Shown here: piece by piece, positions 1-64,000 of the stretch
How the letters are laid out: each line of letters begins with the position of its first letter
Position numbering within the stretch: position 1 is the stretch's first letter
From: Bacteroidota bacterium
Lineage (GTDB): Bacteria; Bacteroidota; Bacteroidia; Chitinophagales; Chitinophagaceae
Length of the DNA: 64,000 nucleotides
Assembly: GCA_026391455.1 (NCBI GenBank)
Contig: JAPLEH010000052.1
Location: 1-64,000 of the forward strand
Direction: 5' to 3'
Notes under the pieces: generated by a model
Seen by the model: only the letters and a program-made list of their open reading frames with translations
The model's database searches: none
What the model was told of the DNA's origin: nothing
Made by a program: the position numbers and the translations under genes

Positions 1-1064
<1,064 letters not shown>

Positions 1065-1228
1065 TTTTTTTACTTATTTTCTAAAAATAAGAGTTCGATA
1101 CTCCCTAACATTTTCCAATATGATCTTATTTAAGTTGTAAGTAATAAGTCCAAGTGATAAGTTTTCATCTGTTTGAAAACCCAACACCCAAAGCTTATAA
1201 TATAATACTTACCACTTATTACATTCTT
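1065..1228 (+). other. 23S-5S internal transcribed spacer
   Basis: AT-rich spacer of about 160 bases with no tRNA. It contains partly complementary stretches rich in AAGTAATAAGT-type sequence near both ends, which could pair during processing of the precursor (inference). No gene is visible. Confidence 0.7.
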
Positions 1229-1339
1229 ATGGTGGTTTTGCCGAGGGTGTTCACCTCTTCCCATACCGAACAGAGAAGTTAAGCCCCTCATGGCCGATGG
1301 TACTGCACCACAATGCGGGAGAGTAGGTAACTGCCATAT
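1229..1339 (+). rRNA. rrf: 5S ribosomal RNA
   Basis: The sequence has the standard 5S order: a terminal helix strand ATGGTGGT at the start that pairs with the strand ending CTGCCAT, the conserved CACCTCTTCCCATACCGAACAGAGAAGTTAAGCCC-type loop region, and a closing GGGAGAGTAGGTAAC segment. It lies downstream of 23S and is followed by a strong terminator, as expected for the last gene of an rRNA operon. The end positions are set by the terminal helix and may be off by one or two bases. Confidence 0.96.
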
Positions 1340-1345
1340 TTATTG

Positions 1346-1379
1346 AAAGCCCTGACATTTATGTCGGGGCTTTTTTTTT
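1346..1379 (+). terminator. rRNA operon terminator
   Basis: Thirteen-base stem AAAGCCCTGACAT / ATGTCGGGGCTTT (one G.T pair) with a tiny loop, followed by a run of nine T. It sits directly after 5S, and its presence rules out translation starts upstream of 1379 for the next gene. Confidence 0.93.
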
Positions 1380-1459
1380 ACCTCTATCACCTTCCAAATC
1401 CCCACCGAACCAAAGAACAGGGAAAATACAAACTCATTTCACTACTTTTATCCAACAGG

Positions 1460-2701
1460 ATGAACAAACAAGAGCGAATTATAGTGGCGCTGCTCGCAGC
1501 ACTTAATTTTACCCATATTCTTGATTTCATGATCATGATGCCATTGGGTAATTACCTGTTGGTTTCTCCCTGGCAATTTAGCCTGCTTGTAGCCTCTTAT
1601 TCGATTAGCGCCTTTTTATCCGGACTTATCATTGCCATGTTTATTGACCGTTTCGACAGGAAAAGATCCCTGCTTCTTGCCTATACCGGCTTTGTGTTGG
1701 GTACCCTTGCCTGTGGATTTGCCCAGGGATACGGGTTCCTGCTCGCCTCCCGCATTGTTGCAGGCCTATTTGGCGGTATAATCGGGGCACAGGTTCTTTC
1801 TATCGTGGCCGATATGTTTGTGTATGAACGCCGCGGCAGGGCCATGGGCGCTGTTATGGCCGGATTTGCCGGCGCTTCCATTCTCGGCGTTCCCATTTCC
1901 TTATACCTGACCAATATTTTTCAGAAAGACTGGCATGTACCTTTTCTATTGATCGGTTCATTGGGTATCCTTTTTATTCCATTGATCATCCGCTTCATTC
2001 CCACTATGAAGGATCATATCAACCCAATTAAAACAAACGAATCGCCTTTCCAGGTATTAGTGACCGTATGTACTGTACCGGAACAACGTGCCGCTCTGAT
2101 CTTTTCCTGTTTACTTATGATGGGACATTTTCTTATTATCCCTTTTATCAATCCTTTTCTCGAGTTCAATAAGGGATTTTCCAAAGACCTGACTCCAATG
2201 ATTTATCTGGCTGGTGGTATGGCATCTCTGGTAGCGGCTATTTACCTGGGTCGGGTAGCCGATAAGGTGGGTAAACTGACGGTGTTTTCCATTTCTGTTT
2301 TTCTTTCATTGTTTATGGTGTTGATTATTACACGTATGCCCGATGTCCCCTTTATGATAGTGTTGTTGTTTTTTGCTATTTGGTTTATTGTTGCCACAGG
2401 CCGAATCGTTACTGCACAAGCCATGATCAGTGAAGTAGTGAAGCCCGAACAAAGGGGGAGTTTTATGAGCATAAACGGCAGTGTTCAGCAATTAGGAAGT
2501 GGGCTGGCAGCCCTGGTCGCTGGCTATATAGTTACTGAAGACAAATCAGGCAAGATCAGAAATTATGAATGGGTTGGATACCTGAGTATACTGGTACTCT
2601 TGCTCAGCATGCTCTATGGCCGGCTTATTTTCCGGAAAATAGATGTGACTTCCGAATCCACTATGCCGGAAGAAAGTGAACTGATAAAGGAAGCCACCTG
2701 A
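1460..2701 (+). CDS. MFS transporter (DHA1/AraJ-like efflux family)
   Basis: A 413-residue inner-membrane protein with about twelve hydrophobic segments, the usual size for a major facilitator. The loop after the second segment reads FIDRFDRKR, a good match to MFS motif A (G-x-x-x-D-R-x-G-R-K/R type), and the 'ASRIVAGLFGGIIGAQ' stretch fits segment 4 of drug:H+ antiporter-like DHA1 members. The ATG at 1460 (MNKQERII) was chosen because an in-frame upstream ATG at 1343 lies in the 5S end and its terminator. The substrate cannot be told from sequence; multidrug or sugar efflux are the common roles. Its stop codon abuts the stop of the convergent peptidase gene. Confidence 0.88.
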   Translation: MNKQERIIVALLAALNFTHILDFMIMMPLGNYLLVSPWQFSLLVASYSISAFLSGLIIAMFIDRFDRKRSLLLAYTGFVLGTLACGFAQGYGFLLASRIVAGLFGGIIGAQVLSIVADMFVYERRGRAMGAVMAGFAGASILGVPISLYLTNIFQKDWHVPFLLIGSLGILFIPLIIRFIPTMKDHINPIKTNESPFQVLVTVCTVPEQRAALIFSCLLMMGHFLIIPFINPFLEFNKGFSKDLTPMIYLAGGMASLVAAIYLGRVADKVGKLTVFSISVFLSLFMVLIITRMPDVPFMIVLLFFAIWFIVATGRIVTAQAMISEVVKPEQRGSFMSINGSVQQLGSGLAALVAGYIVTEDKSGKIRNYEWVGYLSILVLLLSMLYGRLIFRKIDVTSESTMPEESELIKEAT

Positions 2702-4459
2702 TCATTTTAAGCGGTAAACCGGATATCGCATATAAGCCGGTTCAAACCACGGCGAATTCCGATACACATAATTTAACTGCGCACCCGCACTTTTTGCAAA
2801 TACAGTATCTGTGAGCCGCTTGTTTTCCATTTCAGTCTGCAGTTGCTTGTTATTCCGAAGATATTCTGCTGCAATATCCTCAAATGCATAGCCTGAGTAA
2901 CCTTCTTTCTGACCCAAAATGCCATCAAAGAAATTCCAAACAAAATAAGAATCTTCTGCCCGGGGTTCCAGCGTTTCCACGAGGTACCGGTTGGCCGCCT
3001 GGTTCATGGGAATATACCAATCCCCTTTTCTGAACGAAATCATCAATTCCGTAGTAGAGACTTTCACATCATAGTTGGGATGATGCATTTCATATTGCCG
3101 GGGAAAGGTTTGATATTCTTCAATCCGGTACACTTCTACCTCCATAGTAGTATCTTTTTTTAACGGATACATTTCGACATTATTAAGCTTCAGCAATTGG
3201 ATTACTTTCCACCAGCCCTGCGGGATCACATACGCCTTTGGTTTTTCTACAAACTCTTTGGGAACATAATAATTGAAGATTTTCACTGATTTTTCAAACG
3301 GTTTACTCCGGTCGTAATAAAGCCGGGGCAATCCGGATACTTCACTGGTTTTATATCCCGCTGTAAAACCAAGAAACCTGATTTCTTTGTACACCGATTT
3401 ATCCAGGGTCCATTTATATGGGAATTGCGTGGCCGTTTTATTAGATTCCACTGTTTGCTTTCTTAACGATCTTATTTTATCATTATGCGTTGAAGTGTAA
3501 TCAATGAATGTACTCATCATTTGATAGGTGGCATCCACCCGTTTATTATACGGTTTGAGCATGTGCGTTTCTGGTACAAAGGAAAAGGTACTCCATAATG
3601 CGCCATACCCGCTGGTATACCGGGGACTGTCCCAAAATTCCGGCCATCCTGTTTCTGGTGTATCGCCGAATGCATTCACATAAGGTACAAGCGGGTAGCC
3701 TTTTGACTGCATAGACCTGTACAATGCCGGTTCCATTTCATTTTTCAGGTATTCACCCATCACGCCTCCAAGCTTGTTGCTTTGCGTGGTGATCAATGTC
3801 ATCACATGCTGATAATCGGCCCCGTCACTAACATGGTTGTCGAGAAAAATATCAGGATCCAGCTCATGAAATATTTCTACCAGCGCTCTTGCTTCTTTGG
3901 AATCGCACTTGATCATATCCCGGTTGAGGTCCAGGTTTTGTGAATTGCCCCGAAAGCCAAACTCTTCAGGTCCATTCTGGTCCACACGGTAATTGGCACT
4001 CCGGTTCAGGCATCCCCCGATATTATACACCGGTATGATCGCCAATACTACATTGGATGGAAGTTGCGCTTTATTCGTATTGTCAGTTCCCTTGTTTTTC
4101 CCCCGTAAGTATTGGTCGATATCCCTGGCCAGCAGCATACTCGCATCTATGCCATCGGGCTCTCCGGGATGAATGCCATTGTTGATCAGGATGATGGCTT
4201 TTTTCTTTTTCTTTAAAGAGACAATATCAAAATCTTTATCGGCTGATATCAATACCAGATCCAACGGATATCCGGTATCGGTCATTCCCTTTTCGGTCAT
4301 TTTGATATAGGGGGAAGCCGCATCCATTTTTTTCCACCAGTCAATAATGCTTAAATAATCGGGTGATTGGGTGCCGCCTGACCGTTCAAATTGTGTAGTA
4401 ATGACCTGGGCATGTGCTACTCCCATTATAAACAGAAAAAACAGGATTGATCTTTTCAT
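2702..4459 (-). CDS. M14 family zinc carboxypeptidase, secreted
   Basis: A 585-residue secreted metallopeptidase. The N-terminus MKRSILFFLFIMGVAHAQ is a clear Sec signal peptide. The M14 zinc motif HxxE is seen as IHPGE (H97, E100), followed by the substrate-binding NLDLNRD (R180) and a third zinc ligand in DNHVSDG (H209). A likely catalytic Glu lies in FVPETHMLKP. Such proteins trim C-terminal residues from peptides in the periplasm or outside the cell; the substrate is unknown. The gene ends base-to-base against the MFS gene. A second, unrelated-length M14 protein is encoded at 31352-33946. No type IX sorting domain is visible at the C-terminus. Confidence 0.9.
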   Translation of the reverse strand: MKRSILFFLFIMGVAHAQVITTQFERSGGTQSPDYLSIIDWWKKMDAASPYIKMTEKGMTDTGYPLDLVLISADKDFDIVSLKKKKKAIILINNGIHPGEPDGIDASMLLARDIDQYLRGKNKGTDNTNKAQLPSNVVLAIIPVYNIGGCLNRSANYRVDQNGPEEFGFRGNSQNLDLNRDMIKCDSKEARALVEIFHELDPDIFLDNHVSDGADYQHVMTLITTQSNKLGGVMGEYLKNEMEPALYRSMQSKGYPLVPYVNAFGDTPETGWPEFWDSPRYTSGYGALWSTFSFVPETHMLKPYNKRVDATYQMMSTFIDYTSTHNDKIRSLRKQTVESNKTATQFPYKWTLDKSVYKEIRFLGFTAGYKTSEVSGLPRLYYDRSKPFEKSVKIFNYYVPKEFVEKPKAYVIPQGWWKVIQLLKLNNVEMYPLKKDTTMEVEVYRIEEYQTFPRQYEMHHPNYDVKVSTTELMISFRKGDWYIPMNQAANRYLVETLEPRAEDSYFVWNFFDGILGQKEGYSGYAFEDIAAEYLRNNKQLQTEMENKRLTDTVFAKSAGAQLNYVYRNSPWFEPAYMRYPVYRLK

Positions 4460-4501
4460 GCAGTGAGTGTATAAATTTATTTGATAATTAATTCATAGTT
4501 T

Positions 4502-5269
4502 TTAATCAGAAACCTGAACAGGTTGTACCTCCAACATGTTCTTACTAAACTGAAGGGTCACCGATTCGATGAGTCCGGTTGTTTGATGAAGGGCCCGCAA
4601 GTGCCGGTCAATAGAGAGATAAATTTTTCCCATCACACTGCTGTTGGCGCTGCCACTGATTTCATATTCGCCGGAGTGCTGCCAATGATATCGCAGATCA
4701 CCGGCAGCACCCGGCTGCACCTGGTCGGCTTCATAAAACGTTTTGTTTGCCTGCACGGTACACAGATACAGCAGATCGGTAACCAATTTCTTTGTAGACT
4801 GATCGGCATTGGGTTTCAACTGCACACGAAAGATCGTATTCCTGTCCCAGTATTTCCATTGGGGAAACTTCGGACTTTCGCCCAGATGATCCCAGCCATG
4901 TACTGGAAAGCCGAGATCATTGCGCCAGGTTTTATAATGCTTATAGTCTATCCATTCCCGAACCGAATAATACAACCATGTAATTATGGTTAGGGCCGGT
5001 AATGCAAACAACCAGGGCATTAGCACCTGGAAACGTTTTTTTTCAATATACCATAAGACGAGCCCAGTTACAAACAATATTAATGGGAGCAGGATGAAGA
5101 GAAAAAAATTGGGGCCAAAAGGATAGATACGGTGAAACACACTACGGCTTTCTGGGGACCGCGGAAAAAATGATTTGCCTGACCTGACCCGCTTTCGTTT
5201 GTTTTGCCGGGAAAGGGCCCGTTGCCGTTCTGCTGCTGCCTGTTGATGTATTTTTTCCGGATCCAGCAT
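4502..5269 (-). CDS. hypothetical protein with two membrane segments
   Basis: 255 residues, family not recognised. The N-terminal 45 residues are strongly basic and Gln/Arg-rich (cytoplasmic by the positive-inside rule), followed by two hydrophobic segments at about 50-72 and 82-100, then a soluble C-terminal part of about 150 residues with many aromatic residues. Start is the ATG at 5269; no better internal start is evident. It lies 42 bases upstream of the M14 gene in the same direction, so co-transcription is possible. Nothing in it points to a catalytic role. Confidence 0.7.
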   Translation of the reverse strand: MLDPEKIHQQAAAERQRALSRQNKRKRVRSGKSFFPRSPESRSVFHRIYPFGPNFFLFILLPLILFVTGLVLWYIEKKRFQVLMPWLFALPALTIITWLYYSVREWIDYKHYKTWRNDLGFPVHGWDHLGESPKFPQWKYWDRNTIFRVQLKPNADQSTKKLVTDLLYLCTVQANKTFYEADQVQPGAAGDLRYHWQHSGEYEISGSANSSVMGKIYLSIDRHLRALHQTTGLIESVTLQFSKNMLEVQPVQVSD

Positions 5270-5411
5270 GAATAAAAATAATGAATCAGGCGGAAGAAAA
5301 AGATTTTTAATGATGAACGAAAAAGGCCTGTACTACCGTTACTGACACAGGAACCCATCGGATAAAGATCCACTTAAAAGTAAAATGGAAGTTTTAGCAT
5401 ACAAACTGAAC

Positions 5412-5442
5412 AAAAAAAACCGGCACAAGGCCGGTTTTTTTT
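5412..5442 (-). terminator. rpsT terminator
   Basis: Inverted repeat ACCGGC-CACAAG-GCCGGT flanked by A-runs and T-runs on either side, so it can work in both directions; on the minus strand it follows the rpsT stop by about 20 bases. Confidence 0.85.
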
Positions 5443-5463
5443 CAGAATATATTTTTATTGCTA

Positions 5464-5721
5464 TCAGGCTTTTGCCGCAGCATTTGCTTTCCTAGCGAGC
5501 TTGCTTTTCAGGTTAGCAGCTTTTTTCTTGTGGATCACATTGCGCTTTGCGAGCTTATCAATCATACTGGCAACATCTGGAAATTTCTCACCCATTTCCT
5601 TACCCTTCAATTCCTTCAGGTCACGGATGGCATTACGGGTGGTTTTGCCATAATATTTATTACGGGCAGTTCTTTTGGCTGCCTGACGGGCGTCTTTCTT
5701 GGTTGCACTGTGATTAGCCAT
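5464..5721 (-). CDS. rpsT: 30S ribosomal protein S20
   Basis: 85 residues, matching S20 in length and composition: Ala/Lys-rich, all-helical, starting MANHSATKKDARQ and containing the RNTYYGKTTRNAIRDLK-like region and a KRNVIHKKKAANLKSKLA segment. S20 is an early-binding protein of the small subunit that contacts 16S rRNA helices. It has its own promoter box 37 bases upstream and its own terminator, so it is monocistronic, as is usual for rpsT. Confidence 0.98.
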   Translation of the reverse strand: MANHSATKKDARQAAKRTARNKYYGKTTRNAIRDLKELKGKEMGEKFPDVASMIDKLAKRNVIHKKKAANLKSKLARKANAAAKA

Positions 5722-5758
5722 GCTGATATTATTTTTACTCCGATTTTATTTCGGGAGG

Positions 5759-5766
5759 CAAAGGTA
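5759..5766 (-). promoter_or_regulatory. candidate -7 box TACCTTTG for rpsT
   Basis: Read on the minus strand this is TACCTTTG, a full match to the Bacteroidota -7 consensus TAnnTTTG, 37 bases before the rpsT start. The same octamer lies 35 bases before mnmA. No convincing -33 TTG was found at the ideal spacing. Confidence 0.55.
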
Positions 5767-5806
5767 AGGGAAAGCGCTCAGAATCCCTCGATAAAATGCA
5801 AAAAAA

Positions 5807-6964
5807 TTAGCCCCCGCCCCACACCCTTTTTTGTTTCATCTGCATCACCCGCCTGTAAGATTCGTCTATCCGATTTGTGCTTATTTTTCCGCTGATTACC
5901 AGCTCTTTAATGATCCGATGGATATTGGAGGGGGTATAATCGCTAACTCCCCGGATATTGTTGCTGAACATTAAAATATCCACCCCGGCATCGATCGCTT
6001 TGCGGATCGACTCCCGTAGGCCATAATGGCTGCTGATCGCTTCCATGAGCATATCATCCGAAAAAATAACTCCCCGGAAGCCCAGGCTATCCCTTAACAG
6101 CCCGGTAAGTATGGTCCGGGACAGGGTGGCCGGCACCCGGCTTGGGTCCAGTTTGGCATTCACAATATGAGCCGTCATGATCCCATCTACCAGGTTATTT
6201 TCGATCAGGGTTTGATAAGGGATTAATTCTTGTGGTTGCCAGGTTTTAGTTACATCGGCCACCCCAAAATGTGAATCGCGCAGCGAACTACCATGCCCCG
6301 GAAAATGCTTCAATACAGTGTGTACTCCAAAGTAATGATGCGAACGGATAACGACCCCGGCCTGTTTGGTTACTTCGTCAGGATCGGCAGAAAAACATCG
6401 TTCACGGGCACCCATTACAGGGCAACTGTCATTATGCAGATCAAGAACCGGCGCATAATTTAAATTGATACCCAAACGGGATAATGTAAATGCAATATTA
6501 TCACTGTAATATTTGGTGGTATCAACATCATTTTTTCTTCCCAGATAATAGGCCGATGGCATTAAGGGAAAACCCAGGTGCCGGGGCAGTCTGTTTACCA
6601 GTCCGCCTTCCTGATCAATACTGATAAATAAAGGAATGGCCGCTGCTTTTTGAAACGACCGTATCAATCGTTGTAACGAATCGGCGCTATTGCGAGCGGC
6701 GATATTCCGCCCATAGATCAAAATACTCCCCACCTTGCCTTCTTGCACGGCTTTATACACCGGATCGTTTTTTGACACAGCCGTGCCATAAAATCCGAAT
6801 ATGATCAACTGCCCGATTTTGATATCGAGGCTGTCAGGTTCCCCTTTTTCCCTGCCCGTTTTTTTACAGGCGGATTTATGACCGGGGACCTTTTCGCCGG
6901 GATTACTGTTTGCCGAAAGAAAACTGCACAGGATAAACCCGCCGAGAAACAGGACATTTTTCAT
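5807..6964 (-). CDS. glycoside hydrolase family 3 beta-N-acetylhexosaminidase (NagZ-like)
   Basis: 385 residues with an N-terminal signal-like segment (residues 1-18) and a single GH3 barrel. Diagnostic motifs: DQEGG (117-121), KHFPGHG (219-225), the Asp-His pair in RDSH (D230, H232) used as acid/base in NagZ enzymes, and FSDDM (301-305) with the nucleophile Asp at about 303. Members hydrolyse N-acetylglucosaminyl linkages of peptidoglycan fragments. E. coli NagZ is cytoplasmic, whereas the signal segment here argues for an exported enzyme, common in Bacteroidota. It lies upstream of rpsT in the same direction, but rpsT has its own promoter. Confidence 0.9.
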   Translation of the reverse strand: MKNVLFLGGFILCSFLSANSNPGEKVPGHKSACKKTGREKGEPDSLDIKIGQLIIFGFYGTAVSKNDPVYKAVQEGKVGSILIYGRNIAARNSADSLQRLIRSFQKAAAIPLFISIDQEGGLVNRLPRHLGFPLMPSAYYLGRKNDVDTTKYYSDNIAFTLSRLGINLNYAPVLDLHNDSCPVMGARERCFSADPDEVTKQAGVVIRSHHYFGVHTVLKHFPGHGSSLRDSHFGVADVTKTWQPQELIPYQTLIENNLVDGIMTAHIVNAKLDPSRVPATLSRTILTGLLRDSLGFRGVIFSDDMLMEAISSHYGLRESIRKAIDAGVDILMFSNNIRGVSDYTPSNIHRIIKELVISGKISTNRIDESYRRVMQMKQKRVWGGG

Positions 6965-7045
6965 ATCAGAAATATTGATCTGTTAATATACAACTATTAA
7001 TCTTTGTCTCCTTGCTCCCGGCACAGTCCTTTAGGCCAAAATCCG

Positions 7046-7053
7046 TAGCTTTG
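7046..7053 (+). promoter_or_regulatory. candidate -7 box TAGCTTTG for sucA
   Basis: Full match to TAnnTTTG, 37 bases before the sucA start codon, the same distance as in rpsT. The -33 element is not obvious. Confidence 0.5.
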
Positions 7054-7090
7054 CCAACCGTTTTCATTCTTAAATGTTGTATGTAGCAGT

Positions 7091-9877
7091 ATGAAAGATA
7101 TACAGTATATAACCAGCCAGCATCCTCAATATATTGAAAGTCTCTATCAGGAGTTTGTCAAAAATCCGGATAGTGTTGATCCTGATTTCCGGAAATTTTT
7201 TGAAGGCTTTGACTTTGCTGTCAGTAATACCGTTGTAAAAAGTAATGGAAAGTTAGAAGCGCCTGTTGCCGGTACGAAAGAGCCAACTACGGAATCCGCC
7301 ACTTTACCTGCTACGGGCAGCCAAATCGACTGGATGCGGGAAATAAGAGTGTACCGGCTGATACTTGGCTATCGCAATAAAGGACACCTGATTGCCAAAA
7401 CTAATCCTATACGTACACGTAAAGACCGCGGTGCCAACATTGAGCTTGGTTTTTACGGATTTGCTGACTCCGATCTGGATACCGTATTCCAGGCCGGTAA
7501 CCTTATCGGGCTTGGGCCGGCTACACTACGCGATATTCTTGCTCATCTGGAAAAATGCTATGCCTCTCATCTCGGTGTGGAATTCAAATATATCAGTGAT
7601 CAGAAAAAAGTGGACTGGCTGACCAATGCCATCGAAAAAGAAATGCTGCAGCCACTTCCCCTGAATAAAAAGAAACGTATTCTCGAAAAGCTGAATCAGG
7701 GGGTCATGTTTGAAAAATTCCTGCATACCAAATATGTAGGACAAAAGCGATTCTCCCTCGAAGGCGGTGAAACGACCATCGCTGCCATGGATGCCATCAT
7801 TACTACTGCCGGTGATAATGATGTACAGGAAGTGGTGATCGGTATGGCCCACCGGGGGCGGTTGAATATACTCGCCAATATCATGGGTAAAACATACGAA
7901 CAGATATTCAGTGAGTTTGAAGGCACTGCAAAAATGGACCAGACCATGGGCAGCGGTGACGTAAAATACCACATGGGATACGGTAGTGAAGTACAAACCT
8001 TAAGTGATAAAACGGTACGTCTTAAACTGATGCCCAATCCTTCCCACCTCGAAGCTGTAGACCCGGTGGTGATCGGTTTCTCCAGAGCTAAGGCAGATGT
8101 GATGTATCAAAGTGATTTCGATAAAATATTACCGATTCTTATTCACGGAGATGCATCGGTGGCAGGGCAGGGAGTGGTGTATGAAGTGTTGCAGATGAGT
8201 TACCTCAAAGGGTATTACACCGGTGGCACCATCCATTTTGTAATCAATAACCAGATTGGATTCACCACCGATTTTGATGATGCACGCAGTTCCGATTACT
8301 GTACCTCACTGGCTTCTGCTATTCAGGCACCGGTTTTCCATGTGAATGGCGACGACCCCGAATCAGTGATCAAATGTGCAGAGATCGCTACCCGCTATCG
8401 CCAGGAATTCAATTCAGATGTATTCATTGATATGGTATGTTATCGCCGGCATGGACACAATGAAGGGGATGATCCCAAATTCACCCAACCACACCTGTAC
8501 GCATTAATCGATAAACATCCTAACCCCCGGGAAGTATATATAAAATACCTGCTGGAGAATGGAGAATCGGATGCCAAAGAACTGGCGAAGGAAATGGAAA
8601 AGAAATTCTGGGCCGACCTGCAGGAACGCCTCGATGAAATAAAACAAAACCCGCTTCCCTATCATTACCAGCCTCCGGAATTGGAATGGAAAAAATTGCG
8701 CCGTGCTGCTGCCGATGATTTTGATCAGTCACCGGTAACGGCCATTTCAGAAGAGAGTTTTAAAACTGTATTCAACGCGCTGATGCAATGGCCCGCTGAT
8801 TTCAAGCCTCTCCGCAAAGTGGAAAAGATACTGCAGGATAAGGTGAAATTATTTGAAACCGAACATAAAGTGGATTGGGCCACCGGTGAATTGCTGGCCT
8901 ATGGAAGTTTACTACTTGAAAACAAGGATGTGCGGATGAGTGGTCAGGATGTAAGAAGGGGTACCTTCTCACACCGTCACGCTGTATTGAGAGATGAGAA
9001 TAGTGATAAACCTTATAACCGTCTCTCGCGTATACCGGGAGCTGCGGGTAAATTTCGTATCTATAATTCACTGCTCAGTGAATATGGTGTATTGGGATTT
9101 GAATACGGTTACGCTTTAGCCAATCCGAATGCGCTCGTGGTTTGGGAAGCACAATTCGGTGATTTCGCCAATGGTGCGCAAACTATGATTGATCAGTTCA
9201 TTGCAGCCGGCGAACAAAAATGGAACCGGATGAACGGGGTAACAATGTTGCTTCCTCATGGCTATGAAGGACAAGGCCCCGAACACAGCAGTGCGCGGCT
9301 GGAGCGCTTTTTACAATTAAGTGCTGAACTGAATATTGTAGTAACGAATATTACCACTGCTGCGAATTTCTTTCATGCACTGCGCCGGCAACTTGCGTGG
9401 CCCTTCCGGAAACCACTGATCAATTTTGCGCCCAAGGCCAATCTTCGTCATGCCGGTACTTACTCACGTCTGGAAGACTTTACACAGGGTGGATTTAAGG
9501 AACTCATTGACGATACGAGTACTGATCCTGCAAACATCAAAAAAGTATTATTCTGTAGTGGAAAGATTTATTACGACCTCGCAGAACGGCAGCAGAAAGA
9601 AAATCGCAATGATATTGCCATAGTACGGCTGGAACAGTTGTATCCGCTTCCGCATAAACAATTGGAAGCTTTGCAAAAGAAATATGCCAAAGCCACCTGG
9701 TTCTGGGTACAGGAAGAGCCATTGAATATGGGTGCGGCCTCTTTTCTGAAAATGAATCTGACTTCTATCAATTTTGGCATCATCAGCCGGCAGGCATCCG
9801 CGTCAACGGCCACGGGTTATAATAAAGTACATGTGCAGGAACAGGCAGAGATCGTGGAAACAGCGTTTACGATATAA
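7091..9877 (+). CDS. sucA: 2-oxoglutarate dehydrogenase E1 component
   Basis: 928 residues, full length for SucA. It decarboxylates 2-oxoglutarate with thiamine diphosphate and passes the succinyl group to lipoyl-E2 in the TCA cycle. Visible features: the N-terminal E2-interaction helix (QYIESLYQEFVKNP), MAHRGRLNILAN, the NPSHLEAVDPVV segment, HGDASVAGQGVVYE and GDDPE with the following metal/ThDP-binding region, and the transketolase-like C-terminal half (QDVRRGTFSHRHAV, LPHGYEGQGPEHSSARLERFLQL). The natural partner odhB is not next to it but starts at 18081, beyond a block of minus-strand genes. A terminator follows immediately. Confidence 0.97.
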   Translation: MKDIQYITSQHPQYIESLYQEFVKNPDSVDPDFRKFFEGFDFAVSNTVVKSNGKLEAPVAGTKEPTTESATLPATGSQIDWMREIRVYRLILGYRNKGHLIAKTNPIRTRKDRGANIELGFYGFADSDLDTVFQAGNLIGLGPATLRDILAHLEKCYASHLGVEFKYISDQKKVDWLTNAIEKEMLQPLPLNKKKRILEKLNQGVMFEKFLHTKYVGQKRFSLEGGETTIAAMDAIITTAGDNDVQEVVIGMAHRGRLNILANIMGKTYEQIFSEFEGTAKMDQTMGSGDVKYHMGYGSEVQTLSDKTVRLKLMPNPSHLEAVDPVVIGFSRAKADVMYQSDFDKILPILIHGDASVAGQGVVYEVLQMSYLKGYYTGGTIHFVINNQIGFTTDFDDARSSDYCTSLASAIQAPVFHVNGDDPESVIKCAEIATRYRQEFNSDVFIDMVCYRRHGHNEGDDPKFTQPHLYALIDKHPNPREVYIKYLLENGESDAKELAKEMEKKFWADLQERLDEIKQNPLPYHYQPPELEWKKLRRAAADDFDQSPVTAISEESFKTVFNALMQWPADFKPLRKVEKILQDKVKLFETEHKVDWATGELLAYGSLLLENKDVRMSGQDVRRGTFSHRHAVLRDENSDKPYNRLSRIPGAAGKFRIYNSLLSEYGVLGFEYGYALANPNALVVWEAQFGDFANGAQTMIDQFIAAGEQKWNRMNGVTMLLPHGYEGQGPEHSSARLERFLQLSAELNIVVTNITTAANFFHALRRQLAWPFRKPLINFAPKANLRHAGTYSRLEDFTQGGFKELIDDTSTDPANIKKVLFCSGKIYYDLAERQQKENRNDIAIVRLEQLYPLPHKQLEALQKKYAKATWFWVQEEPLNMGAASFLKMNLTSINFGIISRQASASTATGYNKVHVQEQAEIVETAFTI

Positions 9878-9893
9878 ACATGATCAGGTAATT

Positions 9894-9928
9894 AAAAAAA
9901 ATGCGAAACAAATTGTTTCGCATTTTTT
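9894..9928. terminator. bidirectional terminator between sucA and the minus-strand block
   Basis: Long perfect stem around AATGCGAAACAA / TTGTTTCGCATT, with A-run before and T-run after, so it can stop transcription from both sucA (plus) and the surface-protein gene at 9930 (minus). Confidence 0.9.
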
Positions 9929-9929
9929 A

Positions 9930-11300
9930 TTAATAATATATTAGTACGGCTCCTTGCGTACCTTGTACCGGCGGACTCCCACCGAAATTGGTTCTCGCTC
10001 CGCCACCACTGCCAAAACCCACTGGTGTACCTGCAAAACCCCGGTTGGTACCTGCACTCATCGCAGATCCGGATGGTACTGCCCAAACTTCGCCCTTACC
10101 CCCTCGTCCCTTATATGCATCACCACCATTACCACCCCGGTAGAAAACTGTTTTTGTACCAACATTACTTTCTGACACGAGATAGGTACTGTTTTCACCA
10201 TCCTGCCCACCACTGTAAAACATATTCAGGCTGAAATTCAACGCACCTCTGATAACAATACCCCCTCTGCCACCCCCATTACCGGGAAATGCATCTTCTC
10301 CATTGAATGCCCTTACAAAATCACCGCTATAGGAGAATTGGGTATAATTGCCGGTACCAGACGTGATGTTTACAGTTGCTGTACTGCCGGGTGTTACCGT
10401 TACAAAGAAACTGGCATAAGCACCAGCACCTCCTCCGCCTCCGACCTCCGGAAATGTATTGCTCGATCCATCACCACCAGAACCCCAGACTTCCACCCAG
10501 ATTTTTGTTACTCCTGCGGGTACTGTCCAGTTGGTTGTTCCACCTAAACTGATCTCTTTCAGATTTTGAAAACTGCTTGCACTGGGTAAAGGCTCCCAAC
10601 TTGCCTGGCCTGATGCATCACTGGTTAATACACGCCCTGCAGCAGGACTGCCTCCTTGTATTTGAATCGTACCGCCAATCACGGCATTACCCGTGGCCCG
10701 AAAAGTACCTGAAACATCCAGTTTATTGGTGGGATTTGAATTCCCCACGCCAAAATTACCAGTAGTCTTCAATGTCAGTTGTGGTGTACCATTGTTGGTG
10801 CTGAAATTCATATCATGATTTGAATGCGTTTGCACATAGGCGTTACCGTTAGTTGTGTAAAAACCTATTTGCGTGGATCCATCCGGGCTTTGTTGTGCTA
10901 TTCCAATTCCCCCTGTCTGTACGGTAAAGGGATAATTGGGTGCATTGGTACCTACACCCACATTACCTGTATTTAAATTGTAAATGCTGTTTGCCGTTAC
11001 CCCCGGTATCCATTGATTAGTTCCTTCTGTTATCGCTGACCAGTTGGGTGCGGCAGGAATAGAACTTCTGTTTAAATAAAAGCCAACGACGCCGTCTGTC
11101 TGATATACGAGCAGGCCCTGTGCAGGATTACTGATGGCTGTACGTTGTGCCTGTGTCATTCTTGGTACCAGTATCCCTTTCGTGGTGCTGCTGATTTCCA
11201 GTTGTGCACTGGCGTTGGGGGTGGTGGTACCGATTCCCACATTTTGTGCAGTCATTGACATTGGCAATAAAAGCAGGAATAATGGTAATGTATGTCTCAT
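9930..11300 (-). CDS. glycine-rich 'GIGTT' surface protein
   Basis: 456 residues with a signal peptide (MRHTLPLFLLLLPMSMTAQ). Right after cleavage it reads NVGIGTTTPNASAQLEI, an opening shared by many Bacteroidota surface proteins with tail-fibre-like architecture. Then comes a segment ending LLVYQTDG, further NVGVGTNAPNYP-type repeats near 140-250, and from about residue 290 a Gly-rich domain (GGGGGAG, GGGRGG, GGNGGDAYKGRGGKG) like glycine-rich lectin/tail-type domains. Function is unknown; cell-surface adhesion is an inference. The start at 11300 was preferred over one at 11405 because the latter would overlap the upstream gene and bury the signal peptide. Last gene of the 13287-to-9930 group. 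Confidence 0.8.
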   Translation of the reverse strand: MRHTLPLFLLLLPMSMTAQNVGIGTTTPNASAQLEISSTTKGILVPRMTQAQRTAISNPAQGLLVYQTDGVVGFYLNRSSIPAAPNWSAITEGTNQWIPGVTANSIYNLNTGNVGVGTNAPNYPFTVQTGGIGIAQQSPDGSTQIGFYTTNGNAYVQTHSNHDMNFSTNNGTPQLTLKTTGNFGVGNSNPTNKLDVSGTFRATGNAVIGGTIQIQGGSPAAGRVLTSDASGQASWEPLPSASSFQNLKEISLGGTTNWTVPAGVTKIWVEVWGSGGDGSSNTFPEVGGGGGAGAYASFFVTVTPGSTATVNITSGTGNYTQFSYSGDFVRAFNGEDAFPGNGGGRGGIVIRGALNFSLNMFYSGGQDGENSTYLVSESNVGTKTVFYRGGNGGDAYKGRGGKGEVWAVPSGSAMSAGTNRGFAGTPVGFGSGGGARTNFGGSPPVQGTQGAVLIYY

Positions 11301-11316
11301 GTATGAATGTTTATGG

Positions 11317-13287
11317 TCAGTAACTGATGGCGTGTTCAAAGCCATTAAAATCAAAAATGTTGTATTCCCAGGCACATTCGCACAGGGGAAGGTCTTCATC
11401 TCCACTGAGCCAGCCTACTATTTTCTCCAGACTGGGGCAGGGATAATAGAATCCGGCTTTCAGATACACCCGGCCTTTTAAACCGGATATATTGGTATTA
11501 AAACTGAGCGGCTTGTCAGAAGTACTCGAAAAGCGCAGTGGCATATCCAGTGATAAGAGCGGGTTCACTTCGGCATTGAGCGTTGCATATGCAATTACTG
11601 CATCCACACCACCGCTTGCCAGAAAACGGGTACTGATATAAGGTTTTATCTCTCCTTCGGCATCCAGATTCTTGATGTCCACTTTTCCACTAAGTTTAAT
11701 TCCCGCTTCTCCTTTCAGTGCGGCATATATTTTAATCGGAACCGGACCGATCATAAACCGTGTGTTCAGCAGGTCCACATCCAGGCTTTGAGTAAAGGAT
11801 TTGTTTAGCGAAATACTGGAAGTGCCCGGTATCATTTCTTCAAATACATACTTTAACTCCGGTACTTTTCCTTCCAGTGCATTGATGGTAATGCTTACTC
11901 CGTTGTTTTCAAATTTGTTTGTATTAGGAATGGTCACGGCACCGGCCACTGCAGTGAAATGGGCACTGATCAGGTCGAAATTATTACTCAGCGGTGCCGC
12001 ATCATCTATGATGTGGTTAAAGTTGAAATACCGGATTCCCAAAGCTGCATTCCCCTGGATCTTATAACCCAATTTTGCAAAATAAGGCTGGCCGCCCTTG
12101 GTACCATTCTCCGTGCTTTTTACTGAATTAAGCCCGCTCCCTTTGATGTATACACCAAATGGTATGCTCTTATCCTCCGGAAATGCATAGCTGAACCCGG
12201 GGGTGTTATTGTTTATATTACTTGGAATAATGAACGTTACTTTTTTGGAATGTCCGTAGATGGCCGATAAATACGGGACGAAACGTACTGCCTGGTTATT
12301 CTCATTGAACATTACGGCGCGGATATAATATTGTTCCGGTTCACCCGCCGGATAGGGGATGATACCATTGAAATCGATCACGGTTGTATAAAAACGTGTT
12401 GCACTGATCGTTTTACGAATAGGCTCCGGCATCGACTCCCATCCTCTGGGTGCATTACCCGGTGTGGGTGTGGGATGATCTATACTTTTGATAAGCCCTG
12501 GTGCCGATACAGATTTTAAGGTATTGTCGAAAGGAATGCTGCTGATCTGCCATACTATTTTTTTTACCTGATCGGTAAAGAAGGATGGAACGGCAATGGT
12601 AACGGGGAATTTAGTTCTGCCCTGGTTGGAGATAGCCATTTTGACCCAGTTGGCCGGAAATTCCGGGGTGCCCAAATCACTGTACGCTTCGCAAATAAAG
12701 GATTCAGCAGTCCAGTTTGTGCTAAATTTCGTTACTGCATCGAACCCCGGCTTGGTGGTGGTCATAGGTATAAACATAGTGCCGTTGCCGCCATTGTTTT
12801 CTTTCTTCTCATTCAGTTTGAATTTATTCACTTCATAGTTCATGTACTTCGAAGGGGAAGGGGCGATATTGCCAACCGGTTGACGGATGGCTGGTTTCAG
12901 GTCACGCAGTGAGTTTGCATCACGAAGGGTGCGACCTCGCTCATTGAGTTTTTTCTCCAGTTCATTCACCTGGCTGAAAAATTCTTTTACGGTGGTTTGC
13001 CGGGTACTGCCATCCGGCAGTTTCAATGTCATTTTTGCTTCGGGATTCAAGGCTTTACCAGTCCGCGGATTTTTCAGGTCGAAGGCTTTAAATGTGATTG
13101 GCTGACGGGTACTTTTATCTTCTTCAAGGATATTGCGATAAGCATTAGAGAGATTCAGCCGTTGTACGACCGGTGTCATTTCTACGATTTTTCTATTGGC
13201 ATTTCGGGGGTCTGGTTTCTCCACATAGCGTTGTGCATGCAGGGAAATAGAAAGAAGTAAAGGTAAAATGGCTAACAGTTTTTTCAT
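11317..13287 (-). CDS. large secreted protein of unknown function
   Basis: 656 residues with a signal peptide (MKKLLAILPLLLSISLHAQ). No family was recognised. It has a charged N-terminal part with a short coiled-coil-like stretch (EFFSQVNELEKKLNERGRTL, about 105-125), a central region with repeated Pro/Asn/Gly turns, and a C-terminal half rich in alternating hydrophobic residues, which suggests beta structure. It is 16 bases upstream of the glycine-rich surface protein and one base downstream of the small gene at 13289, so these three are very likely one transcript. A role with the surface protein, such as export or anchoring, is possible but unproven. Confidence 0.7.
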   Translation of the reverse strand: MKKLLAILPLLLSISLHAQRYVEKPDPRNANRKIVEMTPVVQRLNLSNAYRNILEEDKSTRQPITFKAFDLKNPRTGKALNPEAKMTLKLPDGSTRQTTVKEFFSQVNELEKKLNERGRTLRDANSLRDLKPAIRQPVGNIAPSPSKYMNYEVNKFKLNEKKENNGGNGTMFIPMTTTKPGFDAVTKFSTNWTAESFICEAYSDLGTPEFPANWVKMAISNQGRTKFPVTIAVPSFFTDQVKKIVWQISSIPFDNTLKSVSAPGLIKSIDHPTPTPGNAPRGWESMPEPIRKTISATRFYTTVIDFNGIIPYPAGEPEQYYIRAVMFNENNQAVRFVPYLSAIYGHSKKVTFIIPSNINNNTPGFSYAFPEDKSIPFGVYIKGSGLNSVKSTENGTKGGQPYFAKLGYKIQGNAALGIRYFNFNHIIDDAAPLSNNFDLISAHFTAVAGAVTIPNTNKFENNGVSITINALEGKVPELKYVFEEMIPGTSSISLNKSFTQSLDVDLLNTRFMIGPVPIKIYAALKGEAGIKLSGKVDIKNLDAEGEIKPYISTRFLASGGVDAVIAYATLNAEVNPLLSLDMPLRFSSTSDKPLSFNTNISGLKGRVYLKAGFYYPCPSLEKIVGWLSGDEDLPLCECAWEYNIFDFNGFEHAISY

Positions 13288-13288
13288 A

Positions 13289-13537
13289 TCAGTGTGTGTT
13301 TATTTCTTTTAGTATGGTCTCAAAGGAAGTTTCTACTTTAATGTTGATAGGATTTCCAGGGATATGACTGATATCTATCGCATTCAGGCCTATGATCAGC
13401 GTCATTCGCTTCAATACTACCCCCTCGCTATTCTGAATACTGGCCCTGCTGGTCAACCCGGCCCATTCCGGTATATATACTTTGATCCATTTGCTGTGAT
13501 TGTCTTCTTCCTTATGTATAGTAATCGGCTCCCGCAT
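13289..13537 (-). CDS. small protein resembling a type IX sorting (Por) domain
   Basis: 82 residues, no signal peptide. The central part (ASIQNSEGVVLKRMTLIIGLNAIDISHIPG followed by NPINIKVET and a final ILKEI) follows the pattern of type A C-terminal sorting domains of the type IX system: strand, 'GK.V.K'-like turn, 'G.N.IDIS.LP.G', strand, 'KKI'. Here it stands alone instead of at the end of a secreted protein. The start is ATG at 13537; the gene ends one base before the 656-residue secreted protein, which supports it being real and translated together. It could also be an unrelated small beta protein. Confidence 0.6.
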   Translation of the reverse strand: MREPITIHKEEDNHSKWIKVYIPEWAGLTSRASIQNSEGVVLKRMTLIIGLNAIDISHIPGNPINIKVETSFETILKEINTH

Positions 13538-13638
13538 ATAGTACTGCTAAAGTAATGCAGGCAAAAGCAGGATAACCCCGCTGGTAAGCAGTTGCACTAC
13601 TATACTGAGAATCCGGTAAAATAAAATGAGAAATTGGT

Positions 13639-14349
13639 TTAGCTCTTTCGGATAAGCTGCATGAATTCCGGTTTTTTCCGGCGGCTGATTTCCACCCGGT
13701 GGCCGCCGGTGAGGAGGATATAATCCCCATCGTTGCTATGTACCGACTCCACGTACTTCATATTCACGAGGTGTGACTGGTGTACCCGGTAAAAATGAAA
13801 GGGGGTGAGTTGTTCTTCAAATTCTTTGAGTGTTTTACTAACAATAAGACGGGGGCGGTTCGTAAAATAAAAATGAGAATAGTTGTTGTTTGCTTCTATG
13901 CGAATGATATCATCTGTGTTCACCAAAACGATTTCCTGCGTTGTGGCCAGGGAGATCCGGTTGCCAGACGTATTGTTGCCGGCTGCAGATTTACGCTGGA
14001 TGCATTTTTGTATGGCATCAAATACATCCTGCGGCGACAATGGTTTAACTAGGTAGTCTGCTGCTTCGGCCTTTAATGCAGGCAAGGCATACTTTTCATG
14101 TGCAGTAGTAAAAATGACATGAAATTTTCGCGTGGGGAACTGCTTTAAAACGTCGAGACCGGTCATCTCCGGCATTTCCACATCCAGGAATAGTACATCC
14201 GGTTCCAGTTCTTCTATTTCTTCAATGGCTTTGGAAGCTTTGGTTTGGCTGCCGCATACTTCCGCCTGGCCGGCAAACTTTTTTTTCAACATGGCCGTTA
14301 ACCCATCTACTGCATGTTGTTCATCATCGAGAATATAACATCTAAGCAT
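13639..14349 (-). CDS. LytTR-family response regulator
   Basis: 236 residues. Residues 1-120 form a receiver domain with acidic pair D8/D9, phospho-acceptor D56 in FLDVEMPEMTG, T at 'FTTAHE', and the conserved Lys in ADYLVKPLS. Residues about 135-236 form a LytTR DNA-binding domain (IIRIEANNNYSHFYF, then FYRVHQSHLVNMKYV). It overlaps the kinase gene by 8 bases and is surely its partner. Likely targets include the surface-protein genes immediately downstream (inference from position). Confidence 0.94.
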   Translation of the reverse strand: MLRCYILDDEQHAVDGLTAMLKKKFAGQAEVCGSQTKASKAIEEIEELEPDVLFLDVEMPEMTGLDVLKQFPTRKFHVIFTTAHEKYALPALKAEAADYLVKPLSPQDVFDAIQKCIQRKSAAGNNTSGNRISLATTQEIVLVNTDDIIRIEANNNYSHFYFTNRPRLIVSKTLKEFEEQLTPFHFYRVHQSHLVNMKYVESVHSNDGDYILLTGGHRVEISRRKKPEFMQLIRKS

Positions 14350-17300
14350 GGCCTGTATTTGTTTGTATGGGTAAAATTACAGTTACTTCTGTTCCGGCCG
14401 GTATTCCATTTTCCACTTTATCGCTAATGGTAACCGATGCAGACCGGCTGGTATTCTCCATCAGCCGCTCGATGCGTTGCTGTGTAATAGAAATACCCAA
14501 TGATTTTTTTTCCGGATTTGATGTTTCGTTTTGCTGTCGACCCACCCCATCATCACTCACCACACATACCAACTGATCCTGATCTTTATAAAAATGAACC
14601 AGCAGGTTGCCCTTGCTTTGTTTTTTATTGAGCCCGTGCCAGATAGCATTTTCAATAAAGGGTTGCAGCAGCATGGGGGGAATAAGGGTCTCCTCCTGAT
14701 TCAGTGTTTCATCCGTTTTGATCGTATAATTGAAACTATTGTTACTACGCCTGTTTTCAAGGTCTACGTACAATTTGAGAAAATCAATTTCCTGCTCCAA
14801 TGAAATGTATTCGTGCCGGGAATTCTCCAATATACTGCGCATCAGTTTGGCAAAACTGGCCAGGTATTCTGCTGCGTCTTCTTCTTTATTTTCCCAGATA
14901 AATTTTTGCACCGAGTTCAGCGAATTAAAAATAAAATGCGGGTTCATCTGGCTGCGCAACATGGCTATTTCCCGTTCTGCCAGTTGTCTGCTGGTTACGG
15001 CCAGTTCCAGTTGCTTTTGGTGCAGCGCATCGGTGCTTTCAATCGCTTTGATCTTATTGGCCATCAGCGCTGCGATCGTACTAACCGTTTGTATATGATG
15101 TTTGTTGAAATAATTTCGGGTGGAATGTTCAATGTTGATCGCTCCAATCACTTCATCATCCAGCATCACCGGCACACATAATTCGCTGTAGCGGATAATG
15201 CCGTCGGCGCTGATATAGCGCGGATCCTTCGACGTATCATTGATGAGCAACGGATGTTTGCTTTGCACCGCGGAACCCACAATACCTTTACCTGCCGGCA
15301 TATGGTATTTTTCTTTGTCTGTTGTATTTTCTATGGCACCTTTTACTCCATGTCCTGCATGTTGAATGAGTGTTGTACGGTCTTCATTCCAGAGGTAGAT
15401 CATACAATCTTCAAAGCCCATTTTGCCAATCAGGTTTTTGGCCACATCCTGCAATACGCTGCTGAGGCTTTCCTTTCCCACCAGTGAACGGGAGAAGAAA
15501 CTGGTTATTTGTTCCGACTCGAGTTGTTGCCGGTACTGCTCCAGCTCTATTTGTTGCAATCTGTTCTTTTCTTCCTGTCTTTTGGTGATCTGATTGATGC
15601 GTAACCGGTACAATAAAAAAAGACTGATCAGCGCCAGACTGGCAACCAGCAATTTGAACCACAGGGTTTGCCAGAATGCATAGGCGATAGAGAAAGGAAA
15701 TGCAGCGATGACGGTACTCTCTTTGCCGTTATTATTGATGGCCTTTACGCGGAATGTATATTTCCCCGGAGGCAGGTTGGTATAGTTTTTTTTACGGTCA
15801 GCGGTAAATGCACTCCAGTTTTTATCATATCCTTCCAGCCAATAACTGAAACGAACCTTATCCGGAAAATTGTATTCTATTGCAGTAAAATCAAAATAGA
15901 TATCATTATGGTTATGGTCTAACTTAAGGGACATATTCCCAACCGGATTAATGGGTTTGCCCGCTGTACTATGCACCGCAGTAATGTAGGGGAGCGGACT
16001 GTTATTGTTTTTTTCAATATGCTGCGGATTGAATCGGGTATAGGCCATCCTGTATCCGAGGTAGGTACTACCCCTGTATTCAAAAAAATAAGCAGGATCG
16101 CTGGCATGGGAATAAATGCCGTCTGCTGTAGTAAACTGGTTTATTTCACCGGTGACGGTGTTAAAACGATATAATCCGCTGATGCAAAATATCCAAAGAT
16201 GCTGTTTCCCATCCTGATAGAATGCATTATTCGCTATGTTGAGGTTAAGCCCGCTTCCAATAATTGTTGTTTTATGTGTGCGGGTATTGTAAGCCAATAA
16301 TCCGGCAGTACCACCCACATACAGTATCTTATTGATGTATACAACACTATGCAGGTCATTCCAGCGTGTCGGGTCTGTAAGCCCGGCAGTAATGTCCAAC
16401 CCGGTTATCCTGTTTTTTTCTGCATCTATACTATACAAACCCTGATTACTTATCACGTATATCAGGCCGTCATCACCGGGGCAAACACCCCGGGAATAGA
16501 CGCTCTTATTGTTGGCAGAGCGCGGTATTTCCCAATCGCTGTATGTTTCCGTGTTTGGGTCAAATTCAAATAAAAAATTCCCGGTTGCCCAGATATGTCC
16601 TTTCGTATCTCTGGCGTTACTGGCCGAGTATGCATATTCATTGTTTTTTTTCATTTCAATGAATGATACTGTTCCTTTATTTATTTTAATGATACCACCA
16701 TAACTGCAACTCCAGATCACCTTGTGAGCGTCCTGGTATAAATAAACCGGCCATCGTTCCAGATAATGGGTTTGTACATTTTTCTCGTCATAAAAATAGC
16801 GAGCCATTATTTTTCCGGTCTTTTTATTATACCGGGCTATACCATTTCCGTTGATAGCCATCCAGGTCACTGTGCTGTCGTATGGATCGTCCATGATTCC
16901 GGTAATACAATTATAAAGCCCGGAATGCAATTCAGGTAGCTCTGCATGTTGAAAAAATTGTTCTTGGCGGGCCACTTTCAACAGCCCGTTCCAACTGCAG
17001 ATCCAAAGCATTCCGTCCGGGGCCGTATAAATATTCGAATTGAAAAGACCCGGACTACCTGACCGATTTTGTGGTTCATAGGTAAAGTGATGAATGAATT
17101 TTTGCTGTGCCTTGCTGAAAAGGCCGATACCGGAAGCGGCTGTTGACACCCAGAGTATGTCGGAGCCGGTCAGGGACGGTGCTTCTGTAGCTGCCAGGCT
17201 TATATAGCTGTTTCCCGGAAGATCCGATAATTTCAACTGAAAGATTTTCTTGTGATGCTCATCGGCTAATCCATTAAATACCTGAAAACCGCTTCCCCAG

Positions 17301-18001
17301 GTTGACAAATAATACCGGCCATCGGTATCCTGGTATATGCTGGTAGGCCAGTCGTACGAGTCATAATAATAAATACTATCCTTAAGCATATTATAGCGGT
17401 AATACCCATTTCGTTCGATCATGGCCCACAGGTAATCATTTTTGTCGATATAAAGCTGTAAAGGAATATTCGGCAAAGCGGTATGCAAGGCCGTAGTACT
17501 TACCGTATAAGTTCCCGGATCATATTTCAGCAATCCATTTTTCCGGGATAATATAAAAAGTTGCTTTCTTTTTTTATCCCACTCAATCTTTTCTGCTTCT
17601 ATGTTTTTCCCATCCCGACGAATCACGGTGAATACTCCGGTGACAGGGTCGAACTTGCAAAGTCCATACCTGTAAGCCAGATAGATATGATCCTGTTCAT
17701 CCAGCGCCATATCCATAAGGTTATTCATCGGCAGGCTGTTGGTATCGTTGGGGTTATGCTGGTAGTTGAGAAACTGGTACCCATCAAACCGGCTGAGCCC
17801 GTTTTCAGTAATGATCCATAAAAAACCACGGCTGTCACTCCGGCATTTTTTTGTCATATTATGGGCCAGCCCGTCTTTTGTCGTGTATAGGTTAAACCTG
17901 AAATTAAAATCGTTGAAAAGCTGCCCCAAACAGGTACTGTGGGTGAGGAGGCAGGCTAACAGGCTTAAAATGATATGCTTTTGGCGGGAGTGCATCATCA
18001 A
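14342..18001 (-). CDS. two-component sensor kinase with periplasmic propeller, Y_Y_Y, GAF and LytS-type kinase domains
   Basis: 1219 residues. Order: signal peptide/first hydrophobic segment (1-27); about 660 residues of two-component-propeller repeats (for example [19 protein letters not shown] near 52-70); a Y_Y_Y domain near 700-770 ([16 protein letters not shown]); one membrane helix near 775-800; a coiled segment; a GAF domain near 840-970; a His_kinase-type dimerisation region with the [15 protein letters not shown] box (phospho-His near 1018); and a HATPase lid with DDGVG. This senses an extracellular cue and phosphorylates the LytTR regulator encoded with an 8-base overlap. The added GAF domain suggests a second, cytoplasmic input. 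It is divergent from odhB. Confidence 0.93.
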
Positions 18002-18080
18002 TAAAGATATTAAACGGGCTTTAATCAGGCTTCAGCGGTTCGATTTTTTTCCCGAATTTTGCACCACTTATTACTTTATT

Positions 18081-19328
18081 ATGATTGAAATAAAAGTGCC
18101 AACGGTAGGAGAGTCCATCAGTGAGGTGACGCTATTAAAATGGCTGAAAAAAGACGGTGATTATGTGGAGCGTGACGAAGTGATCGCTGAATTGGAAAGT
18201 GAGAAAGCAACGTTTGAGGTAAATGCAGAAAAGGCTGGTGTTATTAAACGGGCATTAGTTAATGAAGGTGACAGTTTGAAGATCGGTGACCTGCTGGCCT
18301 CTATTGATGAGGCAGCGCCCAAACCCGAAAAAGCCGCGGCAGCCACTGAATCTGTTCCAAATAAGGAAGCCGTGAAACCTGCCCCTGCTCCGGCAGGCAA
18401 AACGGAATCTGCAGCACCGGTAACAGCGGTTTCCAATGATATTAAAGCAAGCCCGGTAGCATCTGCGATCATCGCCGATAAAAAGGTGGATGTAAAATCA
18501 GTGACCCCTTCCGGACCGCAGGGAAAAATCATGAAAGAGGATGTGCTGGCAGCTTTGACCAATCCCGGCAAAAAAGCTTTTGCAGGCGCTGAATTATACA
18601 GCCGTAATGTGCGGGTGGAAAAAATGAGCAATCTGCGCAAGACTATTTCCCGTCGCCTGGTGGAATCCAAAAACACCACGGCCATGCTCACCACATTCAA
18701 TGAAGTGGACATGGGGGCTATTATGGATATCCGCAACAAGTACAAGGATAAATTCAAAGAAGCACACGGGGTGGGCCTCGGTTTCATGAGCTTTTTTGCA
18801 AAGGCCTGTGCAGTGGCTTTGGCAGAATGGCCTTCCGTAAATGCATACATTGAATCAGATCAGATCGTATATCACGACTATGCCGATATCAGCATTGCCG
18901 TAAGTACACCGCGCGGACTAACAGTGCCGGTTATCCGAAATGTGGAAAGCCTGAGCATGGCCGATGTGGAACGAAAAGTGGTGGAACTGGCTGGTAAAGC
19001 CAGGGATAGCAAGCTTACTGCAGAAGAACTGACCGGTGGTACCTTCACCATCACTAATGGTGGGGTTTTTGGTTCGCTGATGAGCACTCCGATCATCAAT
19101 ATTCCCCAAAGCGCCATATTGGGCATGCACAAAATACAGGACCGTCCGATGGTGGTAAATGGCCAGGTGGTGGTGCGACCCATGATGTATCTGGCACTAA
19201 GCTATGATCACCGCATCATCGATGGAAGAGAGTCAGTGAGTTTTCTGGTACGGGTAAAGGAATTGCTCGAAAACCCGGAACAATTGCTGATCGGCAAAGA
19301 TCCGGTAAAAACATTGCTCGAATTATAA
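18081..19328 (+). CDS. odhB: dihydrolipoyl succinyltransferase, E2 of 2-oxoglutarate dehydrogenase
   Basis: 415 residues. N-terminal lipoyl domain with the lipoylated Lys at about 42 (ESEKAT), an Ala/Pro-rich linker (about 80-135), a peripheral-subunit-binding domain ([15 protein letters not shown] ... [15 protein letters not shown]), and the acyltransferase domain ending in the catalytic YDHRIIDG motif (His near 387). The ATG at 18081 gives the standard [13 protein letters not shown] start; the longer frame back to 17766 runs antisense through the kinase gene. Its usual neighbour sucA is 8.2 kb upstream. A weak GAATTTTG promoter-like box lies 20 bases before the start. Confidence 0.96.
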
Positions 19329-19354
19329 CCGATAGAAAGAAGAAAACAAGAATA

Positions 19355-19386
19355 GAAAGGCTGCCATCTGGCAGCCTTTCTTGCTG
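19355..19386 (+). terminator. odhB terminator (weak tail)
   Basis: Perfect 11-base stem GAAAGGCTGCC / GGCAGCCTTTC with a four-base loop, but the T tail is interrupted (TTGCTGTT), so termination may be incomplete. Confidence 0.65.
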
Positions 19387-19445
19387 TTGCAGCTAAGCCA
19401 GATGAAGATGCTGTTTTTTCGACGGTATCCTGCTAACTTGCAGCA

Positions 19446-20636
19446 ATGAGCCGGTTTTATTCATATCTGCATTCCGCGGTCACCATGCTGGAAGAATACA
19501 CGGGGGCGGAGCCATTTGCTACCTTCAGCAAAAAGTATTTTGCCCGGTTCAAAAAATTCGGCTCGCGGGACCGGAAACTTATCAGCCATTTATGTTATTG
19601 CTATTTCCGAACGGGTAAGTCACTTCGGGCTTTATCTGTTGAAGACCGGCTGACAACTGGGTTGTTTTTTTGCAGCGACGCTCCCAACGAGATGCTGGAA
19701 ACATATCGGCCCGAATGGAACCGGGAAACCCATCTTTCACTGGAAGAGAAATTTCATCTGTGTGGATTGGATGCCAAGGCAGATGCCGTATTCCCGTGGC
19801 CGGATGAACTGAGCGAAGGAATGGATAAGGAATTATTTACTGCCTCATTTTTTCAACAACCGTCTTTGTTTATCCGTATCCGGCCCGGGAAAAAAGATAA
19901 AGTGATGGCGCAATTAAAACAAGCAGCTATTTCGTTTGACCTGATACGGGAAAACGCCATAGCCCTGAAGCCAGGGACGAATATAGATGGCCTGCTGGCA
20001 GTGAATACCGATGTAGTGATACAGGATCTGAGTTCGCAACGGGTGGGTGAATTGATGACACTCGCAGAAAAACAGGATACCACGCCTTTTACGGTATGGG
20101 ATTGCTGTGCCGCCAGCGGGGGGAAATCTTTGCTGGCATATGACCTGTTGCGAAGTGCTGAACTAACGGTCTCGGATATCCGGGAATCCGTTTTAATGAA
20201 TCTGAAAAAACGTTTCGCAGAGGCCGGTATACGGAAATACCAGTTGTTTGCTACAGACCTTTCATCCGGCGATACCTTTCGTCCGCCGCCCGCTTTACAG
20301 GGTAAGCACCCGTTTGACCTGGTACTAGCCGATGTACCCTGCTCCGGCAGTGGTACCTGGAGCCGTACACCGGAACAATTATTTTATTTTGAGAAGGAAC
20401 GAATCAATGCCTATGCAGCCCTGCAACAAAAGATCCTAAGCCGGGTTGTGCCCTTTGTAAAGCCAGGGGGATACTTATTATATAGCACTTGTTCTGTTTT
20501 TCACGGAGAGAATGAGCGCATCCTATCATTCCTGAAAGCACAATTCCATCTCCGGGTAGTGAAGATGGAATTGCTGAAAGGATATTCAGAAAAAGCGGAT
20601 ACGATGTTTGCCGCTTTATTACAACGGTCAGAATAG
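19446..20636 (+). CDS. RsmB/NOP2-family RNA cytosine-C5 methyltransferase
   Basis: 396 residues. The C-terminal half is a SAM-dependent RNA m5C methyltransferase: SAM loop CCAASGGKS (about 218-226), the motif IV catalytic region ADVPCSGSGTW and the motif VI STCSV, giving the two Cys typical of the RsmB/NOP2 group. The N-terminal 130 residues resemble the NusB-like/RNA-binding part only loosely. RsmB methylates 16S rRNA; whether this member shares that site is not shown by sequence. Its last nine bases overlap the stop end of the convergent subtilase gene. Confidence 0.9.
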   Translation: MSRFYSYLHSAVTMLEEYTGAEPFATFSKKYFARFKKFGSRDRKLISHLCYCYFRTGKSLRALSVEDRLTTGLFFCSDAPNEMLETYRPEWNRETHLSLEEKFHLCGLDAKADAVFPWPDELSEGMDKELFTASFFQQPSLFIRIRPGKKDKVMAQLKQAAISFDLIRENAIALKPGTNIDGLLAVNTDVVIQDLSSQRVGELMTLAEKQDTTPFTVWDCCAASGGKSLLAYDLLRSAELTVSDIRESVLMNLKKRFAEAGIRKYQLFATDLSSGDTFRPPPALQGKHPFDLVLADVPCSGSGTWSRTPEQLFYFEKERINAYAALQQKILSRVVPFVKPGGYLLYSTCSVFHGENERILSFLKAQFHLRVVKMELLKGYSEKADTMFAALLQRSE

Positions 20637-22619
20637 CTTCATCATTTTTGCAGTGCCGATCAGTTGATTGCCATTGGTTACTTTTACAAAATACTCCCCC
20701 TTCTCCAGCCGGTCTACTGCCAGATTAATCGTTTTGCTGCCTGCTGTTTTACTCTCTCTGATCTGCATCACCAGCCGTCCTTTGGTATCGAACACAGCAA
20801 TGCCTAAGTTCGTAACGGCATAGGGTGTTTCCACCAGCAATTGCGCCGGTGAACTTTGCAGGCGGTTGGATTTGATCACCACCAGTACTTTTTCGGATAC
20901 GGGTGTGGTGCAGGGGGTGGTAAAGTTTACTGCTACGGTATCAATATAAGCTTCGGTCAGGGTGGCTGTTGCGGTATCAATCAATTGCCGGATGCGATAG
21001 GAATAGCTTCCGGTAATGGTACCCGAAATGGTAGTATTGAATTGGTAGGTGCGGTTGGTGAGCAGGGTGGCCGCTGCCGGTGTTACTACTCCGATCTTAG
21101 TATAAACAGTTTCACCGGGTGCTTTGCGTTCGATCTCGTATTTCATGGCTCCCATATCCTTGCTTCTCCAATCGATGGTAACATTGCAGTTGCTGATTGT
21201 TGCCGTGGAAGTGGCATACTCGATCAGCAGGTTTTTAAAAGCTGTTTTCATATTGGGTATGCCGTATCCAATACGATCATTGGGTGTGCCGGTAATACTA
21301 CCAGCTTGTTGCATGGCTTTTACGATCTTCATATTATTGAATTCCGGAAAGCCCTGCCAGAGGCAGGTTCCCAATCCTGCCATATTCGGGCAGGCGAACG
21401 AAGTTCCATTTGCGAAGCCTACCGTATTGCCGGTAGTTTGTACCAATGCCGATACGCCTACGGAAGCCATATCGGGTTTGATCTGTCCATCGGAAGAAGG
21501 GCCATAACTGGAAAAACCACCTACCACTCCGGTTGCAGTTACTGCTCCCACACATACCGCGCTGTCAGCATCGGAAGGGGTGGTGAGATAATGCCAGGCG
21601 CTACCGCCTTCGTTGCCCGCAGATACAAAAACGAGCAACCCTTTTTTAGCTGCCATATCCGCACCTCTGGAAGAGATTGTGGTATTGCCATTCATATTCG
21701 CATAGGTGTAATTTAAAGACGCATTATCGAAATCATAATATCCCAGTGAAGAACTGATGATATCACTGCCGGCGCTGTCCGCCCTTTCTGCCGCACATAC
21801 CCAGTTGTGTTCTTCAATCGGATATTCGCTTGCATCATCTTCCGTTCTGAAAAGCCAGAAAGAGGCTTTTGGTGCTTTACCGATAAACTGACCGGGTATA
21901 TTGGCGGCAATGGTAGACAGACAGTTCATACCATGACTACCATCGTTGGCTACGTTGGATTCGCGTGCCACAAAATCCCAGGTACCTAAAATTTGTCCAT
22001 TGGCAATAGCACTGTCGAATGCCTTTAAGCCGGTATAATTGAAATAGCCGTTGTCGAGCATGGCCAGTTGCATACCTTGTCCGCGGAGGCCGATATTGTG
22101 CAGGAACTCTCCGTTATGCAGATGGATCTCATTGAAAGCGTTTGTTCCATAATTAAAAAAATCAGCTTCTGTGCGGCTGGTGGAAACCGGTGCATCGGTG
22201 ATCGTTTCTTCACCAGCGAATTTATTGCGCAAACCACGGCCATTGTCTGCCATGCGGGATGCAATACCGGATACAGCTTGTACAAAGGGTAATGCATTGA
22301 TGGCTGTGATCGCAGCGGCATCGGTGGTAAAAATCGTTACGGAATTGAGCCATTTCGACGTATTGAGAATGGTTACATTCGGAATATTATCGATCTGGTT
22401 CACAAAGGAAGGTGTAACCGGTATATCAGCGCTGTCGATGGAAATACCATATTTCGTGCGCCGGTCAATAGCCCGTGCAGAGAGATAGGTCTGGGGAGAA
22501 GACAAAGAGAACGGGCTGTTTCCTTTATGTTTTAATGTTACGATATAACGGTTGAACTGAGCATCGATATTTTGTAAAAACACAAAAGAAATGCCCAGTA
22601 GGAGTAAATTTTTTTTCAT
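20628..22619 (-). CDS. subtilisin-like (S8) serine protease with type IX sorting domain
   Basis: 663 residues. A signal peptide (1-20), a pro-region to about residue 170, and a subtilase catalytic domain with D189 (AMLDNGY), H229 (DGSHGM), oxyanion Asn N336 (SAGNEGG) and S407 (NGTSFACPNMAG). After a beta-rich linker the last 85 residues form a type A C-terminal sorting domain (GIAVFDTKGRLVMQI ... LEKGEYFVKVTNG ... AKMMKLF), which directs export across the outer membrane by the type IX system. It is therefore a cell-surface or secreted protease. It overlaps the methyltransferase gene tail-to-tail by nine bases. Confidence 0.93.
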   Translation of the reverse strand: MKKNLLLLGISFVFLQNIDAQFNRYIVTLKHKGNSPFSLSSPQTYLSARAIDRRTKYGISIDSADIPVTPSFVNQIDNIPNVTILNTSKWLNSVTIFTTDAAAITAINALPFVQAVSGIASRMADNGRGLRNKFAGEETITDAPVSTSRTEADFFNYGTNAFNEIHLHNGEFLHNIGLRGQGMQLAMLDNGYFNYTGLKAFDSAIANGQILGTWDFVARESNVANDGSHGMNCLSTIAANIPGQFIGKAPKASFWLFRTEDDASEYPIEEHNWVCAAERADSAGSDIISSSLGYYDFDNASLNYTYANMNGNTTISSRGADMAAKKGLLVFVSAGNEGGSAWHYLTTPSDADSAVCVGAVTATGVVGGFSSYGPSSDGQIKPDMASVGVSALVQTTGNTVGFANGTSFACPNMAGLGTCLWQGFPEFNNMKIVKAMQQAGSITGTPNDRIGYGIPNMKTAFKNLLIEYATSTATISNCNVTIDWRSKDMGAMKYEIERKAPGETVYTKIGVVTPAAATLLTNRTYQFNTTISGTITGSYSYRIRQLIDTATATLTEAYIDTVAVNFTTPCTTPVSEKVLVVIKSNRLQSSPAQLLVETPYAVTNLGIAVFDTKGRLVMQIRESKTAGSKTINLAVDRLEKGEYFVKVTNGNQLIGTAKMMKLF

Positions 22620-22670
22620 ATTAAAATAGCTGGTATGAATAGCGAAATTACAACAGTAGGTCGGATATCA

Positions 22671-23462
22671 TCAATTGTGATCAATCATCCACATGGTTAT
22701 ACCGAAACCCCTGTAGGCAAAATTGGGCCCACCGGGATTGGTATCCGGCTGGTATTCGTACAAAATAAAATCCCGGTATACCAGTCCGATATTTTTTGCA
22801 TACTTGTCCAGCACTTTCGTTTTATAGCCAAAGGCGGTCGGTAATGTAACCGGTATATTATGGGTGGAATCAAGCGAACCAACGGTGAGTACATCGGCGT
22901 AATTAATACCCCTGTAAGAAAAGGATGTAGGGGTGCCATCATAATAGGAATCCCAATCCTGGATATCATTGTCGTTGCTGAAAAAGTATTTGGTGGCATA
23001 TGGCTTATTCGGCAAAAAGGCATTGGCCTTCCAGCTAAAACCATCTTTGATTGGCAGATGCAATTTGATGAATCGCAGGTTATCTTCTATCACTTCCAAC
23101 TGGTCTGAAAGCGGGGTAATAAAATAGGAGCCTGCTGGTATCCATGGTTGGGCAGGTGTCCAGGAACTGGCATTCACAGAATCGCGGATGTACTTGTACA
23201 CCCGGTAACTGGGCCGGCCAAGGTTGTCGGTGATCAGTGCATCCACCACATGTTTCACCTGGTATTTACGGATCACTGCCACCTGGTCAAAGCGGGTGAA
23301 CACCAGTGAATCGAGCCGGTAGGTAATATATTTACCCGGAGTAACGGGCATGTAGTCACTTATTTTTTCAGTTGCAAATTCTTCTTTCTCGTCTTTGCAG
23401 GAAAACAGGGTTATGGCCAGGATGGCAAAAAGGCTCAGACGGGTGAATGACTGGATTCTCAT
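22671..23462 (-). CDS. hypothetical lipoprotein
   Basis: 263 residues, family not recognised. The N-terminus MRIQSFTRLSLFAILAITLFSCKDEKE is a lipoprotein signal with lipobox LFSC (Cys near 23), followed by Asp/Glu/Lys residues. The mature part contains SDYMPVTPGKYITYRLDS, a pattern common in Bacteroidota lipoproteins of this size, and is predicted beta-rich. The ATG at 23462 was chosen; an in-frame ATG ten codons earlier would weaken the signal. It lies 51 bases upstream of the subtilase gene in the same direction. Confidence 0.78.
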   Translation of the reverse strand: MRIQSFTRLSLFAILAITLFSCKDEKEEFATEKISDYMPVTPGKYITYRLDSLVFTRFDQVAVIRKYQVKHVVDALITDNLGRPSYRVYKYIRDSVNASSWTPAQPWIPAGSYFITPLSDQLEVIEDNLRFIKLHLPIKDGFSWKANAFLPNKPYATKYFFSNDNDIQDWDSYYDGTPTSFSYRGINYADVLTVGSLDSTHNIPVTLPTAFGYKTKVLDKYAKNIGLVYRDFILYEYQPDTNPGGPNFAYRGFGITMWMIDHN

Positions 23463-23560
23463 AATAGGTTTTTCGTTGTTTTGCAGGTACAAATTTTCAA
23501 ATAAGGTTCAGGGTGTTTTCAGGCTAAAAAATGGCTTTTCTGAAGCCTAAAACTACAAAC

Positions 23561-23588
23561 AAAAAAGGGGAAACGCAATTTCCCCTTT
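23561..23588 (-). terminator. mnmA terminator
   Basis: On the minus strand: AAAGGGGAAA, short loop, TTTCCCCTTT then a T-run; about 35 bases past the mnmA stop. Confidence 0.88.
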
Positions 23589-23622
23589 AAAAACGTATTT
23601 TTTTGCTCTTTATTGCCTGATT

Positions 23623-24786
23623 TTAAGGGAGTTTGCCCCACTGAATGATGCCACCCCCGATCACATCATCGCCTTCATAAAATACCGCGCTCTGCCCGGG
23701 GGCAATGCCTTTGGCATTTTCATAAAATCGTACAGACAAGGCATGCCTTGTCTCAACAGACAGGGCATGCCCCGTTGATCGTAGAGACAGGGCATGCCCT
23801 GTCTCTACGATCGGAAATAAATTCGACAACGTGCCTTTATCCTTATACCGGATTTTGGTAACGGCCTCCATACCGGGGGTAATGGCATCGTATTTCACCA
23901 GATTGATCTTCCCCACGGTCATTTCGTTTTGTTCCAGGTCTTCTTCATCACCCAGCGTTACGGTATTGTTATCCGGGTCAATACGGGTCACGAATACGGG
24001 TTTGCCAAAGGTGATATCAAGCCCTTTTCGTTGCCCGATGGTATAGAAGGGGTAGCCTTTATGGGTACCCAGGATTTTTCCGTTTTTATCGATAAAATTT
24101 CCCCCCGCCACTTTTTCCTCCAGTCCTTCTACTTTTCGCTTCAGGAAACCGCGGTAGTCATTATCCGGTACAAAACAGATCTCGTAGCTCTCATTTTTTT
24201 TGGCGAGTTCGGGGTAACCAAAATCATGGGCCATTTGCCGGATTTCTGTTTTGCGATAAGGGCCGAGCGGTAATAAGGTTCTGCTAAGCAGGTCCTGCTG
24301 CAATCCCCAGAGTACATAGCTCTGGTCTTTGGTGTCGTCAATGGCTTTGCTTACCACAAAACGTCCGTTATCATGTTGACGGATCTTTGCATAATGGCCG
24401 GTGGCGATGAATTCACAACCCAATGCATCAGCTCTTTTCAATAAAGCCCTCCATTTGATATGGGTATTACACAGCACACAGGGATTGGGTGTGCGGCCGG
24501 CGAGGTATTCATCTACAAAGTTCTCAATTACAAAATCGCCAAACTCTTCGCGTATATCGAGAATATAATGGGCAAAGCCATGTTCAACAGCAGCCTGCCG
24601 TGCATCATTGAAAGAATCCACATTGCAGCAGCCAGTTTCTTTTTTACTGCCCCCGCTGGCGGCATAATCCCATGTTTTCATGGTAATGCCCACCACTTCG
24701 TAGCCCTCTGCATTGAGCATCAGGGCGGTAACGGTACTATCTATACCGCCGCTCATGGCCACCAGCACTTTTCCTTTTTTACTCAT
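23623..24786 (-). CDS. mnmA: tRNA-specific 2-thiouridylase MnmA, with an in-frame repeat insertion
   Basis: 387 residues. It makes 2-thiouridine at the wobble base of certain tRNAs, using ATP and a relayed persulfide sulphur. Visible: PP-loop SGGIDS (12-17), catalytic Cys in NPCVLCN (C106) and in YEICFV (C204), the GQRKG segment, and the C-terminal barrel ending in GIAPGQSAVFYEGDDVIGGG. Between LFPI and VRFYENAKG (residues about 327-352) there is an insertion of roughly 25 residues with three copies of a (G/R)HALS peptide, encoded by palindromic repeats at 23734-23812. The frame stays open and both active-site regions are intact, so the enzyme is probably functional. It has its own promoter box and terminator. 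Confidence 0.96.
   Translation of the reverse strand: MSKKGKVLVAMSGGIDSTVTALMLNAEGYEVVGITMKTWDYAASGGSKKETGCCNVDSFNDARQAAVEHGFAHYILDIREEFGDFVIENFVDEYLAGRTPNPCVLCNTHIKWRALLKRADALGCEFIATGHYAKIRQHDNGRFVVSKAIDDTKDQSYVLWGLQQDLLSRTLLPLGPYRKTEIRQMAHDFGYPELAKKNESYEICFVPDNDYRGFLKRKVEGLEEKVAGGNFIDKNGKILGTHKGYPFYTIGQRKGLDITFGKPVFVTRIDPDNNTVTLGDEEDLEQNEMTVGKINLVKYDAITPGMEAVTKIRYKDKGTLSNLFPIVETGHALSLRSTGHALSVETRHALSVRFYENAKGIAPGQSAVFYEGDDVIGGGIIQWGKLP
23734..23812. repeat. three palindromic repeat units inside mnmA
   Basis: Three units with a GCATGC centre at 23741-23746, 23765-23770 and 23792-23797. Unit 3 is a perfect 36-base palindrome (23777-23812, half-site GATCGTAGAGACAGGGCA). Unit 1 is a perfect 20-base palindrome (23734-23753, AGACAAGGCA half). 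Unit 2 is an imperfect one joining dissimilar halves. Centre-to-centre spacings are 24 and 27 bases, both multiples of three, so the reading frame is kept. On the mnmA strand each centre is read Gly/Arg-His-Ala-Leu-Ser. Confidence 0.93.
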
Positions 24787-24821
24787 GATTTATTGCCTTT
24801 CGCTTATTGGAAAACAAACAA

Positions 24822-24829
24822 CAAAGGTA
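24822..24829 (-). promoter_or_regulatory. candidate -7 box TACCTTTG for mnmA
   Basis: Minus-strand TACCTTTG, a full match to TAnnTTTG, 35 bases upstream of the mnmA start. Confidence 0.5.
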
Positions 24830-24897
24830 GGCTAAATTGTACGGACGGGATTTGCGTAAAGGGGAAAAACAGGGTATCGGCCATTAAGCGATCAGGC

Positions 24898-26784
24898 CTA
24901 TTCCAGGAATAGATTCAACTCTTCTGCCGAGTTGATTCCGATCTTTTTGTACAGCCGGTATTTAGCTTTTTTTACACTATCGGGTGAAATGAGTAAAGTC
25001 TGGGCTATCTCTTTATTGCTTAAACCCAATTTATGCAGCATCATCAGCCGCAACTCCGCAGCGGAAACCGATCCGGTTTTTTCGGTAATCCGTTTTTCAA
25101 AATCCGGATATATTTTCTCATACAAGATTCTGAATTCTTTCCATTGTTGCTTTTGGGTAAGGTTAAATTCTTTCAGCAAACGGATATCCTCCGCCGGGGC
25201 GTTTTCATTCAATGCCGGCGATATAGTGTCTGGCAGTTCATTTTTTTCAGGATTGTTGTTTTCATCAAAGCTGTCACCTGATACATGTTGTGAAGCGAGC
25301 TGTGCCTGATAATTCAGATTGTCATTTTTAATCGAGGCCAGTTGGGCCAGCAATTTTTCCTTCAACTCCCGTATTTCTGCTGCCTGTTGTTCGTTGATAT
25401 TCGCGGTTTCCTGTTTGTGGTATTCGTACTGCTTTATTTTTTTGTAACCAATGATCACGAGTATTACAACCGTAATAAAGAGTGCAAGAATAACCAGTGT
25501 GTTCATGAATTCACGGAACTTCTTTTTCTTTTCACGTGCAGCCATATCCTGTTCATACATCCGTACAGCTGCATCCAATTCCAGTTCAGATATTTTGTTT
25601 TTGTTGCCATATTCCTGAAAGAGGGAGTCATAATGCACATAGTTTTTATAGCTGCTAAGGGCCAGGTTGTAGATTTTCAGCTTTTCAAAATACCGCCAGG
25701 AGGCTTCATTCATTTTTTTATGCGACATATAATCAGTGGCTGCAAGACGTGGCATCAATTGCTGAAAAGAGTCAAGCAGCAAGCGGGCATGTGCAGGATT
25801 GTTGCGTTTTAATTCGATGAGTACCAGTTGGTGAAAAGCATCGGCTGCATTTTGCCATAGACTGTCCCGCAGGCTCAGCTTTTTATATTGCAGGCAATAG
25901 AGGTAGGCCGTGTCATCCTGTCCCAATTTAAACAAGGTAACGGCTGCACTTCCTAATACCACTGCATTAAAGATTTCATTTTTATGAGCCGTAGCCAACC
26001 GGCTGGCCAGATTAAAATAATACAGGGATTGATTCAGGCTGTCGATCTTTTGGTAATTGATACCGAGCCCGTTCAATGCTACCAGCGAATCCTGCAATAT
26101 GCCATTGCCAGTAGCGATGGATTTTTTGAAATAACGGATCGATTGCGCGGGCTTCTCCAGTTCCCATAATATATACCCTATTGTATGAAGGATGCCCTGA
26201 TAGCTGATATCCGTTGTTAATTGGAATTTGGCCGCGAATTTTTCTGCAAAAAACAACACTTCAATCGCAGCGATATTGTCTTTGCACCGGTGGAGGAACT
26301 GACCCAGTTCAAAAAGACATTCCAACGCAGCCGAATGATCACCTGTATTGGTATATTCTTCAAATAGTTTTTCAAATTCGGCCCTGCCTGCAGTTGGGGT
26401 AGCTTGCTGTAGCCTTAACTGGCCATGAAGTTCAATAATGCGGATTCGGCGGGTGAGTGATTTATTATGCTCTTCTGTACATTTTCTCTTCAGTCCTTCA
26501 CAAAAATTCGTGAAGGCTGACTTGTTCTTCCGTATCCGGTATTTGTTCATAAACTGAAGACAAATCCGGTTCACGGTGTCTTTCCGCGCAGTCGCTAAGT
26601 CAGTATATAAATGTGCCAGGTCTGCTGAGGAATAAGCCAGCGACGGTTCTGTCTTTTCCTGCGAATACCCATGTTGACCTGATAAAAGTAAAAGAACAGC
26701 CAAAAGAAAACAGGCCCGGAAAGCTTTGCACAAACGTAAAGAGGGGGGGCAATAAAAAGGGGGAATGCGGAAGCCGGTGGACAT
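24898..26784 (-). CDS. TPR sensor-regulator with membrane helix and C-terminal LuxR-type HTH
   Basis: 628 residues from the ATG at 26784. A signal peptide (about 1-42, LLAVLLLLSGQHGYSQ) is followed by about 370 residues of TPR-like helical repeats placed in the periplasm, one membrane helix (NTLVILALFITVVILVIIGY), a cytoplasmic coiled coil, and a C-terminal helix-turn-helix (SAAELRLMMLHKLGLSNKEIAQTLLISPDSVKKAKYRLYKKIGI), a LuxR/GerE-like domain. The design suits a one-component membrane-bound transcription regulator that senses peptides or envelope state. It is transcribed away from the S74 adhesin gene across a 242-base intergenic region containing three TGTCCAC repeats, so it may control that gene, itself or both (inference). 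Confidence 0.85.
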   Translation of the reverse strand: MSTGFRIPPFYCPPSLRLCKAFRACFLLAVLLLLSGQHGYSQEKTEPSLAYSSADLAHLYTDLATARKDTVNRICLQFMNKYRIRKNKSAFTNFCEGLKRKCTEEHNKSLTRRIRIIELHGQLRLQQATPTAGRAEFEKLFEEYTNTGDHSAALECLFELGQFLHRCKDNIAAIEVLFFAEKFAAKFQLTTDISYQGILHTIGYILWELEKPAQSIRYFKKSIATGNGILQDSLVALNGLGINYQKIDSLNQSLYYFNLASRLATAHKNEIFNAVVLGSAAVTLFKLGQDDTAYLYCLQYKKLSLRDSLWQNAADAFHQLVLIELKRNNPAHARLLLDSFQQLMPRLAATDYMSHKKMNEASWRYFEKLKIYNLALSSYKNYVHYDSLFQEYGNKNKISELELDAAVRMYEQDMAAREKKKKFREFMNTLVILALFITVVILVIIGYKKIKQYEYHKQETANINEQQAAEIRELKEKLLAQLASIKNDNLNYQAQLASQHVSGDSFDENNNPEKNELPDTISPALNENAPAEDIRLLKEFNLTQKQQWKEFRILYEKIYPDFEKRITEKTGSVSAAELRLMMLHKLGLSNKEIAQTLLISPDSVKKAKYRLYKKIGINSAEELNLFLE

Positions 26785-26816
26785 GTTGCTTATTTCAGCC
26801 GAAAAATACAGCTTAT

Positions 26817-26874
26817 TTGTCCACTCACAGGGCCATATCACAAATGTCCACCGTCGATTTTTGATTTGTCCACC
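26817..26874. promoter_or_regulatory. three TGTCCAC repeats in the divergent intergenic region
   Basis: TTGTCCAC at 26817-26824, ATGTCCACC at 26844-26852 and TTGTCCACC at 26866-26874, all in the same orientation, spaced 27 and 22 bases. They lie in the 242-base region between the TPR/HTH regulator and the repeat adhesin. This is a plausible operator cluster for the adjacent HTH protein; no experiment or family knowledge ties it to that site. No other gene is seen between 26785 and 27026. Confidence 0.45.
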
Positions 26875-27026
26875 CTGAATATTAGGTACATGGTTGTTGT
26901 CCGGGCTAGTTTTATGCTGTCTAGATAAACTGTATTACCTGAAATGTAAATATATAAACATAGCAAAACCAATTTTTTAATTCCTGAAACTATCATTCCC
27001 TGAGCAAAACAACTTTTCTGACACAT

Positions 27027-30000
27027 ATGAAAAAAGAACAAACCATACCAGCAACCATTTTACGGCCAATCCCTGAAACGAGCAGGCACTGTTACTATAA
27101 ATTTCACCGGTTTAATACCTTCAAACAGGATGTAAAACAAACCCGCCCTGTGGCCCGAATCATTTTCACCTTATCCCTCATCATAGTTTGTGTGCTCAAT
27201 GCACAGGCCCAGCAGGTCGGTATTGGCACAACTGCTCCGCAGGCGTTGCTGGAAATTAAAGCCAGCAACCCGGCGGCACCTGCCAATACCGACGGCCTGC
27301 TGATACCCCGGGTGGATACATTTCCTTCCGTAAACCCAACTGCTCAACAAGACGGGATGCTGTTGTACCTGAAGAATGCGACGGGAGGAAATCCACCCGG
27401 ATTGTATATCTGGAAAAACAGCAATAACAGCTGGCAACCTGCTACCGGTGGCGCAATTGTTGGGGCAGGTTGGGGGCTTACGGGTAATACAGGAACGGAT
27501 GAAAACCTGAATTTCATTGGTAACACGGATAACAAGTCGTTGCGGTTTAAAGTAAACGGCCTTACAGCCGGCTTTATATCGGGTACTACCACTGGTCTCT
27601 TCAATACCAGCTTTGGTTATAATACCATTCCGGCTGCCAATGCCGGATCAGCCAATAGCATATTCGGCTATCAGGCATTCAGTTCCAATATCAGCGGGGG
27701 AGGCAATGTGGCGAATGGATATTTTTCGCTTTCGTCGAATACATCCGGTTCAGATAATGTGGCGGTGGGTTTTTATTCGATGAAAGGTAATACGAGTGGA
27801 ACTGCAAACACAGGCGTAGGCGCATACAGCATACTGAGCAACACGACAGGGAATGGGAATACGGGCATTGGTTATGAATCGATGCGGAATAATTTGACCG
27901 GCAATAACAACACGGCACTGGGTCTTTATGCGATGCGGCTTAATAGTTTCGGATCAGATAACGTAGCGATTGCTTCTCAGGCGCTTTATACTAATGTTTC
28001 TGGCAGCCGCAATGTGGCGGTCGGCTACCAGGCATTGTTTATCAATAATACCGATAACAATACGGCAGTGGGTTATCAGTCCCTGTACAGCAATTTTGCC
28101 GGAAATAATACAGCAGTTGGGGTGCAATCCCTTTATGGCAATACATCCGGCTCATTTAATACGGCAATGGGATCATTTGCCCTTACTGCCAATACCACCG
28201 GTTCAGAGAATACGGCTTTTGGTGCGGCCTCCTTGCAATACAACACAACGGGAATTTTTAATACGGCTACCGGGAGCAAATCACTTACCGCTAATACCAT
28301 CGGGGAAAGCAATACTGCATTTGGTTATCATACCCTGATGGCCAATACCCTGGGCAATTATAATACGGCTGTCGGTACGAACACAATGCTTGCCAATACA
28401 GGCGGTACGCTCAACACTTCGCTCGGGGTCGAAGCATTGACCACCAATACCAATGGACATGAAAATGCCGCATTGGGGGCCAGAGGATTGTTTTTTAATA
28501 CAACAGGCACACGCAATACGAGCAGTGGTACTTATGCCTTATATAAAAACACCACTGCGTCTGATAATACCGCCAATGGATATCAGTCATTGTTCAACAC
28601 CACTATCGGTTCATTTAATACGGCATTTGGTAGAAATGCGGGTTTTTCCAATATAACAGGCATCAACAATACGTTTGTCGGAGCTAATACCAATGCCATT
28701 GCGCCCAATCTGGTGAATGCAACGGCTATCGGTGCCGACGCTGTCGTAACGGCAAGTGATATGGTACAGATCGGAAACAATAGTGTCAATACCGTGAAGC
28801 TGGCCAACGGGTTTGCCGTACTGGAAGCCGGTCAGGTGAGGTTAAACGCGGGCTCTCCCGGTGTCGGCAAAGTGCTGGTGTCTGATGCAGGTGGAAACGG
28901 AAGCTGGCAGGATGCCCCGCTCTCGCCAATGGCATGGGGGCTCACCGGAAATACCGGAACAAACCCCGCCACGCATTTCGTGGGTACAGCAGATAATACA
29001 CCCTTGAATTTCAGGGTTAATAATGTGGCGGCGGGAAGGATTGGTATAAATGGTGAGCTTTATCTCGGTTACCAGGCAGGATTGTCTTCAACAGGAATAC
29101 AAAATACTGCTCTGGGAGCTACAGCACTCTCTACAGGAAATACCGGAGCGGGAAATACGGCGATCGGTTTTCAAAGCATGTATTGGAATACATCAGGTGC
29201 CTATAATACCGCAACCGGGGTATCTTCATTGGTGTCTAACAACACCGGCATTTTTAATACGGCAAACGGATACAATAGCTTTTTTTCCAACACAAGTGGA
29301 AATTACAATACAGGTGTGGGGGCTTATGCTGGTTTCTCTAATGCCACCGCCAGTTTCCTGACAGTCGTTGGATACAATGCGTTATACTCCAATACTACGG
29401 GCAATAATAATACGGCTGTAGGTTATCAAAGCATGTATGCCAATACCACCGGCACGAACAATACAGCTGTTGGCCTCTCATCCTTATCTGTAAACGGGGG
29501 CGGCAGTAATAATACAGCCACCGGTTTCAACGCGCTCTTTGGTAATACAAGCGGGAATAATAATACGGCCGTTGGCTATAATGCTGCCTTTAATAACACT
29601 ACGGCCAATAACATCACAGCATCAGGTGCAGGTGCATTATATTCCAATACGACAGGTGCTAATAATACAGCAGTCGGTTATAATGCTGCCTATACAAACA
29701 CTACGGCCAGTAACATCACAGCATCAGGTGCAGGGGCGCTTTATTCCAATAGTACAGGTGCTAATAATACAGCAGTCGGTTATAATGCTGCCTATAATAA
29801 CACTACGGCCAGTAATATCACAGCATCGGGTGCAGGTGCGCTTTATTCCAATACGACAGGTGCCAATAATACAGCATTGGGCTACAATGCTGCTTATAAT
29901 AACAATGTAGCCAACAATATAACTGCCGCAGGTTCGAGCGCACTTTTTTCCAACACTACGGGAATAAATAATACCGCTTTGGGTGCCAATGCCGCTTACA

Positions 30001-30899
30001 GCAACACCACCGGAGCAAATATCACGGCCGGTGGATACAATGCACTTTATTTTAATACAACAGGCGGTAATAACACCGCATTTGGTTATCAAAGTATGTA
30101 TGCCAATACCACCGGCAGCAGCAACACGGCGTATGGAATGGGCTCCATGATGAACAATACCACGGGCACCCGTAATACCGCCATTGGCTTTAATACCTTG
30201 ATCAGCAACAGTACCGGCACAGATAATACTGCTGTTGGGTTAACGGCAATGCGGGACAATACCACCGGTATCAGCAATGCAGCGTTTGGAAATGGAGCAC
30301 TGCGGATAAACACGACTGGATTGGGTAATACCTCTGTAGGAGCCGAATCAATGATCTTTAGTACTACTGGAAATAATAATACCGCTGTCGGTTTTATAGC
30401 CGGAACCGGCATTACCACCGGGGGGGATAATATTGCCATTGGTCAGAATGCACAGGTGCCAAACGGGGCCTTGAATTCGCAGATCCGTATCGGCAATACC
30501 GGAATCACCTATGCCGGCATACAGGTGGCCTGGACCATTACATCGGATGAGCATTGGAAAAACAATATCCGTACATCTGATCTGGGTCTGCGTTTTTTGC
30601 AAACCTTACGCCCGGTTAGTTATTTGCGCAATGATGATCCGGGAAAGAAAACAGAATACGGGTTTATCGCGCAGGACCTGGACAAAGCACTCGAACAAGC
30701 AGGTGTTTCCAACAGCGGCATACTTTCCAAAGACCATTTAGGGTATTATGGCGTACGGTACAATGATTTTATTTCGATTATTGTAAAGGGAGTACAGGAG
30801 CAACAGGACCAGATCGAAGCCCTGAAACAAAAAAATGCGCAATTGGAACAACTCATCCATACCTTGTTGGATAAACTATCACCGGTTACGAGCAAGTAA
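27027..30899 (+). CDS. giant repeat surface protein with S74 intramolecular chaperone
   Basis: 1290 residues. An unusually long N-terminal extension (about 40 residues) precedes a hydrophobic signal segment (IIFTLSLIIVCVLNAQAQ) and the 'QVGIGTTAPQALLEI' opening. Then follow two blocks of 17-residue repeats of pattern NTAxGxxALxxNTTGxN: about 22 in block 1 (roughly residues 190-570) and about 27 in block 2 (roughly 690-1155), joined by a linker with its own 'GVGKVLVSDAGGNGSWQ' and 'WGLTGNTGT' segments. This resembles YadA-type trimeric beta-roll heads. The C-terminus is an S74 chaperone of phage tail spikes/endosialidases: TSDEHWKNN carries the Ser-Lys pair S1173/K1178, and the protein ends in a coiled coil (EQQDQIEALKQKNAQLEQLIHTLL). 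Expected: trimer folding and self-cleavage. Adhesion role is inferred. Confidence 0.88.
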   Translation: MKKEQTIPATILRPIPETSRHCYYKFHRFNTFKQDVKQTRPVARIIFTLSLIIVCVLNAQAQQVGIGTTAPQALLEIKASNPAAPANTDGLLIPRVDTFPSVNPTAQQDGMLLYLKNATGGNPPGLYIWKNSNNSWQPATGGAIVGAGWGLTGNTGTDENLNFIGNTDNKSLRFKVNGLTAGFISGTTTGLFNTSFGYNTIPAANAGSANSIFGYQAFSSNISGGGNVANGYFSLSSNTSGSDNVAVGFYSMKGNTSGTANTGVGAYSILSNTTGNGNTGIGYESMRNNLTGNNNTALGLYAMRLNSFGSDNVAIASQALYTNVSGSRNVAVGYQALFINNTDNNTAVGYQSLYSNFAGNNTAVGVQSLYGNTSGSFNTAMGSFALTANTTGSENTAFGAASLQYNTTGIFNTATGSKSLTANTIGESNTAFGYHTLMANTLGNYNTAVGTNTMLANTGGTLNTSLGVEALTTNTNGHENAALGARGLFFNTTGTRNTSSGTYALYKNTTASDNTANGYQSLFNTTIGSFNTAFGRNAGFSNITGINNTFVGANTNAIAPNLVNATAIGADAVVTASDMVQIGNNSVNTVKLANGFAVLEAGQVRLNAGSPGVGKVLVSDAGGNGSWQDAPLSPMAWGLTGNTGTNPATHFVGTADNTPLNFRVNNVAAGRIGINGELYLGYQAGLSSTGIQNTALGATALSTGNTGAGNTAIGFQSMYWNTSGAYNTATGVSSLVSNNTGIFNTANGYNSFFSNTSGNYNTGVGAYAGFSNATASFLTVVGYNALYSNTTGNNNTAVGYQSMYANTTGTNNTAVGLSSLSVNGGGSNNTATGFNALFGNTSGNNNTAVGYNAAFNNTTANNITASGAGALYSNTTGANNTAVGYNAAYTNTTASNITASGAGALYSNSTGANNTAVGYNAAYNNTTASNITASGAGALYSNTTGANNTALGYNAAYNNNVANNITAAGSSALFSNTTGINNTALGANAAYSNTTGANITAGGYNALYFNTTGGNNTAFGYQSMYANTTGSSNTAYGMGSMMNNTTGTRNTAIGFNTLISNSTGTDNTAVGLTAMRDNTTGISNAAFGNGALRINTTGLGNTSVGAESMIFSTTGNNNTAVGFIAGTGITTGGDNIAIGQNAQVPNGALNSQIRIGNTGITYAGIQVAWTITSDEHWKNNIRTSDLGLRFLQTLRPVSYLRNDDPGKKTEYGFIAQDLDKALEQAGVSNSGILSKDHLGYYGVRYNDFISIIVKGVQEQQDQIEALKQKNAQLEQLIHTLLDKLSPVTSK
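29562..29969 (+). repeat. four 102-base tandem units within the adhesin gene
   Basis: Each unit encodes 34 residues, two 17-residue repeats of the alternating types NTAVGYNAAYxNTTAxN and ITASGAGALYSNxTGAN. Units begin at 29562, 29664, 29766 and 29868. The second and third are almost identical at DNA level, the first slightly diverged and the fourth more so. The pattern indicates recent unit duplication. Confidence 0.9.
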
Positions 30900-30928
30900 T
30901 TTATATTTCTTAAAACGAAAGAATTTCT

Positions 30929-31267
30929 ATGCCTGCGCCCGTTTTGATCGTACCTGCCTGTAATGGAACCCAATGGATACCGGTTGCCAGTATTATACGC
31001 GTGGAAGCACGAAGCAATTACAGCAAATTGTATTTTTCTTCCGGCAATTGCCTGGTGGTGGCAAAAGTGCTTCGTTGGTTTGAGCAACGCTTGCCGGCTG
31101 CACAATTTATCCGGCTGCATCGCACGCATTTGGTCAATAAAGATTTTATCTCCCGTTATGTAAATGGTACGGGTGGCAGGATCGTGTTGCAGGATGGGCT
31201 TCAACTTGATGTGTCGAAACGAAGAAAACAACAGTTTTTAAAGAATTGGTATGGACTTGCAGCCTGA
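30929..31267 (+). CDS. stand-alone LytTR DNA-binding protein
   Basis: 112 residues consisting almost only of a LytTR domain: IIRVEARSNYSKLYF, FIRLHRTHLVNKDFI and a final DVSKRRKQQFL. There is no receiver domain, so it cannot be a classical response regulator; activity may be set by level or by partner proteins. It starts 29 bases after the adhesin stop and is followed by a terminator, so it probably belongs to the adhesin transcript. It could feed back on that gene (inference). Confidence 0.88.
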   Translation: MPAPVLIVPACNGTQWIPVASIIRVEARSNYSKLYFSSGNCLVVAKVLRWFEQRLPAAQFIRLHRTHLVNKDFISRYVNGTGGRIVLQDGLQLDVSKRRKQQFLKNWYGLAA

Positions 31268-31292
31268 ATGATGAGAAAGGCTTGTTATGGTG

Positions 31293-31320
31293 CCCGCAGC
31301 GAAATCGCTGCGGGTTTTTC
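31293..31320 (+). terminator. terminator after the LytTR gene
   Basis: Perfect stem CCCGCAGCGA / TCGCTGCGGG with a two-base loop, followed by TTTTTCTTT. It also shows that the next gene cannot start at the ATG at 31268. Confidence 0.92.
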
Positions 31321-31351
31321 TTTATCTTTCCTTTCCCAAATAAAAAAGACC

Positions 31352-33946
31352 ATGCGCCGATCATTTTTTTTAGCTTCGATATTTCTGATATTGTATCCTG
31401 CCCTTTCTGCACAGGACCTGTCATACTATCTTCCATCCAACGTAGCATATAATCCCGCCATACCCAAACCCAAAGAAGTAATCTACCATGAAGTGGGAGA
31501 GTGGCATGTAACACATGACAGGCTCGTGAATTATATGAAAGCCGTTGCAGCAGCAGCACCGCAACGCATCAAAATGGAAACGATGGGCTATACCTATGAA
31601 GGAAGGCCACAGGTATTGCTCATCATCACTTCACCCGGTAATCAGGCAAGGCTGGAGGAGATCCGGCAAAAACATTTGAAACTTACAGACCCGGCGCAAT
31701 CCGCGTCGGTAGCAGTGAATAATATGCCCATCGTGGTTTGGATCGGTCATTCTATTCATGGCAATGAACCCAGTGGTGCCAATGCATCGCTCCTTACCGC
31801 CTATTACCTGGCTGCGGCTCAAAGTCCTGCTATCAATGAATTGCTCGACAATGTAGTGATCCTATTCGATCCCTCTTTCAATCCTGATGGGTTGCAGCGA
31901 TTCTCCACCTGGGCCAATCAGCACAAAAGCAAGAATCTCGTCAGCGATCCCAGCTCCAGGGAGTTCAATGAAGTGTGGCCGGGCGGTCGTTTTAATCACT
32001 ACTGGTTCGATCTGAACCGCGACTGGCTGCCGGCAGTACACCGCGAAAGTCAGAACCGGCTCAAATGGTATCATCTGTGGAAACCCAATATACTTACCGA
32101 TCACCATGAGCAAAGCAGTAATGCCACGTTCTTCTTTCAACCTGGAGTGCCTTCCCGTGTCAATCCGCTTACACCGGCACGTAACCAGGAACTGACAGTT
32201 AAGCTCGCAAAATTTCATGCGGCATACCTGGACAGTATCGGATCCCTTTATTTTACTAAAGAGAATTATGATGACTTTTATTACGGAAAAGGATCCACCT
32301 TCCCGGATATCAATGGCGCGATAGGAATTTTATTTGAACAGGCCTCTTCCCGCGGACACCTTCAGCAAACCAACAACGGATTATTGAGTTTTCCATTTAC
32401 GATACGCAATCAGTTTGTAACGGCCCTTTCTACATTGGAAGGCGCAAGAGTTTTACGGCAGGAATTTTTACAATGGCAGCGCGATTTTTATACCAATAAT
32501 TTGCGGGATGCAGCTACCGATCCGGTAAAAGCCTATGTATTCGGCAGTAAAACAGATGTGGTGAAGAATAAGATGATGCTGGATATGCTGTTGCGTCAGC
32601 AGATAAATGTGTATAAGCTGCAGCAGACGGTAAAAACAGAGAATGATGTATTCAATCCGGAAACAGGATATGTGGTGCCATTGAACCAACCACAGTACCG
32701 GGTGATCAAAACCATTTTCGAAAAAACATTCCAGTATAAAGACAGTCTTTTTTATGATATCACCAGTTGGACCATGCCTTTGGCGTTTGGAATGCCTTAT
32801 GCTGAATTGAATGCTTCACAGTTCAATGCGAACCTGTACAACGAAACACAAGGAAGGATCGATCCGGAAACAGTGAATCAATCCATCACCGGCGCTGCAC
32901 CAGCCAGATCGGAGTATGCATACCTTATTGCATATAACAATTATGCGGCACCTGCAGCGCTATATGAAATGATGCAGGCCGGATTATCACTAAAAGTGGC
33001 CACGCAACCTTTTCAATTAGAAGTAGCGGGCAACGCCCGTTCATTTGAAAGGGGTACCATCCTGCTGAATGTAAAAGCACAGGCGATGGGAAGTGATAAA
33101 CTGCATAGCCTGGTCAGCGATATTGCCGTACGTAACAATGTGCCGGTGATTTCCATTGCATCCGGCTATGCGATAAGTGGTACGGATCTGGGCAGCAGTA
33201 AGTTTGCGCCGCTGGCAAAACCATCCATTGCTATGATCACAGGGCAGGGGGTCAATGCCACCGATGCAGGTGAAGTGTGGCATCTGCTGGATCAGCGGAT
33301 GAATATTCCCGCCACGCACCTGGAACCTGCTATTTTCAACCGGGCGGATATCAGCCGGTATAATACGCTTATCATGGTAGGCGGAACTTATCCCGATATC
33401 AATAAAGAAAAATTAAAGAATTGGGTTCAGTCAGGTGGCGTGCTGATACTCACCGAAGAAGCGGTTTCATGGGCCGCTCAAAATGGTATCAGTGAAGTAA
33501 AATTCAAGAAAACCAGTTCAGGCACGGATAGCACCAACCGAATCGGTTATAGTGAAAAAGAACAGTTGGATGGGGCACAGCAAATTGCCGGGGCCATTTT
33601 TGGTGCGGAAGCAGACCTTAGCCATCCGCTGGCTTTCGGATACGATCAAAAGAACATCAGTTTATTTAAAGCGAATAAAGTATTCATGGAGAAAAGCAGG
33701 AATCCATACGCCACGCCTTTCTACTATGGAGCCAATCCACTGCAGAGTGGTTGGGTGAGTAAAGAAAACAAAGATGCGATCAAAAACTCGGCAGCAGTGA
33801 TAGTGAGTACTGTTGGTAATGGACGGGTGATCAGCATTGCAGACAATCCTAACTTCAGGGCCTTCTGGCTGGGAGGTGCCAAATTATTCATGAATGCGAT
33901 CTTCTTCGGCAGGATCATCGATGCAGGAAGTGCCAGAACCGAGTAA
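31352..33946 (+). CDS. M14 family zinc carboxypeptidase, large secreted form
   Basis: 864 residues with signal peptide MRRSFFLASIFLILYPALSAQ. The catalytic domain has zinc ligands H136/E139 in SIHGNEPSG, the substrate-binding FDLNRDW, and a third zinc-ligand region LTDHHEQSSN; it spans roughly residues 40-400. The remaining 450 residues include a region like a class I glutamine-amidotransferase fold (ISRYNTLIMVGGTYPDINKEKLKNWVQSGGVLILTEEAV), common in large Bacteroidota M14 proteins. It is probably a periplasmic or surface peptidase; substrate unknown. The start at 31352 was chosen because the longer frame begins inside a terminator. Confidence 0.88.
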   Translation: MRRSFFLASIFLILYPALSAQDLSYYLPSNVAYNPAIPKPKEVIYHEVGEWHVTHDRLVNYMKAVAAAAPQRIKMETMGYTYEGRPQVLLIITSPGNQARLEEIRQKHLKLTDPAQSASVAVNNMPIVVWIGHSIHGNEPSGANASLLTAYYLAAAQSPAINELLDNVVILFDPSFNPDGLQRFSTWANQHKSKNLVSDPSSREFNEVWPGGRFNHYWFDLNRDWLPAVHRESQNRLKWYHLWKPNILTDHHEQSSNATFFFQPGVPSRVNPLTPARNQELTVKLAKFHAAYLDSIGSLYFTKENYDDFYYGKGSTFPDINGAIGILFEQASSRGHLQQTNNGLLSFPFTIRNQFVTALSTLEGARVLRQEFLQWQRDFYTNNLRDAATDPVKAYVFGSKTDVVKNKMMLDMLLRQQINVYKLQQTVKTENDVFNPETGYVVPLNQPQYRVIKTIFEKTFQYKDSLFYDITSWTMPLAFGMPYAELNASQFNANLYNETQGRIDPETVNQSITGAAPARSEYAYLIAYNNYAAPAALYEMMQAGLSLKVATQPFQLEVAGNARSFERGTILLNVKAQAMGSDKLHSLVSDIAVRNNVPVISIASGYAISGTDLGSSKFAPLAKPSIAMITGQGVNATDAGEVWHLLDQRMNIPATHLEPAIFNRADISRYNTLIMVGGTYPDINKEKLKNWVQSGGVLILTEEAVSWAAQNGISEVKFKKTSSGTDSTNRIGYSEKEQLDGAQQIAGAIFGAEADLSHPLAFGYDQKNISLFKANKVFMEKSRNPYATPFYYGANPLQSGWVSKENKDAIKNSAAVIVSTVGNGRVISIADNPNFRAFWLGGAKLFMNAIFFGRIIDAGSARTE

Positions 33947-33956
33947 GTAATTATAC

Positions 33957-34856
33957 ATGAAGAGTAACTTTCTTTTTTCCCGGCGATTCTGGATACCCTT
34001 TATCCTGGTATTGCTGGCACATCTCTGGTGGTTTGGCAGGGAGTTAGGGGGCACATATATTGACGATTTCAAGGGCAAGGGACTTCCTGAATCACTATTT
34101 CGTGAATGGCTATGGACATCCCTCAATGGCCCCATAGTTTACGTTTCTTTTCTGGCAGCCTTTATTACCGGGATCACCTGGTTTAGTCATTATAATACCA
34201 AACGCAGGCAATCTTCTTTCCGCCCTTTTTCGTTCGGATCAATGGCCATACTGATCAGTATTTCGGGGTTGGTTTTTGTTTATATGGCTATTATAGCACC
34301 CCATATCTCCAGGAAAGAAAAAAGGATATTGACAGAGGTCGTCTTTGCCCGCTCTTACAAAGAGTTTACAGACGGAATGAAAAGAGTGGATACAAGTATC
34401 GTTCATACCGTAAGGGCGCTAACATTATCGGAGCTTTTCGACCGTAAGCGATCGCTGCAGCATCGTGATCTGGATGAATTTGACAAAACCGGAATACGGT
34501 ATCCGCTAGACAACTCCGTGCGGAAAGTGCGCTTCGAAATTGCCAAACGTTTTTCCGTTCCGTTAATAGTGGCATTGTTTTATTTCTGCGGCATCTTCAT
34601 GGGATTTTCTTTTTATAAAACCTACCGGCTCATACCCTTTTTTCTTTCATGGATTTTACTGGCATTGGGTTGGTTTGTGCTCGATACTTTTTCGTCAGTA
34701 TTATATCGCAGGGAAACGCTGGGTCTATTCACGAGTGTATGGGGGCCAATATTGATTCTTTCTTTTATATTATTCGTTTGGTATTGGGCACTTCGACGGT
34801 ATGGATTTTTTCATAAAAAGGAAGAGGGACTACCAGCCGATTTTCTGGAGGGATGA
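33957..34856 (+). CDS. polytopic membrane protein of unknown function
   Basis: 299 residues. About six hydrophobic segments: three in the first 115 residues (near 11-27, 57-77, 92-112), a charged soluble middle part (about 115-195, rich in Arg/Lys/Asp), then three more (near 198-220, 225-245, 262-280). The layout of three helices, soluble domain, three helices recalls LptF/LptG-type permeases, but no signature was recognised, so this is only a comparison. It starts 10 bases after the M14 gene, so it is likely co-transcribed. Confidence 0.7.
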   Translation: MKSNFLFSRRFWIPFILVLLAHLWWFGRELGGTYIDDFKGKGLPESLFREWLWTSLNGPIVYVSFLAAFITGITWFSHYNTKRRQSSFRPFSFGSMAILISISGLVFVYMAIIAPHISRKEKRILTEVVFARSYKEFTDGMKRVDTSIVHTVRALTLSELFDRKRSLQHRDLDEFDKTGIRYPLDNSVRKVRFEIAKRFSVPLIVALFYFCGIFMGFSFYKTYRLIPFFLSWILLALGWFVLDTFSSVLYRRETLGLFTSVWGPILILSFILFVWYWALRRYGFFHKKEEGLPADFLEG

Positions 34857-34996
34857 TGATGCAAGCAGCAGGCATACGGTATAGATATATTCCACTATAT
34901 GGATTTCCATGTGGTTAATTTATTTTGGCCGCTATGACAAAACGAACTATTTTGCCCGCCTGAATAATAATTACGTCAATTTAAAAATCGAGCACT

Positions 34997-35446
34997 ATGA
35001 TTAAAATGCAGGTTATCGGCCGTTTAGGCAAAGACTGTGTAGTGAACACAGTAAATGGAAAAAATGTCATCAACTTCACGGTTGCTCATTCCGAAAAGTA
35101 CAAAGACAGCCAGGGCAATTTGCAGGAAAAAACAATCTGGGTGGACTGCGCTTACTGGACCGACCGTACAGCGGTGTCGCCTTATCTTCAGAAAGGCACT
35201 CAGGTGTATGTGGAAGGACAACCTGAAGCCCGTTCTTTCCAACGCAACGACGGCACCCCCGGTGCATCTCTTTCCCTTCGTGTAAGAGAAGTGCAATTGC
35301 TGGGAAGCAAAAATGAAAACAGCGGCGGTGGCGGTGGTTCTTACCAGCAAAACAATGCGTACAGCGCACCGCAATCATCTTCATCCGGCAGTTCTATCCC
35401 TTCACCGGGAGAAATCACGGAGCCGGTAGACGATCTGCCCTTCTGA
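34997..35446 (+). CDS. ssb: single-stranded DNA-binding protein
   Basis: 149 residues. N-terminal OB fold of about 110 residues (MIKMQVIGRLGKDCVVN ... VNFTVAHSE-type strand, WVDCAYWTDRTA, KGTQVYVEGQPEAR), a Gly/Ser/Gln-rich linker, and the acidic C-terminal tip DDLPF that docks repair and replication proteins. The gene is monocistronic with a terminator 20 bases downstream. Short SSBs without other replication genes nearby may be a second paralogue; sequence alone does not decide this. Confidence 0.95.
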   Translation: MIKMQVIGRLGKDCVVNTVNGKNVINFTVAHSEKYKDSQGNLQEKTIWVDCAYWTDRTAVSPYLQKGTQVYVEGQPEARSFQRNDGTPGASLSLRVREVQLLGSKNENSGGGGGSYQQNNAYSAPQSSSSGSSIPSPGEITEPVDDLPF

Positions 35447-35469
35447 GGTCGCAATCAACACTAACAATG

Positions 35470-35501
35470 AGCCCCTTCTTTCATTGAAGGGGCTTTTTAT
35501 T
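35470..35501 (+). terminator. ssb terminator
   Basis: Stem AGCCCCTTC / GAAGGGGCT with a TTTCATT loop, followed by TTTTTATTT. Confidence 0.9.
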
Positions 35502-35612
35502 TGCAACCTCAAAATGATTAGCAACTGGATGGATTGCTGGGGTTGTATTAAGTTCAACTTTCTCAAGGAACAGTTGCCTTGTATCCCGATGACCTGTAAA
35601 TAAGTTTAGGAG

Positions 35613-35620
35613 TATATTTG
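35613..35620 (+). promoter_or_regulatory. candidate -7 box TATATTTG four bases before a start codon
   Basis: TATATTTG matches TAnnTTTG fully and ends four bases before the ATG at 35625. If used, the transcript would begin at or very near the start codon. The same arrangement occurs at 55760-55767. Confidence 0.4.
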
Positions 35621-35624
35621 CCGC

Positions 35625-36710
35625 ATGGCAGAACAACTATTTCCTTATCAGCAACTGGCTGATTTTACACAGGCAATTTTTCAACAGATCGGATGCAGTG
35701 AATCGCATGCAGCAATTGCTACGAAGTCCTTACTGGCAGCCGATCTCCGTGGTATCGATTCACATGGGGTGGCACGCCTGAGTGGCTACGTACGGCTATG
35801 GGAAGTGAAACGGGTAAATGCAACCCCCGATATCAAAGTGATCCATGAAACGCCTTCTACGGCAGTAGTGGATGGGGATAGCGGACTGGGGTTGGTAGTG
35901 GCACCCTTTGCCATGCAGATCGCCATTGAAAAAGCCAAACAGGTGGGTACCGGATGGGTGAGTGTGCAAAACAGTAATCATTTTGGTATCGCTGCGCAAC
36001 ATGCCATGATGGCGCTCGAATATGATATGATGGGTATTGCCATGACGAATGCCAGTCCGCTCGTGGCACCTACATTTTCCACTGATAAAATGCTTGGTAC
36101 CAATCCGATTTGTGTGGCGGCACCGGCAGGAACAGAGCCGCCCTTCGTGGCAGACCTGGCTACCACTACAGCAGCTAATGGCAAACTGGAAATATTGCAA
36201 CGTAAAAATTTACAAACGCCCACAGGATGGGTGCAGGATAAAGATGGCAATCCCTCACACGATCCGCATGCGCTGAAAAGCGGGGGTGCCTTATTACCAC
36301 TCGGTGGCGATCGCGAACATGGCAGTCATAAAGGCTATGCGCTTGGTGCAATCGTTGATATTTTTTCGGCTTTATTAAGTGGAGCCAATTATGCGCCCTG
36401 GGTGCCGCCCTTCCCGGCTTATGTACCCATGCCGGCACAGCAACCCGGTAAGGGGATCGGTCATTTTCTCGGGGCCATGCGTATTGATGCGTTTCGTCCC
36501 GCTGATGAATTTAAGAAAAGCATGGACCATTGGATACAGGGATTCAGGAATGCAAAACCAGTTGCCGGTGAAGAAAAAGTATTGGTACCCGGTGATCCGG
36601 AAAGAGAGTTTGAAGCGGAAAGAATGACTAATGGAATACCACTATTGGATGCGGTGGTGAATGATTTGTTTCTTTTGGGCGAACGTTTTGGTATAAATCT
36701 ACAGCCTTAA
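35625..36710 (+). CDS. Ldh2-family (malate/L-lactate type) oxidoreductase
   Basis: 361 residues, full length for the Ldh_2 family of NAD(P)-dependent dehydrogenases acting on malate, lactate, ureidoglycolate or related 2-hydroxyacids. Seen: the N-terminal LLAADLRGIDSHGVARLSGYV region with the catalytic-site His, GWVSVQNSNHFGIAAQHAMMAL, NASPLVAPTFSTDKMLGTNPICVAAPAG, and GSHKGYALGAIVDIFSALLSGA. Cytoplasmic. The exact substrate cannot be assigned. It stands alone, with a possible leaderless promoter. Confidence 0.9.
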   Translation: MAEQLFPYQQLADFTQAIFQQIGCSESHAAIATKSLLAADLRGIDSHGVARLSGYVRLWEVKRVNATPDIKVIHETPSTAVVDGDSGLGLVVAPFAMQIAIEKAKQVGTGWVSVQNSNHFGIAAQHAMMALEYDMMGIAMTNASPLVAPTFSTDKMLGTNPICVAAPAGTEPPFVADLATTTAANGKLEILQRKNLQTPTGWVQDKDGNPSHDPHALKSGGALLPLGGDREHGSHKGYALGAIVDIFSALLSGANYAPWVPPFPAYVPMPAQQPGKGIGHFLGAMRIDAFRPADEFKKSMDHWIQGFRNAKPVAGEEKVLVPGDPEREFEAERMTNGIPLLDAVVNDLFLLGERFGINLQP

Positions 36711-37005
36711 AATCATGAATGATATAAATTCAACAGATATCGACTGCAGGCATCCGGTATTTCGATATTACATTGGCTAATATCTTCAAGGATGAGATCA
36801 TTCAGCGGATATTAGAATCTTTAAGTACAATTAAAGTCATAATATACCTTTTATAAATGAATGACTGATATTTCAATACTATATACAAGTTGCTTTGCGT
36901 TGTTTTTAACTTCATGGATAAACACAGAAAGGCAAAACTTACTATCTTTGCCCCCTTGCTTGCTGATTCTGTAAATCCATAAAATTTATTGTGGGGGGAA
37001 ACCAA
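36711..37005 (+). other. intergenic region upstream of aspartokinase
   Basis: About 295 AT-rich bases. The only feature noted is TATCTTTG at 36943-36950 and a purine-rich GGGGGGA just before the lysC start. No riboswitch of the lysine class was recognised. Confidence 0.5.
36943..36950 (+). promoter_or_regulatory. candidate -7 box TATCTTTG for aspartokinase
   Basis: Full match to TAnnTTTG, 55 bases before the aspartokinase start. Confidence 0.5.
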
Positions 37006-38328
37006 ATGAAAATCATGAAATTTGGCGGCACCAGTGTGGGCCGCCCGGAAAGAATGCATCACATCGCCGGACTGGTCACGAACTCGTCTGAGCCAACTAT
37101 CGTTGTATTATCTGCATTATCAGGAACTACCAATGCCCTTGTGGAAATAGGTGACCTGATGGCAAAAGGCGACCGCAACGGCGCCAAACAATCCATTGAT
37201 AAACTGGAAGCCCATTACCAGGATTTTATCAGCCAACTGGTGAAGAAGCCGGAAATACTGGATAAAGCCAAAGCGATCGTGAACGAACATTTTGAATTTC
37301 TGAATATTATTCTTCGTATCTCGTTCAGCGAAGCATTGAGTAAGGATATCCTTGCTCAGGGCGAATTACTATCTACTAAACTGTTCTGTAGCTATCTCGA
37401 AGAGCAGGGCATTGACCATCTGTTGCTGCCAGCACTTGAATTCATGACCATCGACACCTACGATGAACCCCAGATCGGCAGCATCAAAGTAAAACTGACC
37501 CAACTGCTCGATAAGAACAAGAAGAAGAAGTTATTTGTAACACAAGGCTATATCTGCCGCAATGCACGCGGTGAGGTGGATAACCTCAAACGCGGTGGGA
37601 GTGACTACTCCGCATCCCTTATCGCAGCAGCTATCAACGCATCTGTATGTGAAATATGGACTGATATTGACGGTATGCACAATAATGATCCGCGTATTGT
37701 AAAGAAAACAGTACCGGTGGAACAAATGAGCTTCGACGAAGCCGCAGAGCTGGCTTATTTCGGAGCCAAAATTCTGCACCCGGCATCTATCTGGCCGGCA
37801 CAGCAATATAATATTCCGGTAAAGCTGCTCAATACCATGCAGCCCGAAGCAAAAGGCACCACCATTACCGCTGAGGCTGGCAGTGTGGGTGTAAAAGCAG
37901 TGGCAGCCAAAGACAATATCACTGCTATTCGTATCAAGAGCAGCCGCATGTTACTGGCCTATGGTTTTCTCCGGAAGATATTTGAAGTGTTTGAAAAATA
38001 CCGCACACCTATTGATATGATCACTACTTCTGAGGTGGCGGTATCTATTACCATCGACAATACCATGCACCTGCCCGAGATACTCAAAGAGCTCGAACCA
38101 TTCGGTACCGTGGAGAAAGATGATGACCAGACCATTATTTCAGTTGTGGGAAACCAGATCGGCCTTACTGAAGATATGATCAAGAAATTGTTTGGCTCCA
38201 TCATGAATATTCCTGTAAGGATGGTTTCGTACGGAGGCAGTCCGCATAATATCTCGTTGCTCGTACCCGCTTCGTATAAGACGCAGATACTACAACAACT
38301 GAATAAGGGTATGTTTGGACTGGAATAA
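37006..38328 (+). CDS. lysC: monofunctional aspartokinase
   Basis: 440 residues. It phosphorylates aspartate at the start of Lys/Thr/Met synthesis. N-terminal kinase domain with MKFGGTSVG (residues 4-12), VTQGYICRNARGEVDNLKRGGSDYSA (aspartate/ATP site) and WTDIDGMHNNDPR. The C-terminal 140 residues hold two ACT regulatory domains (AVAAKDNITAIRIKSSR; QTIISVVGNQIG), so feedback by an amino acid is expected. The ATG at 37006 was chosen with GGGGGGA nine bases upstream; an in-frame GTG at 36991 is less likely. There is no fused homoserine dehydrogenase. It ends two bases from the convergent kinase gene. Confidence 0.95.
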   Translation: MKIMKFGGTSVGRPERMHHIAGLVTNSSEPTIVVLSALSGTTNALVEIGDLMAKGDRNGAKQSIDKLEAHYQDFISQLVKKPEILDKAKAIVNEHFEFLNIILRISFSEALSKDILAQGELLSTKLFCSYLEEQGIDHLLLPALEFMTIDTYDEPQIGSIKVKLTQLLDKNKKKKLFVTQGYICRNARGEVDNLKRGGSDYSASLIAAAINASVCEIWTDIDGMHNNDPRIVKKTVPVEQMSFDEAAELAYFGAKILHPASIWPAQQYNIPVKLLNTMQPEAKGTTITAEAGSVGVKAVAAKDNITAIRIKSSRMLLAYGFLRKIFEVFEKYRTPIDMITTSEVAVSITIDNTMHLPEILKELEPFGTVEKDDDQTIISVVGNQIGLTEDMIKKLFGSIMNIPVRMVSYGGSPHNISLLVPASYKTQILQQLNKGMFGLE

Positions 38329-38330
38329 TC

Positions 38331-38996
38331 TCAGCGAAACAGATACAATAGTAAAAGTGCTGTGGCAGGGATGGTGATATTGTCCCACCCGTGAAGGGTA
38401 AATAATTCTGCCAGTGAACAAAACAGGGTGAGCATCACCGTTAGTAGGATCACCTGCTGCACCGGCAGGTTCGCTGCTCCAATCAACCAGCATAAATTGA
38501 CGACAATGGCCGTTACCGCGAATGAAAGGGTGCCGGCCATTGTTTTTTGCCCATGAAAAAACGACCGTGTACGGGCTCCCCATAAATGCCCGCCTGTTTC
38601 TGCCGCCGTATCACTAAACGTGAGCAGGGAAACGGGGAGCCAGAAATACAGGTAGTCCTGCATATACTCCGCCATCAGAAAACAACCATATACCGGAAGA
38701 GGAAACAATACACTGCCGAGTGAATGCCGGTTAGTGGCATGTACGGCCGGCATCCAGTTGCGGAGATAGGTTACCAGCAACAACAAAAAGGCAATGCCCG
38801 TAACCGCCAGTATCCACCAGTGGGAATGAAAGAAAAGCGGCAGGAATAAACTGAGAATTCCTCCTGATACATGCAGAAATTTTCGGGATTGTTCCGAAGG
38901 CCAATGAAAATACCGGTGCAGGATAACGGTGATACCCATTAATACGCCCAGCAGGAACAGGAAAAGGAGTAGTGATATAAATGGGGTTTGCATCAT
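38331..38996 (-). CDS. dolichol/phytol-kinase-like membrane protein (SEC59/VTE5/DGK1 family)
   Basis: 221 residues with about seven membrane segments. Family marks: EQSRKFLHVSGG near 35-46, NRHSLGSVLFPLPVYG (about 90-105), and DTAAETGGHLWG near 130-141, the DTxAxxxGxxxG-type nucleotide/metal site of CTP-dependent polyprenol and diacylglycerol kinases. The expected reaction is phosphorylation of a lipid alcohol using CTP. The adjacent CDP-alcohol transferase and CdsA-like genes (divergent, 39107-40446) support a lipid head-group role, but the substrate is unknown. Confidence 0.82.
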   Translation of the reverse strand: MMQTPFISLLLFLFLLGVLMGITVILHRYFHWPSEQSRKFLHVSGGILSLFLPLFFHSHWWILAVTGIAFLLLLVTYLRNWMPAVHATNRHSLGSVLFPLPVYGCFLMAEYMQDYLYFWLPVSLLTFSDTAAETGGHLWGARTRSFFHGQKTMAGTLSFAVTAIVVNLCWLIGAANLPVQQVILLTVMLTLFCSLAELFTLHGWDNITIPATALLLLYLFR

Positions 38997-39106
38997 TTTG
39001 TACTTTCATGGCCGGAAGGCACTAATAAAAATAAGTGATTCTCCCGGTTTCTGCAATCGCCCCATGTATGCCTGCTCTCCAATTGTTTGTTATCTTGCAA
39101 ATACCC

Positions 39107-39700
39107 ATGCAGCAAAACGAAACTATAGCCAAAGAAAAATTCTGGACGATACCAAATATCCTGTCGCTGTGCCGGTTGCTGGTTTTTCCGCTCATACTCT
39201 ATTGGATATTTCAAAAAGAGCAGCAATGGGTGGCCATCTTTATTGCGATCAGCCTTTTTACCGATTGGCTCGATGGAATTATTGCACGCACCTTCAATAT
39301 GCAAACACGTATCGGAGCCAAACTCGATTCATGGGCCGATACCGGCACTTATATCTGCGCCTTCCTGGCCATTTATTTTTTTAAATGGGACCTGATAAAA
39401 CCATACGCCTGGATCTTGTATGTCTTTGTGGTTGTCTGGCTGCTTTCTTATGCGGTGGTGTTCATCAAATTCAAGGGGCTTATCGGATTACATACCTACT
39501 TGTTCAAAAGCACGGGCTATGTGCAGGGCGCTTTTATCATTTTATTGTTCCTGGTCGGGTTTTATTCCTGGCTCTTTTACCTGTGTATGATCGTGGGTAT
39601 ACTCGCCTGTGTGGAAGAAGTGATCATTATCCTGCTTATTAAAAAGCCCATGATGAATGTAAAGGGACTATGGTGGATGTTGAAAAACAAAAACTACTGA
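39107..39700 (+). CDS. CDP-alcohol phosphatidyltransferase
   Basis: 197 residues, inner membrane. It contains a perfect CDP-OH-P-transferase signature: D53-x2-D56-G57-x2-A60-R61-x8-G70-x3-D74-x3-D78 (DWLDGIIAR ... GAKLDSWAD). These enzymes join a CDP-activated lipid to an alcohol such as glycerol-phosphate, serine or inositol; the size is like PgsA. The start at 39107 (MQQNETIAKEK) follows a promoter-like TATCTTG; upstream in-frame codons lack a good start. Its stop overlaps the start of the CdsA-like gene (TGATG). Confidence 0.9.
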   Translation: MQQNETIAKEKFWTIPNILSLCRLLVFPLILYWIFQKEQQWVAIFIAISLFTDWLDGIIARTFNMQTRIGAKLDSWADTGTYICAFLAIYFFKWDLIKPYAWILYVFVVVWLLSYAVVFIKFKGLIGLHTYLFKSTGYVQGAFIILLFLVGFYSWLFYLCMIVGILACVEEVIIILLIKKPMMNVKGLWWMLKNKNY

Positions 39701-40446
39701 TGCACCCCGTTGTATATTATATTTTTTTCTTTTTGGCCATTGGTGCTGTGGGCATGGCATTGGGAAGCCGTACTGTATCGCCGGACGTGAGAAAGCAACG
39801 CTGGCTCAAATATTTCACCTATATCTTTATTACGGGCGTGGTGGTGCTGGGCATCTTTTATGATTTTATAATTGCCGTGGCAGCCATTATCTCCACAGCC
39901 GGCATGGCTGAATTGGTTAAAGTAAATACGTTACAAAAAAACAAACCAATACTCCGCACCGGTATGTCGTTTGTAATATTAACCGTATGCAGTGCAGGGT
40001 TTATTTATTTTACACGAATTTTTCACTATTCGTTTTTAATTTTTATCTATTTCCAGGTGATGGTATTCGATGGATTCAGCCAGATCGTTGGCCAGCTTGC
40101 GGGGCGGCATCCGCTGGCACCACGTATCAGTCCCACAAAGACCTGGGAAGGATTAGCAGGTGGGTGCGTATTCAGTATAGGGGTGGCGATGGCTTCCTCT
40201 GGCTGGTTACATCTTCCTTTTTATACAGGGGGCCTCTTCGGCGCGATCACGGGAGCGGCTTGCTTTACCGGTGATATGCTGGCATCCTGGTACAAACGGA
40301 AAACAGGCGTGAAAGATTACAGCAACTGGCTGCCCGGACAGGGTGGGGTGCTGGATCGCTTTGACAGTTTTTTAGTAACGGGCTTTTGTTATTGTATCCT
40401 GTATATGCTTAATTTTAACGGTCTATTGATACCATTTACGAAGTAA
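39700..40446 (+). CDS. phosphatidate cytidylyltransferase-like protein
   Basis: 248 residues, about seven membrane segments. The C-terminus matches the CDP-diglyceride synthase signature S-x-x-K-R-x4-K-D-x5-P-x-H-G-G-x-x-D-R-x-D as SWYKRKTGVKDYSNWLPGQGGVLDRFD, with Gln in place of the usual His before GG. It makes CDP-lipid from CTP and a lipid phosphate. The ATG at 39700 overlaps the upstream TGA (TGATG), a classic coupling arrangement; the longer frame from 39670 would overlap more without need. The His-to-Gln change may mean altered substrate. Confidence 0.88.
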   Translation: MHPVVYYIFFFLAIGAVGMALGSRTVSPDVRKQRWLKYFTYIFITGVVVLGIFYDFIIAVAAIISTAGMAELVKVNTLQKNKPILRTGMSFVILTVCSAGFIYFTRIFHYSFLIFIYFQVMVFDGFSQIVGQLAGRHPLAPRISPTKTWEGLAGGCVFSIGVAMASSGWLHLPFYTGGLFGAITGAACFTGDMLASWYKRKTGVKDYSNWLPGQGGVLDRFDSFLVTGFCYCILYMLNFNGLLIPFTK

Positions 40447-40452
40447 ACCCAC

Positions 40453-41109
40453 ATGACAACAAAGATCTATTGCATCAGCGGATTGGGGGCTGACGAAAAA
40501 GTATTCACCAATCTCTCCGTGAATGGTTGTTCCCTGCAATATGTGCCATGGTTAAAACCTCAGAAAAAAGAAACCATTGTTTCTTATGCCACACGAATGG
40601 CTGCGCAAATACCTGACCCCTCACCGGTAATACTGGGTGTATCATTTGGCGGAATGATGGGTATTGAGATCGCCAAACTGATCCAGGTAAAGCAACTTTA
40701 TCTTATCTCCAGCATCAAGTCGGTGGCGGAATTGCCTTCCTGGATGCGCATCGTGGGTAAAATGAAACTGAATAAACTATTGCCTACCCGATCCTATAAA
40801 TACACCGAGAAAGTAGATAACAATCGTTTGGGAGTATCTACGCAGGAAGAAAGAGACATGGTAAGGGCATACCGCCGCAATGCAGATCCCCAATACCTGG
40901 AATGGGCAATAAACGAAGTAGTGAACTGGAAAAACAACTGGCAGCCCGATCATATCATTCATATACACGGTGATCGGGACAAGATATTTCCAATAAAGAA
41001 ATTGCAAAACATTCACGTTATTCCGGAAGGCACCCATATGATGATCTTTAACAGAGCTGCCGAGATTGGCGCACATATCGAAAAGACCCTCGGTGAAAAG
41101 GCTAAATGA
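40453..41109 (+). CDS. alpha/beta hydrolase
   Basis: 218 residues. Small alpha/beta-hydrolase fold with ISGLGADEKVF (oxyanion loop), nucleophile elbow GVSFGG (S64), acidic residue in HGDRDKIFP and His in EGTHMMIF. No signal peptide, so cytoplasmic. It starts six bases after the CdsA-like stop and so belongs to the lipid cluster transcript; an esterase or lipase acting on a lipid intermediate would fit, but the substrate is unknown. Confidence 0.87.
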   Translation: MTTKIYCISGLGADEKVFTNLSVNGCSLQYVPWLKPQKKETIVSYATRMAAQIPDPSPVILGVSFGGMMGIEIAKLIQVKQLYLISSIKSVAELPSWMRIVGKMKLNKLLPTRSYKYTEKVDNNRLGVSTQEERDMVRAYRRNADPQYLEWAINEVVNWKNNWQPDHIIHIHGDRDKIFPIKKLQNIHVIPEGTHMMIFNRAAEIGAHIEKTLGEKAK

Positions 41110-41197
41110 GCCGGTTTTATCTTGAATGTTTTGTTAATGTGATAAAAGTCATACTTCAAGCCCGAAGGGTTCGTTACATTTATTCATCTACTACTAT

Positions 41198-41638
41198 ATG
41201 CGACTATTTTCAACACTACTTCTATCCGTTGTATTCTTTTCAGCGATGGGCTGGGAGACCGATTTTTCTGAAGCACAGCAAAAAGCCAGAAAGGACCATA
41301 AACTGATCCTGCTCAATTTTTCCGGCTCCGATTGGTGCGGCCCTTGCATACGAATGCACAATACAATTTTTGAGAGCGAGGATTTTAAAACCTTTGCTGA
41401 CAATCGCCTTGTACTTATCAATGCGGATTTTCCCCGGCTCAAGAAAAACCAGTTATCAAAAGACCAGCAGGGTAAGAATGATAAAATGGCTGACCGTTAC
41501 AATCCCAATGGCATTTTTCCACTCACCCTTTTATTGGATGAAGAGGGAAAGCTCATCAAAAGCTGGGAGGGACTACCCCCACTTACTGCCAAACAATTTA
41601 CCGATGAATTAAAAACCCTGGCGGATGCACGTAATTGA
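41198..41638 (+). CDS. exported thioredoxin-fold protein
   Basis: 146 residues with a signal peptide (about 1-18, MRLFSTLLLSVVFFSAMG) and a thioredoxin fold. The active site is SDWCGPC (C47, C50), followed later by the cis-Pro region GIFPLTLLLDEEGK. The conserved FSGSDWCGPC form is typical of periplasmic thioredoxin-like proteins of the Thioredoxin_7 type. Its end overlaps the ApbE gene by 14 bases, so it is translated with it. A role in keeping Cys residues of the neighbouring proteins reduced is an attractive inference, as the DUF4266 protein ends in GCGCN. Confidence 0.88.
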   Translation: MRLFSTLLLSVVFFSAMGWETDFSEAQQKARKDHKLILLNFSGSDWCGPCIRMHNTIFESEDFKTFADNRLVLINADFPRLKKNQLSKDQQGKNDKMADRYNPNGIFPLTLLLDEEGKLIKSWEGLPPLTAKQFTDELKTLADARN

Positions 41639-42578
41639 GCCTGCTGTCATATCACCGGCGGTACATCGGAAAGTGACAAAGCTGATGGGCAATCGCTTTG
41701 AGATCACGGTAGTGGGGCAGGATGAACAAGTATGCTTTCAACAAATCGATGCAGCGATCGCAGAGATCAGCCGTATCGAAAAACTCCTGACCACGTATAA
41801 TGAAGAAAGCCAGACCGCACTCATCAACCGCCAGGCGGGTATCGCCCCTGTAAAAGTAGATCAGGAAGTATTCGACCTGGTGATGCGCTCCCAAAGAATA
41901 TCAGACGTTACGCAAGGAGCTTTTGATATTAGCTATGGCTCGGTGGATAAACAGTTGTGGAATTTCGATAAGAACATGACAGCATTGCCGGATGCAGAAA
42001 CGGCAAAGAAGGCCGTACACCTGATCAATTACCGGAATATCCTGCTGGATGAAAAGAACTGTACTGTTTTCCTCAAAGAAAAAGGTATGCGCATTGGCTT
42101 TGGTGGTATCGGCAAAGGCTATGCGGCCGAAAGGGCCAAACTAGTATTGCAGGAAATGGGCGTGCAAAGCGGTATAGTGAACGCAGCCGGAGATCTTACC
42201 GCGTGGGGGTTACAACCCAATGGCGAAGAATGGACCATCGGTATTGCGGATCCGGATGCGGCTCGCAAACCTTTCTCCTATCTCAACATTACCGGCATGG
42301 CGATTGCCACATCCGGCAATTATGAAAAATTTGTTATGATCGGGGGTAAGCGCTATTCCCATACCATCGACCCGAAAACCGGACTGCCCGTTACAGGTAT
42401 CAAAAGTGTAACCATACTTTGTCCCAATGCTGAAATTGCCGATGCCATGGCCACTCCCGTCATGATAATGGGGATAGCTGCGGGCCTGGATATGGTGAAT
42501 CAGGTAAAGGGCCTTGCCTGTATCATCATTGATGAACAAGATCGCATTTATACATCCAAAAACATACGCCTCAAATGA
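41625..42578 (+). CDS. apbE: FAD:protein FMN transferase (ApbE family)
   Basis: 317 residues, about the family length. ApbE moves FMN from FAD onto a Thr/Ser of target proteins in the periplasm. Motifs: MGNRFEITVVG near the start, the EISRIEKLLTTYNEESQTALINR helix, RIGFGGIGKGYAAERA, NAAGDLTAWG, ATSGNYEKF and YSHTIDPKTGLPVTG with the metal-binding Asp. No clear signal peptide is visible at the chosen start; the start codon overlaps the thioredoxin gene by 14 bases and the stop overlaps the DUF4266 start by four. No known ApbE client (NqrB/C, RnfG, NosR) is encoded nearby, so the client may be within this operon. Confidence 0.93.
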   Translation: MHVIEPAVISPAVHRKVTKLMGNRFEITVVGQDEQVCFQQIDAAIAEISRIEKLLTTYNEESQTALINRQAGIAPVKVDQEVFDLVMRSQRISDVTQGAFDISYGSVDKQLWNFDKNMTALPDAETAKKAVHLINYRNILLDEKNCTVFLKEKGMRIGFGGIGKGYAAERAKLVLQEMGVQSGIVNAAGDLTAWGLQPNGEEWTIGIADPDAARKPFSYLNITGMAIATSGNYEKFVMIGGKRYSHTIDPKTGLPVTGIKSVTILCPNAEIADAMATPVMIMGIAAGLDMVNQVKGLACIIIDEQDRIYTSKNIRLK

Positions 42579-42811
42579 AGAAATCAAAAAAACAACAAGC
42601 TGCCGGCATGGCCGTAGCAGCATTGGTGACGGCCGCTACCTTAGGAGCTTGCACCACGGTGAAGGAGTATCAGAAAAATAAAATCAACGATGGAGAGATG
42701 ACACTCAGCGCACGTAAAGTGGAAAAAACTGAAATGAGTTTTCAAACCTACCGCGAAGGCGCTTCTGGTGCCAACGGTGGTAAGACCGGCGGCGGATGCG
42801 GCTGTAACTAA
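42575..42811 (+). CDS. DUF4266 small lipoprotein
   Basis: 78 residues. Lipoprotein signal with lipobox TLGAC (Cys26), a short mature part, and the diagnostic Gly-rich tail GGKTGGGCGCN (C75, C77) of DUF4266 proteins. From family knowledge these small proteins occur beside DUF3570 proteins and often ApbE; their function is undetermined. ATGA overlap with apbE. The two tail Cys residues could bind metal or react with the thioredoxin encoded two genes upstream (inference). Confidence 0.9.
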   Translation: MKKSKKQQAAGMAVAALVTAATLGACTTVKEYQKNKINDGEMTLSARKVEKTEMSFQTYREGASGANGGKTGGGCGCN

Positions 42812-42836
42812 TTCAACCAACCCCAAAATTATTTGA

Positions 42837-44045
42837 ATGAGAAGAATCTGTCTCTCTGTAGCAGGTATGTTCCTGCTCCTGTTTTCCTCTTTTGCACAGG
42901 CACCTGCTGCTGACAGCACCCAATACAAAAAACGAAAACTCAGTTTTGAAGAAGCCAACCTCGTTACCAGTTATTACCGGCAGGATGGGAATAACTCTGC
43001 TGTAACAGGTGGTACCGGTACTGAAAAACTAACCGATATCTCCACCACGATCGATGTAAAACTGGTGAAATGGGATAAGAAATTCCGCAAACACAGTTTT
43101 GATATTGAAGTGGGCATCGATCATTATACATCTGCATCATCGGATAATGTGAATCCGCAAACCATCTCCGGTGCATCCCATGCAGATACCCGTATTTATC
43201 CTTCGCTCAACTGGTCAGCAGAGAATGAAAAAACGGGACGAACCTTTGGTGCCGGTCTCTCTGCGTCCACCGAATTTGATTACCAGTCGTTCGGGGTAAA
43301 TCTGTTCTTTTCGCAGAAAACAAAAAACCGAAACGGTGAATTCACGGCCAAAGTACAGGGCTATCTCGACAACCTGAAATACATTCTTCCTTCTGAATTG
43401 CGAACGGGTGTCAATGCGGGTCAAGGCAGGGAAGAGGATGACTATCCGACCAAATCCAGAAATTCATTCAGCGGCTCCTTGTCGTATTCGCAGATTGTAA
43501 ACCAGCGGCTGCAACTGATGTTCATAGCCGATCTGGTTTATCAAAAGGGATACCTGGGGCTGCCCTTCCATCGTGTTTATTTTGCCAATAATACAGTAGC
43601 CGTTGAAAACCTGCCTGATACCCGCCTCAAAATTCCATTGGGATTCAGGGCCAATTATTTTCTGGGTGATAAGGTTGTGTTGCGAAGCTTTTACCGGTTC
43701 TATACAGATGACTGGGGGCTTACCGCTCATACAGCCCAGTTGGAAACATCTATAAAAGTTTCCCCTTTCTTTTCCTTCACTCCTTTTTACCGGTACTATA
43801 CACAAACAGCCGTGGATTATTTTGCGGCAAAAAGTATTCATAAGATTACGGATCAGTATTTTACCAGTAACTATGACCTCAGTGCATTCAACAGCAGTTT
43901 TTATGGAGCCGGTGTACGCCTTACTCCCCCCAATGGTGTATTCGGCATGAAAAGGCTGAACATGCTCGAATTGCGCTACGGGCATTACAACCGGAGTAAC
44001 GGATTAAATTCAGATATCATATCATTGAATTTGAAGATCAAATAA
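42837..44045 (+). CDS. DUF3570 outer-membrane beta-barrel protein
   Basis: 402 residues with a signal peptide (1-20). The mature part is beta-strand-rich, with alternating hydrophobic residues and many aromatic ends, finishing in SLNLKIK, consistent with an outer-membrane barrel. Family marks of DUF3570 are the early DITTTIDVKLVKWDKK-type strand and the DHYTSASSDN segment, followed by TISGASHADTR. The SGAS at residues 111-114 resembles the (S/T)GA(S/T) core at which ApbE enzymes attach FMN. It lies 25 bases after the DUF4266 gene. Function unknown. Confidence 0.88.
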   Translation: MRRICLSVAGMFLLLFSSFAQAPAADSTQYKKRKLSFEEANLVTSYYRQDGNNSAVTGGTGTEKLTDISTTIDVKLVKWDKKFRKHSFDIEVGIDHYTSASSDNVNPQTISGASHADTRIYPSLNWSAENEKTGRTFGAGLSASTEFDYQSFGVNLFFSQKTKNRNGEFTAKVQGYLDNLKYILPSELRTGVNAGQGREEDDYPTKSRNSFSGSLSYSQIVNQRLQLMFIADLVYQKGYLGLPFHRVYFANNTVAVENLPDTRLKIPLGFRANYFLGDKVVLRSFYRFYTDDWGLTAHTAQLETSIKVSPFFSFTPFYRYYTQTAVDYFAAKSIHKITDQYFTSNYDLSAFNSSFYGAGVRLTPPNGVFGMKRLNMLELRYGHYNRSNGLNSDIISLNLKIK

Positions 44046-44079
44046 GTCAGATATTAAGTTTCCGCTGTAAATTGCCGGG

Positions 44080-45321
44080 GTGAAATTCATTCCGGCAATA
44101 ATTTTTTTATTCCTTCCCTGGCTCACGGTGCAGTCACAATCTGTCATTAAGGGAAGGGTGGTGGTGGCCAGCAATGGTACGCCCATTGCAGGATGCAGTA
44201 TTTTTATCACCAACACATCTAAAGGTACCACCTCTGATGCCAATGGTATGTTTGAGCTGACAAGCATTCCACCGGGTAAGCACGACCTGGTCGTTTCTTC
44301 CATCGGATATGAGACCATCGTTTATTCATTCAGTGAGGCACAACTGCCACTGCAACTGAAATTTGAAATGCAGATAAAGGCAAAAGAACTGGCCAATGTA
44401 ACCTTGGAAGAATCGGTGGAAGAGGGTTGGGAAAAATGGGGCGTTACTTTTACTGAAAACTTTATTGGCACTGTACCCAATGCAGCTTTTTGTAAGATAT
44501 TAAATGAAAAAGCTATCCGCTTCCGGTACTACCGTAAGTCGAACCGGGTGATCGCCTATTGTGATGAACCCATTCTGATCGAGAACAAATCACTGGGCTA
44601 CCGTATCAAATATCAATTAGAGAATTTCGAAGTTAATTTCAAGGCAGGTACGCTGGCATACCTTGGTTATTCACTATATGAACCCATGGAAGCAAGATCA
44701 AATAGCAGAAAAAAGACCTGGGAAGAGCGAAGGGAAAAAGCGTATTACGGATCGGTGCTGCATTTTATGCGAAGCATCTATGCAGGCAAACTGCAGGAGG
44801 AAGGATTCGATGTACGCAGAATGAAACGAATTCCCAATGCCGAAAAGGAGCGTGTAAGAAAGACCTATAAAGGCCAGCGCATGGTCTTTAACCGGGATGG
44901 CAGTAAAATTTCGCAGATGCAGATTGGCAGTGACGATAGCAAACTCCCGGAAGATTCAGCCACGTATTTCAACAAGATCATGCATCAGCCTGATTATTTT
45001 GAAGTATATGATACCGCACTCCTGAAAGCCGACAGCCTGGTGATGGAAGAAGCAGGAGAGATAAAAACTATACATTTTGAAAACTATCTCTTCGTTACTT
45101 ATACCCAGGCGAAAGAAGATGATGCCTTTTTGAAAACGGTATATCCACCCAGAAAGGCTTCCTTGCAACGCTCCTATGTATTCTTGTCCGGTACTATGGC
45201 AATATACATTGATATGAACGGAAATTATTTTGATCCGCAGGAATTCATTACTACCGGGTATTGGGGATGGAGAGAAAAAATGGCGAATTCGCTGCCGCAG
45301 GATTATGAACCGGGTAATTAG
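44080..45321 (+). CDS. secreted protein with CarboxypepD_reg-like domain
   Basis: 413 residues, GTG start after GCCGGG; signal peptide MKFIPAIIFLFLPWLTVQSQ. Residues 22-100 form a CarboxypepD_reg-like beta sandwich (IKGRVVVASNGTPIAGCSIFITNTSKGT ... GKHDLVVSSIGYET), as seen at the N-terminus of TonB-dependent receptors, but no plug or barrel follows. The remaining 300 residues were not assigned; they are charged and mixed. It starts 34 bases after the DUF3570 stop and may be part of the same transcript. Similar stand-alone proteins are common in Bacteroidota; function unknown. Confidence 0.8.
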   Translation: MKFIPAIIFLFLPWLTVQSQSVIKGRVVVASNGTPIAGCSIFITNTSKGTTSDANGMFELTSIPPGKHDLVVSSIGYETIVYSFSEAQLPLQLKFEMQIKAKELANVTLEESVEEGWEKWGVTFTENFIGTVPNAAFCKILNEKAIRFRYYRKSNRVIAYCDEPILIENKSLGYRIKYQLENFEVNFKAGTLAYLGYSLYEPMEARSNSRKKTWEERREKAYYGSVLHFMRSIYAGKLQEEGFDVRRMKRIPNAEKERVRKTYKGQRMVFNRDGSKISQMQIGSDDSKLPEDSATYFNKIMHQPDYFEVYDTALLKADSLVMEEAGEIKTIHFENYLFVTYTQAKEDDAFLKTVYPPRKASLQRSYVFLSGTMAIYIDMNGNYFDPQEFITTGYWGWREKMANSLPQDYEPGN

Positions 45322-45322
45322 T

Positions 45323-45360
45323 TAATGTGCTAATATGCTAATTTGCTAATGTGATAATTA
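45323..45360. repeat. 8-base tandem repeat
   Basis: TAATGTGC TAATATGC TAATTTGC TAATGTGA TAATTA, four and a half imperfect 8-base units right after the stop codon at 45321. Confidence 0.85.
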
Positions 45361-45423
45361 ATACAGGGGTATGAAAGTTATAGAGATGCTTATTGTTAGT
45401 AGGTTTTTTTTTAAGTTTCTTCG

Positions 45424-46758
45424 TTAGTTTTTTCTTCGCCAGCCGATGAGTTGTTTCAGATAACCAACTTTGATTGTTTGTTTTTTATTCTGTTCCGGGT
45501 CATAAATAGTGATCCACCACCAGGGATCATATTGGTTGCGGGTGGGAATGATTTCCCGCTGTACCATGGCAATCAATCCTTCCCGGGTGATCTTATTTAT
45601 TTCGGTTGCCATACTGTCTTCCAATATGGTCACATTCTTGTACTGGTAGCGGGTGCCATATATGGAAGGTGGTGTGCCGTCATAGTGGGATTGGGTATAG
45701 CCATATCCAATTGGAGTCGCTGGTAAAGGCGTGATGCTATTATCGAATGTGTTTATACGAAATACATTTTCTTTTTGTGTGGAACAAACATAAACTAAGC
45801 TGTCCTCCGGGGTTCGTTCAAAGTAGGGAGGATAAGCGCAACGGTTTACATTCGGAATGACGGGATACGTGATCACCTGCAGGGGTTGTAGTCGTATCCT
45901 GATCAATTGTCCCCCCGCCTTTTGTGTCAGTATTTCATTGTCGTTGAGCCAGGTCAGCGGCAGGTTAAATGCAGAGCGTAAACTATGTTCAAATTGTACA
46001 GAATCTGCAATGCTCTGTTTGCTGCCATCTGCATTCCGTATTTCCAGATACCCCCGGGTATGAAAGACCCTTGTCCAGCCACACAAGTATAGACTGGTGT
46101 CATTGCGGAGAAAGTTTCCACTCAGGGGATCTTCTAAAGGCACAAAAAATACTTTCCGGGTTTTATCCGGTGAAAGAACCCCTTCTGTGAATTGCGATGC
46201 ATAATCGCGTTGATCCCTGTTGGTATTACCGATCCGGTAGCGGTTGCCGCTGCTGATAGGAATGATCTTACCTGTTGATAGCTGGAAAAAATAATAAGGG
46301 GTGGTAATGGTCTGGTGCCGTTCCTTGTCGGATGGCAATACGGAAGAAGGTGTGTAACCGGTATGACGCATGATTACCGAATCCCCATTTTTTTCCACGA
46401 AATAATCATCGCCGATATGCGCATGAATAAATTTTTTATCCTTCAGGTCGAAAATATCGCCCATTGAATTGATAATATACCGGTCGTCGTATAGTTGTGT
46501 GGGATATTCGGCGAAATTGGGGAAGTATCTGACAGGTGTTTCATACAACGTATTACGTAAATAGCCGGATCCGGTAAATGTGTACTCCACCAGTATGTTG
46601 GATTTAAACTGAGGTACTTCACCCCCTCCCTCCCGATAGGTTTCCCAGGTGAGCAGACTATATTTTTTAGAAAGTGGTGGCTGGCCGGCACAACCCTGAA
46701 AAAATAGCAACAACATTATTCCGATCATCAGTTGGGAATATGGGGTAAGTTTTCTCAT
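45424..46758 (-). CDS. hypothetical lipoprotein
   Basis: 444 residues, not recognised. Lipoprotein signal with lipobox FFQGCAG (Cys near 23). The mature protein is beta-rich with scattered WD/propeller-like stretches (VLSPDKTRKVFFVPLED, DNSITPLPATPIGYG), compatible with a beta-propeller, though the repeats are too diverged to count. Start is ATG at 46758. It is convergent with the CarboxypepD_reg gene and 82 bases downstream of the small membrane-protein gene. Confidence 0.7.
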   Translation of the reverse strand: MRKLTPYSQLMIGIMLLLFFQGCAGQPPLSKKYSLLTWETYREGGGEVPQFKSNILVEYTFTGSGYLRNTLYETPVRYFPNFAEYPTQLYDDRYIINSMGDIFDLKDKKFIHAHIGDDYFVEKNGDSVIMRHTGYTPSSVLPSDKERHQTITTPYYFFQLSTGKIIPISSGNRYRIGNTNRDQRDYASQFTEGVLSPDKTRKVFFVPLEDPLSGNFLRNDTSLYLCGWTRVFHTRGYLEIRNADGSKQSIADSVQFEHSLRSAFNLPLTWLNDNEILTQKAGGQLIRIRLQPLQVITYPVIPNVNRCAYPPYFERTPEDSLVYVCSTQKENVFRINTFDNSITPLPATPIGYGYTQSHYDGTPPSIYGTRYQYKNVTILEDSMATEINKITREGLIAMVQREIIPTRNQYDPWWWITIYDPEQNKKQTIKVGYLKQLIGWRRKN

Positions 46759-46840
46759 GGCTATTATTTTTTTAATAATACAGTATTGATGAAATGAAAG
46801 GATGTTTTGCCAATACCTCCTTGCATCGCGTGCAGCCCCT

Positions 46841-47320
46841 CTATCGCTTTACCGGATGCGTGATCGATTCGAGCAATGTTACGATCGCCTTCATATCCTG
46901 TCTGGAAAAACCGTCCTTTTCTGCAGAGAGAAATAGATCGCCCGGTTTTTTTCGAAAAAAATAGATCACTGGCTTTCTCGCTATTTTAGGCCAGCGATAT
47001 TGTTCGAGTTTGATCTTCAAATCATCAAATGAACGCTTATACTCCTTTATTCCTGATCCGGGTTTATATATCGTGAAAAATATATGTCCGGTGCCCGTGT
47101 CAATGGTTATTTGATTAATAAAGGAATGTTCATTGTAATAAAAAGCTCGCTGAATAAAAAAACAAATTAACAAAATCAGCATAGAGCCCAGCGATATCCG
47201 TAGCGGGGAGAAATGATAGAATATAAAGAGCAGCAGGGCATAAAAATAAACATACAGGAATAGTCGCCAAAGCGCATAGCCGGATGATTTGGGTCTTTTG
47301 GTGGTAAATGTATGTCGCAT
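46841..47320 (-). CDS. hypothetical membrane protein
   Basis: 159 residues from the ATG at 47320 (MRHTFTTKRPKSSG); a frame five codons longer begins at a TTG. Two adjacent membrane helices (about 20-37 and 42-60) precede a soluble basic domain of about 95 residues containing FFRKKPGDLFLS. Family not recognised. It lies upstream of the lipoprotein at 45424 in the same direction and downstream of the queA terminator. Confidence 0.6.
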   Translation of the reverse strand: MRHTFTTKRPKSSGYALWRLFLYVYFYALLLFIFYHFSPLRISLGSMLILLICFFIQRAFYYNEHSFINQITIDTGTGHIFFTIYKPGSGIKEYKRSFDDLKIKLEQYRWPKIARKPVIYFFRKKPGDLFLSAEKDGFSRQDMKAIVTLLESITHPVKR

Positions 47321-47341
47321 GGTACACTGTTTCAAACCTAC

Positions 47342-47369
47342 AAAAAAAGCCCCGCATTCGCAGGGCTTT
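47342..47369 (-). terminator. queA terminator
   Basis: On the minus strand AAAGCCC ... GGGCTTTTTTT: a 7-base stem extended by partial pairing across GCGAATGC, with a T-run; 20 bases after the queA stop. Confidence 0.85.
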
Positions 47370-47389
47370 AACAGGTTATTTTCGATTCA

Positions 47390-48439
47390 TCAAATGATCA
47401 GCAGCGCATCTCCATAACTGAAGAAACGGTACTTATCCTTGATGGCTTTTTTATAGGCTTCCATCGCCAGTTCGTACCCGGCAAATGCACAGGTCATGAT
47501 GAGCAGGCTGGTTTTGGGTAAATGGAAATTCGTTACCAGCGAATCCGCAATATTGAAATCATAGGGCGGATGAATGAACATATTCGTCCAGCCTTCGGAG
47601 GGTTTCAATAATTTTTGAGCGGTAAAGGAAGATTCCATACCCCGCATGGTAGTGGTGCCGATGGAGCAGATGCGATGGCCGTATTCTTTGGCACGGTTCA
47701 CGATCTTGCAGGCCGTTTCGTCTATGTTATAGTATTCAGCATCCATTTTATGTTTGCTGAGGTCTTCCACTTCAATGGGGCGGAAGGTGCCAAGCCCGGT
47801 ATGCAGGGTAATTTCAGCAAAGCGGATACCTTTAATTTCGAGTCGTTTGATCAGTTCACGGCTGAAGTGCAATCCCGCAGTAGGAGCAGCCACAGCGCCT
47901 TCATGTTTGGCATATACTGTCTGATAACGCTCTTTATCTTCTTCGTCGGGTTTGCGTTTGATGTATTTGGGGAGTGGTGTTTCACCAAGTTTTTCCAGTT
48001 GTGCGCGAAAATCTTCTTCGCTGCCTTCCCATAAGAAACGGATGGTTCGGCCACGGCTGGTGGTATTGTCAATAACCTCTGCTACCAGGTCTTCCTGATC
48101 GCCGAAGTATAATTTATTTCCTACACGTATCTTCCTTGCGGGATCAACGATCACATCCCAGAGGCGGTTGGGGCGGTTCAGTTCGCGAAGCAAAAACACT
48201 TCGATCTTGGCACCGGTTTTTTCCTTGCGGCCATACATACGGGCCGGAAATACTTTGGTGTTATTTACCACAAATACATCCTTGTCATCAAAATAATCCA
48301 GGATGTCGCGGAAATGTTTGTTTTCAATTTCACCGGTATGACGGTGAACCACCATCATACGCGCGTCTTCACGTCTTTTGGCGGGCGTTTGAGCAATCAG
48401 GTTTAGGGGCAGGTCGAATCGGAATTGTGATAACTTCAT
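47390..48439 (-). CDS. queA: S-adenosylmethionine:tRNA ribosyltransferase-isomerase
   Basis: 349 residues, standard length. QueA transfers the ribosyl part of S-adenosylmethionine to preQ1 in tRNA, forming epoxyqueuosine. Motifs: [23 protein letters not shown] at the start, [55 protein letters not shown] and [15 protein letters not shown]. No other queuosine gene is nearby. A candidate promoter lies 213 bases upstream, giving a long leader with strong pairing potential (48514-48629). Confidence 0.97.
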
Positions 48440-48513
48440 GCGTATTAGGGTTTTTATTAACCGGCGTACAGTTATTGGTTGTTCGTTACTTTTTCGCCGT
48501 ATAATGGCTTAAT

Positions 48514-48629
48514 GACGCAAACCGGGAAGGAAGATCCGGGGAGGTGAGCTTTCCGCTAATCAATCATACAGGTATAATAGGCCTGCAGCTTTAGCGGATC
48601 AATCCGGCCTTACGGCGCCGGGTTTGGTC
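48514..48629 (-). ncRNA. candidate structured RNA / queA leader
   Basis: Three nested pairings form a junction. Outer helix: 48514-48523 with 48621-48629 (GAC and CAAACC pair with GGTTTG and GTC, one base bulged). Helix 2: 48553-48559 with 48591-48597 (CCGCTAA/TTAGCGG), with an inner stem at 48567-48572/48582-48587 that gains a G.U pair only on the minus strand. Helix 3: around 48604-48608 with 48617-48621 (CCGGC/GCCGG, one base shared with the outer helix). The strand is inferred from that G.U pair and from the TACCTTTG box upstream. It does not match a riboswitch class that was recognised. Confidence 0.45.
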
Positions 48630-48652
48630 AAAAAGACTGCTTTTAAAGCGGG

Positions 48653-48660
48653 CAAAGGTA
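48653..48660 (-). promoter_or_regulatory. candidate -7 box TACCTTTG upstream of queA
   Basis: Minus-strand TACCTTTG, identical to the boxes before rpsT and mnmA, but 213 bases from the start codon, implying a leader of about 200 bases. Confidence 0.45.
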
Positions 48661-48821
48661 CGTTTTTTCAGGCGAATTACCGTGTTTGTTTTACACATTC
48701 TGTTCCCGGCAGTCCCAAAGCTGCCAAATCATTGGTTTTCAAAAAACTTTATGCTTTTTATAGCATGCCTGCATCTTACATTTGTTTACAACTTCACTTT
48801 TTAATTGTACTACCCATCTTT

Positions 48822-51800
48822 ATGAAACGACCCCTTTTTTTGATACTGCTCCTGGCAGTAACAGGATCCCTCTTTGCTCAGCCTGATATCAAAAACCGCA
48901 AATATCCCAGCCTGCTCTGGGAAATTACCGGACCAGGTATGAAGAAGCCTTCCTATCTCATTGGTACCATGCATGTGAGCAGTAAACTCGCGTTCAATCT
49001 GCCCGATTCCTTCTATATAGCCCTGCGCAGCGCACAAATGGTGGCACTGGAAACAAACCCGGAGACCTGGCAGGATGATATGAGCAAATATGATATGGGC
49101 ACCGGGAGACTGACCTATGGATACAGTAGTTATATTTCATCACCCGACGAATACTTCACGCTCAATACCCTGAAATTTTATAAGTATGACAGCAAAATAG
49201 AGCGTTCCCTGTACAGTAGCCCCTCTACAATCAATAACCTGTTGTATCGTTCCTATGGCAATGAATCCAGCGACTTCGAAGAAGATACCTACCTCGATAT
49301 GTATATCTACCAGTGCGGTAAAAAATGGGGTAAACGGGTGGCCGGTGTGGAAGATTATGGCGAAAGTATGAAGCTGATGGCCGAAGCTTATAAGGATGCT
49401 GCAAAAGATAAAGAACGCAAAGAGCGAAGCTATGGTGATCAGGATGAAGATTATTCAGCCGATAAACTCCAGGAGGCCTATCGCAGCGGTAACCTCGACC
49501 TGCTCGATACCATCAACCGCTACAACAGCGTGTCTAAATCCTTTGATGAAAAATTTTTATACCGCCGCAATGAAATACAAGCCGAATCGATCGATTCCAT
49601 TTTGCGTTCAGGTACCAGTCTTTTTGTGGGAGTGGGAGCGGCACACCTGCCGGGCGAGCGCGGAGTAATCGAAATACTCCGTAAAAGCGGATATAAATTA
49701 CGTCCGGTAAAAATGGGTGAACGTGCCAGCAAAGAAAAAGATATGGTGGACCGGCTCCGGGTACCCGTCAATTTCCATACGGAAACTGCAAGCGACGGTT
49801 TTTATAAAGTCGATATACCCGGTAAGTTTTACAAATTTGGAGAAGATGCGGCACTCGAACAGGTGCAATATGCAGACATGGCCAATGGCAGCTACTATAT
49901 GGTGACCCGCATCATGACCAATGCCTGGCTGTGGAATCACCATACCGATCAGGTATTGAAGAAAGTGGACAGCCTGCTGTATGAAAATATTCCCGGAAAG
50001 ATCGTGTCCCGCAACAATATCACTAAAAACGGTTACAAAGGCATTGACCTTACCAACCGAACCCGCCGGGGTGATTTGCAGCGGTACCAGATATTCGTCA
50101 CTCCTTTTGAAATACTGGTTTTCAAAATGAGCGGCACCGGTGATTATGTGAAAGAAGGAACCGAAGCCGCTAAATTCTTTGGAAGCATTCAACTAAAAGA
50201 GTATAAAAATCCGATTGAACCATCGGCTACGGTAAAAAAATACAGTCCTCCCTATGGCGGTTTTAGTATTGACATGCCTCATGAACCTTATGTGGGCAAT
50301 GATGGAAGCTGGATTTTTGATGCAACCGACAAAGCTGGTACCGGTTTTTTCCGGGTGATCCGCACCGATATTCATAATTATAATTTTACAGAAGAAGATA
50401 CATTCGACCTGGCACTGATGGATGAAAGCTTTCGTGCTTCTGAATTCATAGATACGATCCTCAGTCGTAAACAATTCAGTTGGAAAGGATATCCTGCGCT
50501 GGATTGCCAGTACCGCGATAAAGATGGCCAGCTTTTTTGGACCCGCTTTATCATCCAGGGACCTCATTATTTTACACTCGTAGCACATGGCAAACAGGAA
50601 TCACCCGATATGGCCCGTTTCTTTCAGTCGTTTGAACTGAAGCCGTACAACTATAAGTTATCGAAGCAGCAGGTGGATACTGCACTTTTCTATTCGGTAA
50701 AAACACCGGTTTTTCCGGAGGATAAAAAAATAAAGCTGGATATACCCCGCTATAATTATTTCGGTAACGACGAAGATGACGATGCTGATGATGGTCAATT
50801 GCTGGACGGCGCTTACCGCAGCAAGATCATAGCAAATGATACCACCGGTGAAAAAATATTTGTGACCTTCTCCAAAACGGGCCGTTATTATTACAATAGC
50901 GACAGCTCCTATCTTTCCGGTAATCGTCCCGTTTATTATATGGGCGATTCCACCTGGATCGTGAAACTCCGCAAGAAAACGCTGACACCCGACGGATTAC
51001 GAATCGGAGAGATCATCATTACCGATACCGGCAGCAGCCGTACGATCTGGAGCAAGAATTTTTATAAAAATGGAGTTGGCTTTACTCTCACTACACAATC
51101 AGATACCGTTACCGGCCCCAGCCAGTTTGTAAAGGATTTTTATGAGAGCTTTACGCCCGCCGATACATTGAAAGGATTGAGTCCCTATGTAAAAAAATCG
51201 CACCTGTTCTTTGATGATTTCCTTAGTGCCGACAGTAGCGTACATAAACGGGCTGTGCGCAGCATCAGTGACGTGAAGCTCGATTCGAACGATCTTCCAC
51301 AATTGAAAAAACTGATTGGCAGCATCAACTGGAAAGAAAAAAATTATCTCCATATAAAGGAGTCGCTCATCAATAAGCTGGGCAATATGCGCACTCCTGC
51401 AGCGGTCGCTTACCTCAAAGACCTGTATATGTCCCTGGATGATACCATCCAATTACAGTATGCTGCATTAGAAGCATTGCTCCAGCATAAAAATACGGTT
51501 GCCTACCAGGCTTTCCGGGATATCATTAATAACGAACCCCCGGTGCTTGATTTTGGAAGAACGGGAATACCCCTCGGTTTACGGCGCACGATCATTACTG
51601 ATGATGCAGATTTTAAAATGGATGATGGAAAATTCCTGGATGAACTTTCCGATTCATTGCAGCTTACGAAAACGATTCTGCCGGACCTTCTTCCCTTGCT
51701 GAACCTGGAAGATTATAAATCATCTATCATGGGCTTACTGGGAAGTATGGTAGACAGTAATCTGTTGAGCCCCCGTGACTATGAAATCTATCAGTCCAAA

Positions 51801-52649
51801 TTCCTCATTGAGGCCAAGCAGGAATTGAAAAAGCAGTCCATCGCGGAAAAGAAAAAAGCTATTGAAGCGGCTGAAGAAAGTAAAAAGGAAACAAAACTGC
51901 CTTCCATCTATAACTTACCGGATGATGAAGACAATGGCAATGATGACCTGAGCCTTTATGCCACCCTGCTGATGCCATTCTGGGAAACCAATGCTGCCGT
52001 ACCACCCCTGATCGGACAAATGCTGAAATCGAATGATAAGCGTTTGAAGTATAATACGCTTATTTTACTCATCGATAAAAAGAAACCCTATCCCGATTCT
52101 CTGCTGCGGTACTTTGCATCGCTGGATGAATACCGGTACGATCTGTATGCAGACCTTCGCAAGCGAAAACAAATGAAGCTGTTCCCTGATCAATACAACA
52201 CACATATTGAAATGGCCAGGAGTTTCCTGATTTATAGCAAATCCTACGACAAGCCCGATTCTTTGTTATTTGTGGATCGCCTGCCGGCTTCTTATAAAAA
52301 TAAGAATGGGTTTATTTACTTTTTCAAATACAAGGAAAAGAAAGATGACCTTAGTTGGAAACTGGCTACTGTGGGATTAGTACCGGAGAACCCGAAGGAA
52401 TTCAGATTTGAGGACAGTATCCCGGTTGTGAATCAGCGGTTTCGGTTTTCTTACCTGCAGGATGAGGCAGTGCTGAGTCGTTTCGATTTTACTTCATATA
52501 CGGACACGAAAATCAAGGATACTGACTCCATACAACAACTCATGCAGAAAGAACTGAAGAAGTTATTGTTTTCCCGTCGTAAGAGTGCAGAGAAGTTTTA
52601 TACTGAGTCGTATGACCGTTCCGAAATGATACAGGGGTATGTAGAATAA
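48822..52649 (+). CDS. giant TraB/GumN-family protein
   Basis: 1275 residues from the ATG at 48822, which gives a signal peptide (MKRPLFLILLLAVTGSLFAQ); an upstream frame to 48624 has no such signal. Residues about 25-310 form a TraB/GumN domain: SLLWEITGPGMKKPSYLIGTMHVSS, VALETNPETW and the metal-site-like SLFVGVGAAHLPGERGV. TraB proteins are proposed metalloprotease-like (TIKI) enzymes. The remaining 950 residues are not recognised; the part around 850-1150 is helical and HEAT-like in feel, and an acidic patch (DEDDDADDGQ) lies near 645. The family is usually 290-400 residues, so this is a large extension. Tail-to-tail with the ABC gene, 22 bases apart. Confidence 0.85.
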   Translation: MKRPLFLILLLAVTGSLFAQPDIKNRKYPSLLWEITGPGMKKPSYLIGTMHVSSKLAFNLPDSFYIALRSAQMVALETNPETWQDDMSKYDMGTGRLTYGYSSYISSPDEYFTLNTLKFYKYDSKIERSLYSSPSTINNLLYRSYGNESSDFEEDTYLDMYIYQCGKKWGKRVAGVEDYGESMKLMAEAYKDAAKDKERKERSYGDQDEDYSADKLQEAYRSGNLDLLDTINRYNSVSKSFDEKFLYRRNEIQAESIDSILRSGTSLFVGVGAAHLPGERGVIEILRKSGYKLRPVKMGERASKEKDMVDRLRVPVNFHTETASDGFYKVDIPGKFYKFGEDAALEQVQYADMANGSYYMVTRIMTNAWLWNHHTDQVLKKVDSLLYENIPGKIVSRNNITKNGYKGIDLTNRTRRGDLQRYQIFVTPFEILVFKMSGTGDYVKEGTEAAKFFGSIQLKEYKNPIEPSATVKKYSPPYGGFSIDMPHEPYVGNDGSWIFDATDKAGTGFFRVIRTDIHNYNFTEEDTFDLALMDESFRASEFIDTILSRKQFSWKGYPALDCQYRDKDGQLFWTRFIIQGPHYFTLVAHGKQESPDMARFFQSFELKPYNYKLSKQQVDTALFYSVKTPVFPEDKKIKLDIPRYNYFGNDEDDDADDGQLLDGAYRSKIIANDTTGEKIFVTFSKTGRYYYNSDSSYLSGNRPVYYMGDSTWIVKLRKKTLTPDGLRIGEIIITDTGSSRTIWSKNFYKNGVGFTLTTQSDTVTGPSQFVKDFYESFTPADTLKGLSPYVKKSHLFFDDFLSADSSVHKRAVRSISDVKLDSNDLPQLKKLIGSINWKEKNYLHIKESLINKLGNMRTPAAVAYLKDLYMSLDDTIQLQYAALEALLQHKNTVAYQAFRDIINNEPPVLDFGRTGIPLGLRRTIITDDADFKMDDGKFLDELSDSLQLTKTILPDLLPLLNLEDYKSSIMGLLGSMVDSNLLSPRDYEIYQSKFLIEAKQELKKQSIAEKKKAIEAAEESKKETKLPSIYNLPDDEDNGNDDLSLYATLLMPFWETNAAVPPLIGQMLKSNDKRLKYNTLILLIDKKKPYPDSLLRYFASLDEYRYDLYADLRKRKQMKLFPDQYNTHIEMARSFLIYSKSYDKPDSLLFVDRLPASYKNKNGFIYFFKYKEKKDDLSWKLATVGLVPENPKEFRFEDSIPVVNQRFRFSYLQDEAVLSRFDFTSYTDTKIKDTDSIQQLMQKELKKLLFSRRKSAEKFYTESYDRSEMIQGYVE

Positions 52650-52671
52650 TGCAGTGAATACATCTGGACAT

Positions 52672-54393
52672 TTATGATCCGGATGAAAAAATCCCTTTCG
52701 GTACAGATGCAATAAGGTTTTGCGTGTATTCCATTTGCGGATGGAAGTAAATATCGTCTGCCATACCGCTTTCCACGATCCGGCCTTTATGCATAACCAT
52801 AATGCGGTCGCTGATATAACGGACCACCGACAGATCATGTGAAATAAAGATCACGGTGAAGCCCATTTCTTTTTTCAGATCATTCAGGAGGTTGAGCACC
52901 TGGGCCTGTACACTCACGTCGAGTGCTGATACCGATTCATCGCATACCACAAAGGATGGATTAAGCGCCAGTGCTCTGGCAATAACGATACGCTGCCGTT
53001 GGCCGCCGCTGAATTCATGGGGGTAGCGGGTAAAATGTTCTGCTTTGAGGTCTACTTTTTCCAACAGCTCCACCGCTTTATCTTTCCGTTGTGTGTTATT
53101 ACTGTGCAGCCGGTGAACTTTCATCGGCTCCGTAATGGCATTGCCGATTGTGAGCCGCGGGTTGAGCGATGAATAGGGATCCTGGAATACGATCTGTATC
53201 TCTTTCCGCAGGTCGCGGAGTTCTTCTCTTTTTTTGTTTGCCAGATCGATTCCGTTATAAATGATCTTACCGGAAGCGGGTTCCACCAACCGCAACAATG
53301 TTCTGCCCAGCGTGGTTTTGCCACAGCCGCTTTCGCCTACAAGTCCCAACGTTTCGCCCTTATACACGTCAAAACTTACATTATCTACCGCCTGGGTAAA
53401 GCTCAGTGGTTTGCCCCAGAACGATTTTTTTGCAGGAAAGCGGACGGATATGTTTTCTGCCCGCAATAGTACCGGGGGGTGCTCAGTTTTTTGAACAGGA
53501 TGATCAATTATTTGCGTAACAACTTGTGTTTGAGCAGGAGTTTTTTCATTCATAAAATCGCTCACCACCGGCAATCGTTCACCTCTCGGATGGTTGACCG
53601 GCCGGCAGGCCAGCAACGCTTTTGTATAGGGATGTTTGGGATGAAGGAATAATTCACGGATCGGATTTTGTTCCACAATTTCACCCTTGTACATCACCAA
53701 TGCCCGGTCGGCAATTTCTGCCACCACACCCAGGTCATGTGTAATGAAAATCACCCCCATGCCGGATTGTTGCTGCAGTTCTCTGATCAGCAGCAGGATG
53801 GTTTTTTGTACCGTAACATCCAGTGCGGTAGTAGGTTCATCACAGATGAGTAAGGCGGGTTCACAGCACATGGCCATGGCGATCATGACCCGTTGTTTTT
53901 GTCCGCCACTCAATTGATGCGGATAACGGTTAAAAACGCCTTCGGGATCCGGCAGTTTTACTTTTTCAAACCAGGCTATTGTTTTTTCTTTCGCCTCTTT
54001 TTTACTGATCTTTTTATGTTGCAGCAAGGCTTCCATCACTTGTTGTCCGCAGGTGAGTACGGGGTTAAGTGAAGTCATGGGTTCCTGAAAGATCATAGCA
54101 GCCTGGTTGCCGCGTATTATTTGCAGTTCATTTTTATCTTTTTGTAGAATATCTGCAACAGCTTCACCATCTGGCGAAAAAAGAATTTGTCCTGATACAT
54201 AACGGGCAGGAGGAGCAGGCAGGAGACGGAGGATGGACAGGGAGGTAACAGACTTGCCGGAACCCGACTCACCCACCAATGCCACCACTTCTCCTTTTTG
54301 TACCGTAAAGGATATGTTTTTTAATGCCGTAATGGTACCCGACTCGGAACTGAATTCAAGGGAAAGGTTTTTTATTTCGAGGAGGGGGTACAT
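52672..54393 (-). CDS. fused dual ABC transporter ATPase (peptide/nickel DppD-DppF type)
   Basis: 573 residues with two complete ATPase domains. First: Walker A GESGSGKS near 41-48, signature LSGGQKQR, Walker B LLICDEPTTALD, switch His in FITHDLG. Second, from about residue 310: GESGCGKT, FSGGQRQR, FVVCDESVSALD, FISHDLS. Both halves carry the C-terminal extension typical of oligopeptide/dipeptide importers (FLHPKHPYTKALL; FHPQMEYTQNLI). It energises a peptide-type importer, but no permease or binding-protein gene is near, so its partners are elsewhere. Five bases downstream of the small gene at 54399. Confidence 0.94.
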   Translation of the reverse strand: MYPLLEIKNLSLEFSSESGTITALKNISFTVQKGEVVALVGESGSGKSVTSLSILRLLPAPPARYVSGQILFSPDGEAVADILQKDKNELQIIRGNQAAMIFQEPMTSLNPVLTCGQQVMEALLQHKKISKKEAKEKTIAWFEKVKLPDPEGVFNRYPHQLSGGQKQRVMIAMAMCCEPALLICDEPTTALDVTVQKTILLLIRELQQQSGMGVIFITHDLGVVAEIADRALVMYKGEIVEQNPIRELFLHPKHPYTKALLACRPVNHPRGERLPVVSDFMNEKTPAQTQVVTQIIDHPVQKTEHPPVLLRAENISVRFPAKKSFWGKPLSFTQAVDNVSFDVYKGETLGLVGESGCGKTTLGRTLLRLVEPASGKIIYNGIDLANKKREELRDLRKEIQIVFQDPYSSLNPRLTIGNAITEPMKVHRLHSNNTQRKDKAVELLEKVDLKAEHFTRYPHEFSGGQRQRIVIARALALNPSFVVCDESVSALDVSVQAQVLNLLNDLKKEMGFTVIFISHDLSVVRYISDRIMVMHKGRIVESGMADDIYFHPQMEYTQNLIASVPKGIFSSGS

Positions 54394-54398
54394 GGTGA

Positions 54399-54779
54399 TT
54401 AACGTAATACATCTGTTACAATAATGCGCAACGACTTTCCCGGAGTGGGATAAAACGCTTCACATTGTGTGCAGGGTTTCGGATAGGTGCTGGTATCAAT
54501 ATTGAAATAAAATTCATCGCCCACATGAATGTCTTTTGGAAACCCACAGGGATCATCCAATGTGAAGGCCTTTTTATAGGTTTTGCCGGTTTGCTCATCG
54601 GTCCACTCTGCATCTGTTTTGGATGTATCTATGTTTCCTTCCAGCACACTCACCGTATAATGCATACAAACGCCGGCTATTTCCAGGCGGCCTTTGTATG
54701 CACCTTTTGCTTTCGGTTTGCAAACGGATGCAGAAAGCAGGAACGCGGAAGCGATGGAAACCAGAATGACTCGCAGCAT
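54399..54779 (-). CDS. small exported protein
   Basis: 126 residues, not recognised. An N-terminal hydrophobic segment (LRVILVSIASAFLLSASVC) could be a signal peptide or lipobox-type signal (SASVC, Cys near 20). The mature part has five further Cys residues, including PCTQCEAF, and may be disulfide-linked or metal-binding. It lies between AMP nucleosidase and the ABC ATPase with gaps of 9 and 5 bases, so the three genes likely share a transcript. Confidence 0.72.
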   Translation of the reverse strand: MLRVILVSIASAFLLSASVCKPKAKGAYKGRLEIAGVCMHYTVSVLEGNIDTSKTDAEWTDEQTGKTYKKAFTLDDPCGFPKDIHVGDEFYFNIDTSTYPKPCTQCEAFYPTPGKSLRIIVTDVLR

Positions 54780-54788
54780 ACGGTCTGT

Positions 54789-55559
54789 TTAAAACTTAAG
54801 ATGTCGTACGGTAAGGCCGTCGTTCATCAGTTGTTTGAGTGAATCGACTCCGATCTTCAGGTGATTTTCCACAAAGGAGGTGGTTACTTTCTTATCGCTC
54901 TCTTCTGTTTTTACACCTTCCGGTATCATCGGTTGATCGCTTACCAGCAAGAGGGCTCCGGTGGGTATTTTATTATAAAATCCTACTGTAAAGATGGTAG
55001 CAGTTTCCATATCAATGGCATAGGCACGTACTTTTTGCAGGTATTCTTTGAATGGTTCATCATGCTCCCACACGCGTCGGTTGGTGGTGTATACGGTACC
55101 GGTCCAATAATCTACTCCATAATCGCGAATGGTGGTGGAGACTGCTTTTTGCAAGGCGAATGCCGGGAGTGCGGGCACTTCGGCGGGGAAATAATCATTG
55201 GATGTACCTTCTCCGCGAATGGCGGCGATGGGCAGGATGAGATCTCCGATTTTATTACGTCTTTTGAGGCCGCCGCATTTGCCAAGGAATAAAACAGCTT
55301 TGGGGTTGATGGCGGAGAGCAGGTCCATAACGGTAGCAGCAGTAGGGCTGCCCATGCCAAAATTGATGATACTGATATTGCCGGCAGTGGCACATTGCAT
55401 GGGTTTGCCTTCACCGATCACTTCCGCGGAGTTCCATTCGGCAAAAAGGGTAACATAATTACTAAAATTGGTCAGTAAAATATATTCACCAAAGTTTTCC
55501 AATTTTTCCCCGGTATAGCGGGGAAGCCAGTTCTGTACAATTTCTTCTTTTGTCTTCAT
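54789..55559 (-). CDS. amn: AMP nucleosidase
   Basis: 256 residues from the ATG at 55559 (MKTKEEIVQNW); a TTG six codons upstream is unlikely. Member of the phosphorylase/nucleosidase superfamily: GMGSPTAATVMDLLSAINPKAVLFLGKCGGLKRRNKIGD, GEGTSNDYFPAEVPALP, the AIDMETATIFT motif with the purine-site Glu, and LLLVSDQPMIPEG with the catalytic Asp. It splits AMP into adenine and ribose 5-phosphate. The short Bacteroidota form lacks the N-terminal regulatory domain of E. coli Amn. Confidence 0.93.
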   Translation of the reverse strand: MKTKEEIVQNWLPRYTGEKLENFGEYILLTNFSNYVTLFAEWNSAEVIGEGKPMQCATAGNISIINFGMGSPTAATVMDLLSAINPKAVLFLGKCGGLKRRNKIGDLILPIAAIRGEGTSNDYFPAEVPALPAFALQKAVSTTIRDYGVDYWTGTVYTTNRRVWEHDEPFKEYLQKVRAYAIDMETATIFTVGFYNKIPTGALLLVSDQPMIPEGVKTEESDKKVTTSFVENHLKIGVDSLKQLMNDGLTVRHLKF

Positions 55560-55759
55560 ACTGGCGAATTTAATCAATTTCAGAGGATAAATAAAATTGC
55601 TCGAAGAGGGATCCGGTGAGGCGTTTGCAATGGCGCTTCGTAATGAAATAGATGTTCAGACAGGTTGTATACCACAGCGCTTTACTAGCAATAGGTACCG
55701 GTTCAAAAACGATGCATTTCTTTTGGAGGTATTTACCGGTTAAACTTCGTAGGGAGTAT

Positions 55760-55767
55760 TATATTTG
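55760..55767 (+). promoter_or_regulatory. candidate -7 box TATATTTG four bases before a start codon
   Basis: Full match to TAnnTTTG, ending four bases before the ATG at 55772, exactly as at 35613-35620. Confidence 0.4.
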
Positions 55768-55771
55768 AAGC

Positions 55772-56212
55772 ATGATCCCTGTCACTTATCCGGCTCCGTC
55801 ATTTAAGATAGAGAAGCGGGAAGGCGTTGAATGTATTTTCGACACCTTCCGGAAAAAATGGATCGTGCTCACCCCGGAAGAATGGGTGCGGCAAAATTTT
55901 TTACAATATCTCTTACAATCACTTCACTATCCCGCTTCGCTGATTGCTGTTGAAAAAGAAATTCGGCTTGGCGAGCTCAAAAAACGATTTGATATATTGG
56001 TCTATGACCGCGATCATGCACCCTGGTTGATCGTGGAATGCAAGTCGATGGATGTACAATTGTCGGAATCAGTATTGCAACAGGCATTGCGCTATTCGAT
56101 CAGTGTGCCGGCTTCATATATTGTTATCACCAATGGGAGTCATTGTATGGCCTGGCACCGTCATGAGGGGGAATTGAAGCCCATTAATGAGTTACCCTTA
56201 TTCACTGAATAG
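55772..56212 (+). CDS. HsdR_N-type PD-(D/E)xK nuclease-fold protein
   Basis: 146 residues, a stand-alone version of the N-terminal nuclease domain of type I restriction R subunits (HSDR_N_2 type). The core reads FDILVYDRDHAPWLIVECKS with D74, E89 and K91 in the D-x(n)-E-x-K arrangement, plus an upstream Glu (E61) and QQALRY. There is no helicase, methylase or specificity gene in the window, so it is not part of a type I system here. Such single-domain proteins are widespread in Bacteroidota; the role may be in DNA repair or housekeeping (inference). Confidence 0.88.
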   Translation: MIPVTYPAPSFKIEKREGVECIFDTFRKKWIVLTPEEWVRQNFLQYLLQSLHYPASLIAVEKEIRLGELKKRFDILVYDRDHAPWLIVECKSMDVQLSESVLQQALRYSISVPASYIVITNGSHCMAWHRHEGELKPINELPLFTE

Positions 56213-56366
56213 TATAACGGGTAGCGGATGTTGGTGTGACTCGTATATGTACGAAAAACCCAAACAGTATTTTGGCAGTCGGCTTTTCTTTCCTATTTTT
56301 CTGTATCAAATATTACGGAGTATCTGCTTGCCAATGCATCTTACTCCTTACACTAAAACTAACGAT

Positions 56367-57896
56367 ATGCGAAAACTATTTGTTCTCCTTGCAGCTACGG
56401 CTGCGCTTGCTTCCTGCCGTAAAACGGTTGCAGAACCGGAAGCGATTCCCACTCCCCCCACTAAATCGGTGGCTGATATGAATGCGCAGATCCGTCAGAC
56501 GCTGCAGCAGCAGGGCCAGTTCAACTGGAATACGGCATCTGCGGATATGGTATGGAGTGCTTTAATGCAAAGTGATAATATTTTATCAGTGGGGTATAAG
56601 CCGGCAGGTGAAGCGAATGTTGAAAGCCGGTTACATACCATCAATATTCAGGATGCGGCCTGGAAGAGTGCCAAAGCCGCCGTATTACAACTGATCTTCG
56701 AAGAGGAAAGAAAGCTGAATCCATCCCTTACCAAAGAGTCGCTCGAGGTATGGGGAGAGGACGTGTTGCCGGTAATGGATGTAACGGTGAAAAATTATTC
56801 CACCATTGTGAAATTGCGGGAGTCCGGATTGGTGCGCTATGCGGAGCCGCTCGGGTATGATACAAAGCTTGAAGTGAGTCTTACGGAATCCAGCAGCGGA
56901 TGTGGCAGCAATGTGGCCGACCCTTCGCTGATTGCGAATACACATTATACCACGATATCGCCCAATGCCAAAGCATCCTGGAATTACGGCCTGCATGGTA
57001 TTACCAATGCATGGACAAAATCCACCGGAAGCGGTGTTAAGGTATTCATTATTGATACCGGTTGTGAATTCGACCAGGAAAACCTCGGGTCTGCATTCAA
57101 CCAGGGCAACTCTTCCGGCAGAACGGTGGAGAAGATCGTGACCCTCCCGCGCAATACATTTTTGGGAATTCCCACCGGACCGGTAGAGACTCCCGATGAT
57201 GGATGCGGCCACGGCACTTCTATGGCCGGGGCCTGTGCTGCGCCAAGGGGTACCGATGGTAATACGGTGGGTATCGCATACAATTGTAATCTGGTAACCT
57301 GCCGCGCTGCTGCTGATGTATTTTTGGACGAATCGAGAGAAGCTAAAGGTGTGGCTGATGCATATACCAATGCAGCAAACCGTACCGATGTAAAAATTAT
57401 CAGTATGAGTATGGGACGAATCACCAGCAGTTCACAGGTAACGGACGCCGTAAACTATGCATCTGGAAAAGGCAAACTGATGTTTTGTGCAGCGGGTACA
57501 TCTTTTAGCTGGACTGCCAGTTGGTACGGCGTAATTTTCCCGGCCTGGTTGGGAAATGTGCAGGCCGTAACCGGGGTGAAGCAAAATACCAATTTTACCA
57601 ATTGTGATGCCTGTCATAAAGGATCTGAAGTGGATTTTGTAGTTTATATGGAAAGGGCTGGTGACAATATGCACCCGCTGTCGTTGGCCATGAGCGGTAA
57701 TGCGCCCTCTACCGTAGGAGGCTCTTCGGTAAGTACCGCAAGCATGGCCGGAATGGCTGCATTGGTATGGAGCCGGTATCCGGCATTGACAAGAGATCAG
57801 TTGATCAGCCGCCTGCAGCAATACAGCAGCCGCTTTCCCACCAAGAGCAGTGAATACGGTTGGGGTATATTGAATGCGGATGCCGCTACGAATTAG
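56367..57896 (+). CDS. subtilase-family (S8) lipoprotein protease
   Basis: 509 residues from the ATG at 56367, giving a lipoprotein signal MRKLFVLLAATAALASC (Cys17). A pro-region to about residue 200 is followed by a subtilase domain with D230 (FIIDTGCEFD), H282 (CGHGTSMAG) and S454 (GGSSVSTASMAG). Departures from the norm: the region that should carry the oxyanion Asn (usually AGN) reads AAGTSF, and the Ser motif lacks the usual Ala and Pro (SSVSTASMAG for TSMATPHVAG). No type IX sorting domain. It is probably a membrane-anchored protease of altered activity; a pseudo-enzyme cannot be excluded. Confidence 0.86.
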   Translation: MRKLFVLLAATAALASCRKTVAEPEAIPTPPTKSVADMNAQIRQTLQQQGQFNWNTASADMVWSALMQSDNILSVGYKPAGEANVESRLHTINIQDAAWKSAKAAVLQLIFEEERKLNPSLTKESLEVWGEDVLPVMDVTVKNYSTIVKLRESGLVRYAEPLGYDTKLEVSLTESSSGCGSNVADPSLIANTHYTTISPNAKASWNYGLHGITNAWTKSTGSGVKVFIIDTGCEFDQENLGSAFNQGNSSGRTVEKIVTLPRNTFLGIPTGPVETPDDGCGHGTSMAGACAAPRGTDGNTVGIAYNCNLVTCRAAADVFLDESREAKGVADAYTNAANRTDVKIISMSMGRITSSSQVTDAVNYASGKGKLMFCAAGTSFSWTASWYGVIFPAWLGNVQAVTGVKQNTNFTNCDACHKGSEVDFVVYMERAGDNMHPLSLAMSGNAPSTVGGSSVSTASMAGMAALVWSRYPALTRDQLISRLQQYSSRFPTKSSEYGWGILNADAATN

Positions 57897-57929
57897 AAGA
57901 GAAAAGCTTCAAGCTACAAGCATTTAGCT

Positions 57930-58067
57930 ATTGTTGTCCGGTAAAACTATTTATTAGTTTGAAAATCAATTCAGACCCCTCCCCAACCCCTCCCCAAAGG
58001 AGAGGGGCTAGAACCCGCTCTGGGGCAATGTTTCAGGGCTTTGCAAAAACTTTCCCCGGACAATAAT
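57930..58067. repeat. REP-like element with inverted ends
   Basis: Ends ATTGTTGTCCGG (57930-57941) and CCGGACAATAAT (58056-58067) are inverted copies matching at 11 of 12 positions. Inside lies CCCCTCCCCAACCCCTCCCC followed by AAAGGAGAGGGG (near 57977-58007), which can fold back. It occupies most of the 213 bases between the subtilase and LolA-like genes. No transposase is encoded. Confidence 0.7.
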
Positions 58068-58109
58068 GACAAAGTCATGCGATGCGGTTTTTTTTTAATT
58101 GTTCGATGA

Positions 58110-58817
58110 TTACATTTTAAATATGGCTTCGTCGATTTTTACATTCAGCTCTATTTTATCAAGCCTAACAGAGGCAAATTCCTGACCCATGACCTTTTGA
58201 ATACGTGTCATAGCGAATTTCAAACCATTTATTTCTTTAAAATCAGAGTAAAAGGTTTCCACATCTACTGTCTGGCCCTGCATTTCGCGGGGGGTAACAG
58301 ATTTGATCAGTAAATAGCTGGCAGAGTCGATATAGTAAGTTACTTTTTTATTATCGTCTTTGTTAGTGAGGGTGATCTTGAAGCATTTCACACCTTCCAC
58401 AGCTTCCTGTCCGCCGAATTCAACTTTATGGCCGCGGTTTTTGTAATCCATCAGGTGATTGGCGAGGCTGGCTTGTGCTTTCGCATCAATGAGTTCGGCT
58501 GCACTCAGTTCGGTGGGTGTTTCTATACCTTCAAAATGGTTTTGCTTCCAGCCGGTTCCATTGTTATATACGTTGATGATCTGGTAACCCATTACTTCAA
58601 TATCGGTACGGGCCGCTTTATTATTTAGTATCTGGGTGGTGATGGGCATATCCATACTTTGCTGGGATACGTTACCCGACATTTTTGCGCTGGTCACTTT
58701 GTTGAAAGCGTCCAGACCGCCCATAGCAGCAGTATATTTCTGGATCACTTCATCGGCAGTTTGGGCGCTGGCAGATAAGGAAGCCAGAGCTAATAAGGAG
58801 AAAAGAAAACGTTTCAT
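58110..58817 (-). CDS. LolA-like outer-membrane lipoprotein-sorting family protein
   Basis: 235 residues, signal peptide MKRFLFSLLALASLSASAQ. The mature part begins TADEVIQKYTAAMGGLDAFNKVTS, a start typical of Bacteroidota LolA/LolB-fold proteins, and continues as a beta-rich half barrel (KVTYYIDSASYLLIKSVTPREMQGQTVDVETFYSDFKEINGLKF). It may carry lipoproteins or lipids across the periplasm, but members of this fold serve several roles. The start at 58817 was chosen; a longer frame to 58898 would precede the signal peptide with unrelated residues. Confidence 0.8.
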   Translation of the reverse strand: MKRFLFSLLALASLSASAQTADEVIQKYTAAMGGLDAFNKVTSAKMSGNVSQQSMDMPITTQILNNKAARTDIEVMGYQIINVYNNGTGWKQNHFEGIETPTELSAAELIDAKAQASLANHLMDYKNRGHKVEFGGQEAVEGVKCFKITLTNKDDNKKVTYYIDSASYLLIKSVTPREMQGQTVDVETFYSDFKEINGLKFAMTRIQKVMGQEFASVRLDKIELNVKIDEAIFKM

Positions 58818-59025
58818 GTTAATTGTTTTTTGGATGACGAAGATAGGTAATAGTTGAAAGTGGAAAATTGTCTGGTGGAAAAGGGCTGGGCATCTCATTC
58901 CCGGGCTTTGTTTTTCAACGGGTTAGTGCCTGATTTCATCCATGCAGATGCATTTTTGGTGGAAAAGGTTGTACGAGCCCGGCCTCTCGGCGCGTAAGAA
59001 AGGGAGGGGTAATGGCGGTATCAGA

Positions 59026-59646
59026 ATGACCGGGCCTATATTTGTACTACTACAATTTATTGATTTGAAATCAAAAGCCGACCCCCGGTCTATTACTGCC
59101 TTCAGAATGATAGTGGCTATATTTCTGCTGTTCCTTTGCAGCCTGGCATCTTTGTACCTGTATATCCGTTTTTACCAGGTCGGCGGGGTATGGATGCCCG
59201 GGCTGATGTACACATCTTTTACAGTTTTGGTGATATGGTTTTTCGGTATCCCTTTGTCGGCGAGAAGCACAACCCTTTATTATCTGCTGATGATCGGACT
59301 GTATATAGCTGTCTGGTTTTTGACTTTTGCATCTTTATATATTGCCTTTATCACCGGCATTATTACCGCGGGGCTTGGCGCCTTGTTTAGTTTTTATCTT
59401 ACAAACAGGTATTTGGTCAAGATCAAATATGAAAATATAATCATTTTTTCATGGGGCGGTCTGGCATTTCTGATTACAGATATTATTGGCTGGTCATTTC
59501 AGTATACGCCGGTACAACTTTATTTCTCAACGTATAGCGGGCTTGAAATATTTTTTACGGAGGTTATTGTATGCTGGCAACTGATCGTGGGGATCGTATG
59601 GTTGAGAACGTTGAGCCGGACAACCCATCAGATAAAAAGACGATAA
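59026..59646 (+). CDS. polytopic membrane protein of unknown function
   Basis: 206 residues from this ATG, with five or six hydrophobic segments (first one MIVAIFLLFLCSLASLYLY). Not recognised. The start is uncertain: a TATATTTG box at 59036-59043 would lie inside the gene if 59026 is used, in which case a TTG at 59065 or the ATG at 59107 would be the real start. The frame stays open upstream to 58942 but those residues look non-coding. Isolated gene. Confidence 0.6.
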   Translation: MTGPIFVLLQFIDLKSKADPRSITAFRMIVAIFLLFLCSLASLYLYIRFYQVGGVWMPGLMYTSFTVLVIWFFGIPLSARSTTLYYLLMIGLYIAVWFLTFASLYIAFITGIITAGLGALFSFYLTNRYLVKIKYENIIIFSWGGLAFLITDIIGWSFQYTPVQLYFSTYSGLEIFFTEVIVCWQLIVGIVWLRTLSRTTHQIKRR

Positions 59647-59852
59647 TTCATAATCTACATGATCGTTGATCATTGTGCAGTACATCAAAAAATTACGGAA
59701 TCGTTTATGCCCACTTCCTTAATTTTACACAGTACTATTTGTACTGGTAAATAGTCAGTCATCGGTACAAAAAGAGATACCATACACTTCTGCAACCTTT
59801 TTATTCGCAACAGCGTTTTGTATCATGTTTTTTAATAACCAAAACTATACGT

Positions 59853-60527
59853 ATGAAAAAGAATCTTGCTGAATTTATTGGAACATTCTGGCTGGTATTG
59901 GGTGGATGTGGCAGTGCGATGCTGGCAGCCGCATTTCCCGGAGTGGGTATAGGTCTCGCAGGGGTATCGTTGGCATTTGGTCTTACGGTATTAACCATCG
60001 CCTATTCGTTTGGGCATATTTCCGGTGCACACCTCAATCCAGCGGTTACGATCGGTCTTTGGATCGGTGGACGTATCCATGCCAGAGAGATATTGCCATA
60101 TATCCTTTCGCAGGTGGCAGGTGGATTAGCCGCTGCTGGTGTTCTATATCTGATTGTTACCGGCAATGGGAGTGAGATCGGCAATTTTGCTGCTAATGGA
60201 TATGGCGAGCATTCACCGGGTGGATATTCAATGACAGCCGCCATTGTTACGGAATTTGTAATGACGTTTATGTTCCTGTTGGTTATTCTTGGTGCAACAG
60301 ATGATAAAGCTCCGAAAGGATTTGCCGGTATCGCAATTGGGCTTATGCTCACATTGATACACCTCGTTAGCATACCGGTAACGAACACCTCGGTGAACCC
60401 TGCCCGGAGCATCAGCCAGGCCGTATTTGTGGGTGGATGGGCCGTTGCACAGCTTTGGCTTTTTATAGTGATTCCTATTGTTGGCGCCGCACTGGCGGGT
60501 GTGGTATATAAGTATTTTAAATCCTGA
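59853..60527 (+). CDS. aqpZ: aquaporin Z
   Basis: 224 residues, six membrane helices and two half-helices with NPA motifs: HLNPAVT (near 62) and SVNPARS (near 181). Residues seen at the selectivity filter (Phe in the first half, His in [18 protein letters not shown], Thr and Arg next to the second NPA) match a water-specific channel and not a glycerol facilitator. The start [20 protein letters not shown] is standard. Monocistronic by spacing. Confidence 0.97.
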
Positions 60528-60803
60528 TTTTATTAACTGGCAGGTATATTCGAAAAAGGAAAGTAAATAGTAGTAAATAATATATTGAGGGCTATTTTTG
60601 AGTGCCTTTTTTGGTGCCTGGGTTTGTAATACAGGTTGTTCAATCCTTTGCCCAGTTGGTCGGGCTACAGTACGACTGCGATTTTGCAGAATGCGAAATG
60701 ATCGGGTCGCTTTTAGAAATGTATGATTTTCAAAATCATAATTGCATTAAGCAGGGTTTATAAATGACGGCAGAACCAATATAGAAATATTTTTATAATA
60801 GAT
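60528..60803 (+). other. intergenic region with a 19-base palindrome
   Basis: 276 AT-rich bases between aqpZ and the PaiB-like gene. The only feature noted is TATGATTTT-C-AAAATCATA at 60722-60740, a 9+1+9 inverted repeat that could be an operator for the following gene or a hairpin. Confidence 0.5.
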
Positions 60804-61472
60804 ATGTATCACTTCTCCTACTTCAAAGAAAAAGACAAGCAGGTATTGCTGCAATTCATGGAAGAATATCCATTTGCATTTTTAACGGGAAGTTTTTTAT
60901 CCGGTCAGCAGGTGGCCACACAGATACCGGTGCTGTTGGAAGAGCGCGATGGAGAGTTGTACCTGCAGGGGCATATCATGCGTAAGACGGATCATCACAA
61001 AGCGTTCATGGAAAACCCGAATGCATTACTGGTTTTTACCGGGCCGGACTGTTATGTGAGCGCTTCCTGGTACAGCAACCCTTCCATAGGGTCTACCTGG
61101 AATTATATGAGCGTGCATATCAGCGGACAGATCCAATTCATGCCGGATGAAGCACTGGTACAATTCATGCGCAGGTTAACATTGAAATTTGAAAAAGGCA
61201 ACGGGCAGTCGCCCACCTTTTATGATAATCTCCCCGATAATTTTATCAGCAAGATGATGCCGGCTATTACCGGTTTTGAAATCAAAGCGGATAAGATTGA
61301 GAATGTATTCAAGCTGAGCCAGAACCGGGATGAAAAAAGTTACCAGCATATAATCACAAAATTGGAAGAGCAAGGTGGTAAGGGTACTCTCATCGCCGCG
61401 GAAATGAAAAAAAGAACAGAAGAGCTTTTCCCGCCCGGAGTGGAATGGGATGCAACCCGATTTGATTCATAA
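60804..61472 (+). CDS. FMN-binding negative transcriptional regulator (PaiB family)
   Basis: 222 residues, PaiB length. Split-barrel FMN-binding fold: MYHFSYFKEKDKQVLLQFMEEYPFAFLTG, LQGHIMRKTDHHKAFMENP, SASWYSNPSIGSTWNYMSVHISG (the YVSPSWYxxxxxVPTWNY-type flavin site) and a C-terminal helical part. Family members repress sporulation/protease genes in Bacillus, but many act as flavin-binding proteins of unknown role. Stand-alone gene. Confidence 0.92.
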   Translation: MYHFSYFKEKDKQVLLQFMEEYPFAFLTGSFLSGQQVATQIPVLLEERDGELYLQGHIMRKTDHHKAFMENPNALLVFTGPDCYVSASWYSNPSIGSTWNYMSVHISGQIQFMPDEALVQFMRRLTLKFEKGNGQSPTFYDNLPDNFISKMMPAITGFEIKADKIENVFKLSQNRDEKSYQHIITKLEEQGGKGTLIAAEMKKRTEELFPPGVEWDATRFDS

Positions 61473-61535
61473 CGGGTTATTTTTACTGAAGTTTTTTTTA
61501 ACCATTCTCTTAAAAAATCATCCATTTAATTCATC

Positions 61536-62102
61536 ATGCTCCACCTCATACAGCCGTACGATCCGCGCTGGAAGTCAGCATTTGAACAGCTCAGGCAGGT
61601 ACTGGCGGATGCGTTGAGCGGCATGGAAGTGGATATTCAGCATGTGGGCAGTACGTCTATACCTGATCTCTGTGCAAAACCTATTATCGATATTGACATC
61701 ATTATACTGTCGCCATCACTGCTCCTGGCAGTATCTTCTATACTCGAAAAACTGGGATATATTGCCAAAGGGGAACAGGGAATTCCGGGGCGATTTGCCT
61801 TTCGTCAGTCATCCACAAAGGTGCCTATTCAAAACGATTTCCATGCCTGGCAGGAACATCATTTGTATGTTTGTTATGCAGATAGTGTGGCGGTAAAAAA
61901 TCATTTATTATTCAGGGATGCTCTCTGGAAGAATGCTACACTCGTAAAAGAGTATGCGTCTTTAAAAGAAAGATTGTTACAGGAAAAAGGGATGACCCGT
62001 GAACGATATAACCGGTTGAAGACCGATTTTATTCTGGCGGTACTGGCTTCGGCGGGCATGAACGAAAACGAACTCCATTCCATCAGGAAACAAAATGAAT
62101 AG
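61536..62102 (+). CDS. GrpB family protein
   Basis: 188 residues of the GrpB/Dephospho-CoA-kinase-associated nucleotidyltransferase-like family. Signature: PYDPRWKSAFEQLRQVL, then HVGSTSIPDLCAKPIIDIDII, which resembles the GS-x(n)-D-x-D nucleotidyltransferase core, and later WQEHHLYVCYADS. A nucleotidyl-transfer role is inferred from the fold; substrate unknown. It begins 63 bases after the PaiB-like stop and could be co-transcribed with it. Confidence 0.9.
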   Translation: MLHLIQPYDPRWKSAFEQLRQVLADALSGMEVDIQHVGSTSIPDLCAKPIIDIDIIILSPSLLLAVSSILEKLGYIAKGEQGIPGRFAFRQSSTKVPIQNDFHAWQEHHLYVCYADSVAVKNHLLFRDALWKNATLVKEYASLKERLLQEKGMTRERYNRLKTDFILAVLASAGMNENELHSIRKQNE

Positions 62103-62142
62103 GATATTGGCGGTCGGGAAAACAGTGGATCTGCTATCCGCT

Positions 62143-62165
62143 ATGTCAGACTTGTAGTCTGACAT
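62143..62165. repeat. palindromic repeat, possible terminator
   Basis: ATGTCAGAC-TTGTA-GTCTGACAT, a perfect 9-base stem with five-base loop, 40 bases after the GrpB stop, followed by TTTCTATTTT. It may act as a weak terminator or be a copy of a dispersed palindrome. Confidence 0.7.
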
Positions 62166-62244
62166 TTCTATTTTATTGTGTTTCGCAATCTTTCGAATTT
62201 CTGTTATTAGTTGTTGAATGATCTGCTTTTTTAATTTTTGACAT

Positions 62245-62277
62245 AAAAAAAATCCCATCCGCAAAAGCGAATGGGAT
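62245..62277 (-). terminator. glutamate dehydrogenase terminator
   Basis: Minus-strand stem ATCCCATTCGC / GCGGATGGGAT with a TTTT loop and a run of seven or eight T, 43 bases after the stop at 62320. Confidence 0.9.
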
Positions 62278-62319
62278 ACATAAAGCAATTGGATTCTCTT
62301 CTGTTGAAGAGCGGTTGGG

Positions 62320-63738
62320 TTATGGGAATATACCCAGTTCTGCATAGCTGGTGCCTACTTTGTTGATAGCAACAACATAAGCGGCTGTACGCATATCGGG
62401 TATCTCAGGGTTGGCTTTCCAGGCATTCATGATCTCATGAGTGGCATTGATCATGGTTTCTTCCAATCCGCTGTATACAAGGTCCACTTCATCTGGTCCG
62501 TGCATGATGAACTCGCGCTCATCATCTTTTACTTTCTTGCCACTGAGTTCTTCTATCTGACCAAGTATATGTGCATTCAGGTTTTCCGTGAATCTTTTTT
62601 CCAGACGGCCGTAGCGTACGTGACTCAGGTTTTTCAACCATTCGAAATAAGATACGGTTACACCACCGGCATTCAGGTACATATCAGGCACCACCAGTAC
62701 ACCTCTTTTGGCAAATTCTTCATCTGCTTCGGGAGTAAGGGGGCCGTTCGCTGCTTCGCCGATCATTTTGGCTTTTACGCGGGGTGCATTATCTCCATCA
62801 ATTACATTTTCCAAAGCGGCGGGGATCAATATATCACAGTCCATTTCGAGGGCATCACCATTTTTTTCAAAATTGGTGGCACCGGGGAAATTAAGGATTG
62901 AGCCGGTTGTCTTGCGGTGATTGAATACCGCATCAATGTCCAGCCCATCGTTGTTCCAGATGGCGCCTTCGTATTCCGCCAGGCCTACTACTTTAGCACC
63001 CGCATCCTGGAAGAATTTCGCAGAGTGGTAGCCCACATTACCCAATCCCTGCACCACTACCCGTTTTCCTTCCACGCCTACGTTAAGCCCCAGGCGGGCC
63101 ATTACATCGGGCATATTACATACTTCGCGCAATCCGAAGAAAACACCCAATCCGGTGGCTTCGCGGCGGCCACGAACACCTCCCTGTGTTACGGGTTTAC
63201 CGGTTACACAACCGGCAGCATCAATTTCACCGGGATGCATAGCTGTATAGGTATCGAGGATCCAGGCCATTTCACGTTCGCCCGTTCCATAATCGGGAGC
63301 GGGTACGTCTGTGCCAGGTCCGATAAAATTTTTCTTGATCAGTTCAGCCGTATAGCGGCGGGTGATCTTTTCCAGTTCGTAAGCCGAGTATTTTTTGGGG
63401 TTGATCTTGATACCGCCTTTACCACCGCCAAAAGGTACATTCACTATGGCACATTTATAAGTCATCAGTGCAGCAAGGGCCATTACTTCATCCTGATTCA
63501 CCTCTGCGGCAAAACGGATACCGCCTTTGCAGGGTGTTTTATGATGCGAGTGTTGTACGCGGTAGGCTTCAATTACTTCAATATTGCCATCATCTCTTTT
63601 TAACGGGAAGCGAATCTGGTAAACGGCATTACATTCTTTGATTTGTTCAAGAATTCCTTTGTCCCATTTGGTGTATTTGGCGGCCTTATCGAAACTTCTT
63701 TCTACGGCGCCAAAAAAACTGTAGTGTTTGTCTGACAT
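62320..63738 (-). CDS. glutamate dehydrogenase (Glu/Leu/Phe/Val family)
   Basis: 472 residues from the ATG at 63738 (MSDKHYSFF); a longer frame adds eight residues. It interconverts glutamate and 2-oxoglutarate with NAD(P). Motifs: [17 protein letters not shown] with the substrate Lys, [14 protein letters not shown] with the catalytic-site Lys, [21 protein letters not shown] with the catalytic Asp, Rossmann [10 protein letters not shown], and [11 protein letters not shown]. Leu/Phe/Val dehydrogenase activity is an alternative from sequence alone, but GDH is the likelier. It is followed by its own terminator. Confidence 0.94.
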
Positions 63739-63805
63739 GAGTTCGTTTTTATGTTTAAGCAATCGTTAATATGTGAATAGTGAATAGTCAATTGTGAATT
63801 CACCA

Positions 63806-63821
63806 CCCGATAGCTATCGGG
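63806..63821. repeat. 16-base perfect palindrome
   Basis: CCCGATAGCTATCGGG in the gap between the CcmD-like and glutamate dehydrogenase genes. It resembles short palindromes scattered in many Bacteroidota genomes (recalled from general knowledge, not checked). Confidence 0.65.
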
Positions 63822-63829
63822 TCACCGGT

Positions 63830-64000
63830 TTACCTGTTTTCCTTTTCCAGTTTTGTGATCTTACGGTCGAGGCGAAATACATACAGAATGAGCCCGAGTA
63901 AAATCGTGAGCACCACGGCCACGACCACATAAATCCTGCCGTTGCTGCGCATCATATCTGCCATTTTTGCTTCCTGGGGTGCTCCCTGTGCATAGCTGGT
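63830..64000 (-). CDS. CcmD family protein, 3' part
   Basis: The C-terminal 56 residues; the start lies beyond the window edge. The visible part runs from the end of a signal-peptide-like region (SYAQG) through MADMMRSNGRIYVVV, one membrane helix (VVLTILLGLILYVF) and a charged tail RLDRKITKLEKENR. This pattern, a small single-span protein with RLDRKIxxLE after the helix, is typical of CcmD-like proteins encoded with cytochrome c maturation genes in Bacteroidota. If so, ccm genes should lie just outside on this strand. Confidence 0.75.
   Translation of the reverse strand, partial: TSYAQGAPQEAKMADMMRSNGRIYVVVAVVLTILLGLILYVFRLDRKITKLEKENR

What the first reader, a model, noticed from the sequence alone, without database searches (positions are those of the whole stretch)
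23734..23812. Protein-coding palindromes inserted in frame inside mnmA
About 79 bases made of three palindromic units with GCATGC centres lie within the C-terminal barrel region of mnmA. Spacings of 24 and 27 bases keep the frame, and the units encode (G/R)HALS-type peptides between conserved LFPI and VRFYENAKG segments. This looks like a mobile palindromic element that tolerates being part of a protein, as known for rickettsial palindromic elements (established elsewhere; extension to this lineage is inference). MnmA is essential or near-essential in many bacteria, so a functional enzyme with such an insert is notable.
Basis: partly seen in the sequence, partly recalled or inferred. Interest (0 to 1): 0.82.

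Follow-up and report, generated by a model that had tools for sequence, protein, structure and literature searches.

The report
Mobile DNA palindromes inside mnmA gene
Three copies of a short mobile DNA palindrome sit inside the gene for a tRNA-modifying enzyme and are read as an extra protein loop, a clear new case of a known kind of element.

Summary
Confirmed. mnmA (23623-24786, minus, 387 codons, no stop, only match in the genome) contains three GGCATGCC-centred palindromes that encode 26 residues. Of 30 MnmA proteins inspected, 28 have no palindrome at this loop; only the window's and its closest relative's (G010, two units) do. The best unit is a perfect 28-bp palindrome GTAGAGAC-N12-GTCTCTAC; an identical copy lies in a REP-associated tyrosine transposase (RAYT) gene on another contig. 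In 42 genomes of the genus, the 3 with the palindrome all have that RAYT, and 37 have neither. The motif is in 74 of 392 genomes of the phylum and, nearly unchanged, in many phyla. Of 114 such stretches, 10 carry a unit in frame in RAYT-like ORFs and 9 in frame inside unrelated conserved proteins. These are 'double-foot' GTAG REPs of the RAYT system. REPs inside genes and inside RAYTs are published (PMC3733652, PMC6006769). New: the host gene, empty/two/three-unit forms of one loop, and unexplained palindromic flanks. Enzyme activity is untested.

The parts
23623..24786 (-). mnmA, tRNA 2-thiouridine(34) synthase, 387 codons, with the insert in its C-terminal beta-barrel domain
   Evidence: Pfam C-terminal domain matches only positions 39-77 of 77 here, but 3-77 in the empty relative L016
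23734..23811 (-). whole insert, 26 codons IVETGHALSLRSTGHALSVETRHALS, in place of a 6-residue turn (ENGTMK type) in relatives
23781..23808 (.). unit A: perfect 28-bp double-foot REP GTAGAGAC-AGGGCATGCCCT-GTCTCTAC, extended to a 36-bp palindrome (23777-23812) by GATC on both sides; same 28 bases as the copy in the RAYT gene on contig C63
23758..23777 (.). unit B: degenerate REP, one arm decayed
   Evidence: 3 mismatches to the 20-mer
23730..23757 (.). unit C: REP with core AAGGCATGCCTT and two arm mismatches; reaches 4 bases beyond the insert into the V and R codons

Best explanation
The insert is a cluster of three double-foot GTAG REPs, non-autonomous palindromes that go with a REP-associated tyrosine transposase (RAYT, TnpA-REP). 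Shown: the units, the identity of unit A with a copy in a RAYT gene of the same genome, the empty loop in relatives, co-occurrence with a RAYT in the genus, and an open gene under strong purifying selection. Inferred: a RAYT cut and rejoined the single-stranded hairpin form of the REP; a dimer with 24-nt spacing landed at a hairpin turn of the MnmA barrel before the window species and G010 separated, and unit A was added later in the window lineage. The insert survived because two of the three frames of the palindrome have no stop, the net length is a multiple of three, and the turn tolerates extra residues. The added loop is probably neutral for the enzyme.
For: Unit A is identical over 28 bases to the copy in the C63 RAYT. 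Palindrome in 3 of 42 genus genomes, RAYT in 5 of 42 including those 3, Fisher p 0.0009. RAYTs of G009 and G010 carry units in frame, and the RAYT ORFs of G031 and G061 hold variant palindromes. 28 of 30 MnmA proteins lack it; G010 has two units at the same 24-nt spacing with the shared variant end GTCTGTACG. dN/dS 0.018-0.033 in the 7 of 9 comparisons where it could be computed. 9 of 114 stretches with a near-identical unit have it in frame inside other conserved proteins. Published precedents: PMC6006769 section 13, PMC3733652 section 15.
Against: Copy number is low for a REP: 4 places with exact arms in 5.5 Mb, 8 with up to 2 mismatches against 1 for the reversed control. In G009 the one match equals the one reversed-control match, though it is a perfect palindrome inside a RAYT. 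The two halves of the own RAYT lie in different frames around a 29-base masked stretch, so an active transposase in this genome is not shown. Its HUH motif reads NHTH, not NH[IFV]H as tabulated for subclass 2.4. Movement of REPs by RAYTs is not demonstrated in the literature seen (PMC8266576 passages).
Confidence: 0.85

Rival explanations
1. The palindromes arose in place by replication slippage and strand switching, without a transposase.
For: Repeat units adjoin each other; flanks of some copies continue the palindrome: 16 of 163 distinct copies by 4 nt or more, about 1.5 expected.
Against: Unit A has the same 28 bases as a copy on another contig, and the same sequence recurs across phyla; in-place origin cannot give that.
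Confidence: 0.08
2. The stem-loops were selected as an RNA control element of mnmA, for mRNA stability or translation rate.
For: The insert mRNA folds at -60.1 kcal/mol, z -9.8; G010 at -43.3, z -5.4.
Against: Any such palindrome folds well; the loop is empty in 28 of 30 relatives; the stretch matches no Rfam family; sequences of the same kind lie in unrelated genes.
Confidence: 0.06
3. It is a rickettsial-type palindromic element (RPE) in a new lineage.
For: In-frame insertion in functional-looking genes.
Against: Ends are GTAG/CTAC, not CGTC; associated with a RAYT (PMC3733652 passages).
Confidence: 0.02
4. The insert inactivates MnmA and the gene is a recent pseudogene.
For: The C-terminal domain match is broken by the insert, and mean identity of that domain outside the loop is slightly lower than in seven other genes compared (82.9% against 84.5-86.2%).
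Against: Open frame and single match in the genome; conserved residues on both sides and the GGGIIQ end intact; low dN/dS; G010 keeps the gene with an insert in the same place.
Confidence: 0.03

Closest known systems
Double-foot REPs of TnpA-REP (RAYT) subclass 2.4 (PMC6006769)
   Same: Palindrome with GTAG at the 5' end and CTAC at the 3' end; units in frame inside RAYT genes between HUH and Tyr motifs; found in Bacteroidetes and various phyla.
   Different: Here also in frame in mnmA; the own RAYT's HUH motif reads NHTH, and its frame is uncertain; copy number is low.
Intragenic GTAG REPs (PMC3733652, e.g. in uvrA, recB and tRNA pseudouridine synthase genes)
   Same: GTAG-tagged REPs, often dimers or groups, encoding 20-30 residues inside conserved genes; REPs at about the same site in recB of two Xanthomonas species.
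   Different: mnmA and trmU do not occur in the main text of that paper (supplement not readable); here empty, two-unit and three-unit alleles are compared across one genus.
Rickettsial palindromic elements (RPE)
   Same: Palindromes tolerated in frame within ORFs.
   Different: CGTC tag and no known dedicated transposase (PMC3733652).

Membership tests
GTAG-tagged REP | Palindrome of 20-40 bp with GTAG at one end | tested here: met
   28-bp palindrome, GTAG on both strands
GTAG-tagged REP | Repeated in the genome (usually over 100 copies, PMC2817692 abstract in listing; usual, not a requirement) | tested here: inconclusive
   Repeated, but only 4 exact-arm places, 8 with up to 2 mismatches, control 1
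[quoted passage not shown]
   GTAG...CTAC (definition in PMC6006769 section 13)
Double-foot REP of subclass 2.4 | Associated RAYT with NH[IFV]H, WQ, YIxNNP | tested here: inconclusive
   Own RAYT reads NHTH, GWQ, YILNNP; G009 reads NHLH, WQ, YIINNP; G010 reads DHVH, WQ, YIRDNP. No tree was built.
Double-foot REP of subclass 2.4 | REPs in frame inside RAYT genes between HUH and Tyr motifs | tested here: met
   G009 L044 and G010 L048; 10 of 114 stretches have a unit in frame in a RAYT-like ORF. In the own RAYT it cannot be settled because of the masked stretch.
Double-foot REP of subclass 2.4 | Recognition and cutting by the RAYT | not testable with these tools
   Needs purified protein
Rickettsial palindromic element | CGTC at one end | tested here: not met
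   Ends are GTAG and CTAC; RPE tag from PMC3733652 passages
Rickettsial palindromic element | In-frame insertion in coding sequence without loss of the ORF | tested here: met
   it works like one in this respect

The most novel reading that the evidence does not exclude
The hairpin turn of the MnmA barrel is a recurrent landing site where REP units are added and rewritten while the gene stays under selection, so that a mobile palindrome keeps remodelling a loop of a housekeeping enzyme; and the symmetrical core changes and palindromic flanks of other copies reflect a strand-switching step in the spread of double-foot REPs that has not been described.
Probability: 0.15. Interest if true: 0.68.

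Novelty: new member of a known kind. Interest (0 to 1): 0.45.

Why it matters
It ties a protein-coding palindrome in a bacterium outside Rickettsia to a RAYT-REP system and gives a comparison within one genus: empty, two-unit and three-unit forms of the same enzyme loop. The near-identical unit in frame inside two histidine kinases, HisH, KdtA, an RNA ligase, a sulfatase-modifying-factor protein and three secretion-tail proteins suggests that double-foot REPs supply peptide loops more widely than single reports show.

Tried and rejected
Rfam (gathering) gave only two rRNA matches in the window; no tRNA in the window. Pfam Y1_Tnp found 4 other transposases in the own genome; a half-site scan of those four loci showed no full GTAGAGAC palindrome, and the C63 RAYT was not among that model's matches.

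Paper searches: 5 papers, all listed; 16, all listed; 88 hold at least two of three terms, 10 listed, none about this; 48, 15 listed. In these listings I saw no report of REPs in mnmA; absence beyond them is not claimed.

Covering ORFs dropped from the in-protein count: L077, L125, L136 and L162 (unit outside or at the edge of the conserved domain); L167 (no Pfam match); L156 and the remaining ORFs (such as L084 + strand, L092, L094, L101, L105, L108, L113, L114, L115) were not scanned, judged spurious or undecided by eye. Host-matched cores, a first idea, hold only in part: the first G010 unit has the GAGG core common in G010, but its second has AGGG, which is not among the 11 exact-arm G010 copies. 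The empty site upstream of guaB is too loosely aligned to say which flank was copied.

Full report
WHAT IS THERE. The ORF 23623-24786 (minus, 387 codons) is mnmA. In coding sense LFP is followed by ATC GTA GAG ACA GGG CAT GCC CTG TCT CTA CGA TCA ACG GGG CAT GCC CTG TCT GTT GAG ACA AGG CAT GCC TTG TCT and then GTA CGA TTT TAT GAA AAT. The three GGCATGCC centres are 24 and 27 nt apart. Unit A is a perfect 28-bp palindrome, extended to 36 bp by GATC on both sides; unit C has two arm mismatches; unit B is degenerate. The 20-mer core was found 3 times with up to 3 mismatches, and in none of 100 shuffles.

EMPTY AND FILLED SITES. MnmA was found in 56 of 58 genomes searched. The DNA of 30 (the window's own and 29 others) was fetched and aligned. 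The spacer between the LYP-equivalent and F(Y)E is 8 residues in 25 of 30, 9 in two, 11 in one (G022, no palindrome), 20 in G010 and 28 in the window. G010 reads VETRHASSLETGHALSV: two units 24 nt apart, the spacing of B and C here, and both inserts end in the variant GTCTGTACG. I infer an ancestral dimer and a later unit A in the window lineage; two independent hits of the same loop are not excluded. A further unit starts at 1176 on the G010 contig, whose mnmA ends at 1156. The loops of the other 26 genomes with a match were not inspected.

THE GENE IS KEPT. Window against G010 mnmA: proportion of synonymous differences 0.656, of non-synonymous ones 0.040. dN/dS was 0.018-0.033 in the seven of nine comparisons where it could be computed; in the other two synonymous sites were saturated. 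The C-terminal domain outside the loop averages 82.9% identity to 12 relatives, against 84.5-86.2% for seven other genes treated alike with 11 or 12 relatives; the deficit is small and was not tested.

THE ELEMENT IN THE GENOME. GTAGAGAC-N6..20-GTCTCTAC occurs at 4 places in 5.5 Mb: mnmA, next to guaB (C26), and twice at a RAYT gene (C63), one inside the coding stretch and one before its start. With up to 2 mismatches there are 8 places, unit C among them, against 1 for the reversed control.

THE ELEMENT IN THE GENUS. Of 42 genomes 3 have the palindrome: G000 (4), G010 (11), G009 (1, with 1 reversed-control match). A RAYT related to the G009 one is found in 5 of 42, including those 3; Fisher p 0.0009. 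In the other two, G031 and G061, the RAYT locus holds a variant palindrome (TAGAGACGCAAAATTTTGCGTCTCTA; GTAGGGACAACGCATGCGTTGTCCCTAC) whose peptide is seen in the RAYT ORF. The G009 RAYT carries one unit in frame and that of G010 three. In G010, 33 places match with up to 2 mismatches, reversed control 0; besides mnmA and the RAYT, one lies in frame in a 318-residue ORF on C49 that matches no NCBIfam or Pfam family. Arms are constant while the 12-nt core changes symmetrically: GAGG, GCAA, GCCA and GGGA types among the 11 exact-arm copies of G010, AAGG and AGGG in G000.

THE ELEMENT BEYOND. GTAGAGAC-N12-GTCTCTAC is in 74 of 392 genomes of the phylum; in that listing I saw the reversed control in one genome, G307. 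A pattern with 26 fixed bases gave 114 stretches before the scan stopped at its limit; by record title they come from Bacteroidota, Chloroflexi, Gamma-, Beta- and Deltaproteobacteria, Gemmatimonadetes, Ignavibacteria, Spirochaetaceae, Aquificaceae, Neomarinimicrobiota, Phycisphaerae and others. In the 114, 10 have a unit in frame in a RAYT-like ORF: L058, L061, L072, L073, L084 (a variant unit; the exact one lies just outside), L098, L099 (partial ORF), L118, L152, L160. Models see these genes weakly: NCBIfam's REP transposase model matched 5 of 5 RAYT ORFs given (L044, L048, L058, L098, L118) at 44-69 bits, below its cut-off of 80; Pfam Y1_Tnp matched 4 of 10, two over its cut-off of 23 bits, and neither of 2. 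In 9 of 114 the unit lies in frame inside an unrelated conserved protein. For eight of these it lies inside the matched Pfam stretch: HATPase of two histidine kinases (L067, L140), HisH-type GATase (L127), three secretion-system sorting tails (L107, L122, L133), T4-type RNA ligase (L155), FGE-sulfatase domain (L168). The ninth is KdtA (L093), where NCBIfam alignments span the unit at 119-185 bits, below their cut-offs. Eight of the nine read VETRHA(L/V)SL and one reads RDKACLVST. Only ORFs of 110 residues or more were considered, so these are lower bounds; the other 95 stretches are between genes or undecided.

HOW IT PROBABLY WORKS. Two of the three frames of the palindrome are open and the third starts with TAG, on either strand, so in-frame survival is not rare once the length fits. 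Published work describes RAYTs as HUH enzymes that process single-stranded REPs and proposes, without proof of the mechanism, that they spread them (PMC8266576, two passages). Insertion at a hairpin turn and loss of all damaging outcomes by selection suffices for mnmA. The mRNA of the insert folds strongly (-60.1 kcal/mol, z -9.8), as any such palindrome would.

KNOWN OR NEW. Double-foot REPs and their in-frame presence in RAYTs are described in PMC6006769 (section 13 read; passages); REPs in many other genes, tRNA pseudouridine synthases among them, in PMC3733652 (abstract, section 15 and passages). mnmA, trmU and Chitinophaga do not occur in the latter's main text. So this is a new member of a known kind. 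Added are the empty/two/three-unit series, the link to a RAYT in the same genomes, and the palindromic flanks. No call names the window's organism; a Bacteroidota is inferred from the secretion-system sorting tail of the neighbouring protease (20628-22619).

The in-protein and RAYT counts were extended from the 80 stretches listed to all 114, the G010 core exception was added, and the odds of the novel reading were lowered from 0.17 to 0.15 because of that exception.

Noticed in passing
L193:2108-2135, L194:2130-2157, L163:3839, L219:1501: Flanks of some REP copies continue the palindrome: 16 of 163 distinct copies by 4 nt or more (about 1.5 expected from shuffled flanks), 9 by 7 or more (under 0.1 expected; one, L068, is a nested unit). 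In the 116 copies from genome contigs alone it is 8 and 5. Inverted flank copying or insertion into existing palindromes; unexplained.
   Followed up: partly
L193 (G000 C63): The only RAYT of this type found in the own genome has its two halves in different frames around a 29-base masked stretch within a CGTCCACGTC-type repeat.
   Followed up: no
L172:1176-1203 (G010 C208): A further REP lies directly after the G010 mnmA gene, beside the two units inside it.
   Followed up: no
L177:1472-1921 (G010 C603): Cluster of five REP units, three of them identical at 42-nt spacing, amid a short-period repeat.
   Followed up: no
L173, L188, L189, L043, L051, L052 (G010): REPs beside arrays of another short repeat that reads EASATMF-like peptides.
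   Followed up: no
L107, L122, L133: Three of the nine in-protein copies hit the secretion-system C-terminal sorting tail, perhaps because it tolerates VETRHA(L/V)SL as a strand.
   Followed up: no
L067, L140: Two histidine kinases of different records both carry the unit inside the HATPase domain, soon after the Asn-rich N box (motif name recalled).
   Followed up: no
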